This document shows positions 1-64,000 of a stretch of DNA of 64,000 nucleotides, one piece after another. The position numbers and the translations under genes are program-made. The stretch spans positions 1 through 64,000 of the forward strand of contig JACPPF010000118.1 in the NCBI GenBank assembly GCA_016191165.1, in the 5' to 3' direction. Positions within the stretch are counted from its first letter, which is position 1, and each line of letters opens with the position of its first letter. The notes below the pieces were generated by a model. That model ran no database searches. It was not told where the DNA came from and saw only the letters and a list, made by a program, of their open reading frames with translations. This DNA comes from Planctomycetota bacterium. Its GTDB lineage: Bacteria; Planctomycetota; Planctomycetia; Gemmatales; Gemmataceae.

Positions 1-41
1 CCGTCGCGAACGTCCTGTTTGAGTTGCTCGAAAGCGTCCAT
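1..41 (-). CDS. possible 5' end of a gene running off the window
   Basis: On the minus strand an ATG at 41 opens a frame that stays open to the window edge. It reads MDAFEQLKQDVRDG, a charged, helical start typical of a cytoplasmic protein. Only 13-14 codons are visible, no strong Shine-Dalgarno precedes it, and no family can be named. It could equally be a chance frame. Confidence 0.3.
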   Translation of the reverse strand, partial: MDAFEQLKQDVRD

Positions 42-138
42 GCCAGCAGCTTAGGAAAACGCCCCGTGCCCAGCTGCGCCAGTTTTGAAAAAAAAGCCCG
101 AAATTTCACTACGCAGGTTTCAGAGAATGGACGACTAC

Positions 139-192
139 CTGGCGCTGGCCCGGTTTGGCCGACGACCAAAAGGATACTGAGCAGGAACGTTT
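139..192. repeat. 54-bp direct repeat, copy 1
   Basis: This is almost identical to 302-355, with one mismatch (gatactgagc against gatacttagc). It begins ctggcgctggcccggtttgg and ends gcaggaacgttt. The 109 bp between the copies and the outer flanks are not similar, so it is a short dispersed repeat and not a simple tandem duplication of a longer unit. Confidence 0.8.
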
Positions 193-301
193 TTGGGTTG
201 CTCGTCCGACGCGCCAATTTTCTTTTCGTCGTCGGCAACCGGTGGTTGTATTACTGCATTGGGAGAGCGGCCGGGTTCAGCCGGGTTTGGCAACGAAACG
301 A

Positions 302-355
302 CTGGCGCTGGCCCGGTTTGGCCGACGACCAAAAGGATACTTAGCAGGAACGTTT
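302..355. repeat. 54-bp direct repeat, copy 2
   Basis: Second copy of the repeat at 139-192. Read on the minus strand, this copy encodes the hydrophobic start MTQTFLLSILLVVGQ of a 75-codon frame (362-135). Copy 1 lies near the end of the same frame but is read in a different phase. Confidence 0.8.
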
Positions 356-910
356 GAGTCATTGGGACCTCGGCCAATAGGTGCGACGATGCGCGGGAAT
401 GCGCATGCGGAGTGTTCGCAGGCCGAGACAGATGCAGGCACATCGCCTGCCGTGCCTACCAGCACCGAGAGTGCTTCCACCCGGTTATCGGCATTTCCTG
501 GATTGCCGCTTTAGCTTGGGTTATTGGCGTTATCGCGAGGACGGCAAAGTCGGCAGCGCTGACGCAAATTGGGCCGACTCAACCTGGTTAATCGCCTGGC
601 GCGCGTCCAAACCGACGAGAAAAGGCGCGCGAGCAAAATACCGGGTTGCGAAATGCGAATAACCGAGAGCGTGAGCGATCGCGAGCCCGGCAGGCGGGCT
701 TTCACCGCCTTTTTGTGAAGAGTCGGGGGGTGCCACGTCGGTTTTTCGCAAGGCATCGTATTTTCCGATGATGGCGTTTGCGTTCCTTGGAGAATTTGCC
801 TAAACTTGTAAGAAATGGATGCTCTTGGCCTTCGCGCGGACACCATTCGGGTAGGGCGTTTTCCGTGTGGGGCGGACCCAGCGCCTGGATTGCATTAACT
901 CCATTTGACC

Positions 911-1444
911 ATGACGGAAGTCATCACCTGCTCGGAATGTCAACGCAAGCTTCAGGTGCCCGAATCCTTTATCGGGCAGATGGTGCAGTGTCCGGAGTGC
1001 GGTCACCAATTCGCGGCCCAGCCGAATCCGAACGCGGTGCAGGCGCAGCCACCGGTGTCCTCGGCAAGCGGCGCTGCGGCGCCCCAAAGGGAAGAGGGCG
1101 CGCGCCGGCGTCGGCCCGTCGATGAGGACGACGACGATTTCGACGACGACTACGTCGATATCCGCCCGATGCGACGCTCCGGGACCCCGCACCGCGGCGG
1201 CATGATCCTCGCCGTGGGCATTTTGGCGTGGGTTTTGTTTCCTTACACGACCTGGATTTGCGGCCCGATTGCCTGGTTCATGGGCAACTCGGATTTGAAC
1301 CAGATTCGCGCCGGTGACATGGACCCGAGTGGCGAAGGCATGGTGCAGGCCGGGCGCGTCCTGGGCATGGTCGCCACCATTGTGAGCGTCGTCTTGATCG
1401 CTGGAATTTGTCTGTTGATTGCGGTCTCCACCGCGCACGGGTAG
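911..1444 (+). CDS. zinc-ribbon (MJ0042-like) membrane protein, DUF4190-like
   Basis: A 177-aa protein. The N-terminus carries a two-knuckle zinc ribbon, ITCSECQRKL then VQCPECGHQF (residues about 5-35). A low-complexity linker rich in Pro, Ala and Arg follows, then an acidic run (EDDDDFDDDYVD), and then two hydrophobic segments flanking a MGNSDLNQIRAGDMD loop, which is typical of DUF4190-like membrane domains. The ATG at 911 was chosen over the TTG at 905 because the ribbon begins at once. The next gene is a paralog 35 bp downstream, so the pair is probably one operon. The role is unknown; the ribbon is presumably cytoplasmic and joined to an inner-membrane anchor. Confidence 0.85.
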   Translation: MTEVITCSECQRKLQVPESFIGQMVQCPECGHQFAAQPNPNAVQAQPPVSSASGAAAPQREEGARRRRPVDEDDDDFDDDYVDIRPMRRSGTPHRGGMILAVGILAWVLFPYTTWICGPIAWFMGNSDLNQIRAGDMDPSGEGMVQAGRVLGMVATIVSVVLIAGICLLIAVSTAHG

Positions 1445-1478
1445 GGGCGTCAAAACAAATTTGGACGGGAAAAAACGC

Positions 1479-2150
1479 ATGTCCCAGTTGATTGCATGTC
1501 CTGAGTGCAAGAAACATCTTCAGGTCCCTGACGAACTGATGGGCAAGAAGGTTCAATGCCCAGAGTGCAAGCACACCTTCACGGCAACGGCGCCTGGCGA
1601 AGGGGACCACAGCAAGACCGGTACAACTTCGTCCGCTCCGCCGCCGCCGCCGCCAAGTTCGCCGGCCTGGGAGAAGGATGACGATCGCTCCTCGTCCAAA
1701 GGGCGCAAGAGAAGCGATGACGGATATGACATCGAAAAACGCCGGGATGATGACGACGACGACGATGAGGATGACGACGACCGCCCGCGCCGACGCAAAC
1801 GCCGGCGCTCGTCCTATCCGGTCAGTCGCGGCAACTATGTCCCGCATCGCGGCGGCATGATTCTCGCCTTCGGAATCATCTCCATTGTCACGAGCATCTT
1901 TATTTTCGGCATCATTGCGTGGATCATGGGCAACAACGACATGGAGGAGATTCGCGCCGGCCGCATGGACCCCGAGGGCGAAGGCATGACTCAGGCCGGC
2001 CGCATCATCGGCATGATCTCGACGATCCTCGGAATCATCGGCATTCTCGCGTGCTGCGCCTATTTCATGTTTATCTTTTTTGTCTTCGGAATGATTGGAG
2101 CGGCTGCCGCGAACAACCCTCGCCGCGTCAACCCGCCGCGACGATTTTAG
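1479..2150 (+). CDS. zinc-ribbon (MJ0042-like) membrane protein, tandem paralog
   Basis: A 223-aa paralog of the preceding gene with the same order: zinc ribbon (IACPECKKHLQVPDELMGKK, then VQCPECKHTF), a disordered linker, and a C-terminal membrane domain with two hydrophobic segments around MGNNDMEEIRAGRMDPEGEG. The linker is longer here, with a Pro-rich stretch, a long acidic run of nine or more Asp/Glu, and basic Arg/Lys patches. The frame extends upstream to 1419, but the ATG at 1479 gives the ribbon directly at the N-terminus and avoids overlap with the upstream gene. It arose by tandem duplication; function unknown. Confidence 0.85.
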   Translation: MSQLIACPECKKHLQVPDELMGKKVQCPECKHTFTATAPGEGDHSKTGTTSSAPPPPPPSSPAWEKDDDRSSSKGRKRSDDGYDIEKRRDDDDDDDEDDDDRPRRRKRRRSSYPVSRGNYVPHRGGMILAFGIISIVTSIFIFGIIAWIMGNNDMEEIRAGRMDPEGEGMTQAGRIIGMISTILGIIGILACCAYFMFIFFVFGMIGAAAANNPRRVNPPRRF

Positions 2151-2205
2151 TTCGACGTTGAACCGATCGCCAAAGGCGGGCGGCTAAACCCGATCGGGAG
2201 ATTTC

Positions 2206-4083
2206 ATGCGCCGTGCCTTCTTCATGGTTCTCGTCGTCCTTTTGGCGGTTGGTAAACCGGCACACGCCCAATCTCCGCGCCAGCCCAATATCGTCTTCAT
2301 CATGGCCGACGATCTCGGCATCAACGACCTCGGCTGTTATGGACGCAAGGATCACAGGACGCCCAACCTCGACAAGCTTGCGAAGCGTGGTCTGCGTTTC
2401 ACGTCGGCGTACGCGGCGGCGTCGATTTGCTCGCCGACACGCGCCTCGATCATGACCGGGCAGTCGCCTGCCAAACTCCGCATCACCACCTTTCTCCCGG
2501 GCCGAGGCGACACCGTGGCCCAGATGCTTTTGCATCCGGACATCAACCAGCAGCTGCCCGCGAGCGCCGCCACCATCGCCGAACTGCTGCGTGCTCTGGG
2601 TTACACGACCGCCTGCATTGGTAAATGGCACCTCGGTGGGAAAGGCGCGCTGCCCACCGAACGCGGGTTCGACCTCTATCATCCCGGGAAGGCGTTCACC
2701 ACGCCATCGGCCACCGAGGGAGGCAAGGGGGAGTACGACCTCACGCTCCGGGCCGAGAAATTTCTCGACGACAACAAGGATCGCCCGTTTTTTCTCTATC
2801 TTTCGCACAACAACCCGCACGTCGTCCTCAACGCCAAGAAGGAATTGATCGCCAAGAATAAGGACGCTTTCAATCCGACTTACGCCGCCATGGTGGAAAC
2901 GCTCGACGACTGCGTGGGCCGAGTTGTCGCCAAGCTCGAAGCCTTGAATCTGATGGAGAACACGATTTTCATCTTCACGTCCGACAACGGCGGCTTGCAC
3001 GTCCTGGAAACCGCCCTCACGCCCGCAACTTTCCATCGACTGTTTCGCGGTGGTAAGGGTTTTCTCTATGAGGGAGGAATTCGTATCCCCCTGATCGTCT
3101 GCTGGCCGGGCCGAATCCCCGCCGGGGGTGCGACCGACGTGCCGGTCATCACCACCGACTGGGCGCCGACCTTCCTCAAGCTGGCGGGCGGCAAGACGCA
3201 GACGAAGTTCGAGGGCATCGACCTGACCGAGTTGCTCCTCAAGGGCAAGGCCCCGTCGCCGCGCGACCTCTTCTGGCATCAGCCGCACTACACCAATCAA
3301 GGTGGGCGACCGGCTGGCGCCATCCGCGCCGGGGCGTGGAAACTCATCGAGCAATACGAAACCGGTGCGTGCGCGCTCTACAACCTGGCCACCGACCTCG
3401 GTGAAACCAAAGACCTGGCCGCCAAAGAACCCGGGCGCGTCGCCGACCTGCGCGGCAAACTCGAAAAATGGCGCCGCGACGTCAAAGCGCAGGAGAACAT
3501 CGCCAACCCCAGCTTCAACGGCAAGCTCTGGCGAAAACTCTATCAGGACGTCGATCCAACGCGCCTGCCGTTTGAAAAGTCCGCCGCCGCGATGGCGCTC
3601 AAGCTAGAACCGTGGCGTAAACTGATGAATGAAGTCGTCGTGCGGCCCAAGCAAAAGAAGAAGACGCCGGCCCACGTCGTGCCTGGCGCCGGCGCCGTTC
3701 TCCTGCACGCGCGCAACGCCAAGGTGCATGGAACCAAACTCCGCTACGAGAGCCCGCCGTACAAGGACACGCTTGGCTTCTGGGTCAACCAGGACGACTG
3801 GGTCGAGTGGACCTTCGCCGTGCCCCAGGCGGGGGTCTTCGAGGTCGAGGTGCTGCAGGCGGCCGGCAAGGGCAGCGGCGGCGCCGAGATTGCCATTGCC
3901 GTGCAAGGCAAAACCTTGACGATGAAGGTCGAGGCGACCGGCCATTTTCAGCGATTCATCCCGCGCACCGCCGGCACGCTCACGCTCGACGCGGGAAAGA
4001 CGACTCTGAGCGTCCGCGCCAAAAGCAAGCCGGGCGTCGCCGTCATGGACCTGCGGCGCCTGACGCTGCGCTCGGCACGATAG
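2206..4083 (+). CDS. secreted sulfatase with C-terminal beta-sandwich domain
   Basis: A 625-aa type I sulfatase of the alkaline phosphatase superfamily, expected to hydrolyse sulfate esters, probably of sulfated polysaccharide. An N-terminal signal peptide ends near AHA-QS (about residue 21). The metal-binding motif IVFIMADDLG has Asp35-Asp36. The formylglycine signature CSPTRAS has Cys75, which an FGly-generating enzyme would have to mature. Other sulfatase motifs include GKWHLGG and FTSDNGG. The catalytic domain ends near residue 470. Residues about 500-625 form an extra beta-rich module resembling carbohydrate-binding or DUF5077-like domains (LGFWVNQDDWVEW). The natural substrate cannot be read from sequence. 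Confidence 0.93.
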   Translation: MRRAFFMVLVVLLAVGKPAHAQSPRQPNIVFIMADDLGINDLGCYGRKDHRTPNLDKLAKRGLRFTSAYAAASICSPTRASIMTGQSPAKLRITTFLPGRGDTVAQMLLHPDINQQLPASAATIAELLRALGYTTACIGKWHLGGKGALPTERGFDLYHPGKAFTTPSATEGGKGEYDLTLRAEKFLDDNKDRPFFLYLSHNNPHVVLNAKKELIAKNKDAFNPTYAAMVETLDDCVGRVVAKLEALNLMENTIFIFTSDNGGLHVLETALTPATFHRLFRGGKGFLYEGGIRIPLIVCWPGRIPAGGATDVPVITTDWAPTFLKLAGGKTQTKFEGIDLTELLLKGKAPSPRDLFWHQPHYTNQGGRPAGAIRAGAWKLIEQYETGACALYNLATDLGETKDLAAKEPGRVADLRGKLEKWRRDVKAQENIANPSFNGKLWRKLYQDVDPTRLPFEKSAAAMALKLEPWRKLMNEVVVRPKQKKKTPAHVVPGAGAVLLHARNAKVHGTKLRYESPPYKDTLGFWVNQDDWVEWTFAVPQAGVFEVEVLQAAGKGSGGAEIAIAVQGKTLTMKVEATGHFQRFIPRTAGTLTLDAGKTTLSVRAKSKPGVAVMDLRRLTLRSAR

Positions 4084-4111
4084 CGATGGGCTTCCACACC
4101 AGCCCGCAACG

Positions 4112-4408
4112 TCAGCCTCCCGCAATCGCGCCAATGATGAAAAACGGCTCGGTCCCTGATGCGATCGCATCGGGCAATGGGACGTCGGGGGAATCGTGGG
4201 AGATGTCTTCCTCGCAGGCGAAGAAACGCAGGAGGGGCCGGCGCTCTTTCGTTACATGATCGCGGATGGTGCCGCACAGCATCGGGTACTGTCTCTCCAG
4301 CGCGTCGAGGATCGAACGCTGCGTGACCGGGCCGGGGACGTCGAGCGTCACCTCGGCGCCGACCTGGGCGAGCGTGCGCAGGTGGTAGGGGAGAATGATT
4401 CGGATCAT
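4112..4408 (-). CDS. MoaD/ThiS-like small sulfur-carrier protein
   Basis: A 98-aa protein with a beta-grasp pattern and a C-terminal Gly-Gly (IIGAIAGG). This is the hallmark of ubiquitin-like sulfur carriers that are adenylated and thiocarboxylated at the last glycine. The N-terminal [15 protein letters not shown] and the middle [11 protein letters not shown] fit MoaD-family folds. No MoaE, ThiF/MoeB or other sulfur-transfer gene is nearby, so the acceptor pathway (molybdopterin, thiamine or another) is open. It lies 27 bp downstream of glgC on the same strand and may be co-transcribed. Confidence 0.75.
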
Positions 4409-4435
4409 GGGGATTCAAGGTCCCGGAGTGCACGT

Positions 4436-5725
4436 TCAAATGGTCGCGCCGTCCAAGACCACGGCGCTGCGCGGGATGATGACGATGCCTTCGCGAATGA
4501 CGAAGTTTGGGCCTTCACCGTTCTTGATCTTGTCCTTGTTGCACAGGCGCACGCCGGCGCCAATGCGGGCGTCCTTGTCGAGAATCGCGTTCTCGATGTT
4601 GGCGCCGTCGCCGATGCCGATGTTGGGCAGGCCGCGGCGGCGGTTGTCGGCTTTTTCCTTGGTGGTCTCATAGCCATCGGCGCCGATGACGACGGTGTCC
4701 TTGATGGTTACGTTCTTGCCAATCTGCGTGCGCACGCCGATGACGCTGCGCGTGATCTTGGCGCCCGCGCCGAGGACGCAGCCGTCGCTGATCAGGGCAT
4801 GATCGAGCGTCGCCGCCGTGGCGCGCATGGCGGGGAGGTAACGCATGCGCGTATAGATGACCCCCTCGGGCGCGTGGAAAACGAAGGGCGGATTGTCGTC
4901 CGTCAACGCCAGGTTGGCTTCGTGATACGATTTCACCGTGCCGACGTCCTCCCAATACCCGTCGAACAGGTGGGCGCAGACGCGATGCGAGTTGATGCTG
5001 CGCGGGAAAATCTCCCGGCCAAAGTCGGCGGCCAGCGGCGGCGCGTTCAAGAGGTGAAACAACGCATCGCGCTTGAACAGGTAGATGCCCATGTTGGCCA
5101 GGAATTCGCGGCCGCCGCTCGCTATGCCACGGGCTTGCATCCATGCCTCGCTCGTGCGCACCGGTTCGAGTTTGTCCCTGGTTTGGGGCTTTTCGACGAA
5201 CGCGGTCACCCGTCCGGCATCGTCGGCGCGCAGCAGTCCGAGCTGGGATGTTTGATCCTCGCGCACGGGCATGACGGCGATGGTCACGTCGGCGTCGGTG
5301 TCGGTGTGGGTTTTCAGGAGGTGCTGGAAGTCCATACGATAAAGTTGATCGCCCGAAAGGATCAACACGTGCTGGCAGGGGTCTTCGTGGATGTAGCGAA
5401 TGTTCTGCCGAACCGCGTCGGCGGTGCCCTGGTACCAGTCGGAGGCCTCGTTGGTTTGCTGGGCGGCCAGGATCTCGACGAAGCCCTTGCTGAATGGGTC
5501 GAATTTGTAGGTGTTGGCAATGTGGCGGTGCAGACTGACCGAAAGAAACTGAGTCAGCACGTAGATGCGGTTGCAATCGCTGTTGATGCAGTTGCTGATC
5601 GGGATGTCGATGAGCCGGTACTTGGCGCCGATCGGGACCGCCGGCTTGCTGCGCAGCATCGTCAGCGGATAAAGGCGGGTTCCGCGCCCGCCGCCCAGAA
5701 TCAAACTCAATACTTCGCGATGCAT
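4436..5725 (-). CDS. glgC: glucose-1-phosphate adenylyltransferase (cyanobacterial/plant-like type)
   Basis: ADP-glucose pyrophosphorylase, 429 aa: ATP plus glucose-1-phosphate gives ADP-glucose for glycogen synthesis. Visible features are the nucleotide-binding start LSLILGGGRGTRLYPLT, the KPAVPIG motif, WYQGTADAVRQN, the GDQLYRMD metal site and a C-terminal left-handed beta-helix of hexapeptide repeats. The C-terminus (IGIGDGANIENAILDKDARI, then a GIVIIP motif) resembles the cyanobacterial and plant enzymes, unlike the second glgC in this window. The ATG at 5725, preceded by GGGAAGG, was chosen over the TTG at 5770 because it gives the canonical family start and length. Confidence 0.93.
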   Translation of the reverse strand: MHREVLSLILGGGRGTRLYPLTMLRSKPAVPIGAKYRLIDIPISNCINSDCNRIYVLTQFLSVSLHRHIANTYKFDPFSKGFVEILAAQQTNEASDWYQGTADAVRQNIRYIHEDPCQHVLILSGDQLYRMDFQHLLKTHTDTDADVTIAVMPVREDQTSQLGLLRADDAGRVTAFVEKPQTRDKLEPVRTSEAWMQARGIASGGREFLANMGIYLFKRDALFHLLNAPPLAADFGREIFPRSINSHRVCAHLFDGYWEDVGTVKSYHEANLALTDDNPPFVFHAPEGVIYTRMRYLPAMRATAATLDHALISDGCVLGAGAKITRSVIGVRTQIGKNVTIKDTVVIGADGYETTKEKADNRRRGLPNIGIGDGANIENAILDKDARIGAGVRLCNKDKIKNGEGPNFVIREGIVIIPRSAVVLDGATI

Positions 5726-5944
5726 ATCGACCTTCCCGTTCCCTTCCGGTGACGTGTTCAATTGCGACAAGATTTACGATATAGTATCAGCGCACGTTCC
5801 GCGCTGGAAAAAGAAATTGTGAAGTTTCTCAAGGAAAAATCGGGCCGTACAATACGCTGCTTACCCGCGGATTTCGCGCGGCGCAACGCCGATCGCAAAT
5901 CGCGGGCCAAGTGACGTGGCCATGGGAATACGGTAGAATCCATC

Positions 5945-6712
5945 ATGCAAATCTCTGGCAACACTTTCTTCGTCAGCGGCGGCGCCTCCGGGTTGGGGGC
6001 CGCGTGTGTTTGTTTGCTCGCGAATTCTGGCGCGAACGTCCTCATCGCCGATCTCAATCGGCCGGCCGGGGAGGCGCTTGCCGCGGAATTGGGCACGCAC
6101 GTCTGCTTCGCGCCGACCGACGTCACCGATGAGGCCAGCGTTCAGGCCGCGGTCGAACTGGCCACGCGAACCTTTGGCGCGCTGCATGGGTCGATTCAAT
6201 GCGCCGGCATCGCTCTGGCCGAGAAAGTTCACGGCAAGGCCGGGCCGAACCCCCTCGCGAGTTTCGTCAAGACGATCCAGATCAACCTCGTCGGCACCTA
6301 CAACGTCTTGCGTCTGACGACAGCGGCGATGATGCAAAACCCGGCCAACGCCGGCGGCGAGCGCGGCGTCGTCATCAACACGGCTTCGGTGGCGGCCTTC
6401 GACGGGCAGATCGGGCAGGCGGCCTACGCGGCCTCCAAAGGCGGCGTCGTCAGCATGACCCTGCCCCTGGCGCGCGAACTGGCCCGGCATGGCATCCGCG
6501 TCGTCACCATCGCGCCGGGAATCTTCGATACTCCGCTCCTGGCGGGCCTGCCCGAACCCGCGCGCTTATCGCTGGCCCAGCAGGTCCCGTTCCCGCCGCG
6601 CCTGGGACGACCCGAGGAGTTTGCCGGCCTCGCCCGCCACATCCTTGAAAACGAGATGCTTAACGGCGAGGTCATCCGCCTGGACGGCGCGATCCGGATG
6701 GCCCCCAAATAG
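5945..6712 (+). CDS. SDR-family 3-hydroxyacyl-CoA dehydrogenase type-2-like
   Basis: A 255-aa classical short-chain dehydrogenase/reductase. The NAD-binding motif SGGASGLGA is near residue 11, an acidic residue at the end of strand 2 (IADLN) implies NAD(H), and the active-site YAASKGG carries the YxxxK pair with an upstream Ser (NTASVAAF). The tail after the active site ([24 protein letters not shown]) closely follows HSD17B10/3-hydroxyacyl-CoA dehydrogenase type 2. The enzyme probably acts in fatty-acid or branched-chain acyl-CoA oxidation in the cytoplasm. It is divergent from glgC. Confidence 0.9.
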
Positions 6713-6767
6713 CAAAGGACGCCCAGGGGCGAAGCGCTGCTAGTCCCTGGGATTTGGATCGATTCCC

Positions 6768-7178
6768 ATGTACGAAACCTTCGAACACACCGCCGACCTC
6801 GGCCTGCGCGTTCGCGCCGCCGATCTCGATACGCTTTTCGCCGAGGCAGCCCAGTGCCTGTTCGCCACTATCGTGGAGGACCTGGCGACCGTTCGACCAG
6901 GCCAGCGCATTGACGTGAAACTCGATGCCGATGATCTCTCCTATCTACTCTTCGATTGGCTGCGCGAATTGCTCTACCACTTCGACGCCGAACATCTGCT
7001 GTTTGGTAAATTCGAGGTTCATGTGACCGACGCCGGCTTGACCGGCTGCGCGTGGGGTGAACCGCTCGACCGCTCCCGGCACAACCTCGAACACGAAGTG
7101 AAGGCCATCACCTACCACGGCTTGCACATCGAAAAAACCGGCCCTACCTGGGAAGCGGAAGTGATCGTGGACATCTAG
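6768..7178 (+). CDS. archease (SHS2-fold activator of RtcB RNA ligase)
   Basis: A 136-aa archease-family protein. Recognisable features are the start MYETFEHTADLGLRV, the LLFDWLRELLYHFD helix, the KAITYHGL motif and the C-terminal VIVDI with its terminal acidic residue. In archaea and animals this protein accelerates guanylylation and turnover of the tRNA ligase RtcB, using conserved acidic residues to bind metal. No rtcB gene lies in the window, so a partner elsewhere in the genome is inferred. It lies 55 bp downstream of the SDR gene on the same strand. Confidence 0.9.
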   Translation: MYETFEHTADLGLRVRAADLDTLFAEAAQCLFATIVEDLATVRPGQRIDVKLDADDLSYLLFDWLRELLYHFDAEHLLFGKFEVHVTDAGLTGCAWGEPLDRSRHNLEHEVKAITYHGLHIEKTGPTWEAEVIVDI

Positions 7179-7210
7179 CGAGGTTTCTACCTCAGACCAA
7201 AACAACACAC

Positions 7211-7283
7211 GCATACTAGCCCGAAGCGTAAGCGAGGGATCGCGTGCAACGGAAAACCTCGCTAACGCTTCGGGCTAGTATGC
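7211..7283. terminator. long inverted repeat between convergent genes
   Basis: Two 27-bp arms, 7211-7237 (gcatactagcccgaagcgta...) and 7257-7283, are complementary at 26 of 27 positions, with a 19-nt loop. The site lies between the 3' ends of archease (+) and the next gene (-) and could terminate transcription in both directions. It shares the GAAGCG(T/C)AAGCGA core with the hairpin at 12906-12961, so it belongs to a dispersed palindrome family. Confidence 0.7.
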
Positions 7284-7327
7284 AAACTTGACTCAATCGC
7301 CATGAGTTTCGCGGCGCTTCCCTCGGT

Positions 7328-7882
7328 TTATTCGGTGCGCTGAAAATCCTTCACAACGATCTCGACGCGCTGGCTCGAGCGCATGACGCGGCGAACGTAG
7401 CGAATGACCCGCCCGCTTTCGGGATCGAATGTTGCCGTGACGTAGACCCTTGGAGCACCGGGTTTCGCGTCGTTGTCCATGAAGCGCTGGATGTCGCGGA
7501 AGATTGCGTTCATGCTGCGGAAGATTTTCGGGTCGTCCTTTTGCTCGTCGTTTTTGACGAGCGGCGAGCCGTTCATCAGGGCCTCTCGTACCTCGCCGTT
7601 GCGGACTTTGACATGAAACGTGATTACTTTGTCGTCGGGACTATGTTTTTCAGTGTAAATCATGTCGTAATTTTTGATCTGCTTTTCGTCCCAAAGCCTG
7701 CGGGCTGCCGCCAGTTGCTCGGGCCTGAGTTGAACGCGGAGGTTGAACCAGATCATGAAGACCATGACGCCGATCGACGCCACGACGACGAAAGCAAAGA
7801 AGCTGATCCAGCCCCAGTTATTGCGCGGGCGGGCGGGTTTCGGCTGGGAAATGGTGCTGTCGCTCATCGGTAAGTTTCTCAT
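7328..7882 (-). CDS. membrane-anchored hypothetical protein, DUF6174-like
   Basis: A 184-aa protein. A short Pro-rich cytoplasmic N-terminus precedes one transmembrane helix (WISFFAFVVVASIGVMVFMI, about residues 25-45). The rest, probably extracytoplasmic, has the pattern LWDEKQIKNYDMIY and VRNGEVREALMNG with a closing beta region that includes DPESGRVIRYV. This resembles DUF6174, a small domain of unknown function. A second ATG at residue 6 (7867) is possible. It is transcribed in the same direction as the second glgC, upstream of it. Confidence 0.75.
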   Translation of the reverse strand: MRNLPMSDSTISQPKPARPRNNWGWISFFAFVVVASIGVMVFMIWFNLRVQLRPEQLAAARRLWDEKQIKNYDMIYTEKHSPDDKVITFHVKVRNGEVREALMNGSPLVKNDEQKDDPKIFRSMNAIFRDIQRFMDNDAKPGAPRVYVTATFDPESGRVIRYVRRVMRSSQRVEIVVKDFQRTE

Positions 7883-7995
7883 CCTGGACCGTTTGCCCGG
7901 ATACCCGAAGGGGTGCGCGGGTAGTTATCCCTCGCATTCGCGGCTCGCACTGCCCGCGCTCCCCTTCGGGTCGCGGCTAAACGAAACGGCGGCCT

Positions 7996-9231
7996 TCACG
8001 CCTTCCTGAACGTTTCCGGCGACTCTCCCTTGGCAATGACGACGATGCCCGCGTCGGTGACGGTGAAATTGCGCCGGCGATCGTGTTCGACATCGTAGCC
8101 GATGACGGCGCCCTGGGGAATCTTCACTTCCTTGTCGATGATGGCGCGGCGGATGCGCGCGCCGCGGCCAACGTCGACGCCGTCGAGGAGTATCGAGTCC
8201 TCGACATGCGCAAAGCTGTTGATGCGGACATTCGGGGACAAGACGCTGCGCACCACTTGTCCACCGCTGACGATGCAGCCGGCACACACGATGCTATCGT
8301 GCGCTTCGCCGCGCCGGCCCGTCGCCGCCTCGCGGAAGACAAACTTGGGCGGGGGCAGCTGCGGCTGGTGCGTACGGATCGGCCAGGCCTGGTCGTATAG
8401 ATTCAACTCCGGTACGACCTGGATCAGGTCCATGTTCGCCTGATAATACGCGTCCAGAGTGCCCACGTCGCGCCAGTAGGGCTCCGGCTTGGAATTCTTG
8501 TCACGGAATCGGTAGCCCAGGACGCGGTATTTGTCGATCATCGTCGGAATAATGTTCCGCCCGAAATCGTGATTGCTCTCCGGCTTGGTCGCATCCTGAC
8601 ACAATAACTCGTACATGAGCCGAGCGGTGAAAACATAGATCCCCATCGACGCCATGATGCGGCCCGGTTCGCCCGGGATGGTCATCGGCTCCCTGGGTTT
8701 TTCCTGAAAGCCGACGATTCGCTCGCTGGCATCAACTTGCATCACACCGAAGTGGATCGACTCCGACGCCGGCATCGGTAGACAGCCGACCGTGAGATCG
8801 GCCTGCTTTTCGATGTGGGCACGGATCATCGCGCTGTAATCCATCTTGTAGATATGGTCTCCGGCCAGGATCAGTACGTATTTGGGATTCGCCTTCTCGA
8901 TGGTGTAGATGTTCTGGTAGATCGCGTCGGCCGTGCCCTGATACCAGGTTTCGTCGAGCCGTTGCTGGGGGGGAAGGATATCGACATATTCATCCAGTTC
9001 CCGGCTCAAGAAGCTCCAGCCGGTGGCGAGGTGTCGGTCGAGACTGCGCGCCTTGTATTGCGTCAACACGAGGATGCGGCGCAGGTCGCTGTTGAGGCAA
9101 TTGGACAGCGTGAAGTCGATGATGCGATAAAGCCCGCCGAAGGGGACTGCGGGCTTGGCCCGTTCACGGGTCAGGGGTTCGAGCCTCGTGCCTTTGCCGC
9201 CGGCCAGGAGCAAGGTCAAGACATCTCTCAC
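7996..9231 (-). CDS. glgC: glucose-1-phosphate adenylyltransferase (enterobacterial-like type)
   Basis: A second ADP-glucose pyrophosphorylase, 411 aa from the chosen start. It has LTLLLAGGKGTRLEPLT, the KPAVPFGG motif, WYQGTADAIYQN, the GDHIYKMDY metal site and the closing VIGYDVEHDRRR followed by GIVVIAKG that marks the E. coli-like branch. The GTG at 9231, preceded by GAGGAG 9 nt upstream, yields the normal N-terminus MRDVLTLLL. The frame extends to a TTG at 9294, adding 21 residues that look unrelated. Together with the gene at 4436-5725, the window encodes two distantly related forms of the same enzyme, perhaps with different regulation or forming a hetero-oligomer. Confidence 0.92.
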   Translation of the reverse strand: MRDVLTLLLAGGKGTRLEPLTRERAKPAVPFGGLYRIIDFTLSNCLNSDLRRILVLTQYKARSLDRHLATGWSFLSRELDEYVDILPPQQRLDETWYQGTADAIYQNIYTIEKANPKYVLILAGDHIYKMDYSAMIRAHIEKQADLTVGCLPMPASESIHFGVMQVDASERIVGFQEKPREPMTIPGEPGRIMASMGIYVFTARLMYELLCQDATKPESNHDFGRNIIPTMIDKYRVLGYRFRDKNSKPEPYWRDVGTLDAYYQANMDLIQVVPELNLYDQAWPIRTHQPQLPPPKFVFREAATGRRGEAHDSIVCAGCIVSGGQVVRSVLSPNVRINSFAHVEDSILLDGVDVGRGARIRRAIIDKEVKIPQGAVIGYDVEHDRRRNFTVTDAGIVVIAKGESPETFRKA

Positions 9232-9359
9232 GATACGCTTCTCCTCATGGGTTCCGTTTAGAGGGAGCTCTAGCTGCCTCCCCTCTACGCTCAATTGTGG
9301 CGCGGCAGCGTAGAAAAGGCAAAAAGAATTTGCACAAACGCGCGGAGCAAACCCCGCGG

Positions 9360-9872
9360 TTAGATGGCTGGCAAAACTGCGATGTACGGCAGCTGGCGAT
9401 ACTCGTCGTTGTAATCCAGCCCGTAGCCGACGACGAATTCGTCGGGAATCTCGAAGCCGACAAGCTCGACTTCAACGTGATGTATCTGCCGACCCTTCTT
9501 CTGCAAAAGGACACACACCTTGACGGACAGGGCGCCTTGATCGCGCAGATCCTGCACCAGGCGCTTGAGCGTCTGCCCGGTGTCGAGGATATCGTCGAGC
9601 AACAGCACATGCCGATCGCGCACGTCGGGCATCAGGCCGGGGCTGACGTACAGTTCGCCGGACGTCGTGGTTTCACCGCGGTAGCTTGACGCCTGGATCA
9701 GGCCGATACGCAAAGGCATGTCAAGCCGGCGGACCAGATCGGCCAAAAACATGACGCTGCCGGTAAGGACGCCGACGATGGTCAAAGGCCGATCGCGATA
9801 GGCCGGCGCCAGGACGGCGGCCATCTCGCTCAAGCGTTTCTGAATCTGCGCCGCGGTGATGAGGATGCGCAT
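9360..9872 (-). CDS. hpt: hypoxanthine phosphoribosyltransferase
   Basis: A type I purine phosphoribosyltransferase, 170 aa from the chosen start. It converts hypoxanthine or guanine plus PRPP to IMP or GMP in purine salvage. The PRPP loop VLLLDDILDTGQTL, the VGVLTGSVMFLADL segment, SSYRGETT and the late VVGYGLDYN are all family signatures. The ATG at 9872 (MRILITAAQIQKRL) matches the usual family start. The frame is open to an ATG at 9989, which would add 39 unconserved residues, with another ATG at 9935. No clear Shine-Dalgarno resolves this. Confidence 0.92.
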   Translation of the reverse strand: MRILITAAQIQKRLSEMAAVLAPAYRDRPLTIVGVLTGSVMFLADLVRRLDMPLRIGLIQASSYRGETTTSGELYVSPGLMPDVRDRHVLLLDDILDTGQTLKRLVQDLRDQGALSVKVCVLLQKKGRQIHHVEVELVGFEIPDEFVVGYGLDYNDEYRQLPYIAVLPAI

Positions 9873-9995
9873 GGCGGGGTAATCGGTTCGATCCGGGGCG
9901 AGCCAAGTCGCGTCAACGGCCGGGTCACTTGCCATGGCGTCTGCAATCGGCCAGTTGCGCGGCTCGGCTGGCCTGTCGTTCCAAATCATTTTGGC

Positions 9996-10226
9996 CTACG
10001 GGATGGTGCTTTCCGAAATATACGGATTCGCTTGCGCGAGGAACAGGATAATCACGCCGACAAAATGGGTAGGCCGGGCCGGCCAAACAAGCTCACCCTC
10101 GCGCCATGCCGGCGGATTGTCGCGTTTCTCGGCAAAATCGTCAAAGTCGGACTGATGCGTGCCTACGGAATCGCCGATAGTCAATGAAGAAACTACCCAT
10201 TGTGCAGGGGCTGCGAGCCACGGCAT
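9996..10226 (-). CDS. doubtful small hypothetical protein
   Basis: A 76-codon frame that ends 6 bp before the longest possible start of hpt. Its second half reads like a real protein, with an acidic stretch (SDFDDFAEKRDNPPAW) and a hydrophobic segment (FVGVIILFLAQANP), and codon third positions are mixed. There is no Shine-Dalgarno and no known family. It could be a genuine short gene coupled to hpt or a chance frame opposite the leader of the HEAT protein. Confidence 0.25.
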   Translation of the reverse strand: MPWLAAPAQWVVSSLTIGDSVGTHQSDFDDFAEKRDNPPAWREGELVWPARPTHFVGVIILFLAQANPYISESTIP

Positions 10227-10274
10227 CCGCGCAACAGCGTGGACCCTTTCTCGTCATCGAAGGAGTGTTGTTCC

Positions 10275-12884
10275 ATGATCTGGTCAAACTGGCAGGGTGC
10301 GCTTTGGCGCGGCGCTGGCGTGGTTTTGTTGTTCTGGGCAGGACTGGCGTGGACCCAATCGCCCGCGCGCCCCGCCGGCAATCCGGCCGAACGGATCATG
10401 GTCGTCCATGAAAACGGCCGCAGCACGCGCTGCCGGGTTTTGGAGAGCTGGCAACTTCCCGATGGCCGCATCGCGAATCTGCTCGAGGCGCTGGAGACCG
10501 GCGAACGGATCACCATCGTGGACGAGCAACCTCCCGGCCTGTTGCGCGGCGGCAACAAGCGTGTCATGCCCAAGCGCATCTTTACTTGGGGCCGAGGCCG
10601 AAGCAGCCCGCCGGAAGGCTCGCCCATTCCGCCGCAACTGCGGCACGACTCGGGTATCGTCATCAAGAACGAAACACCGCCGCCTTCCGGCGCTGTGGTC
10701 AAGGAAGGCCCCGTCATCGTCAATCGCATCGTCGATGAGAAGCCGCTCGGCAAGGAATTCATGGCGCATACCGACGGCCCGGTGACGATTCTCAAGGAAG
10801 AACCCGCCATGAAGTCGGCTCGCCCCGGCCTGTTCCAGCGGCTATTTCAACGGCCGGAAAAGCAAGCACAGCCGCAGGTCGTGGATTTCAAGAAAGCGCC
10901 GGCCCCTGCGCCGCTGGTGATCAACGAACAACCGAAGCCATCGATCCCGCTTACGGTGAAGCCGAAGAGCGGTTCGACGCCGATTCCGACTATCGTGGAT
11001 CCGCCGAGCGTACTCCCCGGCACTGGGCAGCCCGTGCCCTTGCCGGCAATCCCGGAGGTGGCTAATCCGGTCGCGCCCACCCCAATTCTGCCGCTGAATC
11101 GTCCGACCCTCAAGCCGGAGCCGCCGGCGGTTGTGACCCCCCCGAGTGTGACGCCTCCGAGTGTGACGCCTCCGAGTGTGACGCCTCCGAGTGTGACGCC
11201 TCCGAGTGTGGTTTCTCCATCCCCTGGGATTCCAGCGTTTGAGCCGAGCCGGCCCGACCCGGTCAAGCCGGCGGAGCCACAAACGAAGAAGCCCTGGCGT
11301 TTGGGTTCGAACTTACAAGCATGGCTGCGTGGCCGCGGCGAGTCGAAGCCAGACGCTGCCAAGCCAGGGCCCGTGAAGTCGGAAGGCACAAAGAAACTAG
11401 CGACCGAGGAATACCTGGCCCAGCAGAACAAGGTTGCGGAGAAGCAGTTGACGCAGAAGATCGAGAAGATATCGCGGGCGCCGTTTTCGACGGCCATGGT
11501 GGCGCAGCCGAACCAGAAGAAACCCGAGCCGACCCCGCTGGCGATTCTGGCGCCAGCGCCAAGCCCGGAGAAGCCGCTCGTCGATCCGAAGCCGGCGCCG
11601 ATTCAGGAGCCGCAGCGAGACGTGAAGCGCGACATGTGGGGCACGCCGGCGTCGCCCATCCAGCCGCCGGGGCGCACCCTGGTGGGAAGCGGCACATTCA
11701 AGCCGGACCTGGTGAAACTGCCGCCGCCGCCTGTGGCGCGCGTGAACGATCCGCTGACCTCGCCGGAGCGGTTGATCCCGCCGGATAACCCCAAACTCAC
11801 GCCCAAGGGCGCGATGCTGCCGGCCGTATCGCGACCGGACCGGTTCCCTGCCGCGTCCCGTCCCGACTCGATCGCCCGGCCGGCCGAGCCGCAGTCGAAC
11901 CCGAACGTCCCGCTGGGGGCGCAATCGGTGCTCGCGGCGAAGAACGGCATCCTGGGCCCGGTGACCTACTTGCCGGTGCCGACGGTGACGGTCCCCTATC
12001 CGCACAATCCGCCGATGCCCCCCGCACCGAAGCTGCCTGATCCGCCGCAGCTGAACGCCAATGTCAACGCGTTCTCGCAGCCGCCCGCTCCGCGTGCGCC
12101 CCAACAGCAAAACCCGATGCATCAGAATGCCTTCAGCAGCCCGATGCAAAACCAGCAGCAGATTCTCGCCCAGCAGCAACAGATGCTTGCCCAGCAACAG
12201 CAGATGCTCGCCCAGCAGGCGATGATGCAGTATGGCTACTACAGGCAAAACCCGTACATGATGAATCCCTACATGCCGCAACAGGGCATGATGAACCCGA
12301 TGCTCGCGCAGGGCAGCCCCTACGGTCAGCCGCCCATGGCGCCGTCCAGCGGGCCCATGAACAATTTCTCGCGCTACTACAACGGCCCGGCGGCGCCGAG
12401 CCCCTATGCCGTCAATCGTCCGATGGCGATGCCGTATGGGCAGACGGGCTATCCGCACCAGGCGCCGATGTATGCAACGGTTCCGCAGATGCAGCAGCCG
12501 CAGCAACAGGTCATGCAACCGGCGTCGCATCAGCAAATGCCGACCCAGCAACAGGCGACCACGCAGCAGGTTCAGCAGTTGATCAAGGTGCTGCGTGAAT
12601 CGCCGTACCCGGCACAACGGGAATGGGCGGCCCAGTCGCTCACCACGAACTACGAATGGCGTGCCCATCCGCAGATTGTGCCTGCGATCCTGCAGGCCGC
12701 CAGCCAGGACCCCGCCTCGAGCGTCCGCGCCGGCAGCGTCTACTGCCTGGGCCGGATGGGCGCCGCCGTCGAGCCAGTCTTCGGGGCGCTGCACTCGCTG
12801 CGCAACGACATCGACCCGCGCGTGCGGCAAGAGGTCGAACAGGCGTTCACCCGCCTTGGCCAAACGCCGATGGCGCCGCAATAA
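10275..12884 (+). CDS. secreted Pro/Gln-rich protein with C-terminal HEAT repeats
   Basis: An 869-aa protein. The ATG at 10275 follows GAAGGAG and gives a signal peptide (hydrophobic VVLLFWAGLAW, cleavage near TQS). The body is long and disordered, rich in Pro, Lys and Ala, with five tandem TPPSV units (11133-11207). It is then Gln/Met-rich (QQQQMLAQQ repeated) with Met-Pro-Tyr-rich stretches. The last ~100 residues form two or three HEAT repeats (VQQLIKVLRESPYPAQREWA, SVRAGSVYCLGRMG). The architecture suggests an extracytoplasmic scaffold, perhaps bound to the cell envelope; no enzyme domain is visible. An alternative upstream start at 10200 would destroy the signal peptide. Confidence 0.8.
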   Translation: MIWSNWQGALWRGAGVVLLFWAGLAWTQSPARPAGNPAERIMVVHENGRSTRCRVLESWQLPDGRIANLLEALETGERITIVDEQPPGLLRGGNKRVMPKRIFTWGRGRSSPPEGSPIPPQLRHDSGIVIKNETPPPSGAVVKEGPVIVNRIVDEKPLGKEFMAHTDGPVTILKEEPAMKSARPGLFQRLFQRPEKQAQPQVVDFKKAPAPAPLVINEQPKPSIPLTVKPKSGSTPIPTIVDPPSVLPGTGQPVPLPAIPEVANPVAPTPILPLNRPTLKPEPPAVVTPPSVTPPSVTPPSVTPPSVTPPSVVSPSPGIPAFEPSRPDPVKPAEPQTKKPWRLGSNLQAWLRGRGESKPDAAKPGPVKSEGTKKLATEEYLAQQNKVAEKQLTQKIEKISRAPFSTAMVAQPNQKKPEPTPLAILAPAPSPEKPLVDPKPAPIQEPQRDVKRDMWGTPASPIQPPGRTLVGSGTFKPDLVKLPPPPVARVNDPLTSPERLIPPDNPKLTPKGAMLPAVSRPDRFPAASRPDSIARPAEPQSNPNVPLGAQSVLAAKNGILGPVTYLPVPTVTVPYPHNPPMPPAPKLPDPPQLNANVNAFSQPPAPRAPQQQNPMHQNAFSSPMQNQQQILAQQQQMLAQQQQMLAQQAMMQYGYYRQNPYMMNPYMPQQGMMNPMLAQGSPYGQPPMAPSSGPMNNFSRYYNGPAAPSPYAVNRPMAMPYGQTGYPHQAPMYATVPQMQQPQQQVMQPASHQQMPTQQQATTQQVQQLIKVLRESPYPAQREWAAQSLTTNYEWRAHPQIVPAILQAASQDPASSVRAGSVYCLGRMGAAVEPVFGALHSLRNDIDPRVRQEVEQAFTRLGQTPMAPQ
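11133..11207 (+). repeat. 15-bp tandem repeat, 5 copies, inside the HEAT protein gene
   Basis: The unit gtgacgcctccgagt is present four times exactly (11148-11207) and once with changes (11133-11147). It encodes V-T-P-P-S repeats in frame. Exact identity of the copies points to recent expansion, so copy number may vary between strains. Confidence 0.9.
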
Positions 12885-12905
12885 CGTAAACACTTTTTGA
12901 CGCCT

Positions 12906-12961
12906 CCGAGCCTGAAGCGCAAGCGAAGAAAAGCACAACTTCGCTTACGCTTCAGGCTCGG
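12906..12961. terminator. inverted repeat, probable terminator
   Basis: Arms 12906-12927 (ccgagcctgaagcgcaagcg...) and 12940-12961 are complementary at 21 of 22 positions. The site lies just after the HEAT protein gene and before the vWA gene. It shares the core GAAGCG(T/C)AAGCGA with the palindrome at 7211-7283. Confidence 0.7.
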
Positions 12962-13047
12962 ACCCTTTTTGTAAAATCAAAACTTTCCCGGCCTGCCGCT
13001 CGTCTATAGTGTGAGCTTCCATACAGGTTCTCACAAAGGAGCGAGCG

Positions 13048-14193
13048 ATGTTGACCTGGCGCAAACTGATTCTCAGCCTCACGTTGGCGTTTTTCACCCT
13101 CGGCGCCGCCGGTGCCCAGGAGCCGACCAAAAAGCAGCCTCGACCCACGGTCGAGGTCGTATTCTGCCTGGACACCACCGGCAGCATGTCGGGCCTCATC
13201 CATGCCGCCAAGCAAAAAATCTGGGCGATCTCCAACCAGATCTCCGCGGGTAATCCGACGCCGCTCGTCAAGGTCGGCCTGGTCGCCTATCGCGATCGCC
13301 GCGACGCTTATGTCACGAAGGTTTTCGACCTGACCGATGATCTCGACGCCATCCACGGCCAACTCATGGGCCTGAAGGCCGTGGGCGGCGGCGATTTCCC
13401 GGAAAGCGTCAATCAGGCGCTGCACGAGGCCGTGACCAAGATTTCCTGGAGCAAGGACAAGAAGACGCTGCGCATGATCTTCCTCGTCGGCGATGCCCCA
13501 CCGCACATGGATTACCCCGACGATGTCAAGTATCCCATCACCTGTAAGCTCGCCGTGGAACGCAACATCATCATCAACACGGTCCAGTGCGGCACGCACG
13601 CGGCGACGCGAAAGTACTGGCTCGACATCTGCAAGAGTGCCGAGGGCTCCTACGTGCAGATTGACGCCCAGGGCGGCCCAGTCGTGACCGTGGCGACGCC
13701 GTTCGATGCCAAGCTGGCCGCGATCAACCTCGAGATTAACAAGACGCAACTCGTATTCGGCGGCCGCCGAATTCAAGAAGCCGCCAAGCTGCGGCTGGCG
13801 AAGAGCGGCGCCCTTCCCGCCGCGGCCCAGGCGGACCGGGCAGCCTTCACGGCGCGCAACAATGCCGCGGTCGCCTATGACCTTCTCCAAAAAGTGAAGG
13901 ATGGCAAGGTCAAGCTCGAAGACCTGAAGAAAGATGAGCTGCCCGAGGAATTGAAAGGCAAATCGCTTGCCGAGCAGAAGGCCGTGCTGGCATCCATCGA
14001 AAAACGTCGCGCGGAACTGAGCAAGGAAGCGATCGACCTCGACAAGAAACGCGGCGCCTATATCAACAAAAAGCTTGCGGAGAATCAGAAGGCCGGCGCC
14101 CGCGACGGCTTCGACAACCAGGTGCTACGCATCCTGCAAACCCAGGCGGAACGGGTGAATATCCAGTACGGGGCCAACCCGAAGAAAAAATAG
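13048..14193 (+). CDS. secreted von Willebrand factor A domain protein
   Basis: A 381-aa protein with a signal peptide (LILSLTLAFFTLGAAGA-QE). The vWA domain starts at about residue 35 with VEVVFCLDTTGSMSG, whose DxTGS-type MIDAS motif binds a divalent metal. A later Thr is replaced in this group by the GGGDFPES loop, and an Asp lies in LVGDAPPHMD. The C-terminal third is a charged, helical, coiled-coil-like region (KDGKVKLEDLKKDELPEELK). AAAGGAG lies 7 nt before the ATG. It probably mediates protein binding outside the cytoplasm; the partner is unknown. Confidence 0.88.
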   Translation: MLTWRKLILSLTLAFFTLGAAGAQEPTKKQPRPTVEVVFCLDTTGSMSGLIHAAKQKIWAISNQISAGNPTPLVKVGLVAYRDRRDAYVTKVFDLTDDLDAIHGQLMGLKAVGGGDFPESVNQALHEAVTKISWSKDKKTLRMIFLVGDAPPHMDYPDDVKYPITCKLAVERNIIINTVQCGTHAATRKYWLDICKSAEGSYVQIDAQGGPVVTVATPFDAKLAAINLEINKTQLVFGGRRIQEAAKLRLAKSGALPAAAQADRAAFTARNNAAVAYDLLQKVKDGKVKLEDLKKDELPEELKGKSLAEQKAVLASIEKRRAELSKEAIDLDKKRGAYINKKLAENQKAGARDGFDNQVLRILQTQAERVNIQYGANPKKK

Positions 14194-14210
14194 GCGAATG
14201 CTATTGGGTA

Positions 14211-14303
14211 GTGTCTCAGTTTGATGGTAGACCTCACGCTCCGCGTGAGGAATTCCTCACGCGGAGCGTGAGGTCTACCATGCGCCGAAGCAAAGTGAGA
14301 CAC
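14211..14303. mobile_element. MITE-like element built around a perfect 58-bp palindrome
   Basis: The ends gtgtctcagttt (14211-14222) and aaagtgagacac (14292-14303) are inverted repeats matching at 11 of 12 positions. Inside lies a perfect palindrome at 14224-14281 with 29-bp arms and a central gaattc. Size, terminal inverted repeats and lack of coding capacity fit a miniature inverted-repeat element; no clear target-site duplication could be fixed by eye. Confidence 0.5.
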
Positions 14304-14385
14304 CACCGGCTATTGGCTTCCAGTCGGAGCGATATCCGCCTAAAGCTACTGAGCCTTGCACAGGTGGCGCAGCTCCAATGCCCTC

Positions 14386-14494
14386 GTTCCCAAACTCTGT
14401 TTGGGAACGCAAGTTTGGAAACTCCGTTTCGATGCAGCAATTCTCTCACGAAACAGAGTTTCGCTCCCGTGGGTTCCCAAACGGAGTTTGGGAA
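14386..14494. repeat. nested palindromes of the gttcccaaac family
   Basis: Two hairpins, 14386-14408 (arms gttcccaaac / gtttgggaac) and 14474-14494 (arms ttcccaaac / gtttgggaa), flank an inner pair of related arms (aaactccgtttcg and cgaaacagagttt). The arrangement is a compound REP-like cluster. Confidence 0.65.
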
Positions 14495-14567
14495 TCAGAA
14501 GGTAAGAGTTGCGCTATTTGCACAGTTGTCTGTAAATGCTAATCGCGAAGGGGCCGCGCGCAAATGT

Positions 14568-14662
14568 ACGCTCGATTTGAGAACCCATACGAGCCGCGAC
14601 CGCCAGGAAGCGGTCTGGACAAACCGCTCCCTGACGGTCGCGGCTGGTGAGCGGTAATTGAC
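14568..14662 (+). repeat. 95-bp dispersed repeat, copy A
   Basis: Starts acgctcgatttgag and ends gcggtaattgac. It is about 85% identical by eye to the reverse complement of 28061-28155. Internally it folds into a hairpin (cgagccgcgaccg ... cggtcgcggct, and agcggt ... accgct). It is non-coding and lies downstream of convergent genes. Confidence 0.75.
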
Positions 14663-14670
14663 CCCCGCGG

Positions 14671-15120
14671 CTACTTCTCCTGCCGCTTCCACGTCACTAC
14701 AAAGTAATTCGTATCCGGCCAGGTCGCGAATTGACCTGGCCGTTCGTCTTCCGTGGTCAACCCCCGGCAGATCTTGAGCGTGTCCTTGTCGAGCAGGTAA
14801 ATCGCCTTGAATTTCTTTTCTGCCTGCCCCGGCAGCGCCTGAAACATGTCCATCGCCGCGGGCTTCTTGCTTGGATCGAGCGTGATGCGAAAACCCGGCA
14901 GGGGCTGACCCTTGACCGTGGTGCGGTAGTCGTCCCCCTTGACGATGAGCAGTGTGTTCTGCAACTTCGCCGCGGGAACGTCCTTGCCGTTGACCTCCAG
15001 GGCGTGCAACACCCAGGCGCCTTGCATCTGTTTAAGATCGTGCTTCGCTTTCAGGTCGTTGGCTGGTTGACCAAAGACGACGATCAGTGGCAGGGAAAGC
15101 CAGAGAGATTTGGCGAACAT
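14671..15120 (-). CDS. secreted TIGR03067-domain protein
   Basis: A 149-aa protein with a signal peptide (FAKSLWLSLPLIVVFG). The mature part carries the planctomycete-type TIGR03067 pattern: LKQMQGAWVLHALEVNGKDV, a beta-rich middle with LLDKDTLKICRG, and a closing FATWPDTNYFVVTWKR. The domain resembles a lipocalin-like beta barrel found in many copies in these bacteria; no biochemical role is established. Confidence 0.8.
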   Translation of the reverse strand: MFAKSLWLSLPLIVVFGQPANDLKAKHDLKQMQGAWVLHALEVNGKDVPAAKLQNTLLIVKGDDYRTTVKGQPLPGFRITLDPSKKPAAMDMFQALPGQAEKKFKAIYLLDKDTLKICRGLTTEDERPGQFATWPDTNYFVVTWKRQEK

Positions 15121-15169
15121 GGTCTCGTCCCCAATTCAGCGAGCGGGCGGGTCACCAGGAGAGGATAGG

Positions 15170-15799
15170 TTACATGAAAGTAACCGGCCGTTCCAGCGCG
15201 ATTTTCAGACGGCGCAAATACTCCGCGCGCGGGATCTCGACGGCGCCGAGACTTGCCGTCAACTCGGTGGCGACCTGCGTGTCGAACAACGTGAAGCCGC
15301 GGATTTGCAGGTATTCGAGCAGATAGGCCAGGGCCACCTTCGAGGCGTCGCGCACGCGGTGGAACATCGACTCGCCGGCGAAGAATCCGCCGATGGCGAC
15401 GCCGTAAAGGCCGCCCGCCAGTTTGCCGTCGTGCCAGGCCTCAATGCTATGGGCATGGCCTCGCTCGTGCAGACGAATATAGGCGTCGATCATGTCAGCG
15501 GTGATCCAGGTGCTGTCGCGGTCGGCACAACCGCGGACGACGTCGTCAAAAGCTTGATCGAGCGTGAGGCGAAATTTGTCCGAGCGGATCGTCCGCGCCA
15601 GCCGGCGTGAAAGATAGAATTCGTCGAACTCGAAAATGGCGCGCGGATCAGGCGACCACCACAGAATTGGTTCGCCTTCATTGAACCAGGGGAAGATGCC
15701 ATTGCGATAGGCCCGAAGGAGCGTTGCCGGGCGCAGATCGCCACCAACGGCCACCAGTCCGTGCTCGTCGGCGTGCTCGGGTCGCAAGATCAACGCCAT
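15170..15799 (-). CDS. aat: leucyl/phenylalanyl-tRNA--protein transferase
   Basis: A 209-aa aminoacyl-transferase of the bacterial N-degron pathway. It adds Leu or Phe to proteins with N-terminal Arg or Lys so that ClpS/ClpAP can degrade them. Signatures are LVAVGGDLRPATLLRAYRNG, IFPWF, LWWSPDPRAIF, GHAHSIEAW, LAGGLYG and FFAGESMF. The ATG at 15799, with CGGAG upstream, gives the usual family N-terminus. A TTG at 15865 would add 22 residues and come within 2 bp of the upstream gene. It is probably co-transcribed with the membrane protein gene before it. Confidence 0.92.
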   Translation of the reverse strand: MALILRPEHADEHGLVAVGGDLRPATLLRAYRNGIFPWFNEGEPILWWSPDPRAIFEFDEFYLSRRLARTIRSDKFRLTLDQAFDDVVRGCADRDSTWITADMIDAYIRLHERGHAHSIEAWHDGKLAGGLYGVAIGGFFAGESMFHRVRDASKVALAYLLEYLQIRGFTLFDTQVATELTASLGAVEIPRAEYLRRLKIALERPVTFM

Positions 15800-15867
15800 G
15801 ACAAAAGCCGCTCCGTGGAAGCAATCCTTGCCCTCCACAGTAGCAGACGCACGCTGGTTCGCCAACG

Positions 15868-16560
15868 TCAGTCGCGGCGACGCCGGAAGGTCAGTCGGCT
15901 CAGGAGCATCGAGATCATGTCCTCGTCGCCGTCCTCATCGCGTTCACGCCGCCGCCGGGCCCGCCAGCGGTCGAAGAAAAACTGAAACCCGAAGCCGAAA
16001 AGAGCGCCGCCGCCACAGATCGCCGTGAGAAGGGTCGAGTTCTCGTCGCTCCAGGTGATCGCGTCCATCATCTCGCGATAGTGCATCAAGGCCAGGACAC
16101 CGTACGCCAGGAAACACACGCCCACCAGGCTCGTCAACAACATGAAAAACCAGCGAAAGAGCAACAGGCACAACAGCCCACTCACCAAAAAAGCAATGAC
16201 CTGATGTTGAAAGCTCGGAAACGCGAGCAATAAGGCATACACTCCCGCCAGCCCGCCCGCGGCAAACGTGATGACACGCACCAGCGCGAGCGCCAGCACC
16301 CCCGCGGCAATCGCCAGCAGGATCGCCACCACGATCGGCTGCGCATGCCAGGTGTTTGCCTCGAGCAATCCGAACAACCCCGCCACGACGGTCGTCGCCA
16401 GCACGATCCAGAAGCGATGGCTCCACCAGCCCAAAAGCCAAAGCAACAACCCGATTGGCAAGATCGCCAGGATCAGCCCAAGCGACAGCCCGCACAGGTC
16501 CGCCAGGATATCGGTCGCGATCAAATACATCCGCGCACGCGCCTCCGCCGGGGAATCCAT
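15868..16560 (-). CDS. multi-pass membrane protein of unknown function
   Basis: A 230-aa protein with about six or seven hydrophobic helices (for example LILAILPIGLLLWLLGW, IVVAILLAIAAGVLALALV and LLTSLVGVCFLAYGVLAL). It has a basic, Arg-rich C-terminal tail (RWRARRRRERDEDGDED, ending TFRRRRD), probably cytoplasmic. The pattern resembles DUF4203/TMEM198-like proteins but the match is weak. It precedes aat on the same strand. Confidence 0.7.
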   Translation of the reverse strand: MDSPAEARARMYLIATDILADLCGLSLGLILAILPIGLLLWLLGWWSHRFWIVLATTVVAGLFGLLEANTWHAQPIVVAILLAIAAGVLALALVRVITFAAGGLAGVYALLLAFPSFQHQVIAFLVSGLLCLLLFRWFFMLLTSLVGVCFLAYGVLALMHYREMMDAITWSDENSTLLTAICGGGALFGFGFQFFFDRWRARRRRERDEDGDEDMISMLLSRLTFRRRRD

Positions 16561-16882
16561 TCATCCGGCGTCCATAAGGTTTTCCCGGCGGCGTGTCAAG
16601 CGAAGTGATCGACCGACGGGGCAAGTTGGAGACTTGGCGCGGAATGTAGATGTTCTTGCTTGCCAGTCCGCGCGATTTCGCGAAACGGACCTCGCAACAA
16701 CGGATTGGCGAAGATTCCATTTTTCGGCCTGGTTCAAATCCGTCAATTCTCGGGTACCAACCAATCAGCGAGCCGCCGGGCTTGTCCCGGCGGTGAACCA
16801 TGCCGGATCGGGATGCACCGCCGGGACAAGCCCGGCGGCTCGCTGTAGTCTTCACCTGAACCAAGCCCATTTTTCTTGCGCC
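16561..16882. other. intergenic region with a large inverted repeat
   Basis: No gene is visible in the 322 bp between the DinG-type helicase and the membrane protein gene. Its main feature is the 30-bp inverted repeat at 16766-16845. Confidence 0.6.
16766..16845. repeat. perfect 30-bp inverted repeat
   Basis: Arms 16766-16795 (cagcgagccgccgggcttgt...) and 16816-16845 are exact reverse complements, separated by 20 nt. It is placed just downstream of the DinG-type gene on the minus strand and could act as its terminator. The gcgagccg ends recur in the hairpin at 25184-25215. Confidence 0.85.
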
Positions 16883-19081
16883 TCAGCGAACCTCCACCTC
16901 GACCCCATCCACGAACCGCCGGCATCCCGGCAGCGCTTCCAGAAATCGCCGGCCGTACGGCTTTGTCAACATGCGCGGGTCCAATATCGCGACCAAACCT
17001 GTGTCGCTCTTCGTTCTTATCAACCGACCAAAACCTTGCTTCAACTTCAAGATCGCTTGCGGCAGCGAGTAGTCGCTAAACGCCTGGCCGCCGCGCGCGG
17101 AGATCGCCTCGCAGCGCGCCTCGACAATCGGGCGGTCCGGGGGAACGAACGGGAGCTTCGTGATGATCACGTTCGACAACGCCTCGCCTTGCACATCGAC
17201 GCCTTGCCAAAAACTGTCCACGCCGAACAACACCGCCCCCGGCGTCGCACGAAACGTCTCCAGCATCCGGTTCGACGGCACGCCGTCGCTCTGGCTGATG
17301 AGTGTCATGTCATGGTCGGCAAACCAGTCGCGCAGAAAGTTGGCCGAGCGCTGCATGGCCAAATTGCTGGTGAACAGGACAAACGCGCGCCCCTGGGTGC
17401 GCAAAGTCAGATCCTGGATTCTGGCGCAACAGGCTTCCTCGAAGTTGCGCGCGTTTGCGGTCGGATCGGGCATCTGGCGGTAGAGGTGTAATTCTGCTTG
17501 CGTGCGATAATCGAACGGGCTGCCGAGCTGGATTGCCAAATTCTCGGCGCCGGCTACTTCGCAGGGTGCGTCGTGCTCGTCGCCTTCAAGGTCAACCGCA
17601 GATACTTGGCGGGGTGGAAACCCGTAGCGCTCCTTGAAGAAGGCAAAGCCGTGGGCGCCGCCGGTGGTCAGGGTGGCGCTCGTGAGGATGACGGACGGAA
17701 TCCGCTCGAAAAGTCGCTCACGAAAAATCGGGCCGATTTCGATCGGGGCGCACGCGAGTTGAAGCCGATCGCCGCGCTCACCCATGCCTTCGATCCAGTA
17801 GACCTGGTCCGGCAGCTTCTGCGCCAGCCAGGCGACGAGACTCGACGCCAGGCTTTCGCAGCGACTGGCCGCGGATTCCAGCTCGATTTTTTCCTCCTCG
17901 CGTTCGACCTTTTCCGCCACCGCGTCGAGATGGCGTCCCAGTTTTTCGAACTCATGCGAGAGGATGTCGGGCACGATGCCCGCCTCGCGAATGCGCAGCG
18001 AATCGCTGGCGTATTTTCCTCCCCCTTCTCCTTGGGAAAGGGGTTGAGGGTGAATGGCGTTCGGTGCGAGTTGCGAGCCCTCACCCCCGGCCCCTCTCCC
18101 AGAGGGAGAGGGGAGAGAGGCGGTGGCCCCTCTCCCAGTGGGAGAGGCGTGACGGAGCATCAAACGCCGCCAGTCGAAAATACTGTCAAAAAAAAGCTGC
18201 ACGATGCGGCGCGTGCGATGCACTTGCAGCCAGTCCTGCGAATCGCCGTGGATGCTCAAGAGGCCAATCGCCTTGCCGCGGCGTTCGTTGTAGAGGCGGT
18301 TCAGTAGATAGTCGCACTGCCCGCGCGTGATCGACAAACCCATGTGTTCCGCGGCAACGTCTTCAAGCGTATGCGCCTCGTCAAAGATGACGGCCTGATA
18401 CTTGGGCAGGATGCCGACTGCGGGGTTGATCGATCTCAAGGCAAGGTCGGCGAAAAACAGCGAGTGGTTGACGATCAGAATCTTCGCGCTTTGAATATTA
18501 CGGCGTGCCTTGTAGTAAAAGCAATCACGGTAGTCCGGGCAGCGCGTGCCCAGGCAGTTGCCGGAATCGCTCTCGACGAGCTCCCACACCGGCGGCATGG
18601 GGCGAAAGTCAAGGTCGCTGCGGCTGCCGTCGCGGGAGTCCTTCGACCACTGGAGGATGGTATCGAGCTGATCGAGCGCGCCGGATTCCGTGAGCAGGGA
18701 GTAGCCGCGCTGGTGGGCGACCTGAAGCCGGCGCTTGCTGAGGTAATTTCCGCGGCCCTTCACCAGCAACGCGGAGAATTTTTCGGGCATCACCTGTTGC
18801 AGAAACGGGATGTCCTTGCGGATGAGCTGCTCTTGCAGGCTGATCGTGTGCGTGGAGATGACGACGCGGCCCTCTTTCGTGGCACACGCGGCCTGGATGG
18901 CGGGGACGAGATAGGCGAAGCTCTTGCCGACGCCCGTGCCGGCCTCGACCATGAGGTGATGGCCATCGTCGAGCGCGTCGGCGACGGCGCGCGCCATGTG
19001 CAGTTGCTCCGGGCGCGATTCGTAATTGGGCAGCCGCCGGGCGATGGCGCCGTCAGGGCCTAAGATGGCTTCGTGGGACAT
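16883..19081 (-). CDS. ATP-dependent DNA helicase, DinG/XPD family, with an in-frame palindromic insertion
   Basis: A 732-aa superfamily 2 helicase. Walker A is MVEAGTGVGKS (about residue 45-55), the DEAH box is VIFDEAHTLED, and late motifs include LFGVDSFWQGVDVQGE and GFGRLIRT. Four cysteines in the iron-sulfur region (GNCLGTRCPDYRDCFYYKARR) fit the 4Fe-4S cluster of DinG/XPD helicases that unwind 5'-3' and resolve R-loops. About 48 residues (SPTGRG ... GEGGG, encoded at about 18010-18153) are a translated palindromic repeat cluster with no counterpart in the family. It lies between the DEAH box and the C-terminal helicase motifs, presumably in a tolerant loop. Confidence 0.9.
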   Translation of the reverse strand: MSHEAILGPDGAIARRLPNYESRPEQLHMARAVADALDDGHHLMVEAGTGVGKSFAYLVPAIQAACATKEGRVVISTHTISLQEQLIRKDIPFLQQVMPEKFSALLVKGRGNYLSKRRLQVAHQRGYSLLTESGALDQLDTILQWSKDSRDGSRSDLDFRPMPPVWELVESDSGNCLGTRCPDYRDCFYYKARRNIQSAKILIVNHSLFFADLALRSINPAVGILPKYQAVIFDEAHTLEDVAAEHMGLSITRGQCDYLLNRLYNERRGKAIGLLSIHGDSQDWLQVHRTRRIVQLFFDSIFDWRRLMLRHASPTGRGATASLPSPSGRGAGGEGSQLAPNAIHPQPLSQGEGGGKYASDSLRIREAGIVPDILSHEFEKLGRHLDAVAEKVEREEEKIELESAASRCESLASSLVAWLAQKLPDQVYWIEGMGERGDRLQLACAPIEIGPIFRERLFERIPSVILTSATLTTGGAHGFAFFKERYGFPPRQVSAVDLEGDEHDAPCEVAGAENLAIQLGSPFDYRTQAELHLYRQMPDPTANARNFEEACCARIQDLTLRTQGRAFVLFTSNLAMQRSANFLRDWFADHDMTLISQSDGVPSNRMLETFRATPGAVLFGVDSFWQGVDVQGEALSNVIITKLPFVPPDRPIVEARCEAISARGGQAFSDYSLPQAILKLKQGFGRLIRTKSDTGLVAILDPRMLTKPYGRRFLEALPGCRRFVDGVEVEVR
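18010..18153. repeat. compound palindromic element inside the helicase gene
   Basis: At least three related palindromes sit side by side: ccccttctccttgggaaagggg, cccctctcccagagggagagggg and cccctctcccagtgggagagg. The whole block keeps the frame and encodes low-complexity Pro/Ser/Gly/Arg peptides (SPTGRG, LPSPSGRGAGGEG, PQPLSQGEGGG). Related units occur at 36096-36141, 37630-37672 and 40555-40601. Confidence 0.85.
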
Positions 19082-19130
19082 GGGGTCATTGTCGCGAATT
19101 GGGATGACATGGGGAAGGCGACTTCCTGCA

Positions 19131-19172
19131 TTCGTTTAGCGCCCGCATGGCGCCATGCGGGCGCTAAACGAA
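19131..19172. repeat. perfect 42-bp palindrome in an intergenic region
   Basis: The sequence ttcgtttagcgcccgcatgg... is a perfect palindrome with 21-bp arms and no loop. It lies between the divergent DinG-type helicase (-) and ATP-grasp (+) genes, 19 bp before the latter's start, so it could affect transcription or act as an operator-like site. The same gcgctaaacgaac ending recurs elsewhere in the window. Confidence 0.8.
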
Positions 19173-19191
19173 CTCAACCGAAACGACCCAA

Positions 19192-20142
19192 ATGCGAATT
19201 TTCCTCTACGAACACATCACCGCCGGCGGTCTTGGCAGCGACGTGCCCTCGTCGCTGGTGCGCGAAGGGCGCGCGATGTTGAATGCCATTGTCACCGATT
19301 TTCAGCACCTGCCCGGCATCGAGGTGGTGACGATCGAGGGCGCCCACCTTGCGACATTCAAACAGGCGGCCGCGGCTTGCGATTGGTCGCTGGTCATCGC
19401 GCCGGAGTTCGACCATCACCTGCGCGACCGGAGCCAGGCGGTGCTTGATGCGGGCGGGCGCCTGCTCGGCCCGTCACCCGGCGCGATCGAATTGACAGGC
19501 GACAAGCTCGCGCTTGCGGAGTTCTGGCGCGTGCGCGGCGTGCGCACTCCGTGGACCGATGTATTGACTCACGCCGATTGGACACACCTGGACCTTCCGA
19601 TCGTGCTCAAGCCGCGCCACGGCGCCGGCTCGCAGGAGACCTGGCTGGTTGACGTTGCGACTTCCGCAATCTTGGTTGCTGAGATTTTTGACCTCTCCAG
19701 GCGTGAGCGAATCGTACAGGAGTTCATTCGCGGCCAGGCCACCAGCGTCGCCGTCCTGATCGGCAAAGCACAAACGATTCCGCTGGCGCCGGCGCGGCAG
19801 CATTTGTCGAACGATGGGCGCTTACGCTATGAAGGCGGTTCGCTCCCCCTGGCGCTTCCGCTGGCGGCTCGCGCCAAACGCCTTGCGGTTCAGGCGGTCG
19901 CGGGCATCGACGGCCTGCAGGGCTACGTGGGCGTCGATCTGGTTCTCGGTGAGGACGGCGTCGATCACGCCATCGAGATCAACCCACGGCTCACGACGTC
20001 CTACCTCGGCCTGCGTCGGCTTTGCCTGGACAACCTCGCGGAGCTGATGCTGAAGTGCGTTGGCGGCCAACCGATCGATCCCCCGCGCTGGCGCGATGAG
20101 CCGATCGCCTTTGGGATTGATGACAGCGAAGGGAATCCCTAA
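19192..20142 (+). CDS. ATP-grasp ligase, MfnD (tyramine--glutamate ligase)-like
   Basis: A 316-aa ATP-grasp protein. The N-terminus MRIFLYEHITAGGLG and SSLVREGRAML resemble MfnD of methanofuran synthesis. The central ATP-grasp part has ELTGDKLALAEFW, IVLKPRHGAGSQETWLV, RIVQEFIRGQATSVAVLIG and the metal-binding end VDHAIEINPRLTTSYLGLRR with its E-x-N pair. Many planctomycetes carry tetrahydromethanopterin/methanofuran-dependent C1 genes, so a role in making a methanofuran-like cofactor is plausible. No other C1 genes are in the window, and another amino-acid ligase role is possible. Confidence 0.75.
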   Translation: MRIFLYEHITAGGLGSDVPSSLVREGRAMLNAIVTDFQHLPGIEVVTIEGAHLATFKQAAAACDWSLVIAPEFDHHLRDRSQAVLDAGGRLLGPSPGAIELTGDKLALAEFWRVRGVRTPWTDVLTHADWTHLDLPIVLKPRHGAGSQETWLVDVATSAILVAEIFDLSRRERIVQEFIRGQATSVAVLIGKAQTIPLAPARQHLSNDGRLRYEGGSLPLALPLAARAKRLAVQAVAGIDGLQGYVGVDLVLGEDGVDHAIEINPRLTTSYLGLRRLCLDNLAELMLKCVGGQPIDPPRWRDEPIAFGIDDSEGNP

Positions 20143-20179
20143 AGCAAACGGCAGGCAGCTCGCAGCAGGTACCAATTCC

Positions 20180-20746
20180 ATGGCTTCGGATGCGCTCCAG
20201 AACGTCGCTCATGCCGTTGTGCAACTTGCCAAACGGCAGGGCAGTGTCACGTCGGGCGATGTGCGTGCCGAACTGCGGCTTGCCGGGCTGGCGGACGCCG
20301 ATTGGCCCAAGGTCGTGGCGCTGGCGGGCAAATCGCTTCTCAAACGGCAAGCGAAGTACTTTCACAAGGACTCCTTCAACGCGCGCGCGCAAAAACAACA
20401 GGCTCAACAGCAAGCCCTGCAAAGGGCGATTCGCCGGCTCATCAAGCAACATCAGCGTCGCACCAAGGAAGAAGAACGCCGAGGGCAAAACCGCGTCGAT
20501 TTTGTTCAGCAAGTCGAAGTGCGCGCCGAGGACGGCAAGAAATCCACACTCTTGAGTCGCGACCTGTCGCTCACGGGCATTCGCCTGATTGGCACGAAAG
20601 GCCTGCTGGGGCAGAAGGTGCAACTTGCTCTGCCGACGGGCGATGGCGAAACGATGTGCCGACTGCTGGCGCGCATCCTGTGGACGTGCGCCATCGGCGA
20701 TGACCTGTTTGAGAACGGCGGCATTTTTTTGGAATTGGTCGATTGA
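20180..20746 (+). CDS. PilZ-domain protein
   Basis: A 188-aa protein. The N-terminal half is helical, with a winged-helix-like start (VAHAVVQLAKRQGSVTSGDVRAEL) and a basic coiled stretch (QQAQQQALQRAIRRLI). The C-terminal half carries the PilZ signature: the Arg-rich RRGQNR followed by DLSLTGIRL (RxxxR and DxSxxG), which binds cyclic di-GMP in this family. The ATG at 20180 was chosen; the frame is open to 20060 but that overlaps the previous gene. It probably links c-di-GMP to another process; the N-terminal domain hints at DNA or protein contact. Confidence 0.75.
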   Translation: MASDALQNVAHAVVQLAKRQGSVTSGDVRAELRLAGLADADWPKVVALAGKSLLKRQAKYFHKDSFNARAQKQQAQQQALQRAIRRLIKQHQRRTKEEERRGQNRVDFVQQVEVRAEDGKKSTLLSRDLSLTGIRLIGTKGLLGQKVQLALPTGDGETMCRLLARILWTCAIGDDLFENGGIFLELVD

Positions 20747-20834
20747 ACGCGGCCGGGACCAGCCTCGCCCTACCTGCCGGTCCACCGATTCGTATCATGC
20801 CAGCGTCCGGATTTCCTTCCCTGTCGGTGTGCGC

Positions 20835-22520
<1,686 letters not shown>

Positions 22521-22646
22521 ACCGCCAGCAAGATTACGGATTGAAGAAAGCTGTGCACGGACGTAAAAAAAGGGGCACGATCCCCGAAAATCCCACCTGC
22601 AGCGGCTTCACCATTGGACTTGATGAACGTTCTTGCGAGGATTGTC

Positions 22647-23804
22647 ATGTACCGAATGTTTGCCTGTGCCTTCGTCTGGATCTTGTTCGTCGGCGCGGCG
22701 CCCGCCCAGGAAGTCGCGTCCCTTTTGCTGCGCATCAAGGCGGTCGGTCGCGAGGGGGTCGGCAATGTCGATGCGGCCCGAGCGTGGAAGGAACTGGTTG
22801 CCAAGGGGCCCGGTGTGATGCCCGACATTCTCACCGGCATGGATGACGCCAATCCCGTCGCGGTCAACTGGCTGCGCGGCGCCGTCGAGGCGATTCACGA
22901 TCGCGCGGTCAAAGGCGGCCGGGCGATCCCCGCCGACAAACTCGAGGCCTTCCTCAAGGACACACGCCACGCCGGCCGATCGCGCAGGCTCGCCTACGAG
23001 TGCCTCGTGCGGCTCGATCCCAAGACGCCTGAACGTCTGTTACCCAAGATGCTCGACGACCCCGGTTCCGAACTGCGGCGAGATGCCGTCGCAGTCAAAC
23101 TCAACTACGGCTTGCGGACCGCGTTTACCGATGGTGAAGCCCAGAGGCAATATTTCCAGGATCTGCTGCGTTATGCGCGGGACAACGATCAGGTCAACAC
23201 GATCACCAAGGAATTGAAGAAAACCGGTCTGGATGTCGATCTCACCGCGCAGTTCGGCTTCGTCACGCGCTGGCTTCTCGTCGGGCCCTTCGACAACGTC
23301 AAGGGCGTCGGCTTCAACAACGCCTACCCGCCAGAGAAGGCCTTCGACGTCAAAAGCGTGTTCGTGGGCAAGGACGGCGATCAAGTCAAATGGAAAGATT
23401 ACACCGTGGTGACCAAGGCCGGTCCCATCGATCTCAAAAAGGTCGGTCTGGTCGATCTCAACGACGCCTTCGGCAAACTCAAAGGCGCCGTGGTGTACGG
23501 TTACGCAGCCATCGAATCCAGGTTGGAACGGCCCGTCGAGCTCCGCGCCGGCAGCAACAACGCGGTGCGCATGTATCTGAATGGGAAGGAAATCTACTTC
23601 CGTGAAGAGTACCATCACGGTTTCGACATGGATCAGCACGTCGGCAAGGGCGTCTTGAAAGCGGGCCGCAATGAGATTTTGATCAAGGTGTGCCAGAACG
23701 AACAGACGGAAAGCTGGGCCCAGCTCTGGTCGTTTCAGTTGCGCGTGTGCGACGCGCTGGGCGGGGCGGCGCCGGTTACGAACGTGACACCCAAAGTCAA
23801 CTAG
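22647..23804 (+). CDS. secreted hypothetical protein with HEAT-like and sugar-binding-like domains
   Basis: A 385-aa protein with a signal peptide (CAFVWILFVGAAPAQE). Residues about 25-190 are helical and repeat-like (KELVAKGPGVMPDILTGMDD, LLPKMLDDPGSELRRDAVAV), resembling HEAT repeats. The C-terminal half contains FGFVTRWLLVGPFDN, a motif common at the start of jelly-roll modules, and RMYLNGKEIYFREE. This suggests a beta-sandwich sugar-binding-like domain. No catalytic residues stand out. A longer start at 22614 is possible. Confidence 0.75.
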   Translation: MYRMFACAFVWILFVGAAPAQEVASLLLRIKAVGREGVGNVDAARAWKELVAKGPGVMPDILTGMDDANPVAVNWLRGAVEAIHDRAVKGGRAIPADKLEAFLKDTRHAGRSRRLAYECLVRLDPKTPERLLPKMLDDPGSELRRDAVAVKLNYGLRTAFTDGEAQRQYFQDLLRYARDNDQVNTITKELKKTGLDVDLTAQFGFVTRWLLVGPFDNVKGVGFNNAYPPEKAFDVKSVFVGKDGDQVKWKDYTVVTKAGPIDLKKVGLVDLNDAFGKLKGAVVYGYAAIESRLERPVELRAGSNNAVRMYLNGKEIYFREEYHHGFDMDQHVGKGVLKAGRNEILIKVCQNEQTESWAQLWSFQLRVCDALGGAAPVTNVTPKVN

Positions 23805-23810
23805 AGCCCA

Positions 23811-23910
23811 AGCCCCGCGATGAGCGCAGCGATTCGCGGGGGTCTGACCTAGGGGGCGGACCGGGTCGGACCCTTCCCTTATCCCCACCAATCGCTGCGC
23901 TCATGGTGGG
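23811..23910. repeat. paired palindromes with the gagcgcagcga core
   Basis: Two related hairpins, ccgcgatgagcgcagcgatt with cgcgg and ccccaccaatcgctgcgctc with atggtgggg, share the gagcgcagcg core in opposite orientation. They are placed between co-directional genes. The same core recurs at 35473-35501, 42890-42975, 45109-45186, 46727-46760 and 60695-60737. Confidence 0.6.
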
Positions 23911-23926
23911 GCGTACAAGGAATTCC

Positions 23927-25135
23927 ATGATACGCATTTTCTCATACGTCGTGATGTTGCTGCTCGTGGGCGCTATCCGCGCCGAGGACGCGGACCAGTT
24001 CCGCGGCGCCGGCGGTCTGGGCGTTTCGGCGGAGAAAAACCTGCCGACTCATTGGAGCGCCGCCAAGAATCTGCGCTGGAAGGCGGCCCTGCCTGGCAAA
24101 GGGCTGTCTAACCCCGTCGTCGCCGGCGGCCGCGTCTACGTCACCGCGACGGGCGCCTACAAGCAGAAGCGCGAAGTCGTCCTATGCTTCGACGCCAAGA
24201 CCGGCAAAAAGCTCTGGGAACGCCAGGTCTGGGCGACCGGTACGACGCTGTGCCATCCGAAGACCAACATGGCCGCCCCGACGCCGATCACCGACGGCGA
24301 ACGCGTCTACGCCCTGTTTGCCACCGGCGACCTCGTGGCCTATGACAAGGACGGCGATCTCGCCTGGTATCGCTCCCTGGTTGGTGATTATCCCACCCTG
24401 GGCAACAACGTCGGCATGGCCGCGTCGCCCACCATCTGGAACGACCTCCTCATCCTCTGCATGGAAAACGCCGGCGAATCGTTTGCGGTGGGCATCGACA
24501 AGAACACGGGCGAAAATCGCTGGCGCATCGCCCGCCCGCGCGGCATCAACTGGGTCAGCCCGATCGTCATTCGCAATCAAGGCCAGGCCGAGGTACTGCT
24601 GCAAGGTCCGACCGGCATCGATGCGCACGATCCACTCACGGGCAAGAAAAAGTGGTCCGCGCCCGGCATCCGCCAGGGCGCCTATGCCTCCACCACCTTC
24701 GGCGACGGCGTTGTTTTCGCGCCGAGTTCCAAGTTTACCGCACTCCGGCCTGGACAGGGCAAACAGGAACCCAAGGTGCTTTGGCAGTCCATCAAGCTGC
24801 GCCCCGGCTATTGCTCCCCGGTGGTCCAGGGCGGCCTGGTCTATGTCGTCAACGGCGGCGGCATCGTCAACTGTGCCGATGCCAGGACCGGCTACATCCT
24901 CTGGACGCACCGTGCCAAACAAGGGAGCTACACCGCTTCACCCATGCTCGCCGACGGCAAGCTGTTCGTCCTCAACGAGGCCGGCGTCACCACCGTGATG
25001 CAGACCGGCCGCGAGGCCAACGTGCTCGCGGAAAACCGCATCGACGACACCTTCCTGGCGTCGCCGGTCGCCTCCGGCGGGGCGATCTTCTTGCGTTCCG
25101 ACGGGGCACTGTATTGCATTGGTGCGACAAAATGA
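23927..25135 (+). CDS. secreted PQQ-type beta-propeller (BamB-like) repeat protein
   Basis: A 402-aa protein with a signal peptide (MIRIFSYVVMLLLVGAIRA-ED). It is made of repeated blades of the PQQ-like type, for example LCFDAKTGKKLWERQ, VVNGGGIVNCADARTGYILW and GIDKNTGENRWRI. The start RAEDADQFRGAGGLG fits planctomycete propellers. AAGGA precedes the ATG at 23927, while the frame is open to 23690 inside the upstream gene. PQQ cofactor binding is not certain; many such proteins serve as scaffolds. Confidence 0.88.
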   Translation: MIRIFSYVVMLLLVGAIRAEDADQFRGAGGLGVSAEKNLPTHWSAAKNLRWKAALPGKGLSNPVVAGGRVYVTATGAYKQKREVVLCFDAKTGKKLWERQVWATGTTLCHPKTNMAAPTPITDGERVYALFATGDLVAYDKDGDLAWYRSLVGDYPTLGNNVGMAASPTIWNDLLILCMENAGESFAVGIDKNTGENRWRIARPRGINWVSPIVIRNQGQAEVLLQGPTGIDAHDPLTGKKKWSAPGIRQGAYASTTFGDGVVFAPSSKFTALRPGQGKQEPKVLWQSIKLRPGYCSPVVQGGLVYVVNGGGIVNCADARTGYILWTHRAKQGSYTASPMLADGKLFVLNEAGVTTVMQTGREANVLAENRIDDTFLASPVASGGAIFLRSDGALYCIGATK

Positions 25136-25183
25136 CCTTTCGGTCCGCGCTGCTTTGAAGAAGCGTAAATTGTCAAGGAGAAA

Positions 25184-25215
25184 AGCGAGCCGTTGGGTCT
25201 ACCCCTCGGCTCGCT
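25184..25215. terminator. bidirectional hairpin between convergent genes
   Basis: Perfect 9-bp arms agcgagccg (25184-25192) and cggctcgct (25207-25215) enclose a 14-nt loop, preceded by an A-rich run (gagaaa). It separates the 3' ends of the propeller gene (+) and the Cys-rich protein gene (-). Confidence 0.7.
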
Positions 25216-25240
25216 CGCCATCGGGAACAAACGATGCCTC

Positions 25241-25669
25241 TTACTTTTTCACGGGGCCTGTGCTCGTCGCATCGCATGGTACCTTGCGATACGTAACGAC
25301 CTGCACCCGTTCGACGACCTGCTCCGTGACGCACTTCAGCGTCGGGCACGGCACGTCGATCTGACGCTTGACCAGTTGTTTTCGACAATAGGGTCCGGCG
25401 CAATTCGGGCATTGGCCATGCTTTGCATCGCGAATGCAAAAAGGATCATCGACCCAGGAGTAGACCCATTTCTTTCTGGTTTCGGGGACCATCTTGCAGA
25501 CCGTCTTGATGACGTCCTGGTAGGTGATCTCCTCGACCAGCTTGAAACCTGATTCGCAGGGAGGTCGGGCGTGGTGATGCCTCTTGAGCAGGCCGTCGGC
25601 CTGGGCGGACGGCAGGGGGAAGCCCATGCCGAGCACGACGGCCGCGACGGCGAACAAAGAACGTTTCAT
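25241..25669 (-). CDS. secreted cysteine-rich protein of unknown function
   Basis: A 142-aa protein with a signal peptide (KRSLFAVAAVVLGMGFPLPSAQA). The mature chain has about nine cysteines, including a CPNCAGPYC cluster and the repeated C/V-rich units TVCKMVPETRKKWVYSWVDD and VTEQVVERVQVVTYRKVPC. The pattern of paired V-x-V-x-Y segments and Cys suggests a small disulfide- or metal-stabilised fold. AAAGGA lies 8 nt before the ATG at 25669. No family is recognised with confidence. Confidence 0.7.
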   Translation of the reverse strand: MKRSLFAVAAVVLGMGFPLPSAQADGLLKRHHHARPPCESGFKLVEEITYQDVIKTVCKMVPETRKKWVYSWVDDPFCIRDAKHGQCPNCAGPYCRKQLVKRQIDVPCPTLKCVTEQVVERVQVVTYRKVPCDATSTGPVKK

Positions 25670-25784
25670 GGGAAGGTGTCCTTTCGTGTGGGAGTAGTTG
25701 TACCAAAGTCTCAAACCCGAAGGGCGAGCGGGGAGACATCTTGTGATCCCCCCGTCGCTTGCGCTCCGGGCTGGTGAGTGATGG

Positions 25785-27662
25785 TTAGAAGTCGAACGTC
25801 ATCCGCATGCCGAAGCCGTGGTAGTAGCCGTCGCTTGTGCCGCCGCGCAGGGCACGGTAACCGATGTCGTAGTTCCACTGGATCTTCATGTTGGGGTTGA
25901 GGAACCAGTTGAGCCCGAGGGTGACCTCGTGGACGAGGCCGCCGTAGATCTCGTTGTCATTGAGATCGGACCAGCAATAACGGGCGCCGACCTGCCAGGC
26001 GCCGGAGCTAAACGGATTGGACCCGCCGCCGTGCCCGGGAACCCAGAAGTAATTGCGGAAGGGAACCACGCGCGTCGGCGCGGCGCCCGAGCCATGCAGG
26101 GCGGATTTGCCATAGGGGCGGTGTTCGCCGGTGAGAAAGTACAAGGCCTGGATGTAGGCGGTCTGGCTTTTGAAAGTTCGCGAGGAAACCGGAACGGGGG
26201 TGCCGCCTGTCAACTGCGTCGTGTAGGCCGTCACGCCGGTCACCCAGCTGGCAACGTATTCGGCCTGCACACTCAACGGACCGAGGTTCATGAAGAACTC
26301 GGGATTGACAATCATCTGGGAAACGCCGAAGGCGTTGACCTGGGAGACGAGATTTTGCAGGTTTGGTCCGCCGTTGCGCAGGAGCCAGCGATCGTTCAAG
26401 TTGGCCCGGCCCAGGTCAAGCCGATCGGTAAACTTCGCGCCCAAGCCCACGTGGACCATCCGGCGGCCTTCGTCCTGGTACCACGGCAAACCAGTGAGTC
26501 GGCCAGCATAGTCCCATTCGCCTCCGCCGGTCGTCCAGCCGAACAAGGTGTTGGTTGGCTTGGTCGCGCTCAACTGCCAGGCGATGCGCTGGTCTTCGGT
26601 GTAGTTAAAAATCATGAACCCCGGAGCGAAACCATTGTTGCGGTTGTAGTAGGTATCGAATCCGATCGAACGCTCCAGGAAGTCGAGGTAACGACTGCTG
26701 GTCAGGTGATCCAGACCAATCGCGGGTTTGAGGCTGCCGATACGGACACCGCCGATGATGGGGATGTAGTTGAGGCCCGCCCAAACGTCGGTCGGGGCCG
26801 GCACGCCGAACGTGTTCGCGTCGCTATTCGGGCCGGGCCGCACGGCGCCCGTCTTGAGATCAGCGGTAAATGGTTGGCCTGACGAAAACTGATTGGCGAA
26901 GTCATACTCGATCATGAAGTCGATGACTTCATAAAGCCAGCCATCCACCTCAAGGCGTGCCCGGCGAAAGTTGAAGCCTTCGTTCAAAGGCCCAATGCCT
27001 CCCTTGCCGGTGGCGACGGCGTCGGAGGTACTGGCGCCGAAGACCCATTCGGGCTGGAATCGGCCGCCGAAATGGATGCGGAAGGCATTGTCGGAGGTTT
27101 CAAACCAGGGTTGATGGCTCTTCCACGTACCCGTGAGCCCGACGTTCTTGCCGACCACGAAGCCGCGCGCTTCCTGATCTTTCTTTTTGGCGTCCGCTTC
27201 GGCGTGAAGCTTGGCATCGCGCTGACCGAGGTAGTCGCCGATGATCTTTTGCACGTCGTCCTTGTTTAACCCGCCTTGATTGGCTTCCGCGCCGACCGGG
27301 GCCTGACCAGGCGCTTGTCCTGGCGCGCCGCCGCGGTTCTGCAGGTTCTTCAAAAGCTCCATCAGGTCCTGGTTTTGTTTTTCAAGGCGTTCGATCCGCG
27401 CCTTGAGGGGGTCGGCCGCCGCCGGCGTGGACGCCGGTGCGCCGAGCAACGGTGCTGCGCTTTTGGGTTGATCCTGTGCGCCAACTGGCAAAATCGGTGC
27501 AAGACGCGGCGCGGCTTGAACCGCTGCCGGCATGATCGGCCCAATCGGCGCCTGCGGAATCGCCGGCAAAACCGGCTGACCCTGCATCGCGTTCACGACG
27601 GCGAAAAACGCCGCGCCGCACAACGTGCCCCGACCTAGCGTCCCCCATAACTTCCGAAACAT
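25785..27662 (-). CDS. outer-membrane porin, phosphate-selective (OprP/OprO)-like
   Basis: A 625-aa protein with a signal peptide, a Pro/Ala-rich linker, a short coiled coil (KARIERLEKQNQDLMELLKN) and a long beta barrel. The barrel shows alternating aromatic strands (FRIHFGGRFQPEWVF, LFGWTTGGGEWDYAGRL) and closes with FGMRMTFDF, whose C-terminal Phe is typical of outer-membrane barrels. The coiled coil probably anchors it to the peptidoglycan or envelope, as in other porins with N-terminal trimeric coils. The ATG at 27662 follows AAAGGA. Substrate preference cannot be deduced. Confidence 0.85.
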   Translation of the reverse strand: MFRKLWGTLGRGTLCGAAFFAVVNAMQGQPVLPAIPQAPIGPIMPAAVQAAPRLAPILPVGAQDQPKSAAPLLGAPASTPAAADPLKARIERLEKQNQDLMELLKNLQNRGGAPGQAPGQAPVGAEANQGGLNKDDVQKIIGDYLGQRDAKLHAEADAKKKDQEARGFVVGKNVGLTGTWKSHQPWFETSDNAFRIHFGGRFQPEWVFGASTSDAVATGKGGIGPLNEGFNFRRARLEVDGWLYEVIDFMIEYDFANQFSSGQPFTADLKTGAVRPGPNSDANTFGVPAPTDVWAGLNYIPIIGGVRIGSLKPAIGLDHLTSSRYLDFLERSIGFDTYYNRNNGFAPGFMIFNYTEDQRIAWQLSATKPTNTLFGWTTGGGEWDYAGRLTGLPWYQDEGRRMVHVGLGAKFTDRLDLGRANLNDRWLLRNGGPNLQNLVSQVNAFGVSQMIVNPEFFMNLGPLSVQAEYVASWVTGVTAYTTQLTGGTPVPVSSRTFKSQTAYIQALYFLTGEHRPYGKSALHGSGAAPTRVVPFRNYFWVPGHGGGSNPFSSGAWQVGARYCWSDLNDNEIYGGLVHEVTLGLNWFLNPNMKIQWNYDIGYRALRGGTSDGYYHGFGMRMTFDF

Positions 27663-28268
27663 GTGCAAGCATCCTTTCTTGGCGCCAAGGCCTCAGTATC
27701 CCCAAACTCAGCCGGCGCACAGGGTGGCTGCGACGCATGCTTCCTTGCACGCGAAGCCTCAACCACCCTGGGCTACCAGGTAGCTTTAGGACAACCTGTC
27801 GGCCTGAATCAATCGGCGAATCGCGCATCCTGCGCAGGCCGCTCATCGCCGTTCCTGCGGGTAAATTCGGGCTTATCGATAATCTGGTTTTATGAAGATC
27901 AAATGTGGAATAACGAACGACCGGCAAAGGCAACAACAAAACTGGCACAACCCCGACCCAGGTAATAACCGTCACGATTCGGGATCGAATGCAACCGCCT
28001 GGAAAAGGCGGTGCCAGCCCGAATAATCCGAAACCGCGTCACGACCGTTGGGCGCTGCGCGTCAATTACCGCTCACGAGCCGCGACCGTGAGGGAGCGGT
28101 TTGTCTAGACCGCTCCTTCACGGCCGCGGCTCGTATCGATTTTCAAGTCGAGCGTTCATTCACCCGCGGTTTCCAGGTGAGGAACGGACTTTTCCGTGGC
28201 GTCGCCGCCTCGCGCCGGCTAGAGTAATCCCGCTGCTTCCATTCCCCCTTTCGCAAAGGAACCCTTCC
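27663..28268. other. divergent intergenic region
   Basis: This separates the porin (-) and amidase (+) genes and must contain both promoters. The only structured element recognised is the dispersed repeat at 28061-28155. Short open frames here have no family resemblance. Confidence 0.6.
28061..28155 (-). repeat. 95-bp dispersed repeat, copy B (inverted)
   Basis: The reverse complement matches 14568-14662 at about 85% by eye, including the ends (gcggtaattgac and acgctcga) and the internal hairpin arms (agcggt / accgct). Two copies in 64 kb suggest a family present in many copies in the genome. Confidence 0.75.
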
Positions 28269-29303
28269 ATGTGGCACGGCGATATCTCATCGAGCCTCGA
28301 CACCATCGGCGTCGCGGTCGTCAACTACAAAATGCCCCGGCTGCACACCAAAGCGGAAGTGCTTGACAATGCCAGGAACATCGCCAGGATGATCGACGGC
28401 ATGCGCGTCGGCCTGCCGGGCATGGACCTGGTCGTCTTTCCCGAATATTCCACGCACGGCATCATGTACGACTTCAAGGAGATGCTCGATACCGCGTCAA
28501 CCATCCCCGGCGAGGAAACCGACATCTTCGCCCAGGCTTGCCGGAAAAACCGCACCTGGGGGGTCTTCTCTCTCACCGGCGAACGCCATGAGGAGCATCC
28601 GAAAAAGGTCCCCTACAACACGCTCATCCTCATGAACGACCAGGGCCAGATCGTGCAGAAGTATCGCAAGATCATGCCCTGGTGCCCCATTGAAGGCTGG
28701 TATCCCGGCAATTGCACGTACGTCTCCGATGGGCCGAAAGGATTGAAAGTGAGTCTGATCATTTGCGACGACGGCAACTACCCCGAAATCTGGCGCGACT
28801 GCGCCATGCGCGGCGCCGAACTCATCGTGCGTTGCCAGGGCTACATGTACCCCGCCAAGGAGCAACAGGTCATGGTGTCGAAGTGCATGGCCTGGATGAA
28901 CAACGTCTACGTCGCCGTCGCCAATGCCGCGGGTTTCGACGGCGTCTACAGCTACTTCGGGCATTCCGCTCTCGTCGGCTTCGATGGCCGCACGCTGGGC
29001 GAATGCGGCGAGGAGGAGAACGGCGTGCAATACGCGGCCCTGTCGAAGAGCCTGATCCGCGATTTCCGCGCCAACGCACAGGCGCAGAACCACCTCTACA
29101 AGTTGCTACACCGCGGCTACACCGGCACGCTCAACAGCGGTGAGAATCGCCCCGGCGTCGCCGAGTGCCCCTACGAGTTTTATCGCAATTGGGTCCACGA
29201 CGCCGACTCAGCGCGCGAGAAGGTGGAAGGGTTGACACGCAAGACCGTGGGAACACCGGAGTGCCCGATCCCGGGCGTGCCGCATGAGGAGGTGGTGGTA
29301 TAG
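28269..29303 (+). CDS. amiE: aliphatic amidase
   Basis: A 344-aa nitrilase-superfamily amidase that hydrolyses short aliphatic amides to acid plus ammonia. The sequence closely follows the Pseudomonas enzyme from its start ([20 protein letters not shown]). The catalytic residues fall at the family positions Glu59 (VFPEYST), Lys134 (KYRKIMPW), Glu142 and Cys166 ([11 protein letters not shown]). The length equals the family norm (about 345). The frame is open to 28101, but the ATG at 28269, after AAAGGAAC, gives the conserved start. It supplies nitrogen from amides in the cytoplasm. Confidence 0.95.
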
Positions 29304-29375
29304 AATGACCGGGGCGCACGATGTCAGGCGTGCGTGGTCGGAAGCAACTGTACGAACGACCCGGGAGGCACTGGC

Positions 29376-29816
29376 ATGAAAACTAGGCGTGAGAAAAACA
29401 TGGGCCGTTTCAACGTCGAAATTGAAATCGTGAACAACCAGGATCTCATGGCAGTCAGGCTAGGCGTGCTTGATCCGGCGAAGGTCCGTCGAATGACCAT
29501 CAGCGGCCTGGTCGACACGGGCGCCACGCGGCTGGTGCTGCCGGCGAAGGCTGTCAAATTCCTTGGTTTGCCGGTCAAAAAAAAGAGGCTCCGGGTCCGT
29601 TACGCCGATGGGCGCCGGGCCATGCGTTCGGAAGCTGAGGAGGTTCGCCTATACCTTCTGGGGCGCGACGGTCATTTCAATGCCGTCGTGGAACCGGGCC
29701 GCGAGTCGGCGCTTATTGGTGCCATCGTGCTCGAAGATCTCGATTTCCTGGTGGACTCCGCTAGGGCCAGGCTGGTGCCGCGCGATCCGGATTTTGTGGT
29801 GAGTGAGATTGAATAG
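29376..29816 (+). CDS. retropepsin-like (clan AA) aspartic protease domain protein
   Basis: A 146-aa protein with the single DTG motif SGLVDTGATRLVLP, followed by the hydrophobic VKFLGLPV and a second conserved turn (ALIGAIVLEDLDFLVD) in which ALIG corresponds to the ILG motif. Such small proteins would work as dimers, each giving one Asp. GGGAGG lies 8 nt before the ATG at 29376. A Met 8 residues later (29400) is the alternative start. No substrate is known for the bacterial stand-alone forms. Confidence 0.8.
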   Translation: MKTRREKNMGRFNVEIEIVNNQDLMAVRLGVLDPAKVRRMTISGLVDTGATRLVLPAKAVKFLGLPVKKKRLRVRYADGRRAMRSEAEEVRLYLLGRDGHFNAVVEPGRESALIGAIVLEDLDFLVDSARARLVPRDPDFVVSEIE

Positions 29817-29858
29817 CGTCAATTCACGTCGAACCGTGGCGCGGAAAGGCGCCGCCGG

Positions 29859-31274
29859 TCAATAAAGCCCCGTCACCACGCCGCCGTGCTCGACGAGCCG
29901 GCGCGGGCGTTGCAGGCGGTCGCGGTATTCGGTTCCCGAGTCGATGCCCAGCGCGTGATACAGCGTGGAAAGGAGGTCATAAGGATGAACCGGGTTGCGT
30001 TCAGGATAGGCGCCGTGGCGATCGGAGGCGCCGTAGACGCGTCCGCCGGGGATGCCGCCGCCGGCCAGCAAGCACGTGTAGCACGCCGGCCAGTGGTCGC
30101 GCCCGCCGGGGCCGACGTTGTTGGTCGTCGGCGCGCCAATGCGCGGGCTGCGGCCAAACTCACCGACGGCGACCACGAGCGTCGTTTCCAGCAAACCGCG
30201 CGTGGCCAGATCCTCGAGCAGCGCGGACAGCGAGCGATCGAAGACCGGGCAGCGCCAGTCGCGCAGCATCGGGAAGTTGTTGCGATGCGTGTCCCATGAA
30301 CCATCAGGCCCGGCGACCGGTTCGGTGTCGGAACCCGATGGCCAGTTGACTTGCACGAATCGGCTGCCGCGTTCGATCAGCCGGCGCGCCAGCAGGCAGC
30401 TTTGCCCGAACTTGGTAAGCCCGTATTGCTCGCGCACGGTCGACGATTCGCCCGCGAGGCGAAACGCGTTTGCGGCGCGGGCCGACTCGATCAGTGAATA
30501 CGCCCGGCCATAGTAGCCATCGAAATCAGCAGGCCCGAGACGCGAAGTGGGCGCGAGCCGGCCACGCAGATCGATCCGCGCCTGCAATCGGCCCAGCGTG
30601 ACGTCGGCAGGCAGCGACAGGCTTTGGAGCGGCAGTTCGCGTGTCGGGTCGTCGTACATCGGGAAGGGATCGTACGCACCGCCGAGGATGCCCGCCCCCT
30701 GCCCCACCCCGGCGACCGACCCTTCACGTACCGGCCCGCACAGCGCGATATAGCCCAGCGCGCCGCGCTCCACGGGGCGGAACCGCGCCACCAGCGAACC
30801 GGCCGATGGCAGATCCTCGCGCGACGGCGGAACTGAAAGGCCCGTCGGCGTGAAGTTGCTCGGATCATACCCTGTCATCAGCATGTAAATCGCCGCGCCG
30901 TGATTGGTCAACCCGCGCGGCTTCACCCCCAGCGAGCGAATCAGCGTGAAGCGATGCGCTTGCCGCGAAAGGCGGGGCAACACCTCGCTCAGCAGCATTC
31001 CCGGCACCGTAGTCGCAATGGGCGAAAACTCGCCACGATATTCCGCCGGCGCATCCGGTTTCGGATCCCACGTGTCGATATGGCTCGGCGAGCCTTGCAG
31101 GTACAAGAAGATCAGCGACTGCGCCCGCCCAAACCCGGTCCCGCGATTGGCGGACGTTTGGGCCCGTGCCTCGTGGCGCAACATTTCCGGCAAGGAAAGA
31201 CCCAGCAGCGATACGCCGCCCACCGTGAGGAGTTCCCTGCGTGTGAGGCCGGCGCTGGTTTGGACGGATAACAT
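29859..31274 (-). CDS. DUF1501 protein with Tat signal
   Basis: A 471-aa protein. The N-terminus SAGLTRRELLTVGGVSLLGL is a twin-arginine signal. The body has the DUF1501 pattern related to sulfatases/alkaline phosphatases: SLIFLYLQGSPSHIDTWDPKP, VAVGEFGRSPRIG, GGRDHWPACYTCLLAGGGI and GASDRHGAYPERNPVHPYD. These proteins are abundant in planctomycetes, often near cytochrome-like DUF1549/DUF1553 genes. The start at 31274 with AAGGA upstream was preferred over 31361, which would add 29 residues lacking any signal feature and overlap the next gene. Confidence 0.92.
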   Translation of the reverse strand: MLSVQTSAGLTRRELLTVGGVSLLGLSLPEMLRHEARAQTSANRGTGFGRAQSLIFLYLQGSPSHIDTWDPKPDAPAEYRGEFSPIATTVPGMLLSEVLPRLSRQAHRFTLIRSLGVKPRGLTNHGAAIYMLMTGYDPSNFTPTGLSVPPSREDLPSAGSLVARFRPVERGALGYIALCGPVREGSVAGVGQGAGILGGAYDPFPMYDDPTRELPLQSLSLPADVTLGRLQARIDLRGRLAPTSRLGPADFDGYYGRAYSLIESARAANAFRLAGESSTVREQYGLTKFGQSCLLARRLIERGSRFVQVNWPSGSDTEPVAGPDGSWDTHRNNFPMLRDWRCPVFDRSLSALLEDLATRGLLETTLVVAVGEFGRSPRIGAPTTNNVGPGGRDHWPACYTCLLAGGGIPGGRVYGASDRHGAYPERNPVHPYDLLSTLYHALGIDSGTEYRDRLQRPRRLVEHGGVVTGLY

Positions 31275-31357
31275 GTGGTTTTCCTTCTTGGCCGCTTGCA
31301 ACTTGGCGTTCGCGCGGCGCCGCGCGAACGCTAAAAGGCAAGCGGCTAATCGCATTT

Positions 31358-32566
31358 TCAACCCGGATTGGCGACGCGGCCTACAAACAGGATGCTACCC
31401 GTGCGATAATCCTGAATCACGAACAAGAACGGACGGTCCGCGTGAAACGTCGCTCGCGGCGGCAGCGAACGGGTCCCGACCTCGATGGCCGTGGACGCCG
31501 CCGCTTCGGTGCCCGCCTCGTTGACATCCACGAACGCCTTGTGGAGCACGGCGGTAATATAGAGCTTCTCGCGCGTCGCCATGCCGCTAAAGTCGGCTTT
31601 GCCAAAGATGAACGCGTCCTTCATGCCCATTTCCTTGAGCACGTCGTTCAATTTGAATTCGGCCGTCACCTTGAATTTCGGCAATTTCAGATCGACGATG
31701 TGGGTCGAAAGTTTCTTCGTCCAGGCGTTCAAGTTCGCAGCAGTGAGCTTCTTTTCCACGTCGGCGAGCCCGTCCTTTTTCTTGGGCAGCAGGACGAGCA
31801 TCGACTGCTGGTAACCCACGTAGGGGATTTGCACCATCGAGAACGTGCCGAGGTCCGCGTAACGGCCCCGGTTGTTCGAATGCATCATCGGAACCTTCGC
31901 TGACTTGCCATCGGCCAGGGAAAAGCTGCCGGGCTTGGTTTGCGACGGTTCGAAGGGATTCACCCACGCGGCCTTGAAGTAGATGGCGTTGGTGAGAACG
32001 AGCCGGGTCATGTTGTCGAGCACACCCTTGGGGATCAGGTCCTTGATCTTGTCCTTGGTTTTCTGTTCGACCCAGCCATTGATTTTGAGCCGGGCGGCCT
32101 CGGGGGCGCCGGCGTAATCGACCTCTTCGAGGCCGGCGCCGTAATGGTCGCTGCCAACCTTTGTGAATGCTGGCAAGAACCCGTAGTCCTTCTGACCCCA
32201 CAGACGATTGGCGACGGTGAGCTGGAAGGGCCGCTTCTTGCCCTCGCCGTCCAGCGCGCCGATCAACTTGGCGAAAGCCGGGTGCAGGCGGTCCTCGCCC
32301 AGGTTGAACCGCAGCGTGGTCTTCATCTCGTCGGCTGTGTTTCCCTTTGCACCGGCGTAACACATGCCAAACGCATTGGAGATGCTGTAAGGCGAGAGGA
32401 AGAGATTGCCGTCTTTTTGGGCGAGGCGCTGGTAGAGCGTCAGGCCGAAGTCGGTGTTGCCATCGACCAGCGTTTTGACGTCGGGGTCGATTTTTTGGGC
32501 ATGGCCGGGCGTGACCATCGCGAGACTCAACCAGGCGGTGAAAGCGCCAATGAGCAGGATTCGCAT
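31358..32566 (-). CDS. secreted serpin (1 of 3), predicted P1 Arg
   Basis: A 402-aa serine protease inhibitor. A signal peptide ends at GHA-QK. The serpin core is complete: NTDFGLTLYQRL, LFLSPYSISNAFGMCYAGAKG, TRLVLTNAIYFKAAW, and the C-terminal HADRPFLFVIQDYRTGSILFVGRV. The reactive loop hinge is GTEAAASTA, the form needed for loop insertion and inhibition. Counting 15 residues from the hinge Gly by the antitrypsin scheme places Arg at P1 and Ser at P1', which suggests trypsin-like targets. AAGGAG is 7 nt before the ATG at 32566. It is the last of three tandem paralogs. Confidence 0.93.
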   Translation of the reverse strand: MRILLIGAFTAWLSLAMVTPGHAQKIDPDVKTLVDGNTDFGLTLYQRLAQKDGNLFLSPYSISNAFGMCYAGAKGNTADEMKTTLRFNLGEDRLHPAFAKLIGALDGEGKKRPFQLTVANRLWGQKDYGFLPAFTKVGSDHYGAGLEEVDYAGAPEAARLKINGWVEQKTKDKIKDLIPKGVLDNMTRLVLTNAIYFKAAWVNPFEPSQTKPGSFSLADGKSAKVPMMHSNNRGRYADLGTFSMVQIPYVGYQQSMLVLLPKKKDGLADVEKKLTAANLNAWTKKLSTHIVDLKLPKFKVTAEFKLNDVLKEMGMKDAFIFGKADFSGMATREKLYITAVLHKAFVDVNEAGTEAAASTAIEVGTRSLPPRATFHADRPFLFVIQDYRTGSILFVGRVANPG

Positions 32567-32626
32567 TTTCAACTCCTTGTATGGGCGCCGCTCGATGCGT
32601 GGCGCCGTGGGACGTGGACGACCAGT

Positions 32627-33838
32627 TTATGACGCCGGATTGGTGACGCGCCCGGCGAACAGGATCGAACCCGAGCGGTGATCGCGAATGAGGAAGAAGA
32701 ACGGCCGATCGGCATGAAACGTCGCTGTTTGGGGACGCCCCAGGAGGTTGAAGACAATCCCGGTGGCCGCCACGGCCTCTGTGCCGTTCTCGTTGACCTC
32801 GACGAACGCCTTATGAAGGGCGGCCGAAATAAACAGATTCTGGTTTGAAGCCATCCCGCTGAAGTTGGCTTTTCTCGGGGCGAACGCGTCGCTCATGCCC
32901 ATTTGCTTGAGCGCCTTGTCGAGTTGGAACTCGTCAGTGACTTTGAATCTCGGGATCTTCAAATCGACCTCAAAATCGTCCAGTTTTTTCAGCCACGCCG
33001 CCAGGTTTTGCGCGCTCAGTTGCCCCTCCAGGTCCGCCAGGCCATCCGCTTTCTTGGGTAGCAAGATAAACATCGATTGTTGAAAGCCCTCATAGGGAAT
33101 TTGCACCATCGAGAATGAATCGAAGGACGCCAGCCTTGTAAGGTGTTTGCTGTGCATCATCGGGGTTTGGATGATCTTGCCACGGGCCAGCTTGAATGGC
33201 CCGGCCTTGGTGTTTCCGGCGTTGAACGGCGCCAGCCAGGCAGCTTTGAAGTAGATGGCGTTGGTCAACACCAGGCGGGTCTGGACCGAAACGGCCCCGC
33301 CCGGGAGGAGCTTCTTGATCTTGTTCTTGGTTTGCTTCTCGACCCATTTGTTGATGGTCTGGCGGGCGTTTTCGGTTCCTTTGACGAAATCGACTTCCTC
33401 GAGGCCCGCCTTGTAATGGTCTTGCCCGATCTTGAGAAAGCCCGGCAGGAAGCCGTGGTCCTTCTGACCCCACAACCGATTGGCGATGGCAAGCTGGAAG
33501 GGCCGTTTCTTGCCGTCGTCGGCAAAGTGCCGCACCAGCTTGCCGAACGCAGAATGAAGCTGTTCGGCGCCGAGGTTGAAACGCAACGTGGTTTTCATCT
33601 GCTCGGCGGTGTTGCCTTTGGCGCCGGCGTAACACATGCTGAAGGCGTTGGAGATCGAATAGGGCGAGAAAAATAGATTCCCCTCTCTGGCAGCGAGGCG
33701 CTGGTAAAGCGCCAGGCCAAAGTCGGTGTTGCCGTCGACGAGGGTCTTGACATCGGGGTCGATTTTCTGGGCCCGCGCAGGGGCGCAACTGGCCACCGCG
33801 ACGACGAGGACCGACAGCAAGGCGATGGTGTTGCGCAT
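32627..33838 (-). CDS. secreted serpin (2 of 3), predicted P1 Leu
   Basis: A 403-aa serpin paralog with a signal peptide (LSVLVVAVASCAPARA-QK) and the full fold: LFFSPYSISNAFSMCYAGAKG, TRLVLTNAIYFKAAW and HADRPFFFLIRDHRSGSILFAGRV. The hinge reads GTEAVAATG. The predicted scissile bond is Leu-Gly, so chymotrypsin-, subtilisin- or elastase-like targets fit better than trypsin. AAGGAG precedes the start. It lies 60 bp before the first serpin and 41 bp after the third on the same strand, consistent with an operon. Confidence 0.93.
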   Translation of the reverse strand: MRNTIALLSVLVVAVASCAPARAQKIDPDVKTLVDGNTDFGLALYQRLAAREGNLFFSPYSISNAFSMCYAGAKGNTAEQMKTTLRFNLGAEQLHSAFGKLVRHFADDGKKRPFQLAIANRLWGQKDHGFLPGFLKIGQDHYKAGLEEVDFVKGTENARQTINKWVEKQTKNKIKKLLPGGAVSVQTRLVLTNAIYFKAAWLAPFNAGNTKAGPFKLARGKIIQTPMMHSKHLTRLASFDSFSMVQIPYEGFQQSMFILLPKKADGLADLEGQLSAQNLAAWLKKLDDFEVDLKIPRFKVTDEFQLDKALKQMGMSDAFAPRKANFSGMASNQNLFISAALHKAFVEVNENGTEAVAATGIVFNLLGRPQTATFHADRPFFFLIRDHRSGSILFAGRVTNPAS

Positions 33839-33879
33839 GGGATGACTCCTTGCACGTTGCGACTCGTTTTTCGTCGATG

Positions 33880-35106
33880 CTACGAGCCCGGGTTGACAAC
33901 ACGGCCACTGAAGAGGATGGTGCCCGTGCGTTGATCGCGAATCAGGAACAGGAACGGATGATCCACGTGAAACGTCGCCGGCGGCGGCTGTCTTGGCCTG
34001 GACTTGAATTTCGTGACAACCACCGCGGTCGCGGCTGCCGCCTCCGTGGACTTCTCGTCGACTCCGATGAACGCCTTGTGAACGACATTGGAGATATACA
34101 GGTTGCCGTCCTTGCCACTCGCCATACCCTTGAAGTTGGCGTTGACTCGATCGAACGCATCCCTCATGCCCATCTCTTTTAATTGGGCGTTAAGCTGGAA
34201 TTCCGTGGTCAGCGTGAACTTCGGCAACTTCAGATCGACGCTATGAATGGCGAGAGCCGTTGTCCAATTCTGCAAGGCGGCGGGCGCGAGTTTCTTTTCG
34301 ACCTCGGCCAGGCCATCCTTTTTCTTTGGGAGGATCACGAGCATCGACGCCTCGTGCCTCTCATACGGCATTTCCAGGATCGAAAAATCCCCGAGGTCGG
34401 CAAAAGAGAGTTTCGGGCGGGAACGCATCATGGGCGGCTCGATCTTTTTGCCGTCGAGCAGGAAGAAGGGCTCGGGCCTGGTCAGTTTGGCGTTGAAAGG
34501 AATGTGCCAGGCTGCCTTGAAGTAAATGGCGTTGGTCAGGACGAGACGCGTATCCGTGTTGATCGCACCCCTCTTGAGGAGGTCTTTGATTTTTTCCTTG
34601 GTTTGTTTCTCGACCCAGGAGTTGATCCGCCCACGGACAACCTCGTTGGCACGGATGAAATCGACTTCCTCCAGTCCCGCGCGATAACGGTCGTTGCCGG
34701 TCTTGAGGAACTCGGGATAGAACCCGTAGTTTTTTTGCCCCCACAAGCGATTGGCGATGGTGAGCTGAAATGGCCTGGGCTTGCCGTTGCCATCCAGCTG
34801 GGCGATCAGTTTGCTGAAGACTGGGTGAAGCCGATCATCGCCCAGATTGAATCGCAAGGTCGTTTTCATCTCCTCGGCCGTGCGGTTTTTGGCGCCGGCG
34901 TAGGTCATGGCGAGTGCATTGGAGATGCTATACGGCGAGAAAAAAACATTGCCGCCGTCGGCCGCCAGACGCTTATGGAGTGTCAAGGCGAAATCGGTGT
35001 TGCCTTGGACCAGGCTTTCGATTTCGGGGTCGAGTTTCTGGGCATGCGCCAGCGGCACGGCAGTCCAGGCCGCAAGCAACAGGAGAGTGAAAATGGCAGC
35101 ACGCAT
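33880..35106 (-). CDS. secreted serpin (3 of 3), longer divergent reactive loop
   Basis: A 408-aa serpin paralog, first in the transcribed order. It has a signal peptide (ends LAHA-QK) and the core motifs VFFSPYSISNALAMTYAGAKN, TRLVLTNAIYFKAAW and HVDHPFLFLIRDQRTGTILF. The hinge has Ser for the usual Gly (STEAAAATA). The loop is four residues longer than in the other two and is Lys/Arg/Pro-rich (TKFKSRPRQPPP), so P1 could be Phe or a nearby Lys. Inhibition remains likely because the small-residue hinge is kept. Confidence 0.92.
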   Translation of the reverse strand: MRAAIFTLLLLAAWTAVPLAHAQKLDPEIESLVQGNTDFALTLHKRLAADGGNVFFSPYSISNALAMTYAGAKNRTAEEMKTTLRFNLGDDRLHPVFSKLIAQLDGNGKPRPFQLTIANRLWGQKNYGFYPEFLKTGNDRYRAGLEEVDFIRANEVVRGRINSWVEKQTKEKIKDLLKRGAINTDTRLVLTNAIYFKAAWHIPFNAKLTRPEPFFLLDGKKIEPPMMRSRPKLSFADLGDFSILEMPYERHEASMLVILPKKKDGLAEVEKKLAPAALQNWTTALAIHSVDLKLPKFTLTTEFQLNAQLKEMGMRDAFDRVNANFKGMASGKDGNLYISNVVHKAFIGVDEKSTEAAAATAVVVTKFKSRPRQPPPATFHVDHPFLFLIRDQRTGTILFSGRVVNPGS

Positions 35107-35135
35107 GAGAGGATCCTTTCGTTCCAGGTCGCGTT

Positions 35136-38100
35136 TCAGGGGCCCACACTAAAGACGCGGTTGATACGACTTTGGTTTCCCTGGCGATCCCTCACCGTTA
35201 CGATTAGCCGGCCGCGTTGCAGCCTGGCCAGCGGTTCTGCCAACGGCAGCTCCCAGACGCCCTGCGATTTCACGCGGAATTTGGACGCCAGGTTGGTGCC
35301 TGCGGGAACGCCGGCCAGCGTGAAATCGGCGGTGACCTCGAACGACTTCAGATCGAGACCGCTGTAAGTGTCGTGCATGCCGATCAGGATGCGGGTAACC
35401 TTCTCGTTTTTCCCAGGCTCGGGATACGTCAGCGTCAAGGTTGGCCGTTGATCGTCGCCGTGCCAGCCGAAGCCCGCGGGTGAGCGTAGCGAACCTGCGG
35501 GATCCAGATCAATGGGACAACCCAGGTCGATCCAGCGGATGATCGTGCGGCGATCCTCTTCCGAAAGCGCCTTGACCTTGCCCGCCTTGACCGCGGCCGG
35601 CGGCGGCATGATGCTGCCTTCGTAGTCGATGTCCACCACGTTGTCGCGAATCCAGTAACGCAGCTTTTGTTCGTCGTCGTAGTTGACCCCCTTGATCCGT
35701 TTGCCGCCCTGATGCAGGGACTTCGGGTCGTTGCGAATCGCCAGGCTCGGGAAGTCGTCATTCGATCGGCTGTCCATGCGCTTGCCAAACAGCTTCCACA
35801 CCAGCAGGCTGCGCCGTGACTGGAAGCGCACGACATATCGGCTCACCGAATCGGGCGGCCAACCCACCTCGCGCGGCTTGTAACGCTCGCCGCCGACGGC
35901 CAGCCGAAAATACGTCATCGGCACGCGCACGTCCGGCCCGGCGTCGTGCCCGAAGGCGGGGAGCGTCTTCTTCATGTCGTCGTCATCGAGGACGAGGCCA
36001 CCAGCGGGCTTGCGTCCGCCGTTCGCCGTGTGACAGGCGACGCAGCTCCGCTCGAAAATCGGGCGGATGTCGCGGAAGTACTCGACGTTGAGCAAGGCCC
36101 CCCTCACCCCCAACCCCTTTCCCGCAAGGGGCGAGGGGCGCAAGTAGCGCAGGCCCGTCTCGTTTTTCACGTCCCACTGGCGTTTCGATTGATCGTTCGC
36201 CCTGGTGGTGATGAGCGGGGTATGCGTCGTAAGATCGAAAATCTTGTAGTCCTTGCGGGCGGCCATCGTTTTCTCGAACGGCGTTGGCTGTTGCGAATGA
36301 GCATGGCAGCCGCCGCAGTCGTTGCGAATTTCGCCCGGGCGAAGTTGATGCCAGGTCTGGGCGAAATTGAGGACCATGCCGTGCTTGTCGATGGTCTGGA
36401 AGGTGAACGACTGGTTCGCGGGAATCTTCGCCAGGAAGCTGGTGTCGGGATTGCCGTCGGGGTCGAGGGGTTGGGTTATGCCCACCCCCCGCTCACGCGG
36501 AAGGCTCGCATTGAAATGGCGCACGGGAATTTCGCCGAGGATGCGCAGGCGTTCCATGGCGTGGTTGCCGTAGAGGGGAGCGCCGCCGTTGCCCTTGATG
36601 TCGGTGCGCGGTTCCTGGGCGACGATGCGAATGGCGTGGATGTCGCTGTTGTCATAGATTCCGGCGTCGGCGCCCTGCATCGACCAGTTCATGCGCATGC
36701 GTTTGGGATCGCGTGGCACCGCCGTCACGCTGCCCTTGGGAACATAGCCCTCGGGCGCACTTTCGCGTTTGTACATGCTGGACGTGCCGACCAGGCCATA
36801 GGGCGTGCCTTCGGGCAGGTGCGGCGAGCGCTTGCCGTCATTCTTGTGCACGAGAGTTTTCGGTTCGTCGATGCCATAGATGCGCTTGTAGGGCACGAGC
36901 GGCCGAGGCCATTGCTCGTTGTACTTTGGATCGTTCTTGATGAGGAGCATCTGGCCGGGTTCGTCGATGGGCTGCCCGTTTTTGATGAGATAGATGCCGG
37001 CGTCGATGAACGGGTAGTAGTTGTACTGGTGATTGGCCGGCCCGGGGGTCCAGACGGTGAGCAGGTGATTATCTGGAGCGCCGCAGGGATGCGTGACCTT
37101 GCCTAGCGCGTGGGGATAACTCTTGCCGCCGTGCTGTTTGGATTTGACCTGCTCACCTGGGGTCGACGAGGGGGCGGGGCCGTCCTCGCCGTAGGCGAAC
37201 TTCGTCAGCACCTGGATGCCGGTCGGCGTGAAAGGCATCTGGAAGGTGTGCCCGCCGTAGCGTTGTCCCTTGTTGCGCGGGTCGCGCAAATCGCCTGGCC
37301 CGAATGCGGGAACGCCAACCGGCGGTCGCAGAGGCAGCTTGAGGAAGGTGCCGAACCCGCTGTTGTTGAGGTTGTAATATTGCTCGACGACGATGCTTTT
37401 ATCAGAAAGCTGCGACTGGAAGTGAAACGCCGGCGGCGCTCCGCCGGTCCAGTACGCGCTCACCACCGGCTCCCAGTTCGTGCCATCGGGATGAATGCTC
37501 CAGATGCCCCACAGGATGCTGTTGTGCGTGCCGTGCGATTCGAGCGTCGAATAGCAAATGCGGCCATCGGTCAGGATCACCGGGTGCAAGGCACACGCGA
37601 TATTAAGGTAGCCAATTTGGTCCACATTTCTCTCCCTCTCCCCTGGTGGGAGAGGGTTGGGGTGAGGGGGATCGTCCATCACGAAAAGTTGCAGCGTGAT
37701 GCGAGGATAGCCGCGCGGCGGGGCGTAGGCGTTGCGGTTCGACGTGAACACGACCTTGCCGCCCGGAGCGGGACAAGGGCCGAGATTGAAGACGCCGTAG
37801 CGCAGCGACGTCTTGCCCTTCTCCGGCGTGCGAAAGTCCTTCGACCACGGCGCGGCCCCGAGGTTCGGCGTGAAGGTTTGATCCGTGAGACGAACGGTCT
37901 TTTTCGATTGCACGTGGACCTTGTAAATGTCCGAACCGGAGTGCTTGGCGTCGATGAACTTGGCATAGTAGACCCATTTGGCGTCGAAGGAGACGTAAGG
38001 GTCCATGACGCTGCCGTCCTTGCCGCTGACGAGAAGCTCCTCGCTGCCATCGGGGTGTAGGAGCAGCAGGTCGGCGCCAGGCTCCATGCGCGTGGGGTCG

Positions 38101-38309
38101 GAGAACTCGGCCCACTTGGTGCGTTTCACATCACCGTGGCGCGGCGTCCGCACGTAGACGATATCGTAATCGTATTTGACGGTCTTGTCGGTCGAAACGT
38201 GCGGCGGGTTGACGTTGAGCTTTTTCGGCGGCGCCTTCTTGTTTTGTCCCAATGCGGGGGAGAACGCGGCAAATAGGAATAGAAACGCAAAGATAAGCTG
38301 ACGTTGCAT
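35136..38309 (-). CDS. large secreted PD40/cytochrome-like protein, HzsA-related
   Basis: A 1057-aa protein with a signal peptide (LIFAFLFLFAAFSPALG). The N-terminal part has TolB/PD40-like propeller motifs (ADLLLLHPDGSEELLVSG, GGKVVFTSNRNAY). The family assignment, as seen in many planctomycetes, is hydrazine synthase alpha-subunit related. Two CxxCH heme-binding motifs are visible, CGGCH at 665-669 and CVACH at 756-760, so c-type heme is plausible. Three palindromic elements are translated in frame (peptides PHPNPLPPGERE, SPLAGKGLGVRGAL and AGSLRSPAG). True hydrazine synthesis is not implied. The selenoprotein candidate lies 70 bp upstream on the same strand. Confidence 0.85.
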   Translation of the reverse strand: MQRQLIFAFLFLFAAFSPALGQNKKAPPKKLNVNPPHVSTDKTVKYDYDIVYVRTPRHGDVKRTKWAEFSDPTRMEPGADLLLLHPDGSEELLVSGKDGSVMDPYVSFDAKWVYYAKFIDAKHSGSDIYKVHVQSKKTVRLTDQTFTPNLGAAPWSKDFRTPEKGKTSLRYGVFNLGPCPAPGGKVVFTSNRNAYAPPRGYPRITLQLFVMDDPPHPNPLPPGERERNVDQIGYLNIACALHPVILTDGRICYSTLESHGTHNSILWGIWSIHPDGTNWEPVVSAYWTGGAPPAFHFQSQLSDKSIVVEQYYNLNNSGFGTFLKLPLRPPVGVPAFGPGDLRDPRNKGQRYGGHTFQMPFTPTGIQVLTKFAYGEDGPAPSSTPGEQVKSKQHGGKSYPHALGKVTHPCGAPDNHLLTVWTPGPANHQYNYYPFIDAGIYLIKNGQPIDEPGQMLLIKNDPKYNEQWPRPLVPYKRIYGIDEPKTLVHKNDGKRSPHLPEGTPYGLVGTSSMYKRESAPEGYVPKGSVTAVPRDPKRMRMNWSMQGADAGIYDNSDIHAIRIVAQEPRTDIKGNGGAPLYGNHAMERLRILGEIPVRHFNASLPRERGVGITQPLDPDGNPDTSFLAKIPANQSFTFQTIDKHGMVLNFAQTWHQLRPGEIRNDCGGCHAHSQQPTPFEKTMAARKDYKIFDLTTHTPLITTRANDQSKRQWDVKNETGLRYLRPSPLAGKGLGVRGALLNVEYFRDIRPIFERSCVACHTANGGRKPAGGLVLDDDDMKKTLPAFGHDAGPDVRVPMTYFRLAVGGERYKPREVGWPPDSVSRYVVRFQSRRSLLVWKLFGKRMDSRSNDDFPSLAIRNDPKSLHQGGKRIKGVNYDDEQKLRYWIRDNVVDIDYEGSIMPPPAAVKAGKVKALSEEDRRTIIRWIDLGCPIDLDPAGSLRSPAGFGWHGDDQRPTLTLTYPEPGKNEKVTRILIGMHDTYSGLDLKSFEVTADFTLAGVPAGTNLASKFRVKSQGVWELPLAEPLARLQRGRLIVTVRDRQGNQSRINRVFSVGP
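35473..35501. repeat. in-frame palindrome of the gagcgcagcga family inside the HzsA-related gene
   Basis: The sequence cccgcgggtgagcgtagcga with cctgcggg closing the palindrome lies within the coding region and is translated as part of PAGSLRSPAG. It matches the intergenic family found at gene ends elsewhere in the window. Confidence 0.7.
36096..36141. repeat. in-frame ccctcaccccc-type element inside the HzsA-related gene
   Basis: It contains ccctcacccccaacccctt and tcccgcaaggggcgagggg, and encodes SPLAGKGLGVRGAL in frame on the minus strand. It lies between the two CxxCH motifs. Confidence 0.8.
37630..37672. repeat. in-frame ctctcccctggtgggagag element inside the HzsA-related gene
   Basis: A palindrome (arms ctctccc / gggagag) with the ggttggggtgaggggg tail. 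It is translated as PHPNPLPPGERE between propeller-like strands (LQLFVMDD before, YLNIACALHP after). Confidence 0.8.
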
Positions 38310-38379
38310 GGCGGGATCCTCACGGCTCTTGTGCCCAAGTTGTACTTCGATTCAATCGGGGAAACTGGGCTTGCGGTTA

Positions 38380-38733
38380 TCAAGGCGCGATCGACTTCAC
38401 GGTCATCTCGGGAAAGCTCTTTTTCTTCAACGCGGCACGGATCGCGTCCTCGTTCCACGATTCTTTGCCCTTGATCTTGAAGCGAACGTCTTGCGTGTCG
38501 ATATCGGTCTTGATGCTGCCATGCTCTACCCACGGTAGAGTCGCGAGTGCGCTGCGCACCCGCGCCGGTCAGCCGACGCGTCAGGTCATGCCGGGCACGT
38601 TGACCACGACATCGGTCGTGTACTCCGATTTGGCCGACGGCTGATCACCCGACGGCGCCGGGCCTTTGCTGCATCCCGTGTGCAACAGGCTCAGCGAAAT
38701 TGCCAGCAGGACTGAGGGGAACAAGATTCGCAT
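38380..38733 (-). CDS. candidate selenoprotein: HMA-like lipoprotein with two in-frame TGA codons
   Basis: A 117-codon frame from the ATG at 38733 (AAGGAG 5 nt upstream) to a TGA stop at 38382-38380, open except for TGA at codons 51 (38583-38581) and 55 (38571-38569). It starts with a lipoprotein signal (MRILFPSVLLAISL, lipobox HTGC, Cys21). Residues 40-117 form a heavy-metal-associated beta-alpha-beta-beta-alpha-beta pattern: VVVNVPGMT, U51, RVG, U55, PARVRSALATLPWVEHG. Both TGAs sit exactly where metal-binding Cys occurs in GMxC...C HMA domains. A hairpin (38542-38564) follows. Decoded as selenocysteine, the protein would bind or reduce soft metals at the membrane. The alternative is a pseudogene, but no other lesion is seen. 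Confidence 0.75.
38542..38564 (-). promoter_or_regulatory. SECIS-like hairpin after the in-frame TGAs
   Basis: In mRNA sense, 9-bp arms CGCGGGUGC (38564-38556) and GCACUCGCG (38550-38542), including one G-U pair, close a 5-nt loop GCAGC. The loop begins 14 nt after the second UGA and 26 nt after the first, within the spacing known for bacterial SECIS elements, and has a G at its first position. The complementary strand has an A-C mismatch, so the fold is better in the mRNA. Confidence 0.5.
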
Positions 38734-38768
38734 GAAAGCTCCTTGGCTATGAGCGCCCAAAACAATGA

Positions 38769-38821
38769 AAGTAGGTCAGGCTTTCCAGCCTGACCGTCAG
38801 GCTGGAAAGCCTGACCTACTT
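38769..38821. repeat. perfect 25-bp inverted repeat
   Basis: Arms 38769-38793 (aagtaggtcaggctttccag...) and 38797-38821 are exact complements with a 3-nt loop. The site is upstream of the selenoprotein candidate and downstream of the cupin gene, and could be the cupin terminator. The gtaggtcaggctttccagcc unit looks like a mobile palindromic repeat. Confidence 0.85.
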
Positions 38822-38992
38822 CATTTCTTTAGACCCTCTAAACGTATTCTTACACGTACCACGGGACATTCTATTGGAAAACGCCCTTGCTATCCGTGTT
38901 TGGGTTGGTACGGCAACGAGTTGGTGTGGAAGGTTTGAGGCGGAGTGTCAGCAACGCGCAGGGCTGCACGCCTTGAAGGGAAATGAGCGCGG

Positions 38993-39346
38993 TCACTCCA
39001 GAAACACCGTCTGCCGATCGCCCGACGAGAAGGCGATGATCGTGATCATCGTATCTGGGCCTTCGTTGACGAGCTTGTGCTTCATGCCGATGGGGATGCG
39101 CACGACGGAACCGGGGCGCACGTCGATCCAGTGCTCGTCGAGCAGGTGTCGTCCCGTGCCTTGTTGCACGTACAGGATTTCCTCGCAGTTGGGATGGTAG
39201 TGCATCGGATTGGCCTTGCCCCCGAAGAGGTGGCAGATGCCGAGCGTTTGCGAAGTGCCGGGCAATAGTTCGGCGTTGGCGAGCCATTGCAGCGTACCCC
39301 AGTCGAAGGACTGGGCCGGAACTTGATTGGCGTGAATGGTCAACAT
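38993..39346 (-). CDS. cupin-domain protein
   Basis: A 117-aa single-domain cupin. The first motif is MHYHPNCEEILYVQQGTG, with its two His and one Glu metal ligands. The second includes RPGSVVRIPIGMKHKLVNEG with the late His. These residues usually bind Fe, Mn, Zn or Ni. No reaction can be assigned; small cupins of this type act as isomerases, dioxygenases or sensors. Divergent from the CoxG-like gene. Confidence 0.85.
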   Translation of the reverse strand: MLTIHANQVPAQSFDWGTLQWLANAELLPGTSQTLGICHLFGGKANPMHYHPNCEEILYVQQGTGRHLLDEHWIDVRPGSVVRIPIGMKHKLVNEGPDTMITIIAFSSGDRQTVFLE

Positions 39347-39397
39347 GGTTAAACGCTATAATAGTGAAATCGTACTCGCGCTCCACGAGGAACCGCC

Positions 39398-39838
39398 ATG
39401 CAACCCTTCGAAGGCGAACGGATATTCGCGTTGCCGCCTAATCAGCTTTGGCCCAAGTTGCGCGACGCCGCGTTTCTGGCGGCGTGCGTTCCGGACGGCA
39501 CGCCGCACGAAGGCGCGACGCGCGACCGCGCCGTCGTCACGGTGCATCCCGGCTTTTCCTTCATGCGCGGCAGCCTCGACGTCACCATCGAGGTCCTCGG
39601 CGGCGAAGAACCGACGACGCTGAGTTACACGCAAAAGAGCAAGGGGATCGGCTCCTCCAGCGAAGTCGAGACGGCGCTGACGTTGACGCCGCACGAGCAC
39701 GGGACAAAAATCACCTGGCGTTCGGAGGTGAAAAACCTCGGCGGCTTGCTCAAGATGGCCCCGAACGGTCTGATTCGCGGTGCAGCCAACCGGGTGATCG
39801 AAGACGGCTGGGCGGGCGTGGCGGCGAAACTCGCCTAG
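39398..39838 (+). CDS. SRPBCC/CoxG-like protein
   Basis: A 146-aa protein of the START/SRPBCC fold, similar to carbon monoxide dehydrogenase subunit G. The start QPFEGERIFALPPNQLWPKL, the acceptor strand FLAACVPDG, and the closing amphipathic helix VIEDGWAGVAAKLA are typical. There is no coxLMS gene nearby, so the CO-oxidation link is not supported here. A role in lipid or hydrophobic ligand binding is equally possible. Confidence 0.8.
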   Translation: MQPFEGERIFALPPNQLWPKLRDAAFLAACVPDGTPHEGATRDRAVVTVHPGFSFMRGSLDVTIEVLGGEEPTTLSYTQKSKGIGSSSEVETALTLTPHEHGTKITWRSEVKNLGGLLKMAPNGLIRGAANRVIEDGWAGVAAKLA

Positions 39839-39894
39839 CCGCTTGCGCCTTAGCGCTCGCGTGGCGCCGCGCGAACGCGAAGCCGCAAGCGGCT

Positions 39895-41106
39895 TTACTT
39901 GAACGCCTCGTACTCCCTCCCACCCAAAAGCGCCGCGGCGATCTTCATCTTCAAGATCTCATCGGTCCCCTCATAAATTCGGCACACGCGCACGTCCATC
40001 AGATGCCGCCCCGGGCGATAAAGCGTGGACCAGCCGCGGCCGCCGAATATCTGCACGGCATGATCGGCCGCCTCCCACGCGGCATTCGAGGCGAATAACT
40101 TCGCCTGGGCCGCCAGTAGATCGGCCTTCGCCTTCAACGCGTCGTTGTTCGGTTCGGCGGCGCTGGCGTCCTTGGCTTCGGCGGCCTTCATCACCACGGC
40201 TTCGCTGGCGAGGCGCGCCATCTCGATACCGGCCAGGTGTTCCTGCACGAGCTGATGCTTGCCAATCACCTTGCCGTGCTGCATGCGCTCCTTGGCGTAG
40301 TGGATCGATTCGATCAGGCAGTCTTCGATGACGCCGAGGCAACCCGCGGCCACGCTCAGGCGTCCGCTGACGAGCGTGCCCATCGCAATGCGAAAGCCGT
40401 CGCCTTCCGGGCCGAGCAGGTTGGCGATCGGTGTCTGGTAGTCGGTGAGTTCAAACATCCCGGTGTTTGCCGTCGGCATGCCGACCTTGGCGAGCAGGTC
40501 CTCGCGCGCGATGCCGGGGGCATCGGTGTCGATGACAAAGGCGCTGATGCGGCGTCCCCCCCTCACCCCCGACCCCTCTCCCACAGGGGGAGAGGGGGGG
40601 CGATCGTAAGCAAAGACCACGATGGTGGTCGCGATGCCGGCGTTCGAGATCAGGTATTTCGTGCCGTTGAGGACGAAGTGGTCGTCCTTTCGTTCATAGG
40701 TGCTTTGCATTTCGAGCGGGTTGCTGCCGGCCTCGGGTTCGGTCAGGCCGAACGCGAGGATCTTGTCGCCTTTGCAGGAAGCGGGGAGGTACTTTTGCTT
40801 CAGTTCCGCGCTGCCCCAGGTCATGATCGGGTATTGGCCGATGCTGGTGTGGCCCGAGAAAAAGGTGCGCACGCCGGTCCCTTCCTGGCCGATGCGTGCG
40901 AGCGCCCTGGCGTAAGTGGCGGTATCGGCGCCGCGGCCGCCATATTCGGTCGGTACGGGCATGCCCAGGATGTTGTATTTCTGAGCCAGAGGCACCAGGT
41001 GGTGATTGAAGCGGTGCTCGACGTAGCACAACTCCTCGTGCTCACGCAGCTCCTGGCAGAAGGATTCGACATCGGACAGCAAGCGGCCTCGGTCCGCGGG
41101 ATTCAT
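39895..41106 (-). CDS. acyl-CoA dehydrogenase with an in-frame palindromic insertion
   Basis: A 403-aa FAD enzyme for alpha,beta-dehydrogenation of acyl-CoA. It has the FAD/substrate motif LAFGLTEPEAGSNPLEMQS, FVLNGTKYLISNAG, VSGRLSVAAGCLGV and the C-terminal IFGGRGWSTLYRPGR and RIYEGTDEI. Between strands of the middle domain a translated palindrome (PPSPPVGEGSGVRGG, from 40555-40601) interrupts the family sequence after VVFAYDR. Met at 41106 was chosen over an upstream start at 41148. The substrate chain length is not clear. Confidence 0.9.
   Translation of the reverse strand: MNPADRGRLLSDVESFCQELREHEELCYVEHRFNHHLVPLAQKYNILGMPVPTEYGGRGADTATYARALARIGQEGTGVRTFFSGHTSIGQYPIMTWGSAELKQKYLPASCKGDKILAFGLTEPEAGSNPLEMQSTYERKDDHFVLNGTKYLISNAGIATTIVVFAYDRPPSPPVGEGSGVRGGRRISAFVIDTDAPGIAREDLLAKVGMPTANTGMFELTDYQTPIANLLGPEGDGFRIAMGTLVSGRLSVAAGCLGVIEDCLIESIHYAKERMQHGKVIGKHQLVQEHLAGIEMARLASEAVVMKAAEAKDASAAEPNNDALKAKADLLAAQAKLFASNAAWEAADHAVQIFGGRGWSTLYRPGRHLMDVRVCRIYEGTDEILKMKIAAALLGGREYEAFK
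40555..40601. repeat. in-frame ccctcaccccc-type element inside the acyl-CoA dehydrogenase gene
   Basis: It contains cccctcacccccgacccct followed by the palindrome ccctctcccacagggggaga. It is translated in frame and lies in a surface loop of the middle beta domain. Same family as 18010-18153, 36096-36141 and 37630-37672. Confidence 0.85.
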
Positions 41107-41245
41107 GTTCGACTCCTGGCATTGCCGCTCGCGGCCTAGCGCTCGCAATACGTCAAGCTAAAACAGTTCCGCGTTCAGCGTAGCGGATATGATAGCCAAA
41201 ACGCCGGTTGCATTCCCGGATTTCGGCCGGTACATTGGGTTGACT

Positions 41246-42901
41246 ATGTCCGATATTCCCACGATCCATGAGCCGAAGAAAGACTCGTCGCCGAGCGTGA
41301 CGCTGCCTGATCCCGGGCATCCGGCCAACGCGCCGACCGAACAGACCGACTCGGCGCGCAGCCGGACGTACGTGGTGGCGGCCGGGCAGCGCTTCGGCGA
41401 GTACGAGATCCTCGGCGAGATCGCCCGAGGCGGCATGGGGGTGGTGTACCGCGCCAGGCAGACGGCGCTCGACCGGATCGTGGCTCTGAAGATGATTCTC
41501 GCCGGTCGGCTTGCCAACGCCGACGAAGTGCAGCGTTTTCGCACCGAGGCGGAGGCGGCCGCCAGGCTGCAGCACCCGAACCTGGTCACGGTTCACGAAG
41601 TCGATGAGATTGACGGCCAGCATTTCTTCACGATGGAATTCATCGAGGGCATGAGCCTCGACCAGCGGCTCATTCAAGGCCCGCTCGCGGGAAAGCCGGC
41701 GGCGCGCTACGTGCGCATCCTCGCCCGGGCCGTGCATTATGCCCACAAGCAGGGCATCCTGCACCGCGATTTGAAGCCCTCGAACGTTTTGATCGACGCG
41801 GACGACGAACCGCATATCACCGACTTCGGCCTGGCCAAGCGCCTGGGTGAAGGCGGTTCCGGCAAGACGCGCACTGGCGCGGTGCTGGGCACGCCCAGCT
41901 ACATGTCCCCCGAACAGGCTCAGGGCAAGACCGCTGAGATCGGGCCCGCGGCGGACATCTACAGCCTGGGGGCGATCCTCTACGAGCTGGTCACCGGCCG
42001 GCCGCCGTTCCGCGCCGAGACGCCGCTGGACACCGTCATGCAGGTGATCGACCAGGAGCCCGTGCCGCCGCGCTTGCTCAACGCCAACGTCGAACACGAC
42101 CTAGAAACGATCTGCCTGAAGTGCCTGACGAAAGACCCGCACCAACGATACGCCTCGGCCGAAGAACTGGGCGAAGACCTGCAGCGTTATCTCGACGGGG
42201 ACTCGATTCACGCTCGCAGCCTCAACATGTTTGATCGCCTCGCCCATGTCCTGGAGCGCGACACGCACACTGCGGACTTTTCGACGTGGAGTTCGATGGT
42301 CCTTATTGTTGCCGCCGCGGTGTTTGTCGAGCATTTCGCGGTCTTTTGCCTGGTGAAGCTTGAGCAACCGAACTGGCTGCTCCTGGGAGCGCGCGTCCTC
42401 CTGTTTGTGACGCTTGGTTTTCTGTTCTGGCGGCATCGCGGCGAACGACTTCTGCCCACCAGCGCAGCCGAGCGCGAGCTGTGGACGATCTGGATAGGCT
42501 ACTTCACGACCTACTTTTTCATCGTCATCGTCATTCGCCTGCTGACCTATTTCGAGATTGCGCAACCCCACCCCGACTGGGAGGCGAGGCGCTATTTCCG
42601 CGACCTGTTGCCATACCCGTTCATCGCATTGGTGTCGGGTTTGGCGTTCTTCATCATGGGCAGCAACTACTGGGGCCGCTGTTACGCGATAGGCGGCGTG
42701 TTTTTCCTGGCGGCGGCGCTCATGCCGCTGGACCTGACGTTTGGCCCGCTCATCTTCGGCACGCTCTGGGGCATCACGCTGTTGACGCTGGGATTGCATC
42801 TGCGCAAGCAAGCCGCGGTGCTGGAGGAAAAGCGTGCCCCGACGGCCGTCCTGCTTTCCCAAGCCGCGACCGTGAATTATCGAGATGCCTCCCCAGGCTG
42901 A
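41246..42901 (+). CDS. Ser/Thr protein kinase with multi-pass membrane C-terminus
   Basis: A 551-aa Hanks-type kinase. A disordered start precedes the kinase domain (about 50-325): GEIARGGMGVVYRA, VALKMIL, HRD at 173-175 followed by LKPSNVLI, ITDFGLAKR, and the activation-loop end GTPSYMSPEQAQG. The C-terminal ~190 residues contain about six hydrophobic helices (for example MVLIVAAAVFVEHFAVFCLV and LPYPFIALVSGLAFFIM). The Met at 41246 was selected; an upstream frame reaches 41189. The last residues DASPG and the stop come from a palindromic repeat. Likely a membrane-state sensor; signal unknown. Confidence 0.9.
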   Translation: MSDIPTIHEPKKDSSPSVTLPDPGHPANAPTEQTDSARSRTYVVAAGQRFGEYEILGEIARGGMGVVYRARQTALDRIVALKMILAGRLANADEVQRFRTEAEAAARLQHPNLVTVHEVDEIDGQHFFTMEFIEGMSLDQRLIQGPLAGKPAARYVRILARAVHYAHKQGILHRDLKPSNVLIDADDEPHITDFGLAKRLGEGGSGKTRTGAVLGTPSYMSPEQAQGKTAEIGPAADIYSLGAILYELVTGRPPFRAETPLDTVMQVIDQEPVPPRLLNANVEHDLETICLKCLTKDPHQRYASAEELGEDLQRYLDGDSIHARSLNMFDRLAHVLERDTHTADFSTWSSMVLIVAAAVFVEHFAVFCLVKLEQPNWLLLGARVLLFVTLGFLFWRHRGERLLPTSAAERELWTIWIGYFTTYFFIVIVIRLLTYFEIAQPHPDWEARRYFRDLLPYPFIALVSGLAFFIMGSNYWGRCYAIGGVFFLAAALMPLDLTFGPLIFGTLWGITLLTLGLHLRKQAAVLEEKRAPTAVLLSQAATVNYRDASPG

Positions 42902-42975
42902 GCGCAGTGAAGCCCGGGGTTCTTTTGGGCGCGATCCCCGGGTTTCGCTGCGCTCAACCCGGGGCTTCTCTGGAT
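42890..42975. repeat. gagcgcagcga-type palindrome that supplies a stop codon
   Basis: A long imperfect palindrome (ccaggctgagcgcagtgaag ... ttcgctgcgctcaacccggg) begins within the last codons of the kinase gene. The TGA at 42899-42901 is part of the repeat. It separates convergent genes and can serve as a terminator in both directions. Confidence 0.7.
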
Positions 42976-43631
42976 CAATTGGGAAGTGGAGGCCGGACGC
43001 CGCGAGCGCGCAGCTTCTCGGCGCGTTCGGCGATTTCGAGCTGGTTGGGATCGCGGGCCAGAATTTCCTGGTAGAGCACAAGCGAACGCTCCGGCATGCC
43101 CTGCAGCTCGTAAAGTATCGCCATTTCCGTGCGTGCCAGCCGGTTCTGGCCGTCCAGCGACAACGCCTGTTGCAGTCGTCGTTGGGCCAGGGGGTAGGCT
43201 TTCTCCTGACGCAAACGCCAGGCGTCGGCAACATAACCGTCAGCCGCGTTGGGATCCTTTTGCAGCCATTCCAGAATCTGTTGATTCGCTTCCACTGCCC
43301 GTCCCGTGCGGTACTTGAGCGATACGAGCGCAAGTCGGGCATCGCCGTGTTTCGGGTCGCGCTGGATGCAATATCCGTATAGCTCCTCCGCGTGCTTGGT
43401 GTCGCCGAGCCGATCGTAACATTGGGCCGCGTTGTAGATGAGCACCGGATCCTGTGGCCGAAAGGTCAGGGCGTAGTCGAAGCTATCCAGGGCATTGCGA
43501 TAATCCCCCTTGGCGAAAAGCTGGACACCGTCCTCGTTGTACATCATCCAGCGATCGCTGGGCGCGGACATACAGCCTGCCAGGGCAATCACCAGGCAAA
43601 CGGTCGCGATTTGTCGGCCACGGGAAAACAT
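42975..43631 (-). CDS. TPR lipoprotein
   Basis: A 218-aa protein. The signal with lipobox VIALAGCMSA gives a lipid-modified Cys20. About four to five tetratricopeptide repeats follow, for example YNEDGVQLFAKGDYRNALDS, IYNAAQCYDRLGDTKHAEEL and EMAILYELQGMPERSLVLY. TPRs mediate protein contacts, so this is probably an envelope scaffold or assembly factor. It is transcribed towards the kinase gene. Confidence 0.85.
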   Translation of the reverse strand: MFSRGRQIATVCLVIALAGCMSAPSDRWMMYNEDGVQLFAKGDYRNALDSFDYALTFRPQDPVLIYNAAQCYDRLGDTKHAEELYGYCIQRDPKHGDARLALVSLKYRTGRAVEANQQILEWLQKDPNAADGYVADAWRLRQEKAYPLAQRRLQQALSLDGQNRLARTEMAILYELQGMPERSLVLYQEILARDPNQLEIAERAEKLRARGVRPPLPN

Positions 43632-43740
43632 CGGGACTTCCTCCGAACTTCGCGTTCATACGCAAGGATCGGCAAAAAGGGAAGCCCGAAATGATGGAAA
43701 AATGGGGGGGACGGAGGGGAAGCGGAGCCTCCCGGCTGGC

Positions 43741-43763
43741 GTTCCCAGGCGGAGCCTGGGAAC
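43741..43763. terminator. hairpin downstream of rpsT
   Basis: Arms gttcccaggc (43741-43750) and gcctgggaac (43754-43763) enclose gga. It lies 11 bp past the stop of rpsT on the minus strand. Confidence 0.65.
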
Positions 43764-43774
43764 GAGGAAGCGGT

Positions 43775-44059
43775 CTAGCCGGCGACCGGCTGGGATTTCT
43801 TGTTGATCAGCCGGGCGATTTGCGATTTCTTTCGCGCGGCCGTGTTGCGATGGATGATGCCGCGCGCGGCGGCCTTGTCGAGTTTTTTCACGGCGACGGT
43901 GGCCTGCTTTTTGAGATCGTCGAGTTTGATTTCCTTGGCGTCGGCCACCTCGAACGTGGCCTTCAGCTGCTTTCTGAGAGTCTTCTTGACGGCGCGATTG
44001 TGGTCGCGCCGCTTGAGGTTCTGGCGGAGTCGCTTCTTGGCACTTTTCAGATGAGGCAT
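43775..44059 (-). CDS. rpsT: 30S ribosomal protein S20
   Basis: A 94-aa, strongly basic, all-helical ribosomal protein binding the 5' and 3' minor domains of 16S rRNA. The start MPHLKSAKKRLRQNLKRRDH and later AAARGIIHRNTAARKKSQIA are diagnostic for S20. The frame extends upstream to 44089, but Met at 44059 gives the exact family N-terminus and length. It is divergent from pssA. Confidence 0.95.
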   Translation of the reverse strand: MPHLKSAKKRLRQNLKRRDHNRAVKKTLRKQLKATFEVADAKEIKLDDLKKQATVAVKKLDKAAARGIIHRNTAARKKSQIARLINKKSQPVAG

Positions 44060-44249
44060 CGCGGGTCCTTCATTTTTGCAGGTTGACACGCCTTCTTTGG
44101 TCTGGCGGGAAATATCAATTTATCGGAAGGGCCGGGACTGGCAAGGAGATGAGCCGGCGGAAAGGCGGTTTTTGCTGGCGAAACTCCACCGCGTCCGGTA
44201 TGTTGTATTTGTCGTCAGGTTTCGGGTCCAACCCAGCAGGATCGCCGCC

Positions 44250-45101
44250 GTGAAGAAAATTGCCGTGCTGCCGACGTTGCTCACGCTGGGCAACGGGATT
44301 TGTGGACTGGTCTCGATCGCATTCGCCAGCAAGATCACGCCCGAGACCGCGCTCGCGGTCAACGAGGCGAATTTCGCCTGGGCCGGCTGGTTCATCCTGT
44401 TCGGCATGGTCTTCGACGTGCTTGACGGCTATGTCGCCCGCCTTTCCAAAACCGCCAGCGATTTCGGCGGCGAACTCGACAGCCTGTGCGACGTGGTCAC
44501 GTTCGGCGTGACGCCCGCGTTTTTGCTGCTCAAGCTCGGCCCAGGCTGGGAGCCGAGCGCGTTTCTGCATCAGGTGGTCGCGGGCATCGCCGCCCTTTAT
44601 TTCGCGTGTGCCTCGATACGGCTGGCGCGGTTCAACGTCGAGAACAATCCTGACCCCGGCAGTCACAAACGGTTCCGCGGGTTGCCCTCTCCGGGCGCCG
44701 CGGGGTGCATTGCCGCGCTGGCGATTCTACGCGGCGAATTCGTGGCGGCACTCGATACCCGGCTCAATATCGATCAAGAAGCGGCGCGGGTTCTCATCAT
44801 CAAGGCGGTCGAAATCCTGGCGCCAATCGGCGCGCTGGTCGTGGCCCTGTTGATGGTGTCCAACGTTCCTTATCCGCACCTCACCGGCAAGATCCTGCGC
44901 GGCAAGCGGCACATCGGTCACCTGATTCAGGTTCTCCTGGCGGGCATTATCCTTTTGATGTTCCGTTCGCTGGCTCCGCTTTTGGTGTTCTGGATTTACG
45001 CGTTCGTTTTCCCGATGCGGTCGCTGGTCGTGCGCAACCTGCGCCCGGACACGAATGCCGAGCCGCCCAAAATGGATGAACACGCGCCGCCGCAGGTCTG
45101 A
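44250..45101 (+). CDS. pssA: CDP-diacylglycerol--serine O-phosphatidyltransferase
   Basis: A 283-aa multi-pass membrane enzyme making phosphatidylserine, precursor of phosphatidylethanolamine. The CDP-alcohol phosphotransferase signature D-G-x2-A-R-x8-G-x3-D-x3-D is complete in DGYVARLSKTASDFGGELDS plus the next CD. The start is probably the GTG at 44250 (VKKIAVLPTLLTLGNG) with AGGA upstream. The frame runs back to 44076, but that sequence is charged, unlike any known extension. About eight hydrophobic segments are present. Confidence 0.92.
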   Translation: MKKIAVLPTLLTLGNGICGLVSIAFASKITPETALAVNEANFAWAGWFILFGMVFDVLDGYVARLSKTASDFGGELDSLCDVVTFGVTPAFLLLKLGPGWEPSAFLHQVVAGIAALYFACASIRLARFNVENNPDPGSHKRFRGLPSPGAAGCIAALAILRGEFVAALDTRLNIDQEAARVLIIKAVEILAPIGALVVALLMVSNVPYPHLTGKILRGKRHIGHLIQVLLAGIILLMFRSLAPLLVFWIYAFVFPMRSLVVRNLRPDTNAEPPKMDEHAPPQV

Positions 45102-45108
45102 GGCCAGA

Positions 45109-45186
45109 CGCCCTGGGTAAGCGCAGCGAACCCCGGGGATCGCGCACCTTTCCTCCCCGGGGTTCGCTGCGCTCACCCCGGGACTT
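45109..45186. repeat. large gagcgcagcga-type palindrome between pssA and ribE
   Basis: Arms gcgcagcgaaccccgggga and tccccggggttcgctgcgc enclose a loop with tcgcgcacctt. The outer ends also pair (ccctgggt / accccggga, imperfect). It lies 7 bp after pssA and 9 bp before riboflavin synthase, and is a probable terminator or processing site. Confidence 0.75.
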
Positions 45187-45194
45187 GGGCTGAC

Positions 45195-45803
45195 ATGTTC
45201 ACCGGCCTGGTCGAAACCCTGGGAACCGTGCGCGAGGCCGCCCCCGACGGCGCGGGCACACTTCTTCGCATCGAGGAACCCACCGTCGCGCTGGACCTGC
45301 CGCTGGGCGCCTCCGTTGCCGTCAACGGCGTCTGCCTCACGGTGGTCGCCGCCGACGGGAGCACGTTCGCGTTCCAGGCCGGCCCGGAAACACTCAGGCT
45401 CACCAACCTCGGCGAACTCAGGCCCGGTACGAAAGTCAACCTCGAACGCGCCCTGCGGGTCGGCGATCGGCTCGGCGGGCACATCGTGCAGGGACACGTG
45501 GACGGCGTCGGTACGATCGACGGGCGCGAGCGTCAAGCCGACTGGGAAACCGTCTGGTTCGCGTGCCCGCAAGACCTGACGCGCCAGATGATCCGCAAGG
45601 GCTCCATCACCGTGGACGGCGTGAGCCTCACTCTCGTCGATGTCGAACCGGGCCGATTCAGCGTCGCCCTCATCCCGCACACGATGAGCATGACCACCCT
45701 CGGCTTCAAACAACCGGGTGAAATGGTCAACCTCGAAATTGACCTGTTTGCGAAGTATGTGTTCAAGTGCCTCGAGCAAATGAACCTGCCAGCGATCAGG
45801 TGA
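45195..45803 (+). CDS. ribE: riboflavin synthase, alpha chain
   Basis: A 202-aa enzyme that dismutates two 6,7-dimethyl-8-ribityllumazine molecules into riboflavin. It shows the internal duplication of two lumazine-binding barrels: MFTGLVETLGTV, ASVAVNGVCLTVV, then IVQGHVDGVGTI and GSITVDGVSLTLVDV, and the C-terminal trimerisation helix YVFKCLEQM. Full family length. It starts 12 bp before rsmA on the same strand, so the two may be co-transcribed. Confidence 0.95.
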   Translation: MFTGLVETLGTVREAAPDGAGTLLRIEEPTVALDLPLGASVAVNGVCLTVVAADGSTFAFQAGPETLRLTNLGELRPGTKVNLERALRVGDRLGGHIVQGHVDGVGTIDGRERQADWETVWFACPQDLTRQMIRKGSITVDGVSLTLVDVEPGRFSVALIPHTMSMTTLGFKQPGEMVNLEIDLFAKYVFKCLEQMNLPAIR

Positions 45804-45815
45804 TACAATATTAGC

Positions 45816-46736
45816 ATGAACCACGACCCCGTATCTCATCCCGCTCCGCGGCAAACGCTTTCGTACCTGCGAAGTCTTTTTGAAAGCCATCGGCTGCACC
45901 CCAAGAGCAAGCTTGGGCAGAACTTCCTGATCGACCTCAACCTCATCGACTTCATCGTCCGCGCCGCCGAATTGACGCGCGCCGACCTGGCGTTCGAGGT
46001 CGGCACCGGCACCGGCAGCATGACCGCCCAGCTCGCGAGTCTTGCCGGGTCTGTACTCACCGTCGAGATCGACCCCGCCTTTTTTGAGTTGGCGCGCGAG
46101 ACCGTGCAGGACCACGCCAACGTCCGCATGTTGCTGGCGGACGCCCTCAAGAACAAGAATCAACTCAACCCTGATCTATTAAGCGCACTCGAAGAAACGC
46201 GCGCGACCTATCGGCCTGAGCGTGTCAAACTGGTCGCCAACCTGCCTTACGCCGTCGCCACGCCGGTCATCTCCAACCTGCTGATCGCAGGAGTTGACCT
46301 TGAGCGCATGATCGTCACGGTGCAATGGGAAATCGCCGAGAAGCTGATCGCCAGGCCGGGCACCAAGGAATACGGCGCCCTGGCGGTGCTGGTGCAAAGT
46401 CTCGCGGACGTGGAGGTGCTGCGCAAGCTTGGGCCGACGGTATTTTGGCCCAAGCCAAAGGTCGATTCGGGGATCGCACGTATCGTCCCCAATGCGGAGA
46501 AACGCCAGCGGATTCCCGATGTCCCGCGATTCAGGAATTTCCTGCGCGACCTGTATTCGCATCGGCGCAAGAACCTGCGCGGCGGTTTGATCAGCATGAC
46601 GGGCAGCCAGCACCAGAAGACCGTGGTGGACGCCAAACTCGCCGAATTGGGCTACGCGGGGACCGAGCGTGCCGAGACGCTGTCGATTGAACAGCACCTC
46701 CAGTTGTGCGCGGCGTTCGGCGATGCCCCGGGGTGA
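45816..46736 (+). CDS. rsmA: 16S rRNA (adenine(1518)/(1519)-N6)-dimethyltransferase
   Basis: A 306-aa SAM-dependent enzyme (KsgA) that dimethylates two adenines in helix 45 of 16S rRNA during small-subunit maturation. Signatures are KLGQNFLIDLNLIDFIV, AFEVGTGTGSMTAQLA for SAM, VEIDPAF and the catalytic NLPYAVATPV. The C-terminal domain has VFWPKPKVDSGIARI and SHRRKNLRGGL. The last codons (DAPG) and TGA stop derive from a palindromic repeat that starts within the gene. Confidence 0.94.
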   Translation: MNHDPVSHPAPRQTLSYLRSLFESHRLHPKSKLGQNFLIDLNLIDFIVRAAELTRADLAFEVGTGTGSMTAQLASLAGSVLTVEIDPAFFELARETVQDHANVRMLLADALKNKNQLNPDLLSALEETRATYRPERVKLVANLPYAVATPVISNLLIAGVDLERMIVTVQWEIAEKLIARPGTKEYGALAVLVQSLADVEVLRKLGPTVFWPKPKVDSGIARIVPNAEKRQRIPDVPRFRNFLRDLYSHRRKNLRGGLISMTGSQHQKTVVDAKLAELGYAGTERAETLSIEQHLQLCAAFGDAPG

Positions 46737-46760
46737 GCGCGGCGAACCCCTGGGTTCCCG
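46727..46760. repeat. gagcgcagcga-type repeat supplying the rsmA stop
   Basis: The stretch ccccggggtgagcgcggcga continuing acccctggg contains the TGA (46734-46736) that ends rsmA. It is the same family as at 42890 and 45109, but this copy is shorter. Confidence 0.65.
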
Positions 46761-46779
46761 TGCGCCCGATCCCGAGGCT

Positions 46780-49146
46780 TCAAAAATCATCGTCATCGAA
46801 TTCGTCGTAAAACGCGTCCTCGTCCTCGTCCTCGTCGCCGAACATCGGGCCGAAGCCGCCGCTGTTGAAGAAGTTGTCGAACATGTCCATCATCCCCGGA
46901 CGGCGGGAGTTCAATTCGGTGATGATCTTTTCTTTTTCCTTGATCTCTTCCATGAATTGTTGCTGCAATTCGCCACGCGGCATCTGCTCGATGAGCCGGC
47001 GGGCGTCATCGAGATGCTCGCGGGCCAGGTGGGTCTTGGGATTGCGGGCGTCGCTGTCCATGAGATAGTAGTCGACAAAAGAAAGGCGGAAGAACACGCT
47101 TTTGAGAAATTGCCTGCGCGCGTGCTGAAGGCAATTGAACCAGGGCTTGCGCGCGCCCAGGACCTGCAAGCCACGGCACATGCGTTCGAGCTGCGCCTCG
47201 TTGAATTCGTGTAGACGAAGGCCTTCGAGAAACTTGAGGATCGTCTTTTCCTGCGTCTTTTGGCCGTGGAACGTGTCGTCGTGGGTCAGGCGCTGCTGGG
47301 CGGCGGCTTCGAGGAGAACGAGAATCTCGCCCGGCGTCGGCGCTTGCGCCAGCGCCTCTTTCAGTTTCTGAGCGATCTGCTTTTTCTCCTTGGCGGATAG
47401 CTTGGCGCGTACGCTCTCGCCGACCAGGGCGTAGCGGCAGGCGAGGCGTTGATCGGTTTCCGCGAGGGCCAGCGCGATCAACTCCTCCGCCCGGGTCGGA
47501 TTGGCGGCCTTGATCTCGGCGACGGCCCACTGGCACAGGATCGGCGTTTTCGTTCCCTCGGATAACTTGAGCGCTTGCTGATACTGTTCGCGTGCGTCAT
47601 CGAATTTCTTGGCGATGGTCAGCGAAACGCCGAAGATCCGCCGCGCCCGCGCCAGATCGCCGCGCAGGGTCTGATCGAGCGGGTTGATCTGAATCGCCTT
47701 TTCAAAATACTCCAACGCCTTCTTGAAGTCGCGTGTGTCCAGGCACAACTCGCCCAGCGCCTCCAACGTCTCGGCATGATCGGGGAAGCGTTTGAGCAGC
47801 TCCGCGCCCAGCTTTTTGGCCTTGGGCAGCTTCTTCGCCTGGCGGTAGAGCAGAAACAGGTCGCGATATGCCTCAAGACGATCGGGCCCCAGTTTGATCG
47901 ATTGCTCCAGACATTCTTCCGCACTGGGCTTGAGCGGTCCGGTATGCGCGGCAAAGAGGTCAAAGAGCGGGTTGCCCGAATGGCGACGCCGCTTGCGAAA
48001 CGGCCCCGCGTTTTCCGCCATGCGCTGCCAGATCAGGGCCTGGACGCGCCGGGTCGAATCGCCTGGCCAAGCCTGAGGAATCTCGTCGATTTGTCGGATG
48101 AAATTCTGCCAGGCCTTGTGAGCTTCGGGCCACATGCCGCGCGATTCCAGGGCGAGAGCTTCGAGTCGAAAGCCCTGTGGATCGTCGTGGGGGAAGCCAA
48201 AAACGCGAATAAAACGTTCGATGTCCTCCGGTTCGCCATTGTCGACGATGGCCCAAAAGAAGCAATGCCCCAGGCGAGGCAACAGATCGGGGAAGTCACG
48301 CTTCAGGAGGCGGACGATTTCCTCCCCCTTGCGGAACGCCCTGGCCAGGCTTTCGAGGTTCAGCAATTCGCGCAACTCCCGAAGCATGGGGGCGAAGGCG
48401 ACGCCCTGCTGTTGCATCATTTTCGCGCGCAATTTCTGCTGAATCGCCACGGGCTGGGCGTTGAAAAAGCCAGGATCAATCTTGGCTCGCAACGGCGCGC
48501 ATACCCGGTAGGGAAGGCGCGTCGGGTCGAGCCGTTGCCAGTTTTCGATGGCCCGGGCGTCATCCTCGCCATAGTGCGCGAGCAGACCGCGCAGGAGAAG
48601 CTTCCATTCCAGGAACGGAGATTGCAGCCCGATGTTTTGCAGGGCTGCGCGAGCGTCGTCGTCGCGATTGGCTTCGTAGTGGGCGAACGCCTGCATGATC
48701 CAATCGAACGGCGCCTGCTGCTCGGCGGGGAGGCCGGTCCTGCCGGCGGGTCCCTTGGCGACGGCGCCGTCAACGACGTGATGCAGGACGCCCAGACGCT
48801 GTTCGGGTTCTTGAAGGCTATTGATGACGCCCAGCGCCTGGGTGGCGGCTCCGCATTGCGCGAGGCACTGGGCCACGGCGGCGATGAACTCGGGAGAACC
48901 GCCCAGCGCCAGGGCATTGTTGAAAACCGTGACGGCGTCCCCGGTCGAGCCCTGCGTTTGAAGTTGCCGGCCGCGCTCCAGCGTCACCTGACGCAGCAAT
49001 TCGCGGCGTTCTTCGGTCTGCTCGAGCTTGTAGTATTGGCGCGTCAAGTCCAGCGCTTGCTGGGTCCGGCCTTCTTGGCGGGCCCTGGCGATGCGCTCGT
49101 GGAGCGGACGTTCGGCGATCGTTTGCGTCTTGTGTTTCTTGGACAT
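46780..49146 (-). CDS. large TPR-repeat protein with acidic tail
   Basis: A 788-aa cytoplasmic-looking protein with no signal peptide. It has a basic N-terminus, degenerate helical repeats through the first 400 residues, and clear tetratricopeptide repeats near 440-560 (LEAYRDLFLLYRQAKKLPKA, TLEALGELCLDTRDFKKALE). The C-terminus has a phenylalanine/glycine-rich stretch (MFDNFFNSGGFGPMFG) and an Asp/Glu-rich tail. The domain order suggests an interaction platform. No enzyme motif was found. Confidence 0.8.
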   Translation of the reverse strand: MSKKHKTQTIAERPLHERIARARQEGRTQQALDLTRQYYKLEQTEERRELLRQVTLERGRQLQTQGSTGDAVTVFNNALALGGSPEFIAAVAQCLAQCGAATQALGVINSLQEPEQRLGVLHHVVDGAVAKGPAGRTGLPAEQQAPFDWIMQAFAHYEANRDDDARAALQNIGLQSPFLEWKLLLRGLLAHYGEDDARAIENWQRLDPTRLPYRVCAPLRAKIDPGFFNAQPVAIQQKLRAKMMQQQGVAFAPMLRELRELLNLESLARAFRKGEEIVRLLKRDFPDLLPRLGHCFFWAIVDNGEPEDIERFIRVFGFPHDDPQGFRLEALALESRGMWPEAHKAWQNFIRQIDEIPQAWPGDSTRRVQALIWQRMAENAGPFRKRRRHSGNPLFDLFAAHTGPLKPSAEECLEQSIKLGPDRLEAYRDLFLLYRQAKKLPKAKKLGAELLKRFPDHAETLEALGELCLDTRDFKKALEYFEKAIQINPLDQTLRGDLARARRIFGVSLTIAKKFDDAREQYQQALKLSEGTKTPILCQWAVAEIKAANPTRAEELIALALAETDQRLACRYALVGESVRAKLSAKEKKQIAQKLKEALAQAPTPGEILVLLEAAAQQRLTHDDTFHGQKTQEKTILKFLEGLRLHEFNEAQLERMCRGLQVLGARKPWFNCLQHARRQFLKSVFFRLSFVDYYLMDSDARNPKTHLAREHLDDARRLIEQMPRGELQQQFMEEIKEKEKIITELNSRRPGMMDMFDNFFNSGGFGPMFGDEDEDEDAFYDEFDDDDF

Positions 49147-49243
49147 GGAACAATCCTTGTCAGTGCGTCCGGTGACCGGGTTTCTTCAACCGCGGACGTC
49201 GCCCGAACGCGCGCGGGATTGCGGGATAGTGTACGGAAAAATG

Positions 49244-50167
49244 TCAGGGAATTGCAGGTCGCGATTGACAGAGTTGTGCTCCCGAAAAGAAATAGAGCAG
49301 CACCTCGGTGGTCTCGGTTTCGACGAAACCGAGCGAACGGTACAGGTCAAGGGCCGGCGTGTTGCGCGCATCCACCGCCAGGGTCAGACGTGTCGCAATT
49401 TGGTTACGCACCACGTCGAGGGCGTGTCGCATCATGGCGCGGGCCAGGCCGCGGCGGCGGAAAGCCGGGACGACCCCCAGGTAGGCCAGCTCCCAGGTCA
49501 AGCCGTCAAGCATCTCGGCCAGCATCACGACACCGATGGGTTGCGCATCGATTCGCGCAAGCCACCAGAAATCGGGATTGAATTTCCCCTGCCCACGGTG
49601 CCCCGCGAGAATCTCGTCCATCGATCGGGCGCCGTTCAACTCTGGACAGTCCAGGGTGCCATCATAGGTGCTTTCGAGCGTTGCCAGGAACTCCGGCTGA
49701 AGGGCGGGACGGAAGGCGTCGAATCGCAATGCAGGCGCTGCCGAGACATTCGACCCGCGCAAGTCATGCTCGAGCTGGCATAGACGCGTGACCTGGTGAA
49801 ACCCGGCGCCAAGCAACGGTGCGGCATGGACCAGCTCCGCCGCATGCGCGGTGGCCTGGGCGATCTTGCAACCGTTGGATCGGGCCCAGTCAAGGCCGGT
49901 TCGCACCAGGGCCTCGGCACACTCTTCCTGGGCCACGGGGAGCCAAAAGAAGCACGCATTGCCCGCGAGCGCGACGCAGACTTGCACGCCGGCAAGGAGC
50001 GGACCCGAACGCGCCACGAAGATGCCGCGCGGGTCGAGCGCCTCGCCCGCGAGCAGGCTCATCGCATGTTGCAGGCGGTCCTCGCGGTCCGCGTCGGCCA
50101 CGCGCGCGAGGGCGAGCCGCATGGCGGGGACCCAGTCGGTGCGACGCAAAGGCTCAATATGAAACAT
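49244..50167 (-). CDS. GNAT-family N-acetyltransferase
   Basis: A 307-aa protein. The C-terminal GNAT domain has the acetyl-CoA pyrophosphate loop VVPAFRRRGLARAMM and the late strand LTLAVDARNTPALDLYRSLGF. The N-terminal half is a second, weaker GNAT-like region (RTGLDWARSNGCKIAQATAH), so it may be a tandem GNAT in which only the second half is catalytic. Substrate unknown. Confidence 0.85.
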   Translation of the reverse strand: MFHIEPLRRTDWVPAMRLALARVADADREDRLQHAMSLLAGEALDPRGIFVARSGPLLAGVQVCVALAGNACFFWLPVAQEECAEALVRTGLDWARSNGCKIAQATAHAAELVHAAPLLGAGFHQVTRLCQLEHDLRGSNVSAAPALRFDAFRPALQPEFLATLESTYDGTLDCPELNGARSMDEILAGHRGQGKFNPDFWWLARIDAQPIGVVMLAEMLDGLTWELAYLGVVPAFRRRGLARAMMRHALDVVRNQIATRLTLAVDARNTPALDLYRSLGFVETETTEVLLYFFSGAQLCQSRPAIP

Positions 50168-50212
50168 TGCTACAAGCCCGCGGCAAGAGCAGGCGAGGCG
50201 GGGAGATGGAAG

Positions 50213-50686
50213 TTATTTTTTCCCGTTGCCGTTGCCATTGACATGCCCGTTGCCATTGGTATGCCCGTTCGTGCGGACTTTGCTCATGGTCAACAGGTTG
50301 CCGGGGGGATGGACGATGACCTCGGTCATGTAATGGCGCATGAGGAAGATGCCACGACCGCAGGGGCGCTCGAGGTTCTCGTCGGCGAGCGGGTCCGGGA
50401 GGTCTTCCGGATCGTAGCCGGGGCCTTCGTCGGCGATATCGATGTCAAAGCGATGGGGCTGGATGCAAAAGCGGACCTGGACTTTTTTGCCCTGGTCCAT
50501 CTGGTTGCCGTGTTTGATGGCGTTGACGATCGCCTCCTCCAGCGCCAGTCGGATGCCGAAGATCTCGCGATCTTCAAAGGCACACTGCCGAAGCTGGGTT
50601 TCAATGATGTCCTGAAGGTTGCGTGCTTCGTTGAGATCGCTGGGGATAACGAATTCAACGGATCCGTCCGGCTCACGGGATTGCAT
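50213..50686 (-). CDS. anti-sigma factor kinase, RsbW/SpoIIAB-like HATPase
   Basis: A 157-aa GHKL ATPase. The N box is LALEEAIVNAIKHGN, the G1 box IADEGPGYDP and the G2 box CGRGIFLM, the usual set for Ser kinases of partner-switching modules. The tail is an unusual Gly/Asn-rich segment (NGHTNGNGHVNGNGNGKK) coded by repetitive DNA. The ATG at 50686 with GAGG 6 nt upstream was preferred to the TTG at 50698. It would phosphorylate the STAS protein encoded 212 bp upstream on the same strand. Confidence 0.88.
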   Translation of the reverse strand: MQSREPDGSVEFVIPSDLNEARNLQDIIETQLRQCAFEDREIFGIRLALEEAIVNAIKHGNQMDQGKKVQVRFCIQPHRFDIDIADEGPGYDPEDLPDPLADENLERPCGRGIFLMRHYMTEVIVHPPGNLLTMSKVRTNGHTNGNGHVNGNGNGKK

Positions 50687-50897
50687 AAACGACCTCAAAA
50701 ACCGCGGGGCGATGAAATGGAGGTCCCCTTCTCAAACTCGGCGTGCGTGATCCGAAGTACCTTGAGCCACGCCGAGAAATTCCTCAAAAAAAACGGCCGG
50801 GAAGACTCCCGGAGAAATACTTAACCAATGACGTGTTATAAAACCATTATAGCGAACGCTTAAGGAAAAAGTAAACAGCAAAACCGCCCGCCGGCCG

Positions 50898-51260
50898 TTA
50901 AAACGACTGGAGAGCGGTTTGTTCGTCCTTGATGATGTTGAACAGCTTGTTGAGTTTCGTTATTTCGAAGACCTCGAAGATATCGTCATTGATGTTGCAC
51001 ATGACGAGTTTTCCGCCGCTGGTATTGACCTTCTTGTTCAACGTGATGAACTTGCCCAGCGCGGCGCTGGAGAGGTATTCAACGTTGGAGAAGTTCAGCA
51101 GAACCTTTTTCCGACCCAGCTCATCGACCAGGCTGAAAAGGTCCTCGCCGATTTTTTGGATGTTCTGCTCGTCGAGGATTTTCTTATCGATAAAATTGAC
51201 CACGGTAATCTCGCCATAGTCTTCGACTTCGAGTCGCCGGCGCTTGGGTTGGGTGGACAT
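50898..51260 (-). CDS. STAS-domain anti-sigma factor antagonist
   Basis: A 120-aa STAS protein similar to SpoIIAA/RsbV. Motif FSNVEYLSSAALGKFITL holds the phosphorylatable Ser, and the fold includes GKLVMCNINDDIFEVFEIT. When dephosphorylated it would bind the anti-sigma kinase and free a sigma factor or other target. The Met at 51260 gives the usual length; the upstream frame to 51308 is Arg-rich and unlike the family. Confidence 0.9.
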   Translation of the reverse strand: MSTQPKRRRLEVEDYGEITVVNFIDKKILDEQNIQKIGEDLFSLVDELGRKKVLLNFSNVEYLSSAALGKFITLNKKVNTSGGKLVMCNINDDIFEVFEITKLNKLFNIIKDEQTALQSF

Positions 51261-51437
51261 GAATCGCCTCCTTCGACGCGCATTCCCCGTCGTGGGCCAG
51301 GATTGCAAGAGAATCGCATCGGCACTCCCATGTTAAGGCCTTGATCGGCCTTGTCAAGTAATTTTCAAGCGAAAATGCCGAAATTCCAGCCGAGCTGAGA
51401 GCAGGGAGCGCGGACAAAAAAAGAATCGCAATTATCC

Positions 51438-53333
51438 ATGCAGATTCGCTTTCGACCCGTCGAGCCTGAATTTCCGCGCGGCGAAGTCGCCGATTTGCTC
51501 GCGGTGGGGCAGCTGATCGACGAGGCCATGCGCCCCGGGCATTTCTTCGCGGCGCCGGATTTGAGCCTCGCGTGGAGCGCCGGGCGGGCGGAGACCATCC
51601 CCTGGGAGATCTTCCGGGGCCGAGCTCTCGATGCATCCCAAACGCGATTACAAAAGAGCTTCCTTTCCTGGCACATGCTGTCCGCCGGCGCCGACGAGCC
51701 GATCGTCTCCGTGAAACTGGACGTCCACGTTGGACAAATCCATGTCACGCGCGGGCTGCTCATCCACGCCTGGGAAGGTTATGACGCGGGCGGCGGCGTC
51801 ATCGAAAGCCGCGAGATTGTCAAATGGACGCGGGAACTCGTCGGTACCATCCGCCTGGCGGACTTTCCCGACCTGGAAAGCGTGCGCGATGAACTGATCT
51901 GCCTGATCTGGCAGGCCGTCGTCGGCACCAGCCGCTTGCCGCTGATATCCGTGGAAGCGCCCTTGCCGGCGTTCGTTTTCGGAGAGCTGCATTATGGACA
52001 CCGCGCCGACGCGGGCGACACGCCTTGCCAGTCGTGGGCCGACTTCCTGGCCGGCGGACTACGCTCGACCAACGCTTTCGCGGAGAATGTCAAGCTCATC
52101 GAGTTTACCCTGCGGCATCTTGAAACGGCCAGGCTACCCGAGTTGGTGGACATCCTGAAGCAAAGCTCCTGTCGCGCGGAGTTGCCGGGCATTTTTGGCC
52201 AAATGTTCAACGACGTTTCGTTGTCCCCGTACACTCGGTTCGTTGACGACGCGCTCGAATGCTGGGACCTCCTGGCCAGGCAGGGCGTGATCGACCTGGA
52301 CACGAAGATCGACTTCCTGAGCCGATTGCTTCGGCAAGTGTGCCGCCATTTGACCGCGTATGACCTGGTCACGTTTCACCATCGCGGCGCGAACTATCCG
52401 GACGCGCTCCTTCTGGACGAGTTGCTGACGCATTACCTACGTGAGATTGATGCGCGGCCCGAGCGTTTTCTTGGCGCTGACAATCGTTCGCGCCTGCGGC
52501 GGCGGGCACTGCGGCAGGGGTGTTTGCTGCGGCGGCACTACGAGGGACACCTCGTGCCCGACTTGCCTACTTCTCCGGGCGAAAATGCGCGCGTTCTCGC
52601 GGCGTCCCATCCGCGTGTCCCCGAAGAGCAGCTGACGCAACCGCGCCGCCGCCGGCGGCAACTGTTCGCGGATGAACCGTTGCCCGCGTTGCTATCGCCC
52701 CAGGCCAGGCAGGTTCTGGACCGAGGCCTACGCGATCTGACGCTTCTTGACGAACGCGTGGAAATGGGACTGGGCGTCTTCATCGATCGGCCCCTGGGCT
52801 ATGCCAAGGCAGTCGCCGAACCCGATTTGACGCCGCTGCTGGCGCATGAGGCATTCAGCCCATCGCTGGCACGGCGTCGCTGGCAGGAGGTGAAAGCGCT
52901 TTGCCAAACGTTGGCGATCGCTTTCGATGCGACCCAACTTGACGAGTGCTTCGCGAACGGCGTCTGGCCCGCCGGCCTGGCGCACACGGTGCTTGCGAAT
53001 TGTCCCAGACCGACCGCGGCGCTTGCCGACGTGCGGCAAGTCGCGGAGGACTTTGTCATCCTGCGCACGTTGCCCGGGGGGCTGCGCGTGGTGCTGGATT
53101 TTTTGGCGGCGGTTCATGCGCTGCCGGCGCCAACGGACTGGAGATGCCGGCTGTGCGTCCAGGTGGTTGACGGCGAATCGGGGATGCGTTTGGCGTTGTA
53201 TGACGAACGCCTGGAGCGGCGCTGGGAAATCGCCTGCAGCGGCTCGGCAGGGTACATCACGCGCGCTGGAGTCGAACTGCCACGGTCGATCTCGATCGGC
53301 GTCTCCGCTGAACCGGCGGCGGTTGACCAATGA
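51438..53333 (+). CDS. large hypothetical protein
   Basis: A 631-aa protein with no signal peptide or transmembrane helix. It begins MQIRFRPVEPEFPRGEVADL, has a central helical, Arg-rich part (DNRSRLRRRALRQGCLLRRH), and ends with beta-rich segments (DWRCRLCVQVVDGESGMRLAL). No catalytic motif or known family is recognised. It starts divergently, 177 bp from the STAS gene, which may mean a shared regulatory region. Confidence 0.7.
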   Translation: MQIRFRPVEPEFPRGEVADLLAVGQLIDEAMRPGHFFAAPDLSLAWSAGRAETIPWEIFRGRALDASQTRLQKSFLSWHMLSAGADEPIVSVKLDVHVGQIHVTRGLLIHAWEGYDAGGGVIESREIVKWTRELVGTIRLADFPDLESVRDELICLIWQAVVGTSRLPLISVEAPLPAFVFGELHYGHRADAGDTPCQSWADFLAGGLRSTNAFAENVKLIEFTLRHLETARLPELVDILKQSSCRAELPGIFGQMFNDVSLSPYTRFVDDALECWDLLARQGVIDLDTKIDFLSRLLRQVCRHLTAYDLVTFHHRGANYPDALLLDELLTHYLREIDARPERFLGADNRSRLRRRALRQGCLLRRHYEGHLVPDLPTSPGENARVLAASHPRVPEEQLTQPRRRRRQLFADEPLPALLSPQARQVLDRGLRDLTLLDERVEMGLGVFIDRPLGYAKAVAEPDLTPLLAHEAFSPSLARRRWQEVKALCQTLAIAFDATQLDECFANGVWPAGLAHTVLANCPRPTAALADVRQVAEDFVILRTLPGGLRVVLDFLAAVHALPAPTDWRCRLCVQVVDGESGMRLALYDERLERRWEIACSGSAGYITRAGVELPRSISIGVSAEPAAVDQ

Positions 53334-53389
53334 CGGGTTTGCCGAAATCGTTCGCGGAAGAGGGGCCGTGTCGTTCGCGAACGCGGGAT

Positions 53390-53947
53390 TCATTTCTTCA
53401 AAGCGGCCAACGCCTGGCGATCGATCTTTTCGTAGACCTCCCGCGCGAACCCCGGTTCGACGCCCGTCGCCGTGATCTCCACCTGGAAGCGATTGGCCAG
53501 CATCACGGTCAACTCCGCGCGCCGGTCGGCCTTGCGGTATCGCTCAATGGCCGGATTGCCGTCCAGTTTCAGGCCCAGCGCGGAACCTTCCTCCGACGAT
53601 TCCTTCAAACTCGCGGATTCGTCAATCCAGGCATAGAAGTATTTGATCTGGGCGGCATCAAGGATGCGCACGGTCAACGCCCTGTCACGAGATTTGTAGG
53701 TTTGCTCGACGAAGTTGTACTTGAAGGTGTCGTCGCGCGTGTCAAAATCGTTGCTTTCCAGAAGGGGCGTACCGGCGCTGTAACCCATCGGCGGCTTGGG
53801 CAGCAGCGGCAGGAGCTTCGCGCATTCGATCGGTTCCACGGGCTTTAGCTCGGTTTTTTCCTCCACTTGCGGGGTGGGCGGCTGGGCTGCTTCCCGGTTG
53901 CAGCCGATCAGAAAAATCGCGGTCAGAAGGATTACCGACATCCGCAT
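53390..53947 (-). CDS. hypothetical lipoprotein
   Basis: A 185-aa protein whose lipobox (LTAIFLIGCNRE) gives a lipid-modified Cys. After a Pro-rich linker, the domain LPKPPMGYSAGTPLLESNDF ... RALTVRILDAAQIKYFYAWI is alpha/beta, with a closing EVYEKIDRQALAALKK. There is no known domain. GGAG lies 7 nt before the ATG at 53947. It precedes no obvious partner but is co-directional with three PDZ genes upstream. Confidence 0.7.
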   Translation of the reverse strand: MRMSVILLTAIFLIGCNREAAQPPTPQVEEKTELKPVEPIECAKLLPLLPKPPMGYSAGTPLLESNDFDTRDDTFKYNFVEQTYKSRDRALTVRILDAAQIKYFYAWIDESASLKESSEEGSALGLKLDGNPAIERYRKADRRAELTVMLANRFQVEITATGVEPGFAREVYEKIDRQALAALKK

Positions 53948-53991
53948 GGCAGGCTCCAGCTCACAAACCAATCGCGCCGTTCACCGGGCAT

Positions 53992-55014
53992 TCATTGCTT
54001 ATCCGGGGCCTTCTGGAGTTTCCTCGTTTTCAACTTGGCCAGGAGCGGCCTCACCGCTTCGCTGGGGATGGCATAGCTCTCGGTGCGGCCGGCGCGGGCG
54101 ATGTTAATGCCGAGCACCTTGCCGTCGAGATTGACGAGCGGCCCGCCACAATCGTTGGGCCGGAGAACGGAATCGTGCTGCAGAATGACGGGAAAGCCCG
54201 CCCGGCGTTCGCTAAGCCTGGAGCCCATGTTGTTCTGGATTTCGCCTCGTGATTTGCCCCCCTTGGCGCCGGGGCTGGCGCCAAGGGTCACCTTGATTTC
54301 ACTTTCCTTGTCGGCGCGGCTGATCTTGAGAAGGATGTCGTCGCCGGGTTTTTTCCTGGAGAGCAAGCCGCGCAGCTCGTCGGTGTTTTGCACTTGTTCT
54401 CCGTCAAAGGTCAAGATTTGATCGCCGGCCTTGAGTCCGGCCTTTTGGGCGGGCGTGTTGGGAAAGACTTCCTCGATCCTGACGGCGGGGAAGGCCAAGT
54501 CGAAGGCGATGCCGAGGTAACCGCCGGGCCTGCCGCCTGGCGAGGCGAAGCGAGCGCCCTTGACGGTTCGTGCCGCCACGCTGACCACGCCGATGGCAAC
54601 TGGATTGGGCCCCGTTCCGGGCGATGCGACCCAGTGGCCGATCTTCGCCGCCTTGCTGTCCGTCCACACCACCGGCGTCAAACCCTTGACGGCAACCTTG
54701 AGCATCGCCAGGTCATGCGGCACGTCGAAGCCGACCAGTTCCGCATCGACCTCGACGCCGTCGGGCATCCGGCAGGTGATCCTGCCTCCCTTGAGTTCAC
54801 TGTGCTTGGAGAGTATCCAGCCATCCGCACTGACGATGGCTCCCAGGGCTGCGTCCTTGCCGGCAACGAGGACGCGCACCGTGCTCTGGCTCGGCTGTTC
54901 GACCACGCTCCGAAAGAGCCGCACAATCTCCGGGCTCTTCGTTTGCTGAGCGAGCGCTGGTCTGGGTGCAATCAGGAGGAGAAAGGAAAACGAAAGGAAC
55001 AAACCGCGTTTCAT
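53992..55014 (-). CDS. trypsin-fold protein with PDZ domain inside the core and Cys at the nucleophile position
   Basis: A 340-aa secreted protein with a signal peptide (LSFSFLLLIAPRPALA). The S1C-like core begins DGWILSKHSELKG (His71) and HDLAMLKVA (Asp101). A PDZ domain (about 164-245, GYLGIAFDLAFPAVRIEEVF) follows before the core resumes with SVLRPNDCGGPLVNLDGKVL (Cys289). The GDSGGP Ser is Cys here. The order core-PDZ-core differs from DegP, where PDZ follows the complete protease. It may be a cysteine-nucleophile protease or a non-catalytic chaperone. First of three PDZ genes in a row. Confidence 0.85.
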   Translation of the reverse strand: MKRGLFLSFSFLLLIAPRPALAQQTKSPEIVRLFRSVVEQPSQSTVRVLVAGKDAALGAIVSADGWILSKHSELKGGRITCRMPDGVEVDAELVGFDVPHDLAMLKVAVKGLTPVVWTDSKAAKIGHWVASPGTGPNPVAIGVVSVAARTVKGARFASPGGRPGGYLGIAFDLAFPAVRIEEVFPNTPAQKAGLKAGDQILTFDGEQVQNTDELRGLLSRKKPGDDILLKISRADKESEIKVTLGASPGAKGGKSRGEIQNNMGSRLSERRAGFPVILQHDSVLRPNDCGGPLVNLDGKVLGINIARAGRTESYAIPSEAVRPLLAKLKTRKLQKAPDKQ

Positions 55015-55076
55015 GGATCGACCTCATCAATTTAGCCGCGGAGCTTGCTCCGTGTGATTGGCGGCGTCTAAACGAA

Positions 55077-56108
55077 CTAAGAACGTTTACCGATCTTGAC
55101 CTTGAGCATCAGCGTTTCCTCGCCGCGGCGCACTTCGAGCGTAATCACGTCGCCGACCTTGCGGGACAGGACGAGTTTGGGGAGCATGGCGGCCGAGGCA
55201 ATCGCGTTGGCGTTGAGTTTGAGCACGACGTCGCGCGCTTTCAGCCCGGCCAGGTCGGCGGGCGATCCCGGGGTGACGCGCAGGATGACGCAGCCCTCTC
55301 CATTGGGATCGGTCTGTACGCCGAGATAGGGTCCGCTCTTGCCCAGCCCGCCGCCGCCGAGTTTGCCGCCCCACACCTCGCTCTTGGCGATCTTGGCCCA
55401 GTTGTCGCGAAACGGATTGACCGGCACGTGCATGTTGGCGGTGAGCGGATTGCCGATGCGGCTATTGATGCCGACGACTCGCCCGTGCATGTCGAAGAGC
55501 GGTCCGCCCGAATCGCCGCCGACGAGGATGCAATCGGTCGTGAGGGTGGTGGCGTTGGCCCGCAGCAGTCGGCCCAGGCGAACGGGAGGCGTGCGTCCCG
55601 GCTTGAAGCCGCCGGGGTGGGCGATAACCATGCACCAGTGTCCGTTTTTCATGGCGGCGGAGTCGCCCAGGTCGACGAAGGGCCATTCGCCAAGGGTGGT
55701 GATCTTGATCATGCCGCTGTCGATGCCGTGGTTCCCGCCGAGTGTCTTCCCCTTGGCGATCTTGCCGTTATGGAAATAGATGGTGACGGCCCGCCCCGGG
55801 GCGCCGGAGACATGGCCGGCCGTGAGGATGTAGCCGTCCTTGGAGACGATGACACCGCTGCCGGAACTGGAGCCGACGCGCACGGACACAACGGCGGGGC
55901 TGACGTTCTCGACCACAGTCGCGACGTGATCTTGAATCGCCTTCAGATCCTCAACGTTCTCGGGCGCGGCCTTGTCAAATACGGCCGGCAGCTTCGCGGC
56001 GGGCGCCTTGAAGGCCGGCGGCTGAAACTCCGGTTCCTGTCCAAAAACCGGCGCACCGGCCAGCAGCGTAAACGCCACCACCCAAACGAATGATTCACGG
56101 AATCTCAT
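55077..56108 (-). CDS. S1C serine protease with C-terminal PDZ domain (DegP/HtrA-like)
   Basis: A 343-aa secreted protease (signal peptide ends PVFG-QE). Catalytic motifs are complete: LTAGHVSG (His), NHGIDSGMIKI (Asp) and GGDSGGPLFD (Ser). The C-terminal PDZ is YLGVQTDPNGEGCVILRVTP ... GLKARDVVLKLN. An Asn-Val-Ser-Pro-Ala segment (VENVSPAVVSVRVG) matches HtrA. It likely degrades misfolded envelope proteins. The Met at 56108 gives a proper signal; 56171 is the longest open start. Confidence 0.93.
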   Translation of the reverse strand: MRFRESFVWVVAFTLLAGAPVFGQEPEFQPPAFKAPAAKLPAVFDKAAPENVEDLKAIQDHVATVVENVSPAVVSVRVGSSSGSGVIVSKDGYILTAGHVSGAPGRAVTIYFHNGKIAKGKTLGGNHGIDSGMIKITTLGEWPFVDLGDSAAMKNGHWCMVIAHPGGFKPGRTPPVRLGRLLRANATTLTTDCILVGGDSGGPLFDMHGRVVGINSRIGNPLTANMHVPVNPFRDNWAKIAKSEVWGGKLGGGGLGKSGPYLGVQTDPNGEGCVILRVTPGSPADLAGLKARDVVLKLNANAIASAAMLPKLVLSRKVGDVITLEVRRGEETLMLKVKIGKRS

Positions 56109-56228
56109 CGGTTTCGGGCTCCCAGGTCGATTTTCGCCACTGCGGCTCGGCGTTCGCGACGCGAATTGCAAACGCCAAGCCGGAAGCGGCGCAGATGGAA
56201 TTTACTTTCAAAGGTTTCCAGATCAATT

Positions 56229-56966
56229 CTAGTTCACGTCGTCGGGAATGGTCAAGTCTTTGATGGTTTCCTGTTTGCCTTGCCGGAGGACGATGACCTC
56301 GACCGACGCCCCCACCTTGAGTTCCTCAAGCGCCTTGCGAAAGGAGAAGATGTCGTTCGTTACTTTTTTCGGTCCGATTTGCAAAAGGATGTCGTACTCT
56401 TTCAAACCCGCCTTGGCGGCAGCGGAATTGGGGGTCACCCGGTTCAGGATCAATCCCACATCCTTGGCAAGGCCAAGCTGGGCGCGGAGGGCCGTGGCGG
56501 GCGGCGACGCGAAAACGCCGAGCCTTTGTTCCACGGGCATGCTGCTGTCGATGGCGCCGCGAACCTGAAAACGCCGCTCGACGTCGAAACGCATTTGCTG
56601 CAGCTTGAATTTCTTCGACTGAAGTTTGCCAAACTGCGAAAACGCCTTGCGATCGCCTGCCTTCTGGGCATCGCGTGCCTTTTGCAACTCCTCGGCGACG
56701 AGTTTCTCCTCCTCACGAATGGCGCGCAGCATCGCCTTGCGAATCTTGGCGATCTCGTCCTCTTGTTCTTTCAACTTCGCCGTCAATTCGGCAAACGGAA
56801 CGGGCTCGACCGCCTTCTTGGGTTGCACCTTGACGGCCGGCTTTTTCTCGGGCGGTTCCTTCTTGTCCGTCTTTTGAGCGAACGTTGATTGCGGCACAAG
56901 CAACAACATCCCCAGCGTCAGCGCGCCGCCAATCGCCCGAAAGATCCGTTTGATGGAGAGGTACAT
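56229..56966 (-). CDS. secreted PDZ-domain protein with coiled coil
   Basis: A 245-aa protein with a signal peptide (GALTLGMLLLVPQSTFA), a Lys/Pro-rich linker, a coiled coil (ELTAKLKEQEDEIAKIRKAM) and a C-terminal PDZ domain (AKDVGLILNRVTPNSAAAKAGL ... VIVLRQGKQETI). It has no protease core. It may bind substrate C-termini for the two protease-like neighbours. The frame is open to 57308, but 56966 is the first Met with a signal peptide. Confidence 0.85.
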   Translation of the reverse strand: MYLSIKRIFRAIGGALTLGMLLLVPQSTFAQKTDKKEPPEKKPAVKVQPKKAVEPVPFAELTAKLKEQEDEIAKIRKAMLRAIREEEKLVAEELQKARDAQKAGDRKAFSQFGKLQSKKFKLQQMRFDVERRFQVRGAIDSSMPVEQRLGVFASPPATALRAQLGLAKDVGLILNRVTPNSAAAKAGLKEYDILLQIGPKKVTNDIFSFRKALEELKVGASVEVIVLRQGKQETIKDLTIPDDVN

Positions 56967-57144
56967 GATCGATTGAACTCCTGCATGGGTTGAAGCGAAT
57001 GGGTTCGTGTCATTGTGCCCTATTTCCCGAACGGCGTCGATGACTTTTTTTGAAATTTGCCCAACTCGGTTGTTCCGACGCCCACGTTCCCGGCGAGCCG
57101 TATAATCGCAGAAACCGTTCCAGGCTTTCCCAAGGAATCCGACC

Positions 57145-58266
57145 ATGCATTCATTCCAACTCCCCTGGCAGGAGCCCATGCTTCGAGCATCGGCTGCGCT
57201 TTCCTTGTTCCTCTCGGCGTCGTCCGCATGCGCACAGGCTCCAAAGGAGATCGGCAAGATGACGCAGCAGCAGGCCTCCGCATTCGTCAAGCTCGCGATC
57301 AAGGGCATTCAACAAGAATACCCAAACAAGCCCGGGCACGTCCTGAACGGCGCCGCCGACGCCAAGACGCCGCGCGAATTGCATCCCGCGTTTTACGGCA
57401 GTTTCGACTGGCACTCCTCGGTACATGGCCACTGGATGCTCGTGCGTTTATTGCGCCGCTTTCCGGACTTGCCGGAGCGCATGGCAATTCGCGCCGCGCT
57501 CGGCAAACACCTGACGGCGAAGAACCTGAAGGCCGAAGCCGATTACTTCGACCAGCCCAATCGCAAATCGTTCGAGCGCACCTACGGCTGGGCCTGGGCG
57601 TTGAAGCTGGCGGAAGAACTGCACGGCTGGGACGACGTCGATGCGAAGAAATGGTCGCAAAACATGAAGCCGCTCGCCGACATTTTAGTAGCGCGCTACC
57701 TCGTGTTCTTGCCAAAGCAAACCTACCCGATCCGCACGGGCGTCCATCCCAACACCGCCTTCGGCCTGGCCTTCGCCTGGGACTATGCCAAGGCCGTCCA
57801 GCACACGCGCTTGCGTGAATTGATCGAGCGGCGCAGCCGCGCCTACTATGCGAAGGATTACGACGCCCCGGCGCGCTGGGAGCCGGACGGGAACGACTTC
57901 TTTTCGCCAAGCCTGATGGAAGCCGACCTGATGCGCCGCGTCCTGCCCGTGGCCGAGTATCGCGCCTGGCTCAAGCGTTACCTGCCGGGGATTGCGAAGG
58001 GGGAACCCGAGACGTTATTCAAGCCCGCAACCGTCAGCGACCGTACCGACCCGCAGATCGTCCACCTCGACGGCCTGAACCTGAGCCGAGCCTGGTGCAT
58101 GAACGGCATCGCGTCCGCCCTGGCCAAGGACGATCCACGGAAAAAGGGTCTGCGCGCATCGGCCGCGCGCCATGCGGCAGCCGCGCTCAAGCATGTCGCC
58201 AGCGGTGACTACGCGGGCGAGCACTGGCTGGCGTCGTTTGCGGTTTATTTGTTGACGAGCGAATAG
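57145..58266 (+). CDS. secreted DUF2891 protein
   Basis: A 373-aa protein with a signal peptide (MLRASAALSLFLSASSACA) after a short leader. DUF2891 motifs are present: IQQEYPNKPGHVL, ELHPAFYGSFDWHSSVHGHW, RTYGWAWALKLAEEL and TGVHPNTAFGLAFAWDYA. It is mostly helical, with conserved His and Trp residues, suggesting an alpha/alpha toroid enzyme, but no activity is established. AAGGA is 8 nt before the ATG at 57145. Confidence 0.88.
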   Translation: MHSFQLPWQEPMLRASAALSLFLSASSACAQAPKEIGKMTQQQASAFVKLAIKGIQQEYPNKPGHVLNGAADAKTPRELHPAFYGSFDWHSSVHGHWMLVRLLRRFPDLPERMAIRAALGKHLTAKNLKAEADYFDQPNRKSFERTYGWAWALKLAEELHGWDDVDAKKWSQNMKPLADILVARYLVFLPKQTYPIRTGVHPNTAFGLAFAWDYAKAVQHTRLRELIERRSRAYYAKDYDAPARWEPDGNDFFSPSLMEADLMRRVLPVAEYRAWLKRYLPGIAKGEPETLFKPATVSDRTDPQIVHLDGLNLSRAWCMNGIASALAKDDPRKKGLRASAARHAAAALKHVASGDYAGEHWLASFAVYLLTSE

Positions 58267-58330
58267 CCGCTTGCGGTGAAGGGATCGCGGGGCGATGCGC
58301 GAACGCCTTTTCCCAGGGCGACCTGGGCGT

Positions 58331-59614
58331 TCAAGGCCGCTCACTGCTGCTGCTCTTTTTTTCGCTCACGCCCTTGAGGAAAGGCAGCCAGTCTTCCGTC
58401 CGCGTTCCTCGATCCACGCCCGTCAATTCTCGGATGGCAAAAAGAACCGCGTCTCTCTGGGGATAGGATTTGGTTGGGTTCTTCTGCACGGACCGCAAGA
58501 GGTCGATCTCCTTTCGATTGGCTTTGCGCGTGCGCAGGAGATAGTCGTAGCGCTGGAACCCTGGCCACTTGTCCGGGTTGGCGACCGGCTGAAACACGGA
58601 AAAATCCTGGCGCAAAAACGTGATGTCCGCACGGACCGCGGTTCCGGTGCCGCCGTAGTAGGGCGGAGAAATCGATTGGCCCGGGACCGGCGCGAGCCCG
58701 CGCACAAGGTCCTCTTTAGCCAGCGATGGCGCATGGCACAAGAAGCAGTTGCACAGATGGTTGATGCGAACCATTTCGCGAAGGTAGACCACTCCATCAC
58801 CGAAGGGCAGCTTCGGGTCCGGTTCCTTGAGTAAGCCGATCAGTTCGGGCGTTAGTTCCTTCCATTTCAAGGCAGCGACCGCCTCGGCGGCGTGTTCGGC
58901 CGCCGGTTGCCAGGGCCAGCGAAATGCGTCCAGGATGACCTGGCGGTATTCCTTTTTTGGCCTGCTCGCCAGGGCCCTGATCGCCTGTTGCCGAATCTCG
59001 GGTGAAAGATCGAAGACCGCACGTTGTGCGATGACCGCACTGGATTCTTTGCCTTCGATCTGGGCCAGCTTTTCCACCATCAATTTTCGCAGCGGTTCGC
59101 TCTCGACCTGTAGCATCTGGGCCAGCGTCGGCACAGCCTCCGACTTGTCCCATGCTAGGGAACCAGGCTTGGTATCGCTCAGCGAGGTGCGGAGCTTGTC
59201 CGCGTCCGGCCGCACGTCCTCCGTGGGAACCGATGCCATCATGGTGCTGCGGAGCTTGGTCGAGAAAACATGCAGGCGCTCCGCCTGATCCTTGCCGATC
59301 TGACTGTCCAGTCCGTTGCGCCAGGGCAATTCCAACCAATCGGTCCGGCGGAAACGCAAGGCGAATTGCGCCAGAAAACGCTGCCCGACATCGGCGGGGA
59401 CCATTTTCCCTTTCGTGACGTACTCGTGCGCCACCTTTGCACCAGACTGATCGAAGCCAGCTTCGGGAACTAGAAAGAGTTGCTTGCGAAGTTCCTCGGC
59501 GGGGTGCTTGTCGAGTCGCTTGAACGGCGAGGCTTGCTTTTTGTTTTCCTGGCCGGGAACGGCGGCAGGCACCAGCATCACGACGATACCGATGATGAAC
59601 CGTAGGCGAGGCAT
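58331..59614 (-). CDS. secreted HEAT-like protein with a CxxCH motif
   Basis: A 427-aa protein with a signal peptide (IIGIVVMLVPAAVPG). Residues about 130-260 show HEAT-like helical repeats (KSEAVPTLAQMLQVESEPLR and SPEIRQQAIRALAS). A CFLCH motif (290-294, CNCFLCHAP) could bind one c-type heme. The tail is Arg-rich with no further domain. Likely an extracytoplasmic electron-transfer or interaction protein. There is no second heme ligand motif that can be fixed. Confidence 0.7.
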   Translation of the reverse strand: MPRLRFIIGIVVMLVPAAVPGQENKKQASPFKRLDKHPAEELRKQLFLVPEAGFDQSGAKVAHEYVTKGKMVPADVGQRFLAQFALRFRRTDWLELPWRNGLDSQIGKDQAERLHVFSTKLRSTMMASVPTEDVRPDADKLRTSLSDTKPGSLAWDKSEAVPTLAQMLQVESEPLRKLMVEKLAQIEGKESSAVIAQRAVFDLSPEIRQQAIRALASRPKKEYRQVILDAFRWPWQPAAEHAAEAVAALKWKELTPELIGLLKEPDPKLPFGDGVVYLREMVRINHLCNCFLCHAPSLAKEDLVRGLAPVPGQSISPPYYGGTGTAVRADITFLRQDFSVFQPVANPDKWPGFQRYDYLLRTRKANRKEIDLLRSVQKNPTKSYPQRDAVLFAIRELTGVDRGTRTEDWLPFLKGVSEKKSSSSERP

Positions 59615-59951
59615 AGTGTTCTCCTTCTATGCGGTAGGAAGGGTCCAGCCCCAAAATAGGGTGACTTGAACGAGCGCAGATTGTATCATAGATATTCATG
59701 GAATTGGCAACAAGATCGGAAAAAAGTGTCAGTCATGTAGAATACCGCAAGCACAGCGCGGATGCAACATGCGCTGGCAAAGGCCCGGCGCGTCCGCGCT
59801 GCGCTTGACACACCGGGCGGTCCCCTTCGGCAACGCCTTCCGCAGCATCCTCTCTTCGCTTGACCCAAGCCACAGGGGCTAAATAAAAGGTTTCTTGTTG
59901 CATTCGCCCGGCCCCGCAGCTACCATCGTTGCAATAAGGAGGGCCACGTCC
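59615..59951. other. intergenic region
   Basis: A gene-free 337-bp stretch between divergent genes. A few short palindromes (cgcggatgcaacatgcgc and the cgcgtccgcgctgcgc core) are visible but no supported gene. It must contain promoters for both sides. From here on the sequence becomes clearly AT-richer. Confidence 0.5.
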
Positions 59952-60566
59952 ATGCTCGTAACGTGCCCAGGCTGTTCGCAGACGATGCAATGCCCAGATG
60001 AATTCGCTGGTAAGGCAGCAAGTTGCAAGAAATGCACAACCAGGTTCGTTGTCCCCGCCGCGCAGCAAAATGTCGCCTCGACGCCTGCGAGTCCCGCCAA
60101 TAGCCCGATTGCATCCGGATTGAACGACGCTCCGGAAGGCCAACCGTTGATACAATCGCCCTCGTCTGGATCGCGAAAGGCCCTTTTTTTCCAGTTCGCG
60201 GTTTTCGAGAGGATGATCAGCCTTTGGCTTCTCATCGGTCTTTACTGGTTGTCGGTATTTTTTTTCATCGCTTGGGGCGTTTGGACCATTCTGGCGTCCT
60301 TCGGTATTGCGGCGTCAATTGTTGGCCAACCGCCTCGCAAAGCCCAGCCTGTTTTTAATGATTTCAACGAACCAAAAGCGGCTAAGAACGTGGACGACGG
60401 GCGTTTCGGGATGGCTGGTTTGGCAATGGTTGGAGGGGTTTGTTCCGGGGTTGCAATCATGATCTTTGGCCCGCTCGTGTCGCGGGTTTATTTCGAGATG
60501 ATTATTGTGATTTTTCGCATGAACGAGACCCTATCCGAAATCCGCGATCAGTTACAGAGACGTTAG
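59952..60566 (+). CDS. zinc-ribbon (MJ0042-like) membrane protein
   Basis: A 204-aa protein. The N-terminal zinc ribbon (VTCPGCSQTMQCPDEFAGK, then SCKKCTTRF) has two CxxC pairs. A linker and two hydrophobic segments follow (MISLWLLIGLYWLSVFFFI and MAGLAMVGGVCSGVAIMIFG). It resembles the two zinc-ribbon genes at 911-2150 only in the ribbon. A strong AAGGAGG lies upstream of the ATG at 59952. Codon use is AT-richer than in the first 58 kb. Confidence 0.8.
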   Translation: MLVTCPGCSQTMQCPDEFAGKAASCKKCTTRFVVPAAQQNVASTPASPANSPIASGLNDAPEGQPLIQSPSSGSRKALFFQFAVFERMISLWLLIGLYWLSVFFFIAWGVWTILASFGIAASIVGQPPRKAQPVFNDFNEPKAAKNVDDGRFGMAGLAMVGGVCSGVAIMIFGPLVSRVYFEMIIVIFRMNETLSEIRDQLQRR

Positions 60567-60819
60567 GCGAATCCGTGCCAACTCGCCACGGGTTAGGGCG
60601 TCTGCCCCTTTGATATCCGTTAAATCACTTATCAGGAAAGGTCCCGGCGCCTTTTTCCTGGTGAAAGTGTGGATCAGCCAAGGATGTAATTCAACCCCAC
60701 GCCCCGCCCCTCGCTGCGCTCACGGCGGGGCGTGGGGCAACTTCTCCTTGTGACGGCGGCAAAAATGGCCGTTGCCAGGCCGCTGACGCCCGCGCACGCC
60801 CTTCGGAGTACCTCAGGGC
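60567..60819. other. intergenic, palindrome-containing
   Basis: No gene was found. The stretch holds the hairpin at 60695-60737 and, just before 60820, sequence that probably belongs to the truncated transposase. Confidence 0.5.
60695..60737. repeat. palindrome of the gagcgcagcga family
   Basis: Arms ccccacgccccgcc (60695-60708) and ggcggggcgtgggg (60724-60737) enclose cctcgctgcgctcac, which contains the family core. Confidence 0.75.
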
Positions 60820-61191
60820 GTGCCAGGGGATCGTCTCACGCTGGGCATGGACGTACTGCGCTGCAGGACGCCGGAGATGGTAACCAAAGAAATCTGGACC
60901 TGCTTGCTGGCCTACAACTTGATTCGTCAACGCATTCTGCAAGCTGCTTTGTTGGCCGAGCGGTCGCCGCGGCAAATCAGCTTCACGGCGGCCCTGCAAA
61001 AGATCGCGGCGTCCTGGAGCACGATCCTGATGTGCGGCGAAGAGTGCGCGCGAACCATGATCGAAGTCCACTTGCGTGATCTCGCACAGCACATCGTCGA
61101 CCGATCGCCCCGACCGAAACCGCATCGGCTGCTGAACCAACCGCGCGCTCAAGCCAAGGCCCAATTGACCAACGGCGCCGCGGCAGCTTGA
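60820..61191 (+). pseudogene. C-terminal remnant of an IS4-family transposase
   Basis: A 123-codon frame whose first half matches the C-terminal end of IS4-type DDE transposases: LTLGMDVLRCRTPEMVTKEI, then WTCLLAYNLIRQRI. The catalytic DDE part is missing, and the end of the frame (AQAKAQLTNGAAAA) is not family-like. No inverted terminal repeat was recognised. It is a decayed insertion-sequence fragment. Confidence 0.75.
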
Positions 61192-61223
61192 GAATAGAAC
61201 ACGCCCATCAAGAAAGGAGGCGC

Positions 61224-61406
61224 ATGAAGTCGATGCTGTTTCCTTTGCGCGATGCCGGGGCACGGAACCGTGGAGAGTACGCCCAGCGCCGAGAACCGCA
61301 AACTATCCAGGCGAAGGTCCAACTTCATCCGGCGCTTGCATCCGTCGCGCGGCGACATGACGCCCTAACTCCAAGCCTGACAAGGGGCAGTGCCATTCGG
61401 GCCTGA
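61224..61406 (+). CDS. doubtful small hypothetical protein
   Basis: A 60-codon frame that starts with an excellent Shine-Dalgarno (AAAGGAGG, 3 nt before the ATG) but whose product (MKSMLFPLRDAGARNRGEYA...) has no recognisable domain. It follows the transposase remnant. It may be a spurious frame or part of the degraded element. Confidence 0.2.
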   Translation: MKSMLFPLRDAGARNRGEYAQRREPQTIQAKVQLHPALASVARRHDALTPSLTRGSAIRA

Positions 61407-61446
61407 CACCTTTTCCCCCACTGTTTCTGGCTCAAGCGAGCCGGTG

Positions 61447-62379
61447 TTATTCAAGGGCATTGTCTCCTCCGTTCCTACTTGCCAAGGCCGACATGATGCC
61501 CGTCTTTTCGTATCCCAGGAACCGTACGGTTCCGTCACAAAACGCAAAATTGGCGCCACCGGAATGGAAACTCCAGAAATGAAACACGTCGCAAGGGTCA
61601 CCAAGTCGGCCGGGTGAGAACTTGTAATAACCCGGGGGACACGAACCGACCGTTACTACCATGCGGTTTTTCTCACGTACGCCCATGACAACCCCAAGTG
61701 TCCCTTCGAAATATGTTCCCGAATCCCGATACCATATTCCGTACCACCGACCGTTGAAAACTGGCGGCCGTTCGCCGATCAGAAGAGTGTTGCTGGTTCC
61801 GTCTCCTATGTCGGCAAAACGGATTTGTGAGTTCCTGAACAACACGCCATTGCGGTTCTCGAAATCCAGGCCTGCAACCCCCTGATAACTCGTCAAGGAA
61901 ACCTGGTAACCGGGAAGGAAATTCGGCTGGGTTTGCGGGGTGTTGGCATACGCGTCGATCGGACAGGTAAAAACCTGCACAACAAGGTGGTTGCCGGCGT
62001 GGGGAGGATCAATCCAGCGCACCGGTTCGGCTCGATACGCCGAAAGGGTCCCGTTCCAAATATTGCCTTGATCAACATAAGGTAGCAACGACACAAACCA
62101 CGTCATGTAATTGGGCCGATCTGACCCGAAAATGGCGCGATTCCTGCCGTAAAAAAGCCCTGCGGGAAACGAACCTCGCGCATCCTGATAGTGATGGCTG
62201 GCAAGCGCCAGCTGCCTGAGATGATTGCTGCACTCCAGGCGCGCTGCCGCGGCCCGCGCTCGCTGAATTGCCACGGCCAGCAAGCCAAGCAGAATGCCGG
62301 TCACACTCAATACAACGAGCGTCTCCAGGATGGTGAAGCCGCGAACCGACCGTCTGGATTTGTGCCCATAGTTTGTCAT
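61447..62379 (-). CDS. DUF1559 pseudopilin-like protein
   Basis: A 310-aa protein with a type IV prepilin leader (RSVRGFTILETLVVL, cleaved after Gly, Glu at +5) and the DUF1559 body typical of planctomycetes: CSNHLRQLALASHHYQDARG, WFVSLLPYVDQGN, DGTSNTLLIGERPP and the closing FHSGGANFAFCDGTVRFL. Such proteins are present in dozens of copies per genome. Their role in surface structures is unresolved. Confidence 0.93.
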   Translation of the reverse strand: MTNYGHKSRRSVRGFTILETLVVLSVTGILLGLLAVAIQRARAAAARLECSNHLRQLALASHHYQDARGSFPAGLFYGRNRAIFGSDRPNYMTWFVSLLPYVDQGNIWNGTLSAYRAEPVRWIDPPHAGNHLVVQVFTCPIDAYANTPQTQPNFLPGYQVSLTSYQGVAGLDFENRNGVLFRNSQIRFADIGDGTSNTLLIGERPPVFNGRWYGIWYRDSGTYFEGTLGVVMGVREKNRMVVTVGSCPPGYYKFSPGRLGDPCDVFHFWSFHSGGANFAFCDGTVRFLGYEKTGIMSALASRNGGDNALE

Positions 62380-62394
62380 GGCTCGAGATCCCCC

Positions 62395-63393
62395 TCAAAG
62401 ATGGGCCCTAGCCACGGGTCCAGCATTGCTGCGCCAGCGGTACCAAAGATAGGCCAATACAACGAGGATTATTCCCGGCAAACCCCACCAGATCCAAATT
62501 AGGCGCCGAGGCTGGTCCCAAATTATGCCTTTCGGTTCCGGAATTCCAAAGGCAGTTAACGTGAATTCAGAATCCGGCACATTTTCGTCATATTTCAAAT
62601 CGTATTCGTCAACGGAATAAGACAAAGTCACTCCACTGGGCATTTTAACATTCGGAGTAGAACGCTGCACCGTCCTCTTTATCAATTTGGCAAGATCGCC
62701 TTTGAGGGTCCCGGAATACTCGTAAACCACTTTTGTCGATGTCTCCTTAGGGTCCGGTCCGAATCTTGATATAGCATTGACGGCCACCAACGCCATATGG
62801 AGTTTTCGGTCAAAAGTCATTGTGCCTTTGCCAACAACTAAAGATTGCTTGGTAGTTGGCTGGTTGTATTCAAAGACGACTAGATCCCCGGATTTGTCGG
62901 CCTTCGGCTTACTCAGGAGGTGGGAGCCATCCACCAACCGCTGGGAATAAGACAACGTCAACGGCACTATCACGTGCTCTCGCAATTTTCTGTTGTTATA
63001 GGTGACTTTTCCTGGATCAGTCAAATGCAATTCCTTTACCGTCCATTCCATTCCTTCCTTGCGAGAAAGGATAAACCCGTATTTCGAGTTGACCGCATAT
63101 ACATCGTCCACCACGCGGCCGTCCATCTGAAGCGTTTCGCGCATGAGCACACAATTCACGTTTTGTTTGTAAATGTGAGTCGTCACCTGAGTCATCTTTT
63201 GGTTCTTGGCGGAATCAAACGTGACGGTACCGGTTGATTTCCCTTGTAGGAAATGGGCGATTTCTTTCATTTGTTCGCATCGGATTTTGATTTCGCCCAA
63301 GGCGTCGGTCTGACCATACCCCGTCTGAATCACCGAAGCGAAAACGGCGAGGAGAATGCACAGGAAAAAATGTGTTTTGCTCTTTTTTGACAT
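62395..63393 (-). CDS. secreted hypothetical protein with C-terminal membrane anchor
   Basis: A 332-aa protein. A signal peptide (FLCILLAVFASVIQTGYG) is followed by a largely beta-strand domain (GTVTFDSAKNQKMTQVTTHI, YAVNSKYGFILSRKEGMEW, GTMTFDRKLHMALVAVNAI). A transmembrane helix comes near the C-terminus (IWWGLPGIILVVLAYLWY) with a short basic tail. It lies 15 bp upstream of the pseudopilin gene on the same strand, so the two are probably co-transcribed. AT-rich codon use. No known family. Confidence 0.75.
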   Translation of the reverse strand: MSKKSKTHFFLCILLAVFASVIQTGYGQTDALGEIKIRCEQMKEIAHFLQGKSTGTVTFDSAKNQKMTQVTTHIYKQNVNCVLMRETLQMDGRVVDDVYAVNSKYGFILSRKEGMEWTVKELHLTDPGKVTYNNRKLREHVIVPLTLSYSQRLVDGSHLLSKPKADKSGDLVVFEYNQPTTKQSLVVGKGTMTFDRKLHMALVAVNAISRFGPDPKETSTKVVYEYSGTLKGDLAKLIKRTVQRSTPNVKMPSGVTLSYSVDEYDLKYDENVPDSEFTLTAFGIPEPKGIIWDQPRRLIWIWWGLPGIILVVLAYLWYRWRSNAGPVARAHL

Positions 63394-63542
63394 TGGCCAC
63401 CTCGTCAGAAGTCCCCCAATCTCGTTGGCTCGGCTTCGAAGAGTCTATCCGGTATGCCGAGTTTTCGGGCGATTTGCCCCTGAAAGTCTCGATGACTTCA
63501 GATTTCCCGGATCGTCTCTAAATTTTGGACGACAATTTCGCA

Positions 63543-63926
63543 TTATTTGAAGCAAAAGCAAGAATAGGTCTTGCCCCCAATGTCCTCATTTATGGCTTGT
63601 CGGCATACGCAAAGGCCGTTGTTACAGAACGCTGCCTTAAATAGGTCGCCACAATTGTTTCCGGTCGAAGTGCAGGGAGTGTCAGGTCCACCCGGACAGG
63701 TAACACACGTTGAGCACGATACATTCTGGTATTTATTGCATTCCGCGACGTAGCCTTCCTCGATCGAACCATAGGGCGCGCCATTCGATTTTTGGCAGTT
63801 TTCCACGCATGTGCTAAACTCGGAGTCGTAATCACCCGCCCATGCGTAGTCACCCGAAAGCGCCCCAAGGAAAAGGCAACTCAGACCGAGAATCGTCAAA
63901 ACGTGAGTGACAAGCGACCGGTTCAT
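63543..63926 (-). CDS. secreted cysteine-rich small protein
   Basis: A 127-aa protein with a signal peptide (HVLTILGLSCLFLGALSGDYAWA-GD). The mature ~95 residues contain about a dozen Cys (CVENC, CNKYQNVSCSTCVTCPGG, NNCGDLFKAAFCNNGLCVC, SCFCFK), suggesting a disulfide-rich or metal-binding module. GGAGGA precedes the ATG at 63926. It lies upstream of the 62395-63393 gene in the same direction. No family is recognised. Confidence 0.7.
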   Translation of the reverse strand: MNRSLVTHVLTILGLSCLFLGALSGDYAWAGDYDSEFSTCVENCQKSNGAPYGSIEEGYVAECNKYQNVSCSTCVTCPGGPDTPCTSTGNNCGDLFKAAFCNNGLCVCRQAINEDIGGKTYSCFCFK

Positions 63927-64000
63927 GTGAAATCCTCCAAGGCAAAAGTAGGAACGGACCGGGGCACGGAATTTAATCCGCACCCGAAGAAACTCCCGTG

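Follow-up and report, generated by a model that had tools for sequence, protein, structure and literature searches.

The gene for a DinG-type helicase in this planctomycete genome contains three adjacent palindromes, all of them read through in frame, which raises the question of what these palindromes are and how they came to lie within a conserved enzyme. We analysed the whole stretch of 64,000 nucleotides that holds the gene (the window) together with other stretches of the same genome, its congeners, and matches in other bacteria. At a probability of somewhat above three in four, we consider the insert to consist of several clustered copies of a palindromic unit of the TM_ECO type that is mobile but non-autonomous, and of which the in-frame copies in tolerant loops survive.

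The helicase gene and its insert

The host gene (16886-19081, minus strand) encodes 732 amino acids. The preliminary description had read it as a DinG-type helicase, and the product indeed matches the NCBIfam family YoaA (E=6.6e-171; 570 bits, which is below the family cut-off of 680 bits) and contains the Pfam domains DEAD_2 and Helicase_C_2. Three palindromes had been located within the gene; they are present at 18017-18152, and the reading frame remains open across all three. Unit 1 (18017-18053, plus strand) is degenerate, has an A-type-like second loop (TTG), and is translated as HPQPLSQGEGGG. Unit 2 (18077-18115, minus strand) is complete, with a C-stem, a loop, a G-stem, a CCG loop, and a third G-strand; it is of TM_ECO type B with 10-nt stems and is translated as PSPSGRGAGGEG. 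The third palindrome (18125-18152, given without a strand) is a lone hairpin that has no clear third strand and is translated as SPTGRG. In the protein the order of peptides is SPTGRG...LPSPSGRGAGGEG...HPQPLSQGEGGG. The pattern CCCTCTCCCN0-12GGGAGAGG has seven matches in the window as compared to 0.00 expected from 100 shuffles, and three of the seven fall at 18092-18147. Folding z-scores were −3.6 (DNA, plus strand) and −5.9 (RNA, minus strand). A search of Rfam with positions 17900-18300 (E up to 10) returned only matches below the gathering score, mostly to microRNA families, and these were set aside as chance.

The insert as translated comprises about residues 313-357 (18011-18145, minus strand). 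The gain had been put at about 48 residues; measured against four congeners that lack the insert, the net gain is smaller, 123 nt or 41 amino acids. In an AlphaFold2 model built from 29 sequences (mean pLDDT 83.9), residues 315-357 scored below 50 and are modelled as disordered, while the ten-residue blocks of the flanking helix (281-312) and strand (361-364) scored 91 and 93. For DinG, the prediction places the insert in a part of the protein that is probably exposed and tolerant. D234-H237, which is invariant, and the conserved blocks of the C-terminal part are intact and lie outside the insert; we take them to be the helicase motifs, in keeping with the earlier observation that the palindromes avoid these.

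Alignment with homologs had been proposed to show the insertion boundary, with an ancestral segment to be concluded if distant species carried the same residues. The insert is missing from 27 of the 29 homologs aligned and is therefore not ancestral to the helicase family, even though two congeners share it: G002 has paired units at the identical place and in the identical frames, and G006 has a remnant in which one unit is left. Across the homologs the linker at this place varies in length, and several carry unrelated extensions.

The repeat unit and its distribution among bacteria

Aligned copies gave the consensus TTYTC, CCCTCTCCC, a loop of 3, 5 or 6 nt, GGGAGAGGG, GYYG, and GGGGTGAGGG, about 40 nt in all. 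The borders of the unit are sharp, with information dropping from 1.6 to 0.2 bits at the 3' end. The strict palindrome occurs in 105 copies genome-wide and in none with the reversed-pattern control. With six mismatches allowed at most, a loose three-strand regular expression matched too freely (135 hits; 33 in reversed sequence); an element was defined here as a match with at most three mismatches or a strict hairpin. Second loops among the copies were GTTGG (16), GCCGG (12), and GTCGG (10).

To judge from its sequence, the repeat is TM_ECO, a G/C-rich intrastrand triplex motif of E. coli. TM_ECO, or BoxC, is described by Holder et al. (2015, PMC4666352) as a C-stem, a loop of 3-6 nt, a G-stem, a 3-nt loop (CCG or TTA-like), and a third G-strand; the units are paired there with third strands facing and occur sporadically between close relatives. 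Unit 2, which on the minus strand reads CCCCTCTCCC-TCT-GGGAGAGGGG-CCG-GGGGTGAGGG, satisfies the TM_ECO formula 5'-CCCTCNCCCN3-6GGGNGAGGGN3GGGNGAGGG with stems of 10 rather than 9, that is, one base longer. The units of this genome likewise form inverted pairs with third strands facing each other, and the two types of second loop, A (TTA) and B (CCG), are found in these pairs, with A plus B not in every pair; the spacer between paired units shows no conservation. The unit plan, the inverted pairing, and the sporadic presence among relatives are thus shared with the E. coli motif (PMC4666352). Matches to the window unit occur in 4139 of 5426 E. coli genomes, at best with 91.7% identity over 36 nt. 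A repeat with a matching hairpin, CCCTCTCCCXX(X)GGGAGAGGG, is also reported from Enterobacter sp. 638 at about 100 copies per genome (PMC2869309).

The preliminary description compared the insert with the protein-inserted palindromes of Rickettsia, and the comparison holds: in seven genes, conserved proteins have the insert in frame and homologs free of it. The elements of Rickettsia and Wolbachia (RPE, WPE) are reported to be palindromes in frame in solvent-exposed parts of conserved genes (PMC2229807, PMC3767692); RPE, at 100-150 bp and from Rickettsia, are set apart from the present unit by description. Intragenic REPs with GTAG/CGTC tags, described by Di Nocera et al. (2013, PMC3733652), are similar in being short palindromes, single or paired, that are translated within tRNA synthetases and genes for repair, but those tags are missing from the present unit and most such REPs are intergenic; the text of that paper mentions neither CCCTC nor triplex. 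In-frame palindromes (RPE, WPE, GTAG/CGTC REPs) and the repeat itself (as TM_ECO and in Enterobacter sp. 638) are therefore already known, and the sequence family had been described before, a point beyond the preliminary description. As far as the open-licence literature searched shows, the entry of the TM_ECO family into coding sequence on a genomic scale is new.

A search for the full unit without mismatch gave at least 116 stretches from named genomes, which among the matches listed belong to Chloroflexi, Acidobacteria, Cyanobacteria, Proteobacteria, Planctomycetota, Armatimonadetes, Verrucomicrobia (Akkermansiaceae), and others. Within this phylum it was present in only eight of 294 genomes, and in the present genome (G000) at 67 places. 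Units with enough flank were scored as spanned if an ORF extended at least 100 codons to each side. Among the named loci listed, 22 of 104 exact units were spanned, as compared to 54% of random positions; by the equal criterion, 24 of 38 were spanned in the G000 sample, as compared to 56%. Most of these bacteria thus keep the unit from their genes; the present genome does not. A Pfam scan of 10 of the 22 ORF-spanned units, among the matches listed, gave a clear in-frame case in HemF of Chitinimonas taiwanensis DSM 18899, which is an isolate, so that this case is no binning artefact. Clear in-frame cases in metagenome-assembled genomes (MAGs) were GlnE (Planctomycetales), valyl-tRNA synthetase (Chloroflexi), and DNA polymerase I (Competibacteraceae). 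In an Akkermansiaceae MAG (L190:2319-4616), a single ORF encodes an N6 DNA methylase and a DUF559 domain with a unit between the two, and the fusion may have arisen at the repeat. Another genome of the same family as ours, G026, has 490 palindromes and longer composites with a recurrent-looking translated spacer, RACDVALGEKRRPHPNPLP, as compared to the variable spacers in G000; in the 13 stretches sampled from it (L123-L135), copies were mostly in doubtful ORFs and were left out of the counts.

Placement, reading frame, and host genes

Placement was determined in 1.12 Mb of the 7.23-Mb genome, made up of the window and 60 other stretches: 40 (L057-L096) mostly picked for containing palindromes and 20 (L097-L116) picked regardless of palindromes, four of their contigs for Y1_Tnp hits. 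Genes were called with a home-made caller, with the elements left unmasked. Besides a genome-wide count of copies, the preliminary description had suggested determining the fraction inside genes. This came to 43 of the 68 elements sampled, with eight more overlapping a gene end and 17 intergenic; in the 20 stretches unselected for palindromes, seven elements were inside genes and four were intergenic. Random positions in the sample fell inside genes in 69% of cases and between genes in 13.5%. The E. coli copies, in contrast, are reported to be always intergenic (PMC4666352), a reported property of TM_ECO that is outside its sequence definition. The Enterobacter copies differ too, lying at 3' gene ends with a presumed role in termination (PMC2869309), whereas copies here are mostly within genes.

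For 43 elements the two flanks scored as coding on the same strand, and in 38 of these the frame was kept (p=1e-13 against 1/3). In all five cases of a changed frame the element touches or adjoins the end of a predicted gene, for the most part where two genes meet. Of the remaining elements, one had flanks coding on opposite strands and 24 had a weak flank. Five of the six frames of this G/C-rich unit contain no stop, and about one-third of insertions of unconstrained length would therefore be readable. It was possible to orient 38 of the 41 strict in-gene hairpins, which fell into phases 0-2 as 14, 0, and 3 in one orientation and 10, 4, and 7 in the other. The phase class that is empty among these 38 is the frame with an in-phase TGA, and the five open frames are used unevenly (p=0.03).

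Among the 60 elements clearly inside or between genes, 72% were inside. Random insertion followed by survival of frame-keeping, stop-free copies would give 59% (p=0.048), and insertion without any filter would give 84% (p=0.021). A sieve of frame and stop codons alone is thus roughly enough to account for the placement, with little sign of further cost.

The helicase is one of dozens of host genes. Pfam scans covered 40 of 41 hosts, all except a 3083-aa gene of L084, and 12 inserts fell within one Pfam domain alignment above cut-off. The domains are tyrosyl-tRNA synthetase, tryptophan synthase alpha, M32 carboxypeptidase, homocysteine S-methyltransferase, acyl-CoA dehydrogenase (middle domain), a histidine-kinase ATPase, exonuclease V gamma, an AcrB-type transporter, a type ISP specificity domain, DUF4432, PSD1, and PSCyt2. 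Inserts between domains occur in DinG, a UPF0004/radical-SAM/TRAM enzyme, UPF0261, and a DUF116-polyprenyl synthase. The genome encodes the planctomycete-type domains PSCyt1, PSD1, and DUF1501. Four DUF1501 paralogs (L072:10630, L072:13296, L082:7004, L105:5942) carry a unit at the same place, immediately before the domain on its N-terminal side, which suggests a junction that is either a hot spot or highly tolerant. Further units in the window are in frame in the acyl-CoA dehydrogenase gene (39898-41148, minus strand; unit at 40560-40596, minus strand) and in a gene of 1057 aa with HZS_alpha as its middle domain (35139-38309, minus strand), which holds a degenerate unit at 36101-36137 (given without a strand) and another at 37634-37668 (plus strand).

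All seven genes compared with relatives have congeners that lack the insert. The TyrRS insert is missing in all four informative congeners and the FBPase insert in all three relatives; for homocysteine S-methyltransferase, four relatives lack the insert and G006 is occupied. The TPP enzyme gene has several tandem units in this genome and none in five relatives, two of which have unrelated longer loops; in G002 (L267, near 1501-1560) a hairpin lies at the matching loop with the two halves of the gene in different frames, whether because the gene is broken, through an error of sequencing, or by a frameshift. Four congeners have acyl-CoA dehydrogenase without the insert, and G002 and G010 have unrelated loops. 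For the DUF116-polyprenyl synthase, G001 is occupied and the other six lack the insert, four of these with unrelated linkers. We considered a gene fusion by the element in this last gene and rejected it, given a one-piece ORF in seven of eight relatives, those with a full-length match. The G001 ortholog of the L071 methyltransferase bears a unit at the matching place.

Proposed movement and persistence of the unit

Sharp borders, dispersal, and insert-free sites in relatives argue for mobility. We propose that the unit of about 40 nt, TTYTC-CCCTCTCCC-loop-GGGAGAGGG-GYYG-GGGGTGAGGG, would transpose by the action of an enzyme supplied in trans and would insert both within and between genes. Copies that add a multiple of three nucleotides, in any of the five TGA-free frames and in a surface loop or linker, would survive and the rest would be lost. 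Survivors would persist as disordered peptide rich in Pro, Ser, Gly, and Arg, presumably translated in the cell with retention of enzyme activity, and the units may form triplexes in vivo. In DinG, the target would have been the variable-length linker between the helix 281-312 and the strand 361-364. Several observations count against this account: the uneven use of frames, the broken-frame hairpin in the G002 TPP gene, the five changed frames, and the unconserved spacer of paired units, which would not be expected if a pair were transposed as one element. No target-site duplication was readable for TyrRS, the TPP enzyme, FBPase, or homocysteine S-methyltransferase, the congeners being too diverged.

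A particular form of the same explanation is that the unit belongs to the REP type and has a RAYT (Y1/HUH transposase) as its mover. The genome has 11 Y1_Tnp matches, and across 59 genomes, which are phylogenetically non-independent, Y1_Tnp and palindrome counts correlate (Spearman 0.46), so Y1 transposases are a lead as movers of the unit. However, a palindrome lies within 1.5 kb at only one of the 11 Y1_Tnp loci, rather than copies flanking a RAYT gene, and the mobilising gene was not found by this adjacency. The ends of the unit (TTYTC...GAGGG) are without the GTAG/CGTC foot tags of the REP superfamilies described in PMC3733652; 46 palindromes occur in G033 although Y1_Tnp has no match there, and nine genomes have five or more Y1_Tnp matches yet at most six palindromes. 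We regard movement by a RAYT as doubtful, at perhaps the level of a working possibility.

Copies might also arise by template switching during replication or repair, provoked by the hairpin or triplex and independent of any transposase. Palindromes that are clustered and in tandem, as in the TPP gene, and the unconserved spacers would fit such a process, and the motif is reported to be tied to instability in E. coli (PMC4666352). Sharp borders and dispersal to unrelated loci speak against it, and we judge it unlikely. Selection of the inserted peptide for a function in its hosts, such as regulation or partner binding, could be read from in-frame retention in congeners about 81-84% identical and from the uneven frame use; yet the hosts are functionally unrelated, several frames and peptides are in use, and the same genes in congeners do without the insert, which makes this explanation very improbable. 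That the segment is an ordinary fast-evolving, low-complexity helicase linker, G/C-rich by chance, would suit the variable linker length and unrelated extensions of the homologs but is already contradicted by the strict genome copies against an empty control, the fixed borders, and the occurrence of the repeat in dozens of other genes, where the sites are unrelated, and is hardly credible.

A wider reading can be offered tentatively: the unit may be a mobile repeat that forms triplexes, is spread across bacteria, and is excluded from the genes of most hosts, but that in this lineage has colonised coding sequence almost at the genomic average and become a genome-wide generator of disordered loops in core enzymes. 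Protein-coding palindromes are in any case not peculiar to reduced intracellular genomes or to GTAG/CGTC REPs; a repeat that had been known mainly from between genes lies in frame, and would be translated, within core enzymes here, in a genome of 7.2 Mb, and within the HemF, GlnE, ValRS, and DNA polymerase I genes of other bacteria.

Shared inserts are not placeable as single events, since support in a genus tree (DinG plus polyprenyl synthase) was 35-75 except for G003+G005, too low to resolve the genus. The insert sets {G000,G002,G006} and {G000,G001} are incompatible on any tree unless loss, exchange, or repeated insertion occurred. The congeners provide ready pairs with and without an insert for work on tolerance, translation, and mobility. 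By a looser hairpin count, copy number is sporadic among them, with 123 in G000, 106 in G001, 86 in G002, and 124 in G006, as compared to 1, 3, and 6 in G003, G004, and G005; so strong a difference in palindrome copy number within one genus (1-6 versus 86-124) is a ready basis for comparisons aimed at the mobilising gene.

Follow-up and report, generated by a model that had tools for sequence, protein, structure and literature searches.

Three serpin genes placed head to tail in a planctomycete raise the question of whether the three proteins hold different proteases in check or simply repeat one another. The function of bacterial serpins is largely unknown, and an earlier sequence-only reading of this DNA had proposed that the array controls several proteases through diversified reactive loops. 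We followed up this proposal in a window of 64,000 nucleotides, the whole stretch of DNA analyzed here, and in related genomes. The host genome comprises 7.23 Mb in 183 contigs and is 95% complete; it contains one further serpin, outside the array on contig C175.

Gene content and protein features of the array

The three genes lie on the minus strand at positions 31358-35106 of the window, are transcribed in the order SerC, SerB, SerA, and are separated by gaps of 41 and 60 bases (Table 1). Both the open reading frames and whole-profile Pfam Serpin matches of 400.7-412.6 bits confirm that they are same-direction serpin paralogs: Each protein covers positions 2-370 of the 370 in PF00079, whose curated cut-off is 27 bits. 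A comparison with NCBIfam yielded no serpin equivalog. Since the proteins are 57-65% identical over about 378 core positions (outside the reactive loop, A/B 65%, A/C 61%, and B/C 57%), chance likeness is excluded. An AGGAG/AAGGA ribosome site precedes each start, and SerA most likely begins at the ATG at 32566 rather than at the TTG at 32572 of the mechanical open reading frame (31358-32572).

Table 1. Features of the serpin array and its flanking genes, with positions in the window.
Feature	Position	Strand	Evidence
HZS_alpha-like gene, upstream and co-directional; 1057 aa, putatively exported, hydrazine-synthase-alpha-like middle domain	35136..38309	-	Pfam HZS_alpha 46 bits
SerC, first gene of the array; serpin with signal-peptide-like N-terminus, 408 aa	33880..35106	-	Pfam Serpin 400.7 bits
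SerC reactive loop EKSTEAAAATAVVVTKFKSRPRQPPPAT (P17 onward)	33973..34056	-	hinge-anchored
SerB; serpin with signal-peptide-like N-terminus, 403 aa	32627..33838	-	Pfam Serpin 408.5 bits; ATG with AGGAG upstream
SerB reactive loop ENGTEAVAATGIVFNLLGRPQTAT	32720..32791	-	hinge-anchored
SerA; serpin with signal-peptide-like N-terminus, 402 aa	31358..32566	-	Pfam Serpin 412.6 bits; ATG with AGGAG upstream
SerA reactive loop EAGTEAAASTAIEVGTRSLPPRAT; predicted P1 Arg codon 31469-31471	31448..31519	-	hinge-anchored
DUF1501 gene, downstream and co-directional	29859..31361	-	Pfam DUF1501 295 bits

The HZS_alpha-like gene ends 29 bases before SerC, and the two are possibly co-transcribed. A promoter scan returned sites no more frequently than in shuffled sequences. 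Two repeats were noted in this region: an inverted repeat with 20 bp arms (AGGTCAGGCTTTCCAGCCTGAC) at 38773-38818, upstream of the HZS_alpha-like gene, and a GC-rich palindrome CGTTCGCGCGGCGCCGCGCGAACG at 31300-31345, between SerA and the DUF1501 gene; near 39853 there is a repeat similar to this palindrome. DUF1501 genes are very abundant, with 145 matches in the host genome and 83-181 in its relatives.

The N-termini of all three proteins resemble signal peptides when judged by eye, with a charged start, a hydrophobic run, and an AxA-Q site; in SerB there is, in addition, a weak VASC resembling a lipobox. The landmarks NxFxSPxSI, INxWV, NxxxFKxxW, LPKF, MGM, HKA, PF, GR, and NP are present in each protein. 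The claim that all core motifs are shared thus nearly holds: The exceptions are FKAAW in all three at the position of the usual serpin motif FKGxW, Ser for Gly at P15 of SerC, and Val at P11 of SerB. In the AlphaFold2 model of SerC (pLDDT 89.8), the hinge is modeled as a strand, and the best fold match in the PDB is 1hle, a cleaved leucocyte elastase inhibitor (rmsd 1.5, TM 0.94 by target). This resemblance to loop-cleaved serpins is compatible with loop insertion, but it is not evidence of inhibition, because structure predictors often return the inserted state.

The loops of the three paralogs do differ at the predicted scissile bond. Anchored on the hinge (a slash marks a candidate bond), the prediction is Arg-Ser for SerA (EAGTEAAASTAIEVGTR/SLPPRAT) and Leu-Gly for SerB (ENGTEAVAATGIVFNLL/GRPQTAT), while the Lys/Arg/Pro-rich loop of SerC (EKSTEAAAATAVVVTKF/K/SRPRQPPPAT) offers Phe or Lys as candidate P1. 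Counted from P17 up to the last residue ahead of the strand-1C Phe, the loops measure 24, 24, and 28 residues in SerA, SerB, and SerC, so that of SerC is 4 residues longer. Because SerC and its ortholog in a related genome, G001, have Lys-Ser in common one residue further on (TKFK/SRP and KTLK/SSR), Lys-Ser is no worse a candidate than Phe-Lys. The 17-residue register is supported by Ser or Ala at P1' in 114 of the 148 related serpins that we compared. The siropins were actually cut at P3-P2 and P6-P5 and not at the predicted bond, and our P1 predictions may therefore be wrong. As for the hinge, the inhibitory motif at P17-P9 is ExGTEAAAA (Spence et al. 2021), and each array protein departs from it by one change: EAGTEAAAS in SerA, ENGTEAVAA in SerB, and EKSTEAAAA in SerC. 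The missing Gly at P15 of SerC and the Val at P11 of SerB could weaken inhibition.

Occurrence and history of the array

Serpins had been called rare in bacteria, which fails for this lineage: A serpin is encoded in 65 of the 95 genomes from the host family (Gemmataceae-like) and in 171 of 397 genomes sampled from the host class. A genome scan found more than 550 related loci; the named relatives among the sources comprise Gemmataceae and other Planctomycetota, from which we take the host to be Gemmataceae-like. Reviews of bacterial serpins name other phyla, and our literature search found no paper on planctomycete serpins. Head-to-tail pairs occur in six further family genomes and, among more remote planctomycetes, in L164, L165, and L167, and the array is the sole triple among the family genomes; these counts are minimum values because the draft genomes are fragmented. 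Most of the pairs are sisters on the tree and therefore reflect separate duplications; tandem serpin pairs arose several times in the lineage. The array is genuine, but as the expansion of a protein family common in this lineage it is fairly unremarkable.

The array was not formed by a recent local triplication, since SerA, SerB, and SerC as a single clade were rejected (p-AU 0.00045); SerA and SerB as sisters were neither supported nor rejected (p-AU 0.285). SerC is instead sister to the upstream serpin of G001 (bootstrap/SH-aLRT 100/99), and it therefore predates the split between G001 and the window's genome (G000). The gene order in G001 is an HZS-alpha-like gene, 80% identical to that in the window, then the SerC ortholog, then a SerA-like gene. 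In G002, a SerA ortholog is followed by a DUF1501 ortholog with 86% identity to the window's. At the conserved ANRLWGQ motif, this SerA ortholog (L047:1605-2909) carries an in-frame TGA, whether as a genuine break or as an error of the draft genome. The genus also contains orthologs of the flanking genes that have no serpins beside them, so the serpins come and go. We rejected the HZS-alpha-like neighbor as a functional partner: Other orthologs of 80% identity, in G004 and G005, sit without serpins, and the adjacency is not general. Gene conversion among the array copies was likewise rejected, as DNA identity is fairly even along the genes with no sharply homogenized block.

Proposed function and possible targets

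From these sequences, we consider it probable that the array encodes exported serpins of the inhibitory type that cover two or more specificities, a reading that commits to no single target. It is supported by the full-length Pfam matches, the near-intact hinge, the divergence of the loops, and the Arg-Ser bond that SerA shares with chloropin; secretion, inhibition, and the scissile bonds we infer alike. In this scheme, a Sec signal peptide would carry each serpin out of the cytoplasm, and the proteins would work as one-shot traps in the periplasm or the extracellular space. When a protease cuts the exposed loop, the small residues of the conserved hinge would allow insertion of the loop into sheet A, with the protease ending up covalently trapped and distorted. 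The spring would be the same in all three serpins and the bait different: Trypsin-like proteases would fit SerA (Arg-Ser), proteases of the chymotrypsin or subtilisin type would fit SerB (Leu-Gly), and an additional set, ambiguous in nature, would fit SerC (Phe-Lys or Lys-Ser).

The targets could be the many serine proteases that the cell itself encodes or proteases made by its neighbors. The host genome has 19 Trypsin_2 matches over the cut-off, 14 Trypsin matches that overlap with them, and 10 subtilase matches, and these proteins are possible endogenous targets. No protease gene lies beside the array; the nearest in the window are two HtrA-like genes 19-21 kb away. They belong to three adjacent HtrA/PDZ-type genes at 53992-57308 on the minus strand, of which two have trypsin-like domains (53992-56171) and one has PDZ only. 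Nor were protease partners seen beside the serpins in the loci of close relatives, and we found no target protease and no link to prey or a host. Conceivably, the serpins serve chiefly to fend off the proteases of predators, competitors, or hosts. The inferred export and the quick change of P1 among orthologs would fit such a role, as would the characterized bacterial serpins that hit foreign proteases, for example, miropin and the siropins. However, the window shows no host or prey association, the genome encodes dozens of serine proteases of its own, and Clotm-serpin 1 has been proposed to control its own bacterium's subtilisin; we regard a chiefly defensive role as possible but doubtful.

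Divergence of the loop and the core

Whether the loop evolves faster than the core, as the sequence-only reading would require, depends on the comparison. Across the 148 relatives it does: Loop identity is 0.32-0.60 for pairs with a core identity of 0.47-0.74 (0.60 at core 0.74 and 0.34 at core 0.52), while the hinge is 92-99% conserved. When sites are ranked by variability, P3, P2, and P1 reach the 88-90th percentile and P15-P8 stay under the 17th, and about 25 core sites equal or exceed the loop. At P1, Thr, Arg, Lys, and Ser are the commonest residues; the SerA-like orthologs show R, F, E, T, or A there and invariably have Ser at P1'. In the ortholog pairs formed by SerA and by SerC with their G001 counterparts, however, the loop is no faster than the core. 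The dN/dS ratio is 0.11-0.30 for the core and 0.17-0.70 for the loop, the latter from 15-19 loop codons with saturated dS, mostly near or above 1.

These values bear on the idea that the three genes are redundant, tandem duplication raising the dose and the loops drifting because there are many promiscuous targets instead of distinct ones. A loop dN/dS below 1 yet above that of the core is what relaxed constraint would give, many other surface positions vary equally, and siropins 1 and 2 inhibit the same two proteases although their loops are only 48% identical. Against drift, SerC and its G001 ortholog have retained the long loop and the Lys-Ser step across the species split, so this loop appears conserved rather than drifting. 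Loop identity in tandem pairs is also lower than the average for non-tandem pairs with a comparable core identity in 9 of 9 comparisons, each modestly (singly at only the 7th-64th percentile, and not all independent), and P1 differs within the tandem pairs in 8 of 9 comparisons. Redundancy therefore seems to us rather unlikely, and we favor exported inhibitors with differing baits. A lineage in which serpins are common, repeatedly tandem-duplicated, and variable at P1 offers a natural loop-swap series for identifying the targets of bacterial serpins.

Serpins linked to ECF sigma factors

More surprising than the array itself are serpins linked to sigma factors. The fourth host serpin (L045:4599-7076, on C175) lies behind an overlapping ECF sigma factor gene (L045:3964-4638, plus strand), and its protein is single-pass, with an N-terminal domain, a membrane segment, a FecR-like segment, and an outer, C-terminal serpin in that order. 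The same arrangement occurs in G005 (L051:4744-7736, where the FecR match, 19.4 bits, is under the profile's cut-off) and G093 (L119:2621-5625), and a similar one in G205 (L211:2517-5037). In three genomes of the host family, G029, G039, and G036 (L120:6010-9618, L070:4955-7159, and L082:4891-7098, respectively), sigma-70 regions 2 and 4, a membrane segment, and a C-terminal serpin are fused in one protein. Planctomycetes are known to have ECF sigma factors that carry WD40 domains, and ones with membrane-anchored C-terminal extensions are known elsewhere; our literature search found no report of a serpin extension on, or coupling to, an ECF sigma factor. A different fusion was seen in Sedimentisphaerales, where an open frame of 1488 aa (L169:2-4468) combines a C-terminal serpin with a region that, by visual inspection, resembles a PQQ-type beta-propeller.

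The FecR-serpin and its ECF sigma factor may form a protease-sensing anti-sigma system; the serpin spring would then perhaps be used as a sensor too, as these ECF-wired domains suggest. That at least one of the array proteins has lost inhibition and acts as a protease sensor or carrier, as the FecR- and sigma-linked domains may, is suggested by such domains in the host genome and its relatives and by the hinge changes in SerB and SerC, but it is improbable given that, the putative signal peptide aside, none of the three array proteins has an anchor in the membrane or a partner domain and that their hinges are still mostly inhibitory in type. The sequences show the domain architectures, and a link between the array and the FecR-serpin is conjecture: A single protease-response circuit, in which an outside protease would cleave the anchored serpin, the fold would spring and release the sigma factor, and SerA, SerB, and SerC would mop up the protease, strikes us as very improbable.

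Comparison with known systems

In vertebrates, clade A serpins form clusters of paralogs with divergent reactive loops, and the array had been likened to such animal clusters. The likeness stands as far as clustered paralogs with divergent loops are concerned; it does not extend to positive selection, which is unsupported here, with loop dN/dS below 1 and saturated dS.

Of solved proteins, the nearest to SerA is the bacterial chloropin from Chlorobium limicola (PDB 8GXV, E 3.3e-83), an inhibitor of thrombin and KLK7 whose hinge is the same and whose Arg-Ser bond sits in an identical register. Unlike the array, it is a single characterized protein, and the chloropin paper considers a role inside the cell in which DNA is a cofactor, whereas the array serpins look exported. 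Clostridium thermocellum also has three serpins in one bacterium, Clotm-serpins 1-3, at least one of which inhibits subtilisin; two of them are cellulosomal and one is membrane-bound, unlike those of the array. Siropins 1 and 2 of Eubacterium siraeum are bacterial paralogs whose loops likewise diverge beyond their overall identity of 60%, but their two shared targets are human proteases and no three-gene array has been described for them. The tandem pairs of other Planctomycetota (for example, G001:C184, G024:C549, G026:C965, G088:C264, L164, L165, and L167) are also head-to-tail paralogs with different loops; they differ in having two genes rather than three and, by the tree, mostly go back to duplications of their own.

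Follow-up and report, generated by a model that had tools for sequence, protein, structure and literature searches.

Reading frame and predicted protein

The window (the whole stretch of 64,000 nucleotides that was analysed) contains a minus-strand frame with two internal TGA codons at the places where a heavy-metal-associated (HMA) domain would carry its metal-binding cysteines. This raises the question whether the frame is a decayed gene, a gene in which TGA is read as some other amino acid, or the gene of a selenoprotein with two selenocysteine (Sec) residues in one metal site. By nearly all sequence tests it is a real selenoprotein gene, and a double-Sec HMA protein is very probably its product. 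The following features were assigned.

38380 to 38733, minus strand: gene of the predicted double-Sec HMA protein, 117 aa, probable lipoprotein (ATG at 38733-38731, stop codon TGA at 38382-38380)
38739 to 38744, minus strand: Shine-Dalgarno sequence AAGGAG, 5 nt ahead of the ATG
38671 to 38733, minus strand: putative signal peptide with lipobox-like LHTGC (Cys21), read from the frame; standard lipoboxes in relatives
38581 to 38583, minus strand: UGA1, predicted Sec51, first HMA metal-ligand position; Cys or TGA at this site in homologues
38569 to 38571, minus strand: UGA2, predicted Sec55, second HMA metal-ligand position; Cys or TGA at this site in homologues
38413 to 38607, minus strand: HMA domain, residues 43-107, from Pfam (U read as C) and the predicted beta-alpha-beta-beta-alpha-beta fold

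As claimed in the sequence-only reading, the frame from 38733 to 38380 comprises 117 codons ahead of its stop and is open except for TGA at codons 51 and 55; the Shine-Dalgarno sequence is likewise intact. The terminator is a TGA with TAA immediately behind it. The possibility of a third, C-terminal Sec at this TGA was rejected because all relatives lack a C-terminal U, and the terminal TGA was therefore taken as an ordinary stop. The claimed lipoprotein signal held in part. The N-terminus (MRILFPSVLLAISLSLLHTGC) is signal-peptide-like, but the lipobox LHTGC is slightly atypical, with H at -3 compared to the standard [LVI][ASTVI][GAS]C. Standard lipoboxes (LAGC, LGAC, ISGC and the like) were found in most relatives; one relative (L026/L117) is without the lipobox Cys.

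HMA domain and fold

The window protein was matched by the Pfam HMA model (PF00403) at 30.1 bits with U read as C (gathering cut-off 24.8), and this match disappeared with X at the two TGA sites. The same model matched all 23 aligned relatives. Structure prediction with AlphaFold2, with 22 relatives included, gave a beta-alpha-beta-beta-alpha-beta arrangement, i.e., a ferredoxin-like HMA fold, with a pLDDT above 90 in the domain. The closest solved structure to this model is periplasmic MerP (1osd, TMt 0.85). The HMA fold proposed from the letters was thus recovered both by the Pfam match and by the model. Compared to GMxCxxC, the ligand loop of the window protein, GMT-U-RVG-U, would carry Sec at the ligand sites and has a spacing that is longer by one residue. 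UxxU and CxxC spacings were found within the same family as the UxxxU of the window.

Family members in the order

A protein search over the order gave matches in 50 of 102 genomes, and 58 family members were tabulated with TGA read as U. The motifs at the ligand positions were UxxxU (13), UxxU (10), UxxC (21), UxxxC (7), CxxxC (4) and CxxC (3). Residues at both positions are exclusively U or C, which agrees with the earlier placement of the TGA codons on metal-binding Cys positions, and the sites that carry Cys or TGA in homologues are precisely those of codons 51 and 55. The mixed U/C forms (n = 28) and the Cys-only forms (n = 7) align with the UGA forms at the ligand sites. Judged from these counts, the double TGA pattern is far beyond chance, because TGA occupies the first ligand position in 51 of the 58 homologues and all other residues at both sites are Cys. 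The same TGA codons occur in independent genomes; a sequencing error is excluded.

A domain tree was calculated without the motif columns; it has many weak forks and contains at least three state changes at position 1 and at least 11 at position 2. The ratio dN/dS was 0.04-0.15 in six of seven close pairs (73-97% identical) and 0.32 in the seventh. Within the clade of the window protein itself, values of 0.31-1.05 were obtained from more distant pairs and are noisy; dS is probably lowered there by the hairpins described below. Purifying selection in the close pairs and the frequency of TGA at the first ligand site are in line with the earlier statement that decay is improbable.

TGA-bearing matches were found beyond the order as well by a phylum-wide search. 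A scan of genome contigs with the Cys-read window protein gave no match, probably because the patterns contained Cys for TGA and were otherwise specific to the window sequence.

Selenocysteine machinery

The genome of the window (7.2 Mb, 95% complete) was searched for selA, selB, the tRNA-Sec gene and selD. The first three are present above their cut-offs. The tRNA-Sec gene scored 73 bits (gathering cut-off 47) and was assigned the anticodon UCA by ARAGORN. SelA (491 aa) matched TIGR00474 with 560 bits, and SelB (667 aa) reached 361.6 bits, its cut-off being 242.25. No selD gene was found in the assembly, which is 95% complete and in which the best matches are ThiL/HypE-like as judged from frames and neighbours, though SelD is present above cut-off in all six congeners. 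An assembly gap is the likely cause, since 88 of the 102 genomes of the order also have SelD; SelA was found in 92 of the 102. With this machinery, the ligand-site pattern and the hairpins at hand, we infer Sec incorporation at both UGA codons.

Many SelD genes of the order have one in-frame TGA, which would make SelD itself a selenoprotein there; others have no such TGA and belong to frames of roughly 740-790 residues, which are probably fusions. A long integrase-like frame (L001, G000 contig C125, 2-1330, minus strand) directly adjoins the tRNA-Sec gene, which suggests integration of an element beside this gene.

RNA hairpins behind the UGA codons

Two candidate bacterial SECIS elements (bSECIS) follow the UGA codons in tandem, both inside the coding sequence.

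38544 to 38562, minus strand: HP1 (CGGGUGCGCAGCGCACUCG), candidate bSECIS for UGA1; loop about 25 nt past UGA1
38524 to 38540, minus strand: HP2 (CUCUACC-GUG-GGUAGAG), candidate second bSECIS; GUG loop 35 nt past UGA2

In the window, HP1 is composed of CGGGUGCG-CAG-CGCACUCG. Published rules for bSECIS elements ask for a 3-9 nt loop that has G within its first two positions, a 4-16 bp stem and a distance of 16-37 nt from the UGA (PMC13188914). According to these rules, HP1 suits UGA1 and HP2 suits UGA2. The distance between the HP2 loop and UGA2 is 35 nt in both the UxxxU and the UxxU class.

HP2 is near-invariant in sequence, and its GUG loop is nearly invariant. Among the genes found by homology, i.e., leaving out loci found via the HP2 pattern, HP2 with at least six of seven pairs was present in 23 of 23 double-Sec, 7 of 7 UxxxC, 7 of 19 UxxC and 2 of 7 Cys-only genes; about half of the members with a single Sec retain it. 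The peptide LPW is encoded by most Cys-only genes as well, though only two of the seven have HP2. Synonymous recoding, in which the peptide was fixed and codons were redrawn by usage, reduced the HP2 pairs of double-Sec genes from about 6.8 to about 4.4 of 7. In the long frames of the family loci, CUA accounts for only 4.6% of the codons for Leu and GUA for 10% of those for Val, yet both are common at HP2.

Compensatory changes were found in both stems. For the two stems of the xxx class, 22 cells were changed on both sides (shuffled mean 7.0), a value reached in none of 500 shuffles, and slid-stem controls gave 2-9 such cells. Covariation in the xx class was weaker: cells paired and the covariation score were above the shuffles, and for changes on both sides the slid versions equalled the true stems. 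A comparison of Sec at the second position with HP2 over independent tree pairs yielded too few informative pairs. A search against Rfam gave no meaningful match for this region, only chance miRNA-like matches to an inverted repeat upstream of the gene.

A scan of 84,980 species was performed with DNA alone, using HP2 with a TGA 37-40 nt ahead as the pattern and leaving the protein out. It returned 30 places, 26 of which are a TGA at the ligand site of the HMA family; the other four are chance-like. The named true matches belong to planctomycetes (Gemmataceae, Gemmata, Fimbriiglobus and other Planctomycetota MAGs). As an independent recovery, it is the strongest single evidence that RNA and protein belong together.

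Paralogue and gene neighbours

A second family member with the motif GMT-U-ADG-C-APRAQKAL was found on another contig (C23) of the same genome. It is flanked by genes for an AcrB-type RND pump (ACR_tran, 1543 aa), a CusB/HlyD protein with the heavy-metal-binding HMBD motif and an OEP outer-membrane efflux protein, which is the setting of a CusABC-type metal-efflux cluster. Three relatives of the paralogue type (L049, L051 and L052) adjoin the same CusB-like gene.

For the window copy, no conserved metal-operon neighbour and no adjoining mer genes were found. Its neighbours are a cupin on one side and an HZS_alpha-domain protein on the other. The latter is encoded downstream at 35136-38309 (minus strand); its 1057 aa include the middle domain of hydrazine synthase alpha (PF18582) and CxxCH motifs that are cytochrome-c-like. 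An HZS_alpha-domain protein is likewise located downstream of the orthologue in genome G064 (L085).

Proposed mechanism

The gene product would be an exported, probably lipid-anchored HMA protein in which both ligand Cys residues of GMTCxxxC are replaced by Sec, giving GMT-U-RVG-U. SelB with Sec-tRNA(Sec) is predicted to decode both UGA codons, aided by the hairpins just downstream. HP1 would serve UGA1, and HP2 would most likely serve UGA2; this second assignment is held with about even confidence, because HP2 is often kept by single-Sec members. A more specific reading has, in our judgement, equal chances of being right or wrong: in Planctomycetota, two in-frame SECIS hairpins in tandem, one per UGA and with HP2 as a dedicated second SECIS, would act as a relay that places Sec at two codons spaced by four (by three in the UxxU form) and so creates a diselenol metal site in an envelope metallochaperone.

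In the cell envelope, where the protein is presumably located, the Sec pair would be a diselenol when reduced and a diselenide when oxidised. MerP and CopZ bind and transfer metal via Cys pairs. Most likely, the Sec pair would take up a soft metal ion, presumably Cu+, Ag+ or Hg2+, and hand it on; this pair is plausibly a tighter metal binder than a Cys pair and could act in transfer or sequestration in the envelope. Taken on its own, the metal-trafficking role is considered probable from the predicted protein, because of the fold, the motif and the efflux-linked paralogue.

Alternative explanations

Under the standard code the frame contains two in-frame stops, as would a pseudogene with two chance TGA codons. 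Decay of this kind was refuted by recurrence in independent genomes and has almost no probability: the TGA is found at the same ligand site in most homologues of the order, close pairs are under purifying selection, conserved hairpins lie behind the UGA codons, and the frame has an intact Shine-Dalgarno sequence and no further stop. The openness of the selenoprotein frame at TGA would also be obtained if UGA were read as Trp or another residue, through a genome-wide code change or near-cognate readthrough. TGA is, however, the commonest stop among the long frames of the window (12 of 19), and a genome-wide reassignment was rejected for this reason. Homologues with Cys, and never Trp, at both sites, the presence of tRNA-Sec, SelA and SelB, and hairpins resembling bacterial SECIS behind the UGA also argue against reading as another residue, which is considered highly improbable.

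If the protein is a selenoprotein, HP1 alone might serve both UGA codons, and HP2 might be a general enhancer or pausing element instead of a second SECIS. A clade of 13 UxxC genes with HP1 and without HP2 is consistent with this, as are several UxxxC and UxxC genes that retain HP2 with a single UGA. On the other side, the loop of HP1 lies just 13 nt past UGA2, under the published 16-37 nt (PMC13188914), whereas HP2 obeys the bSECIS rules with its GUG loop at a constant distance from UGA2 in both spacing classes, and none of the double-Sec genes found by homology lacks it. Decoding by HP1 alone is considered less likely than not. The Sec pair might also serve redox or selenium chemistry in a real selenoprotein, e.g., as a diselenide oxidoreductase or in the handling of peroxide or selenite. 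Most known selenoproteins are thought to have redox functions (PMC9312934), UxxC is a redox-like motif, and the window copy lies outside a metal operon, next to the HZS_alpha/cytochrome-c-like gene that is also found at the G064 locus. Fold and motif are nevertheless of the metallochaperone type, and paralogues are located in RND metal-efflux clusters; a redox role is considered unlikely.

Comparison with known systems

Sec-containing MerP-like and UxxU HMA proteins are already known as predictions. A MerP selenoprotein was predicted in GOS ocean metagenomes (2 sequences; PMC2398784), and NF041115 is listed as a 'putative mercuric reductase' with UxxU and 2 Sec (PMC13188914). The NF041115 UxxU metal-binding (seleno)protein shares with the window protein the HMA-like domain and two Sec at metal-ligand positions. 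It differs in its UxxU motif, where the window protein has UxxxU, an export signal and two tandem hairpins (the hairpins were compared on the window side alone). The NF041115 model matched 22 of 23 family members weakly, and the window protein reached 21.9 bits (cut-off 95). MerP (TIGR02052; PDB 1osd and 1afi) shares the small exported HMA domain and is the closest solved fold. The window protein reached 22.9 bits with TIGR02052 (cut-off 92.55), lacks adjoining mer genes and has CxxxC/UxxxU spacing where MerP has CxxC. Assignment to either MerP or NF041115 was rejected, both cut-offs being missed by far.

The MerT/CopZ fusion-like heavy metal transport selenoprotein NF045683 shares the occurrence of Sec in a metal-transport HMA setting. 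It was matched at E <=0.01 by 11 of 23 members, the window protein not being among them, and differs from the window protein, which has an N-terminal signal only, as a family named for a MerT/CopZ fusion-like transport protein. With bacterial SECIS elements such as that of E. coli fdhF, the hairpins share the position within the coding sequence past the UGA, a small loop, a G near the loop start and the distance of 16-37 nt (PMC13188914). The window differs from such systems in having two tandem hairpins, two UGA codons four codons apart and a near-invariant HP2.

The main text of one report describes planctomycete selenoproteins from algal isolates and notes sel genes in Gemmata obscuriglobus (PMC4807772); no mention of HMA proteins was found in that main text. 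In the selenoprotein literature examined, no description of a UxxxU HMA family or of tandem hairpins was found, and an earlier description by Haft is possible.

Forms with one or two Sec recur across the order, among Gemmataceae and their relatives, and elsewhere in planctomycetes; dozens of other planctomycetes share the arrangement with two conserved hairpins. Ordinary gene callers would miss or shorten these genes. Most U/C combinations at the two ligand sites of a single small fold occur in this family, and the tree contains both gains and losses; the family is therefore a natural system in which to test why a metal site has Sec in place of Cys. With two UGA codons four codons apart and a candidate hairpin for each, the decoding of successive UGA codons by the bacterial ribosome is directly testable.

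Further features of the window

Two serpin-like proteins, read from the frames, are encoded side by side at 32627-33838 and 33880-35106 (minus strand). Just upstream of the selenoprotein gene, a near-perfect inverted repeat, AGTAGGTCAGGCTTTCCAGCCTGAC-GGT-CAGGCTGGAAAGCCTGACCTACT, is located at 38766-38828. It is the sole such pair in the window and could be a REP/MITE-like element or the terminator of the upstream gene.
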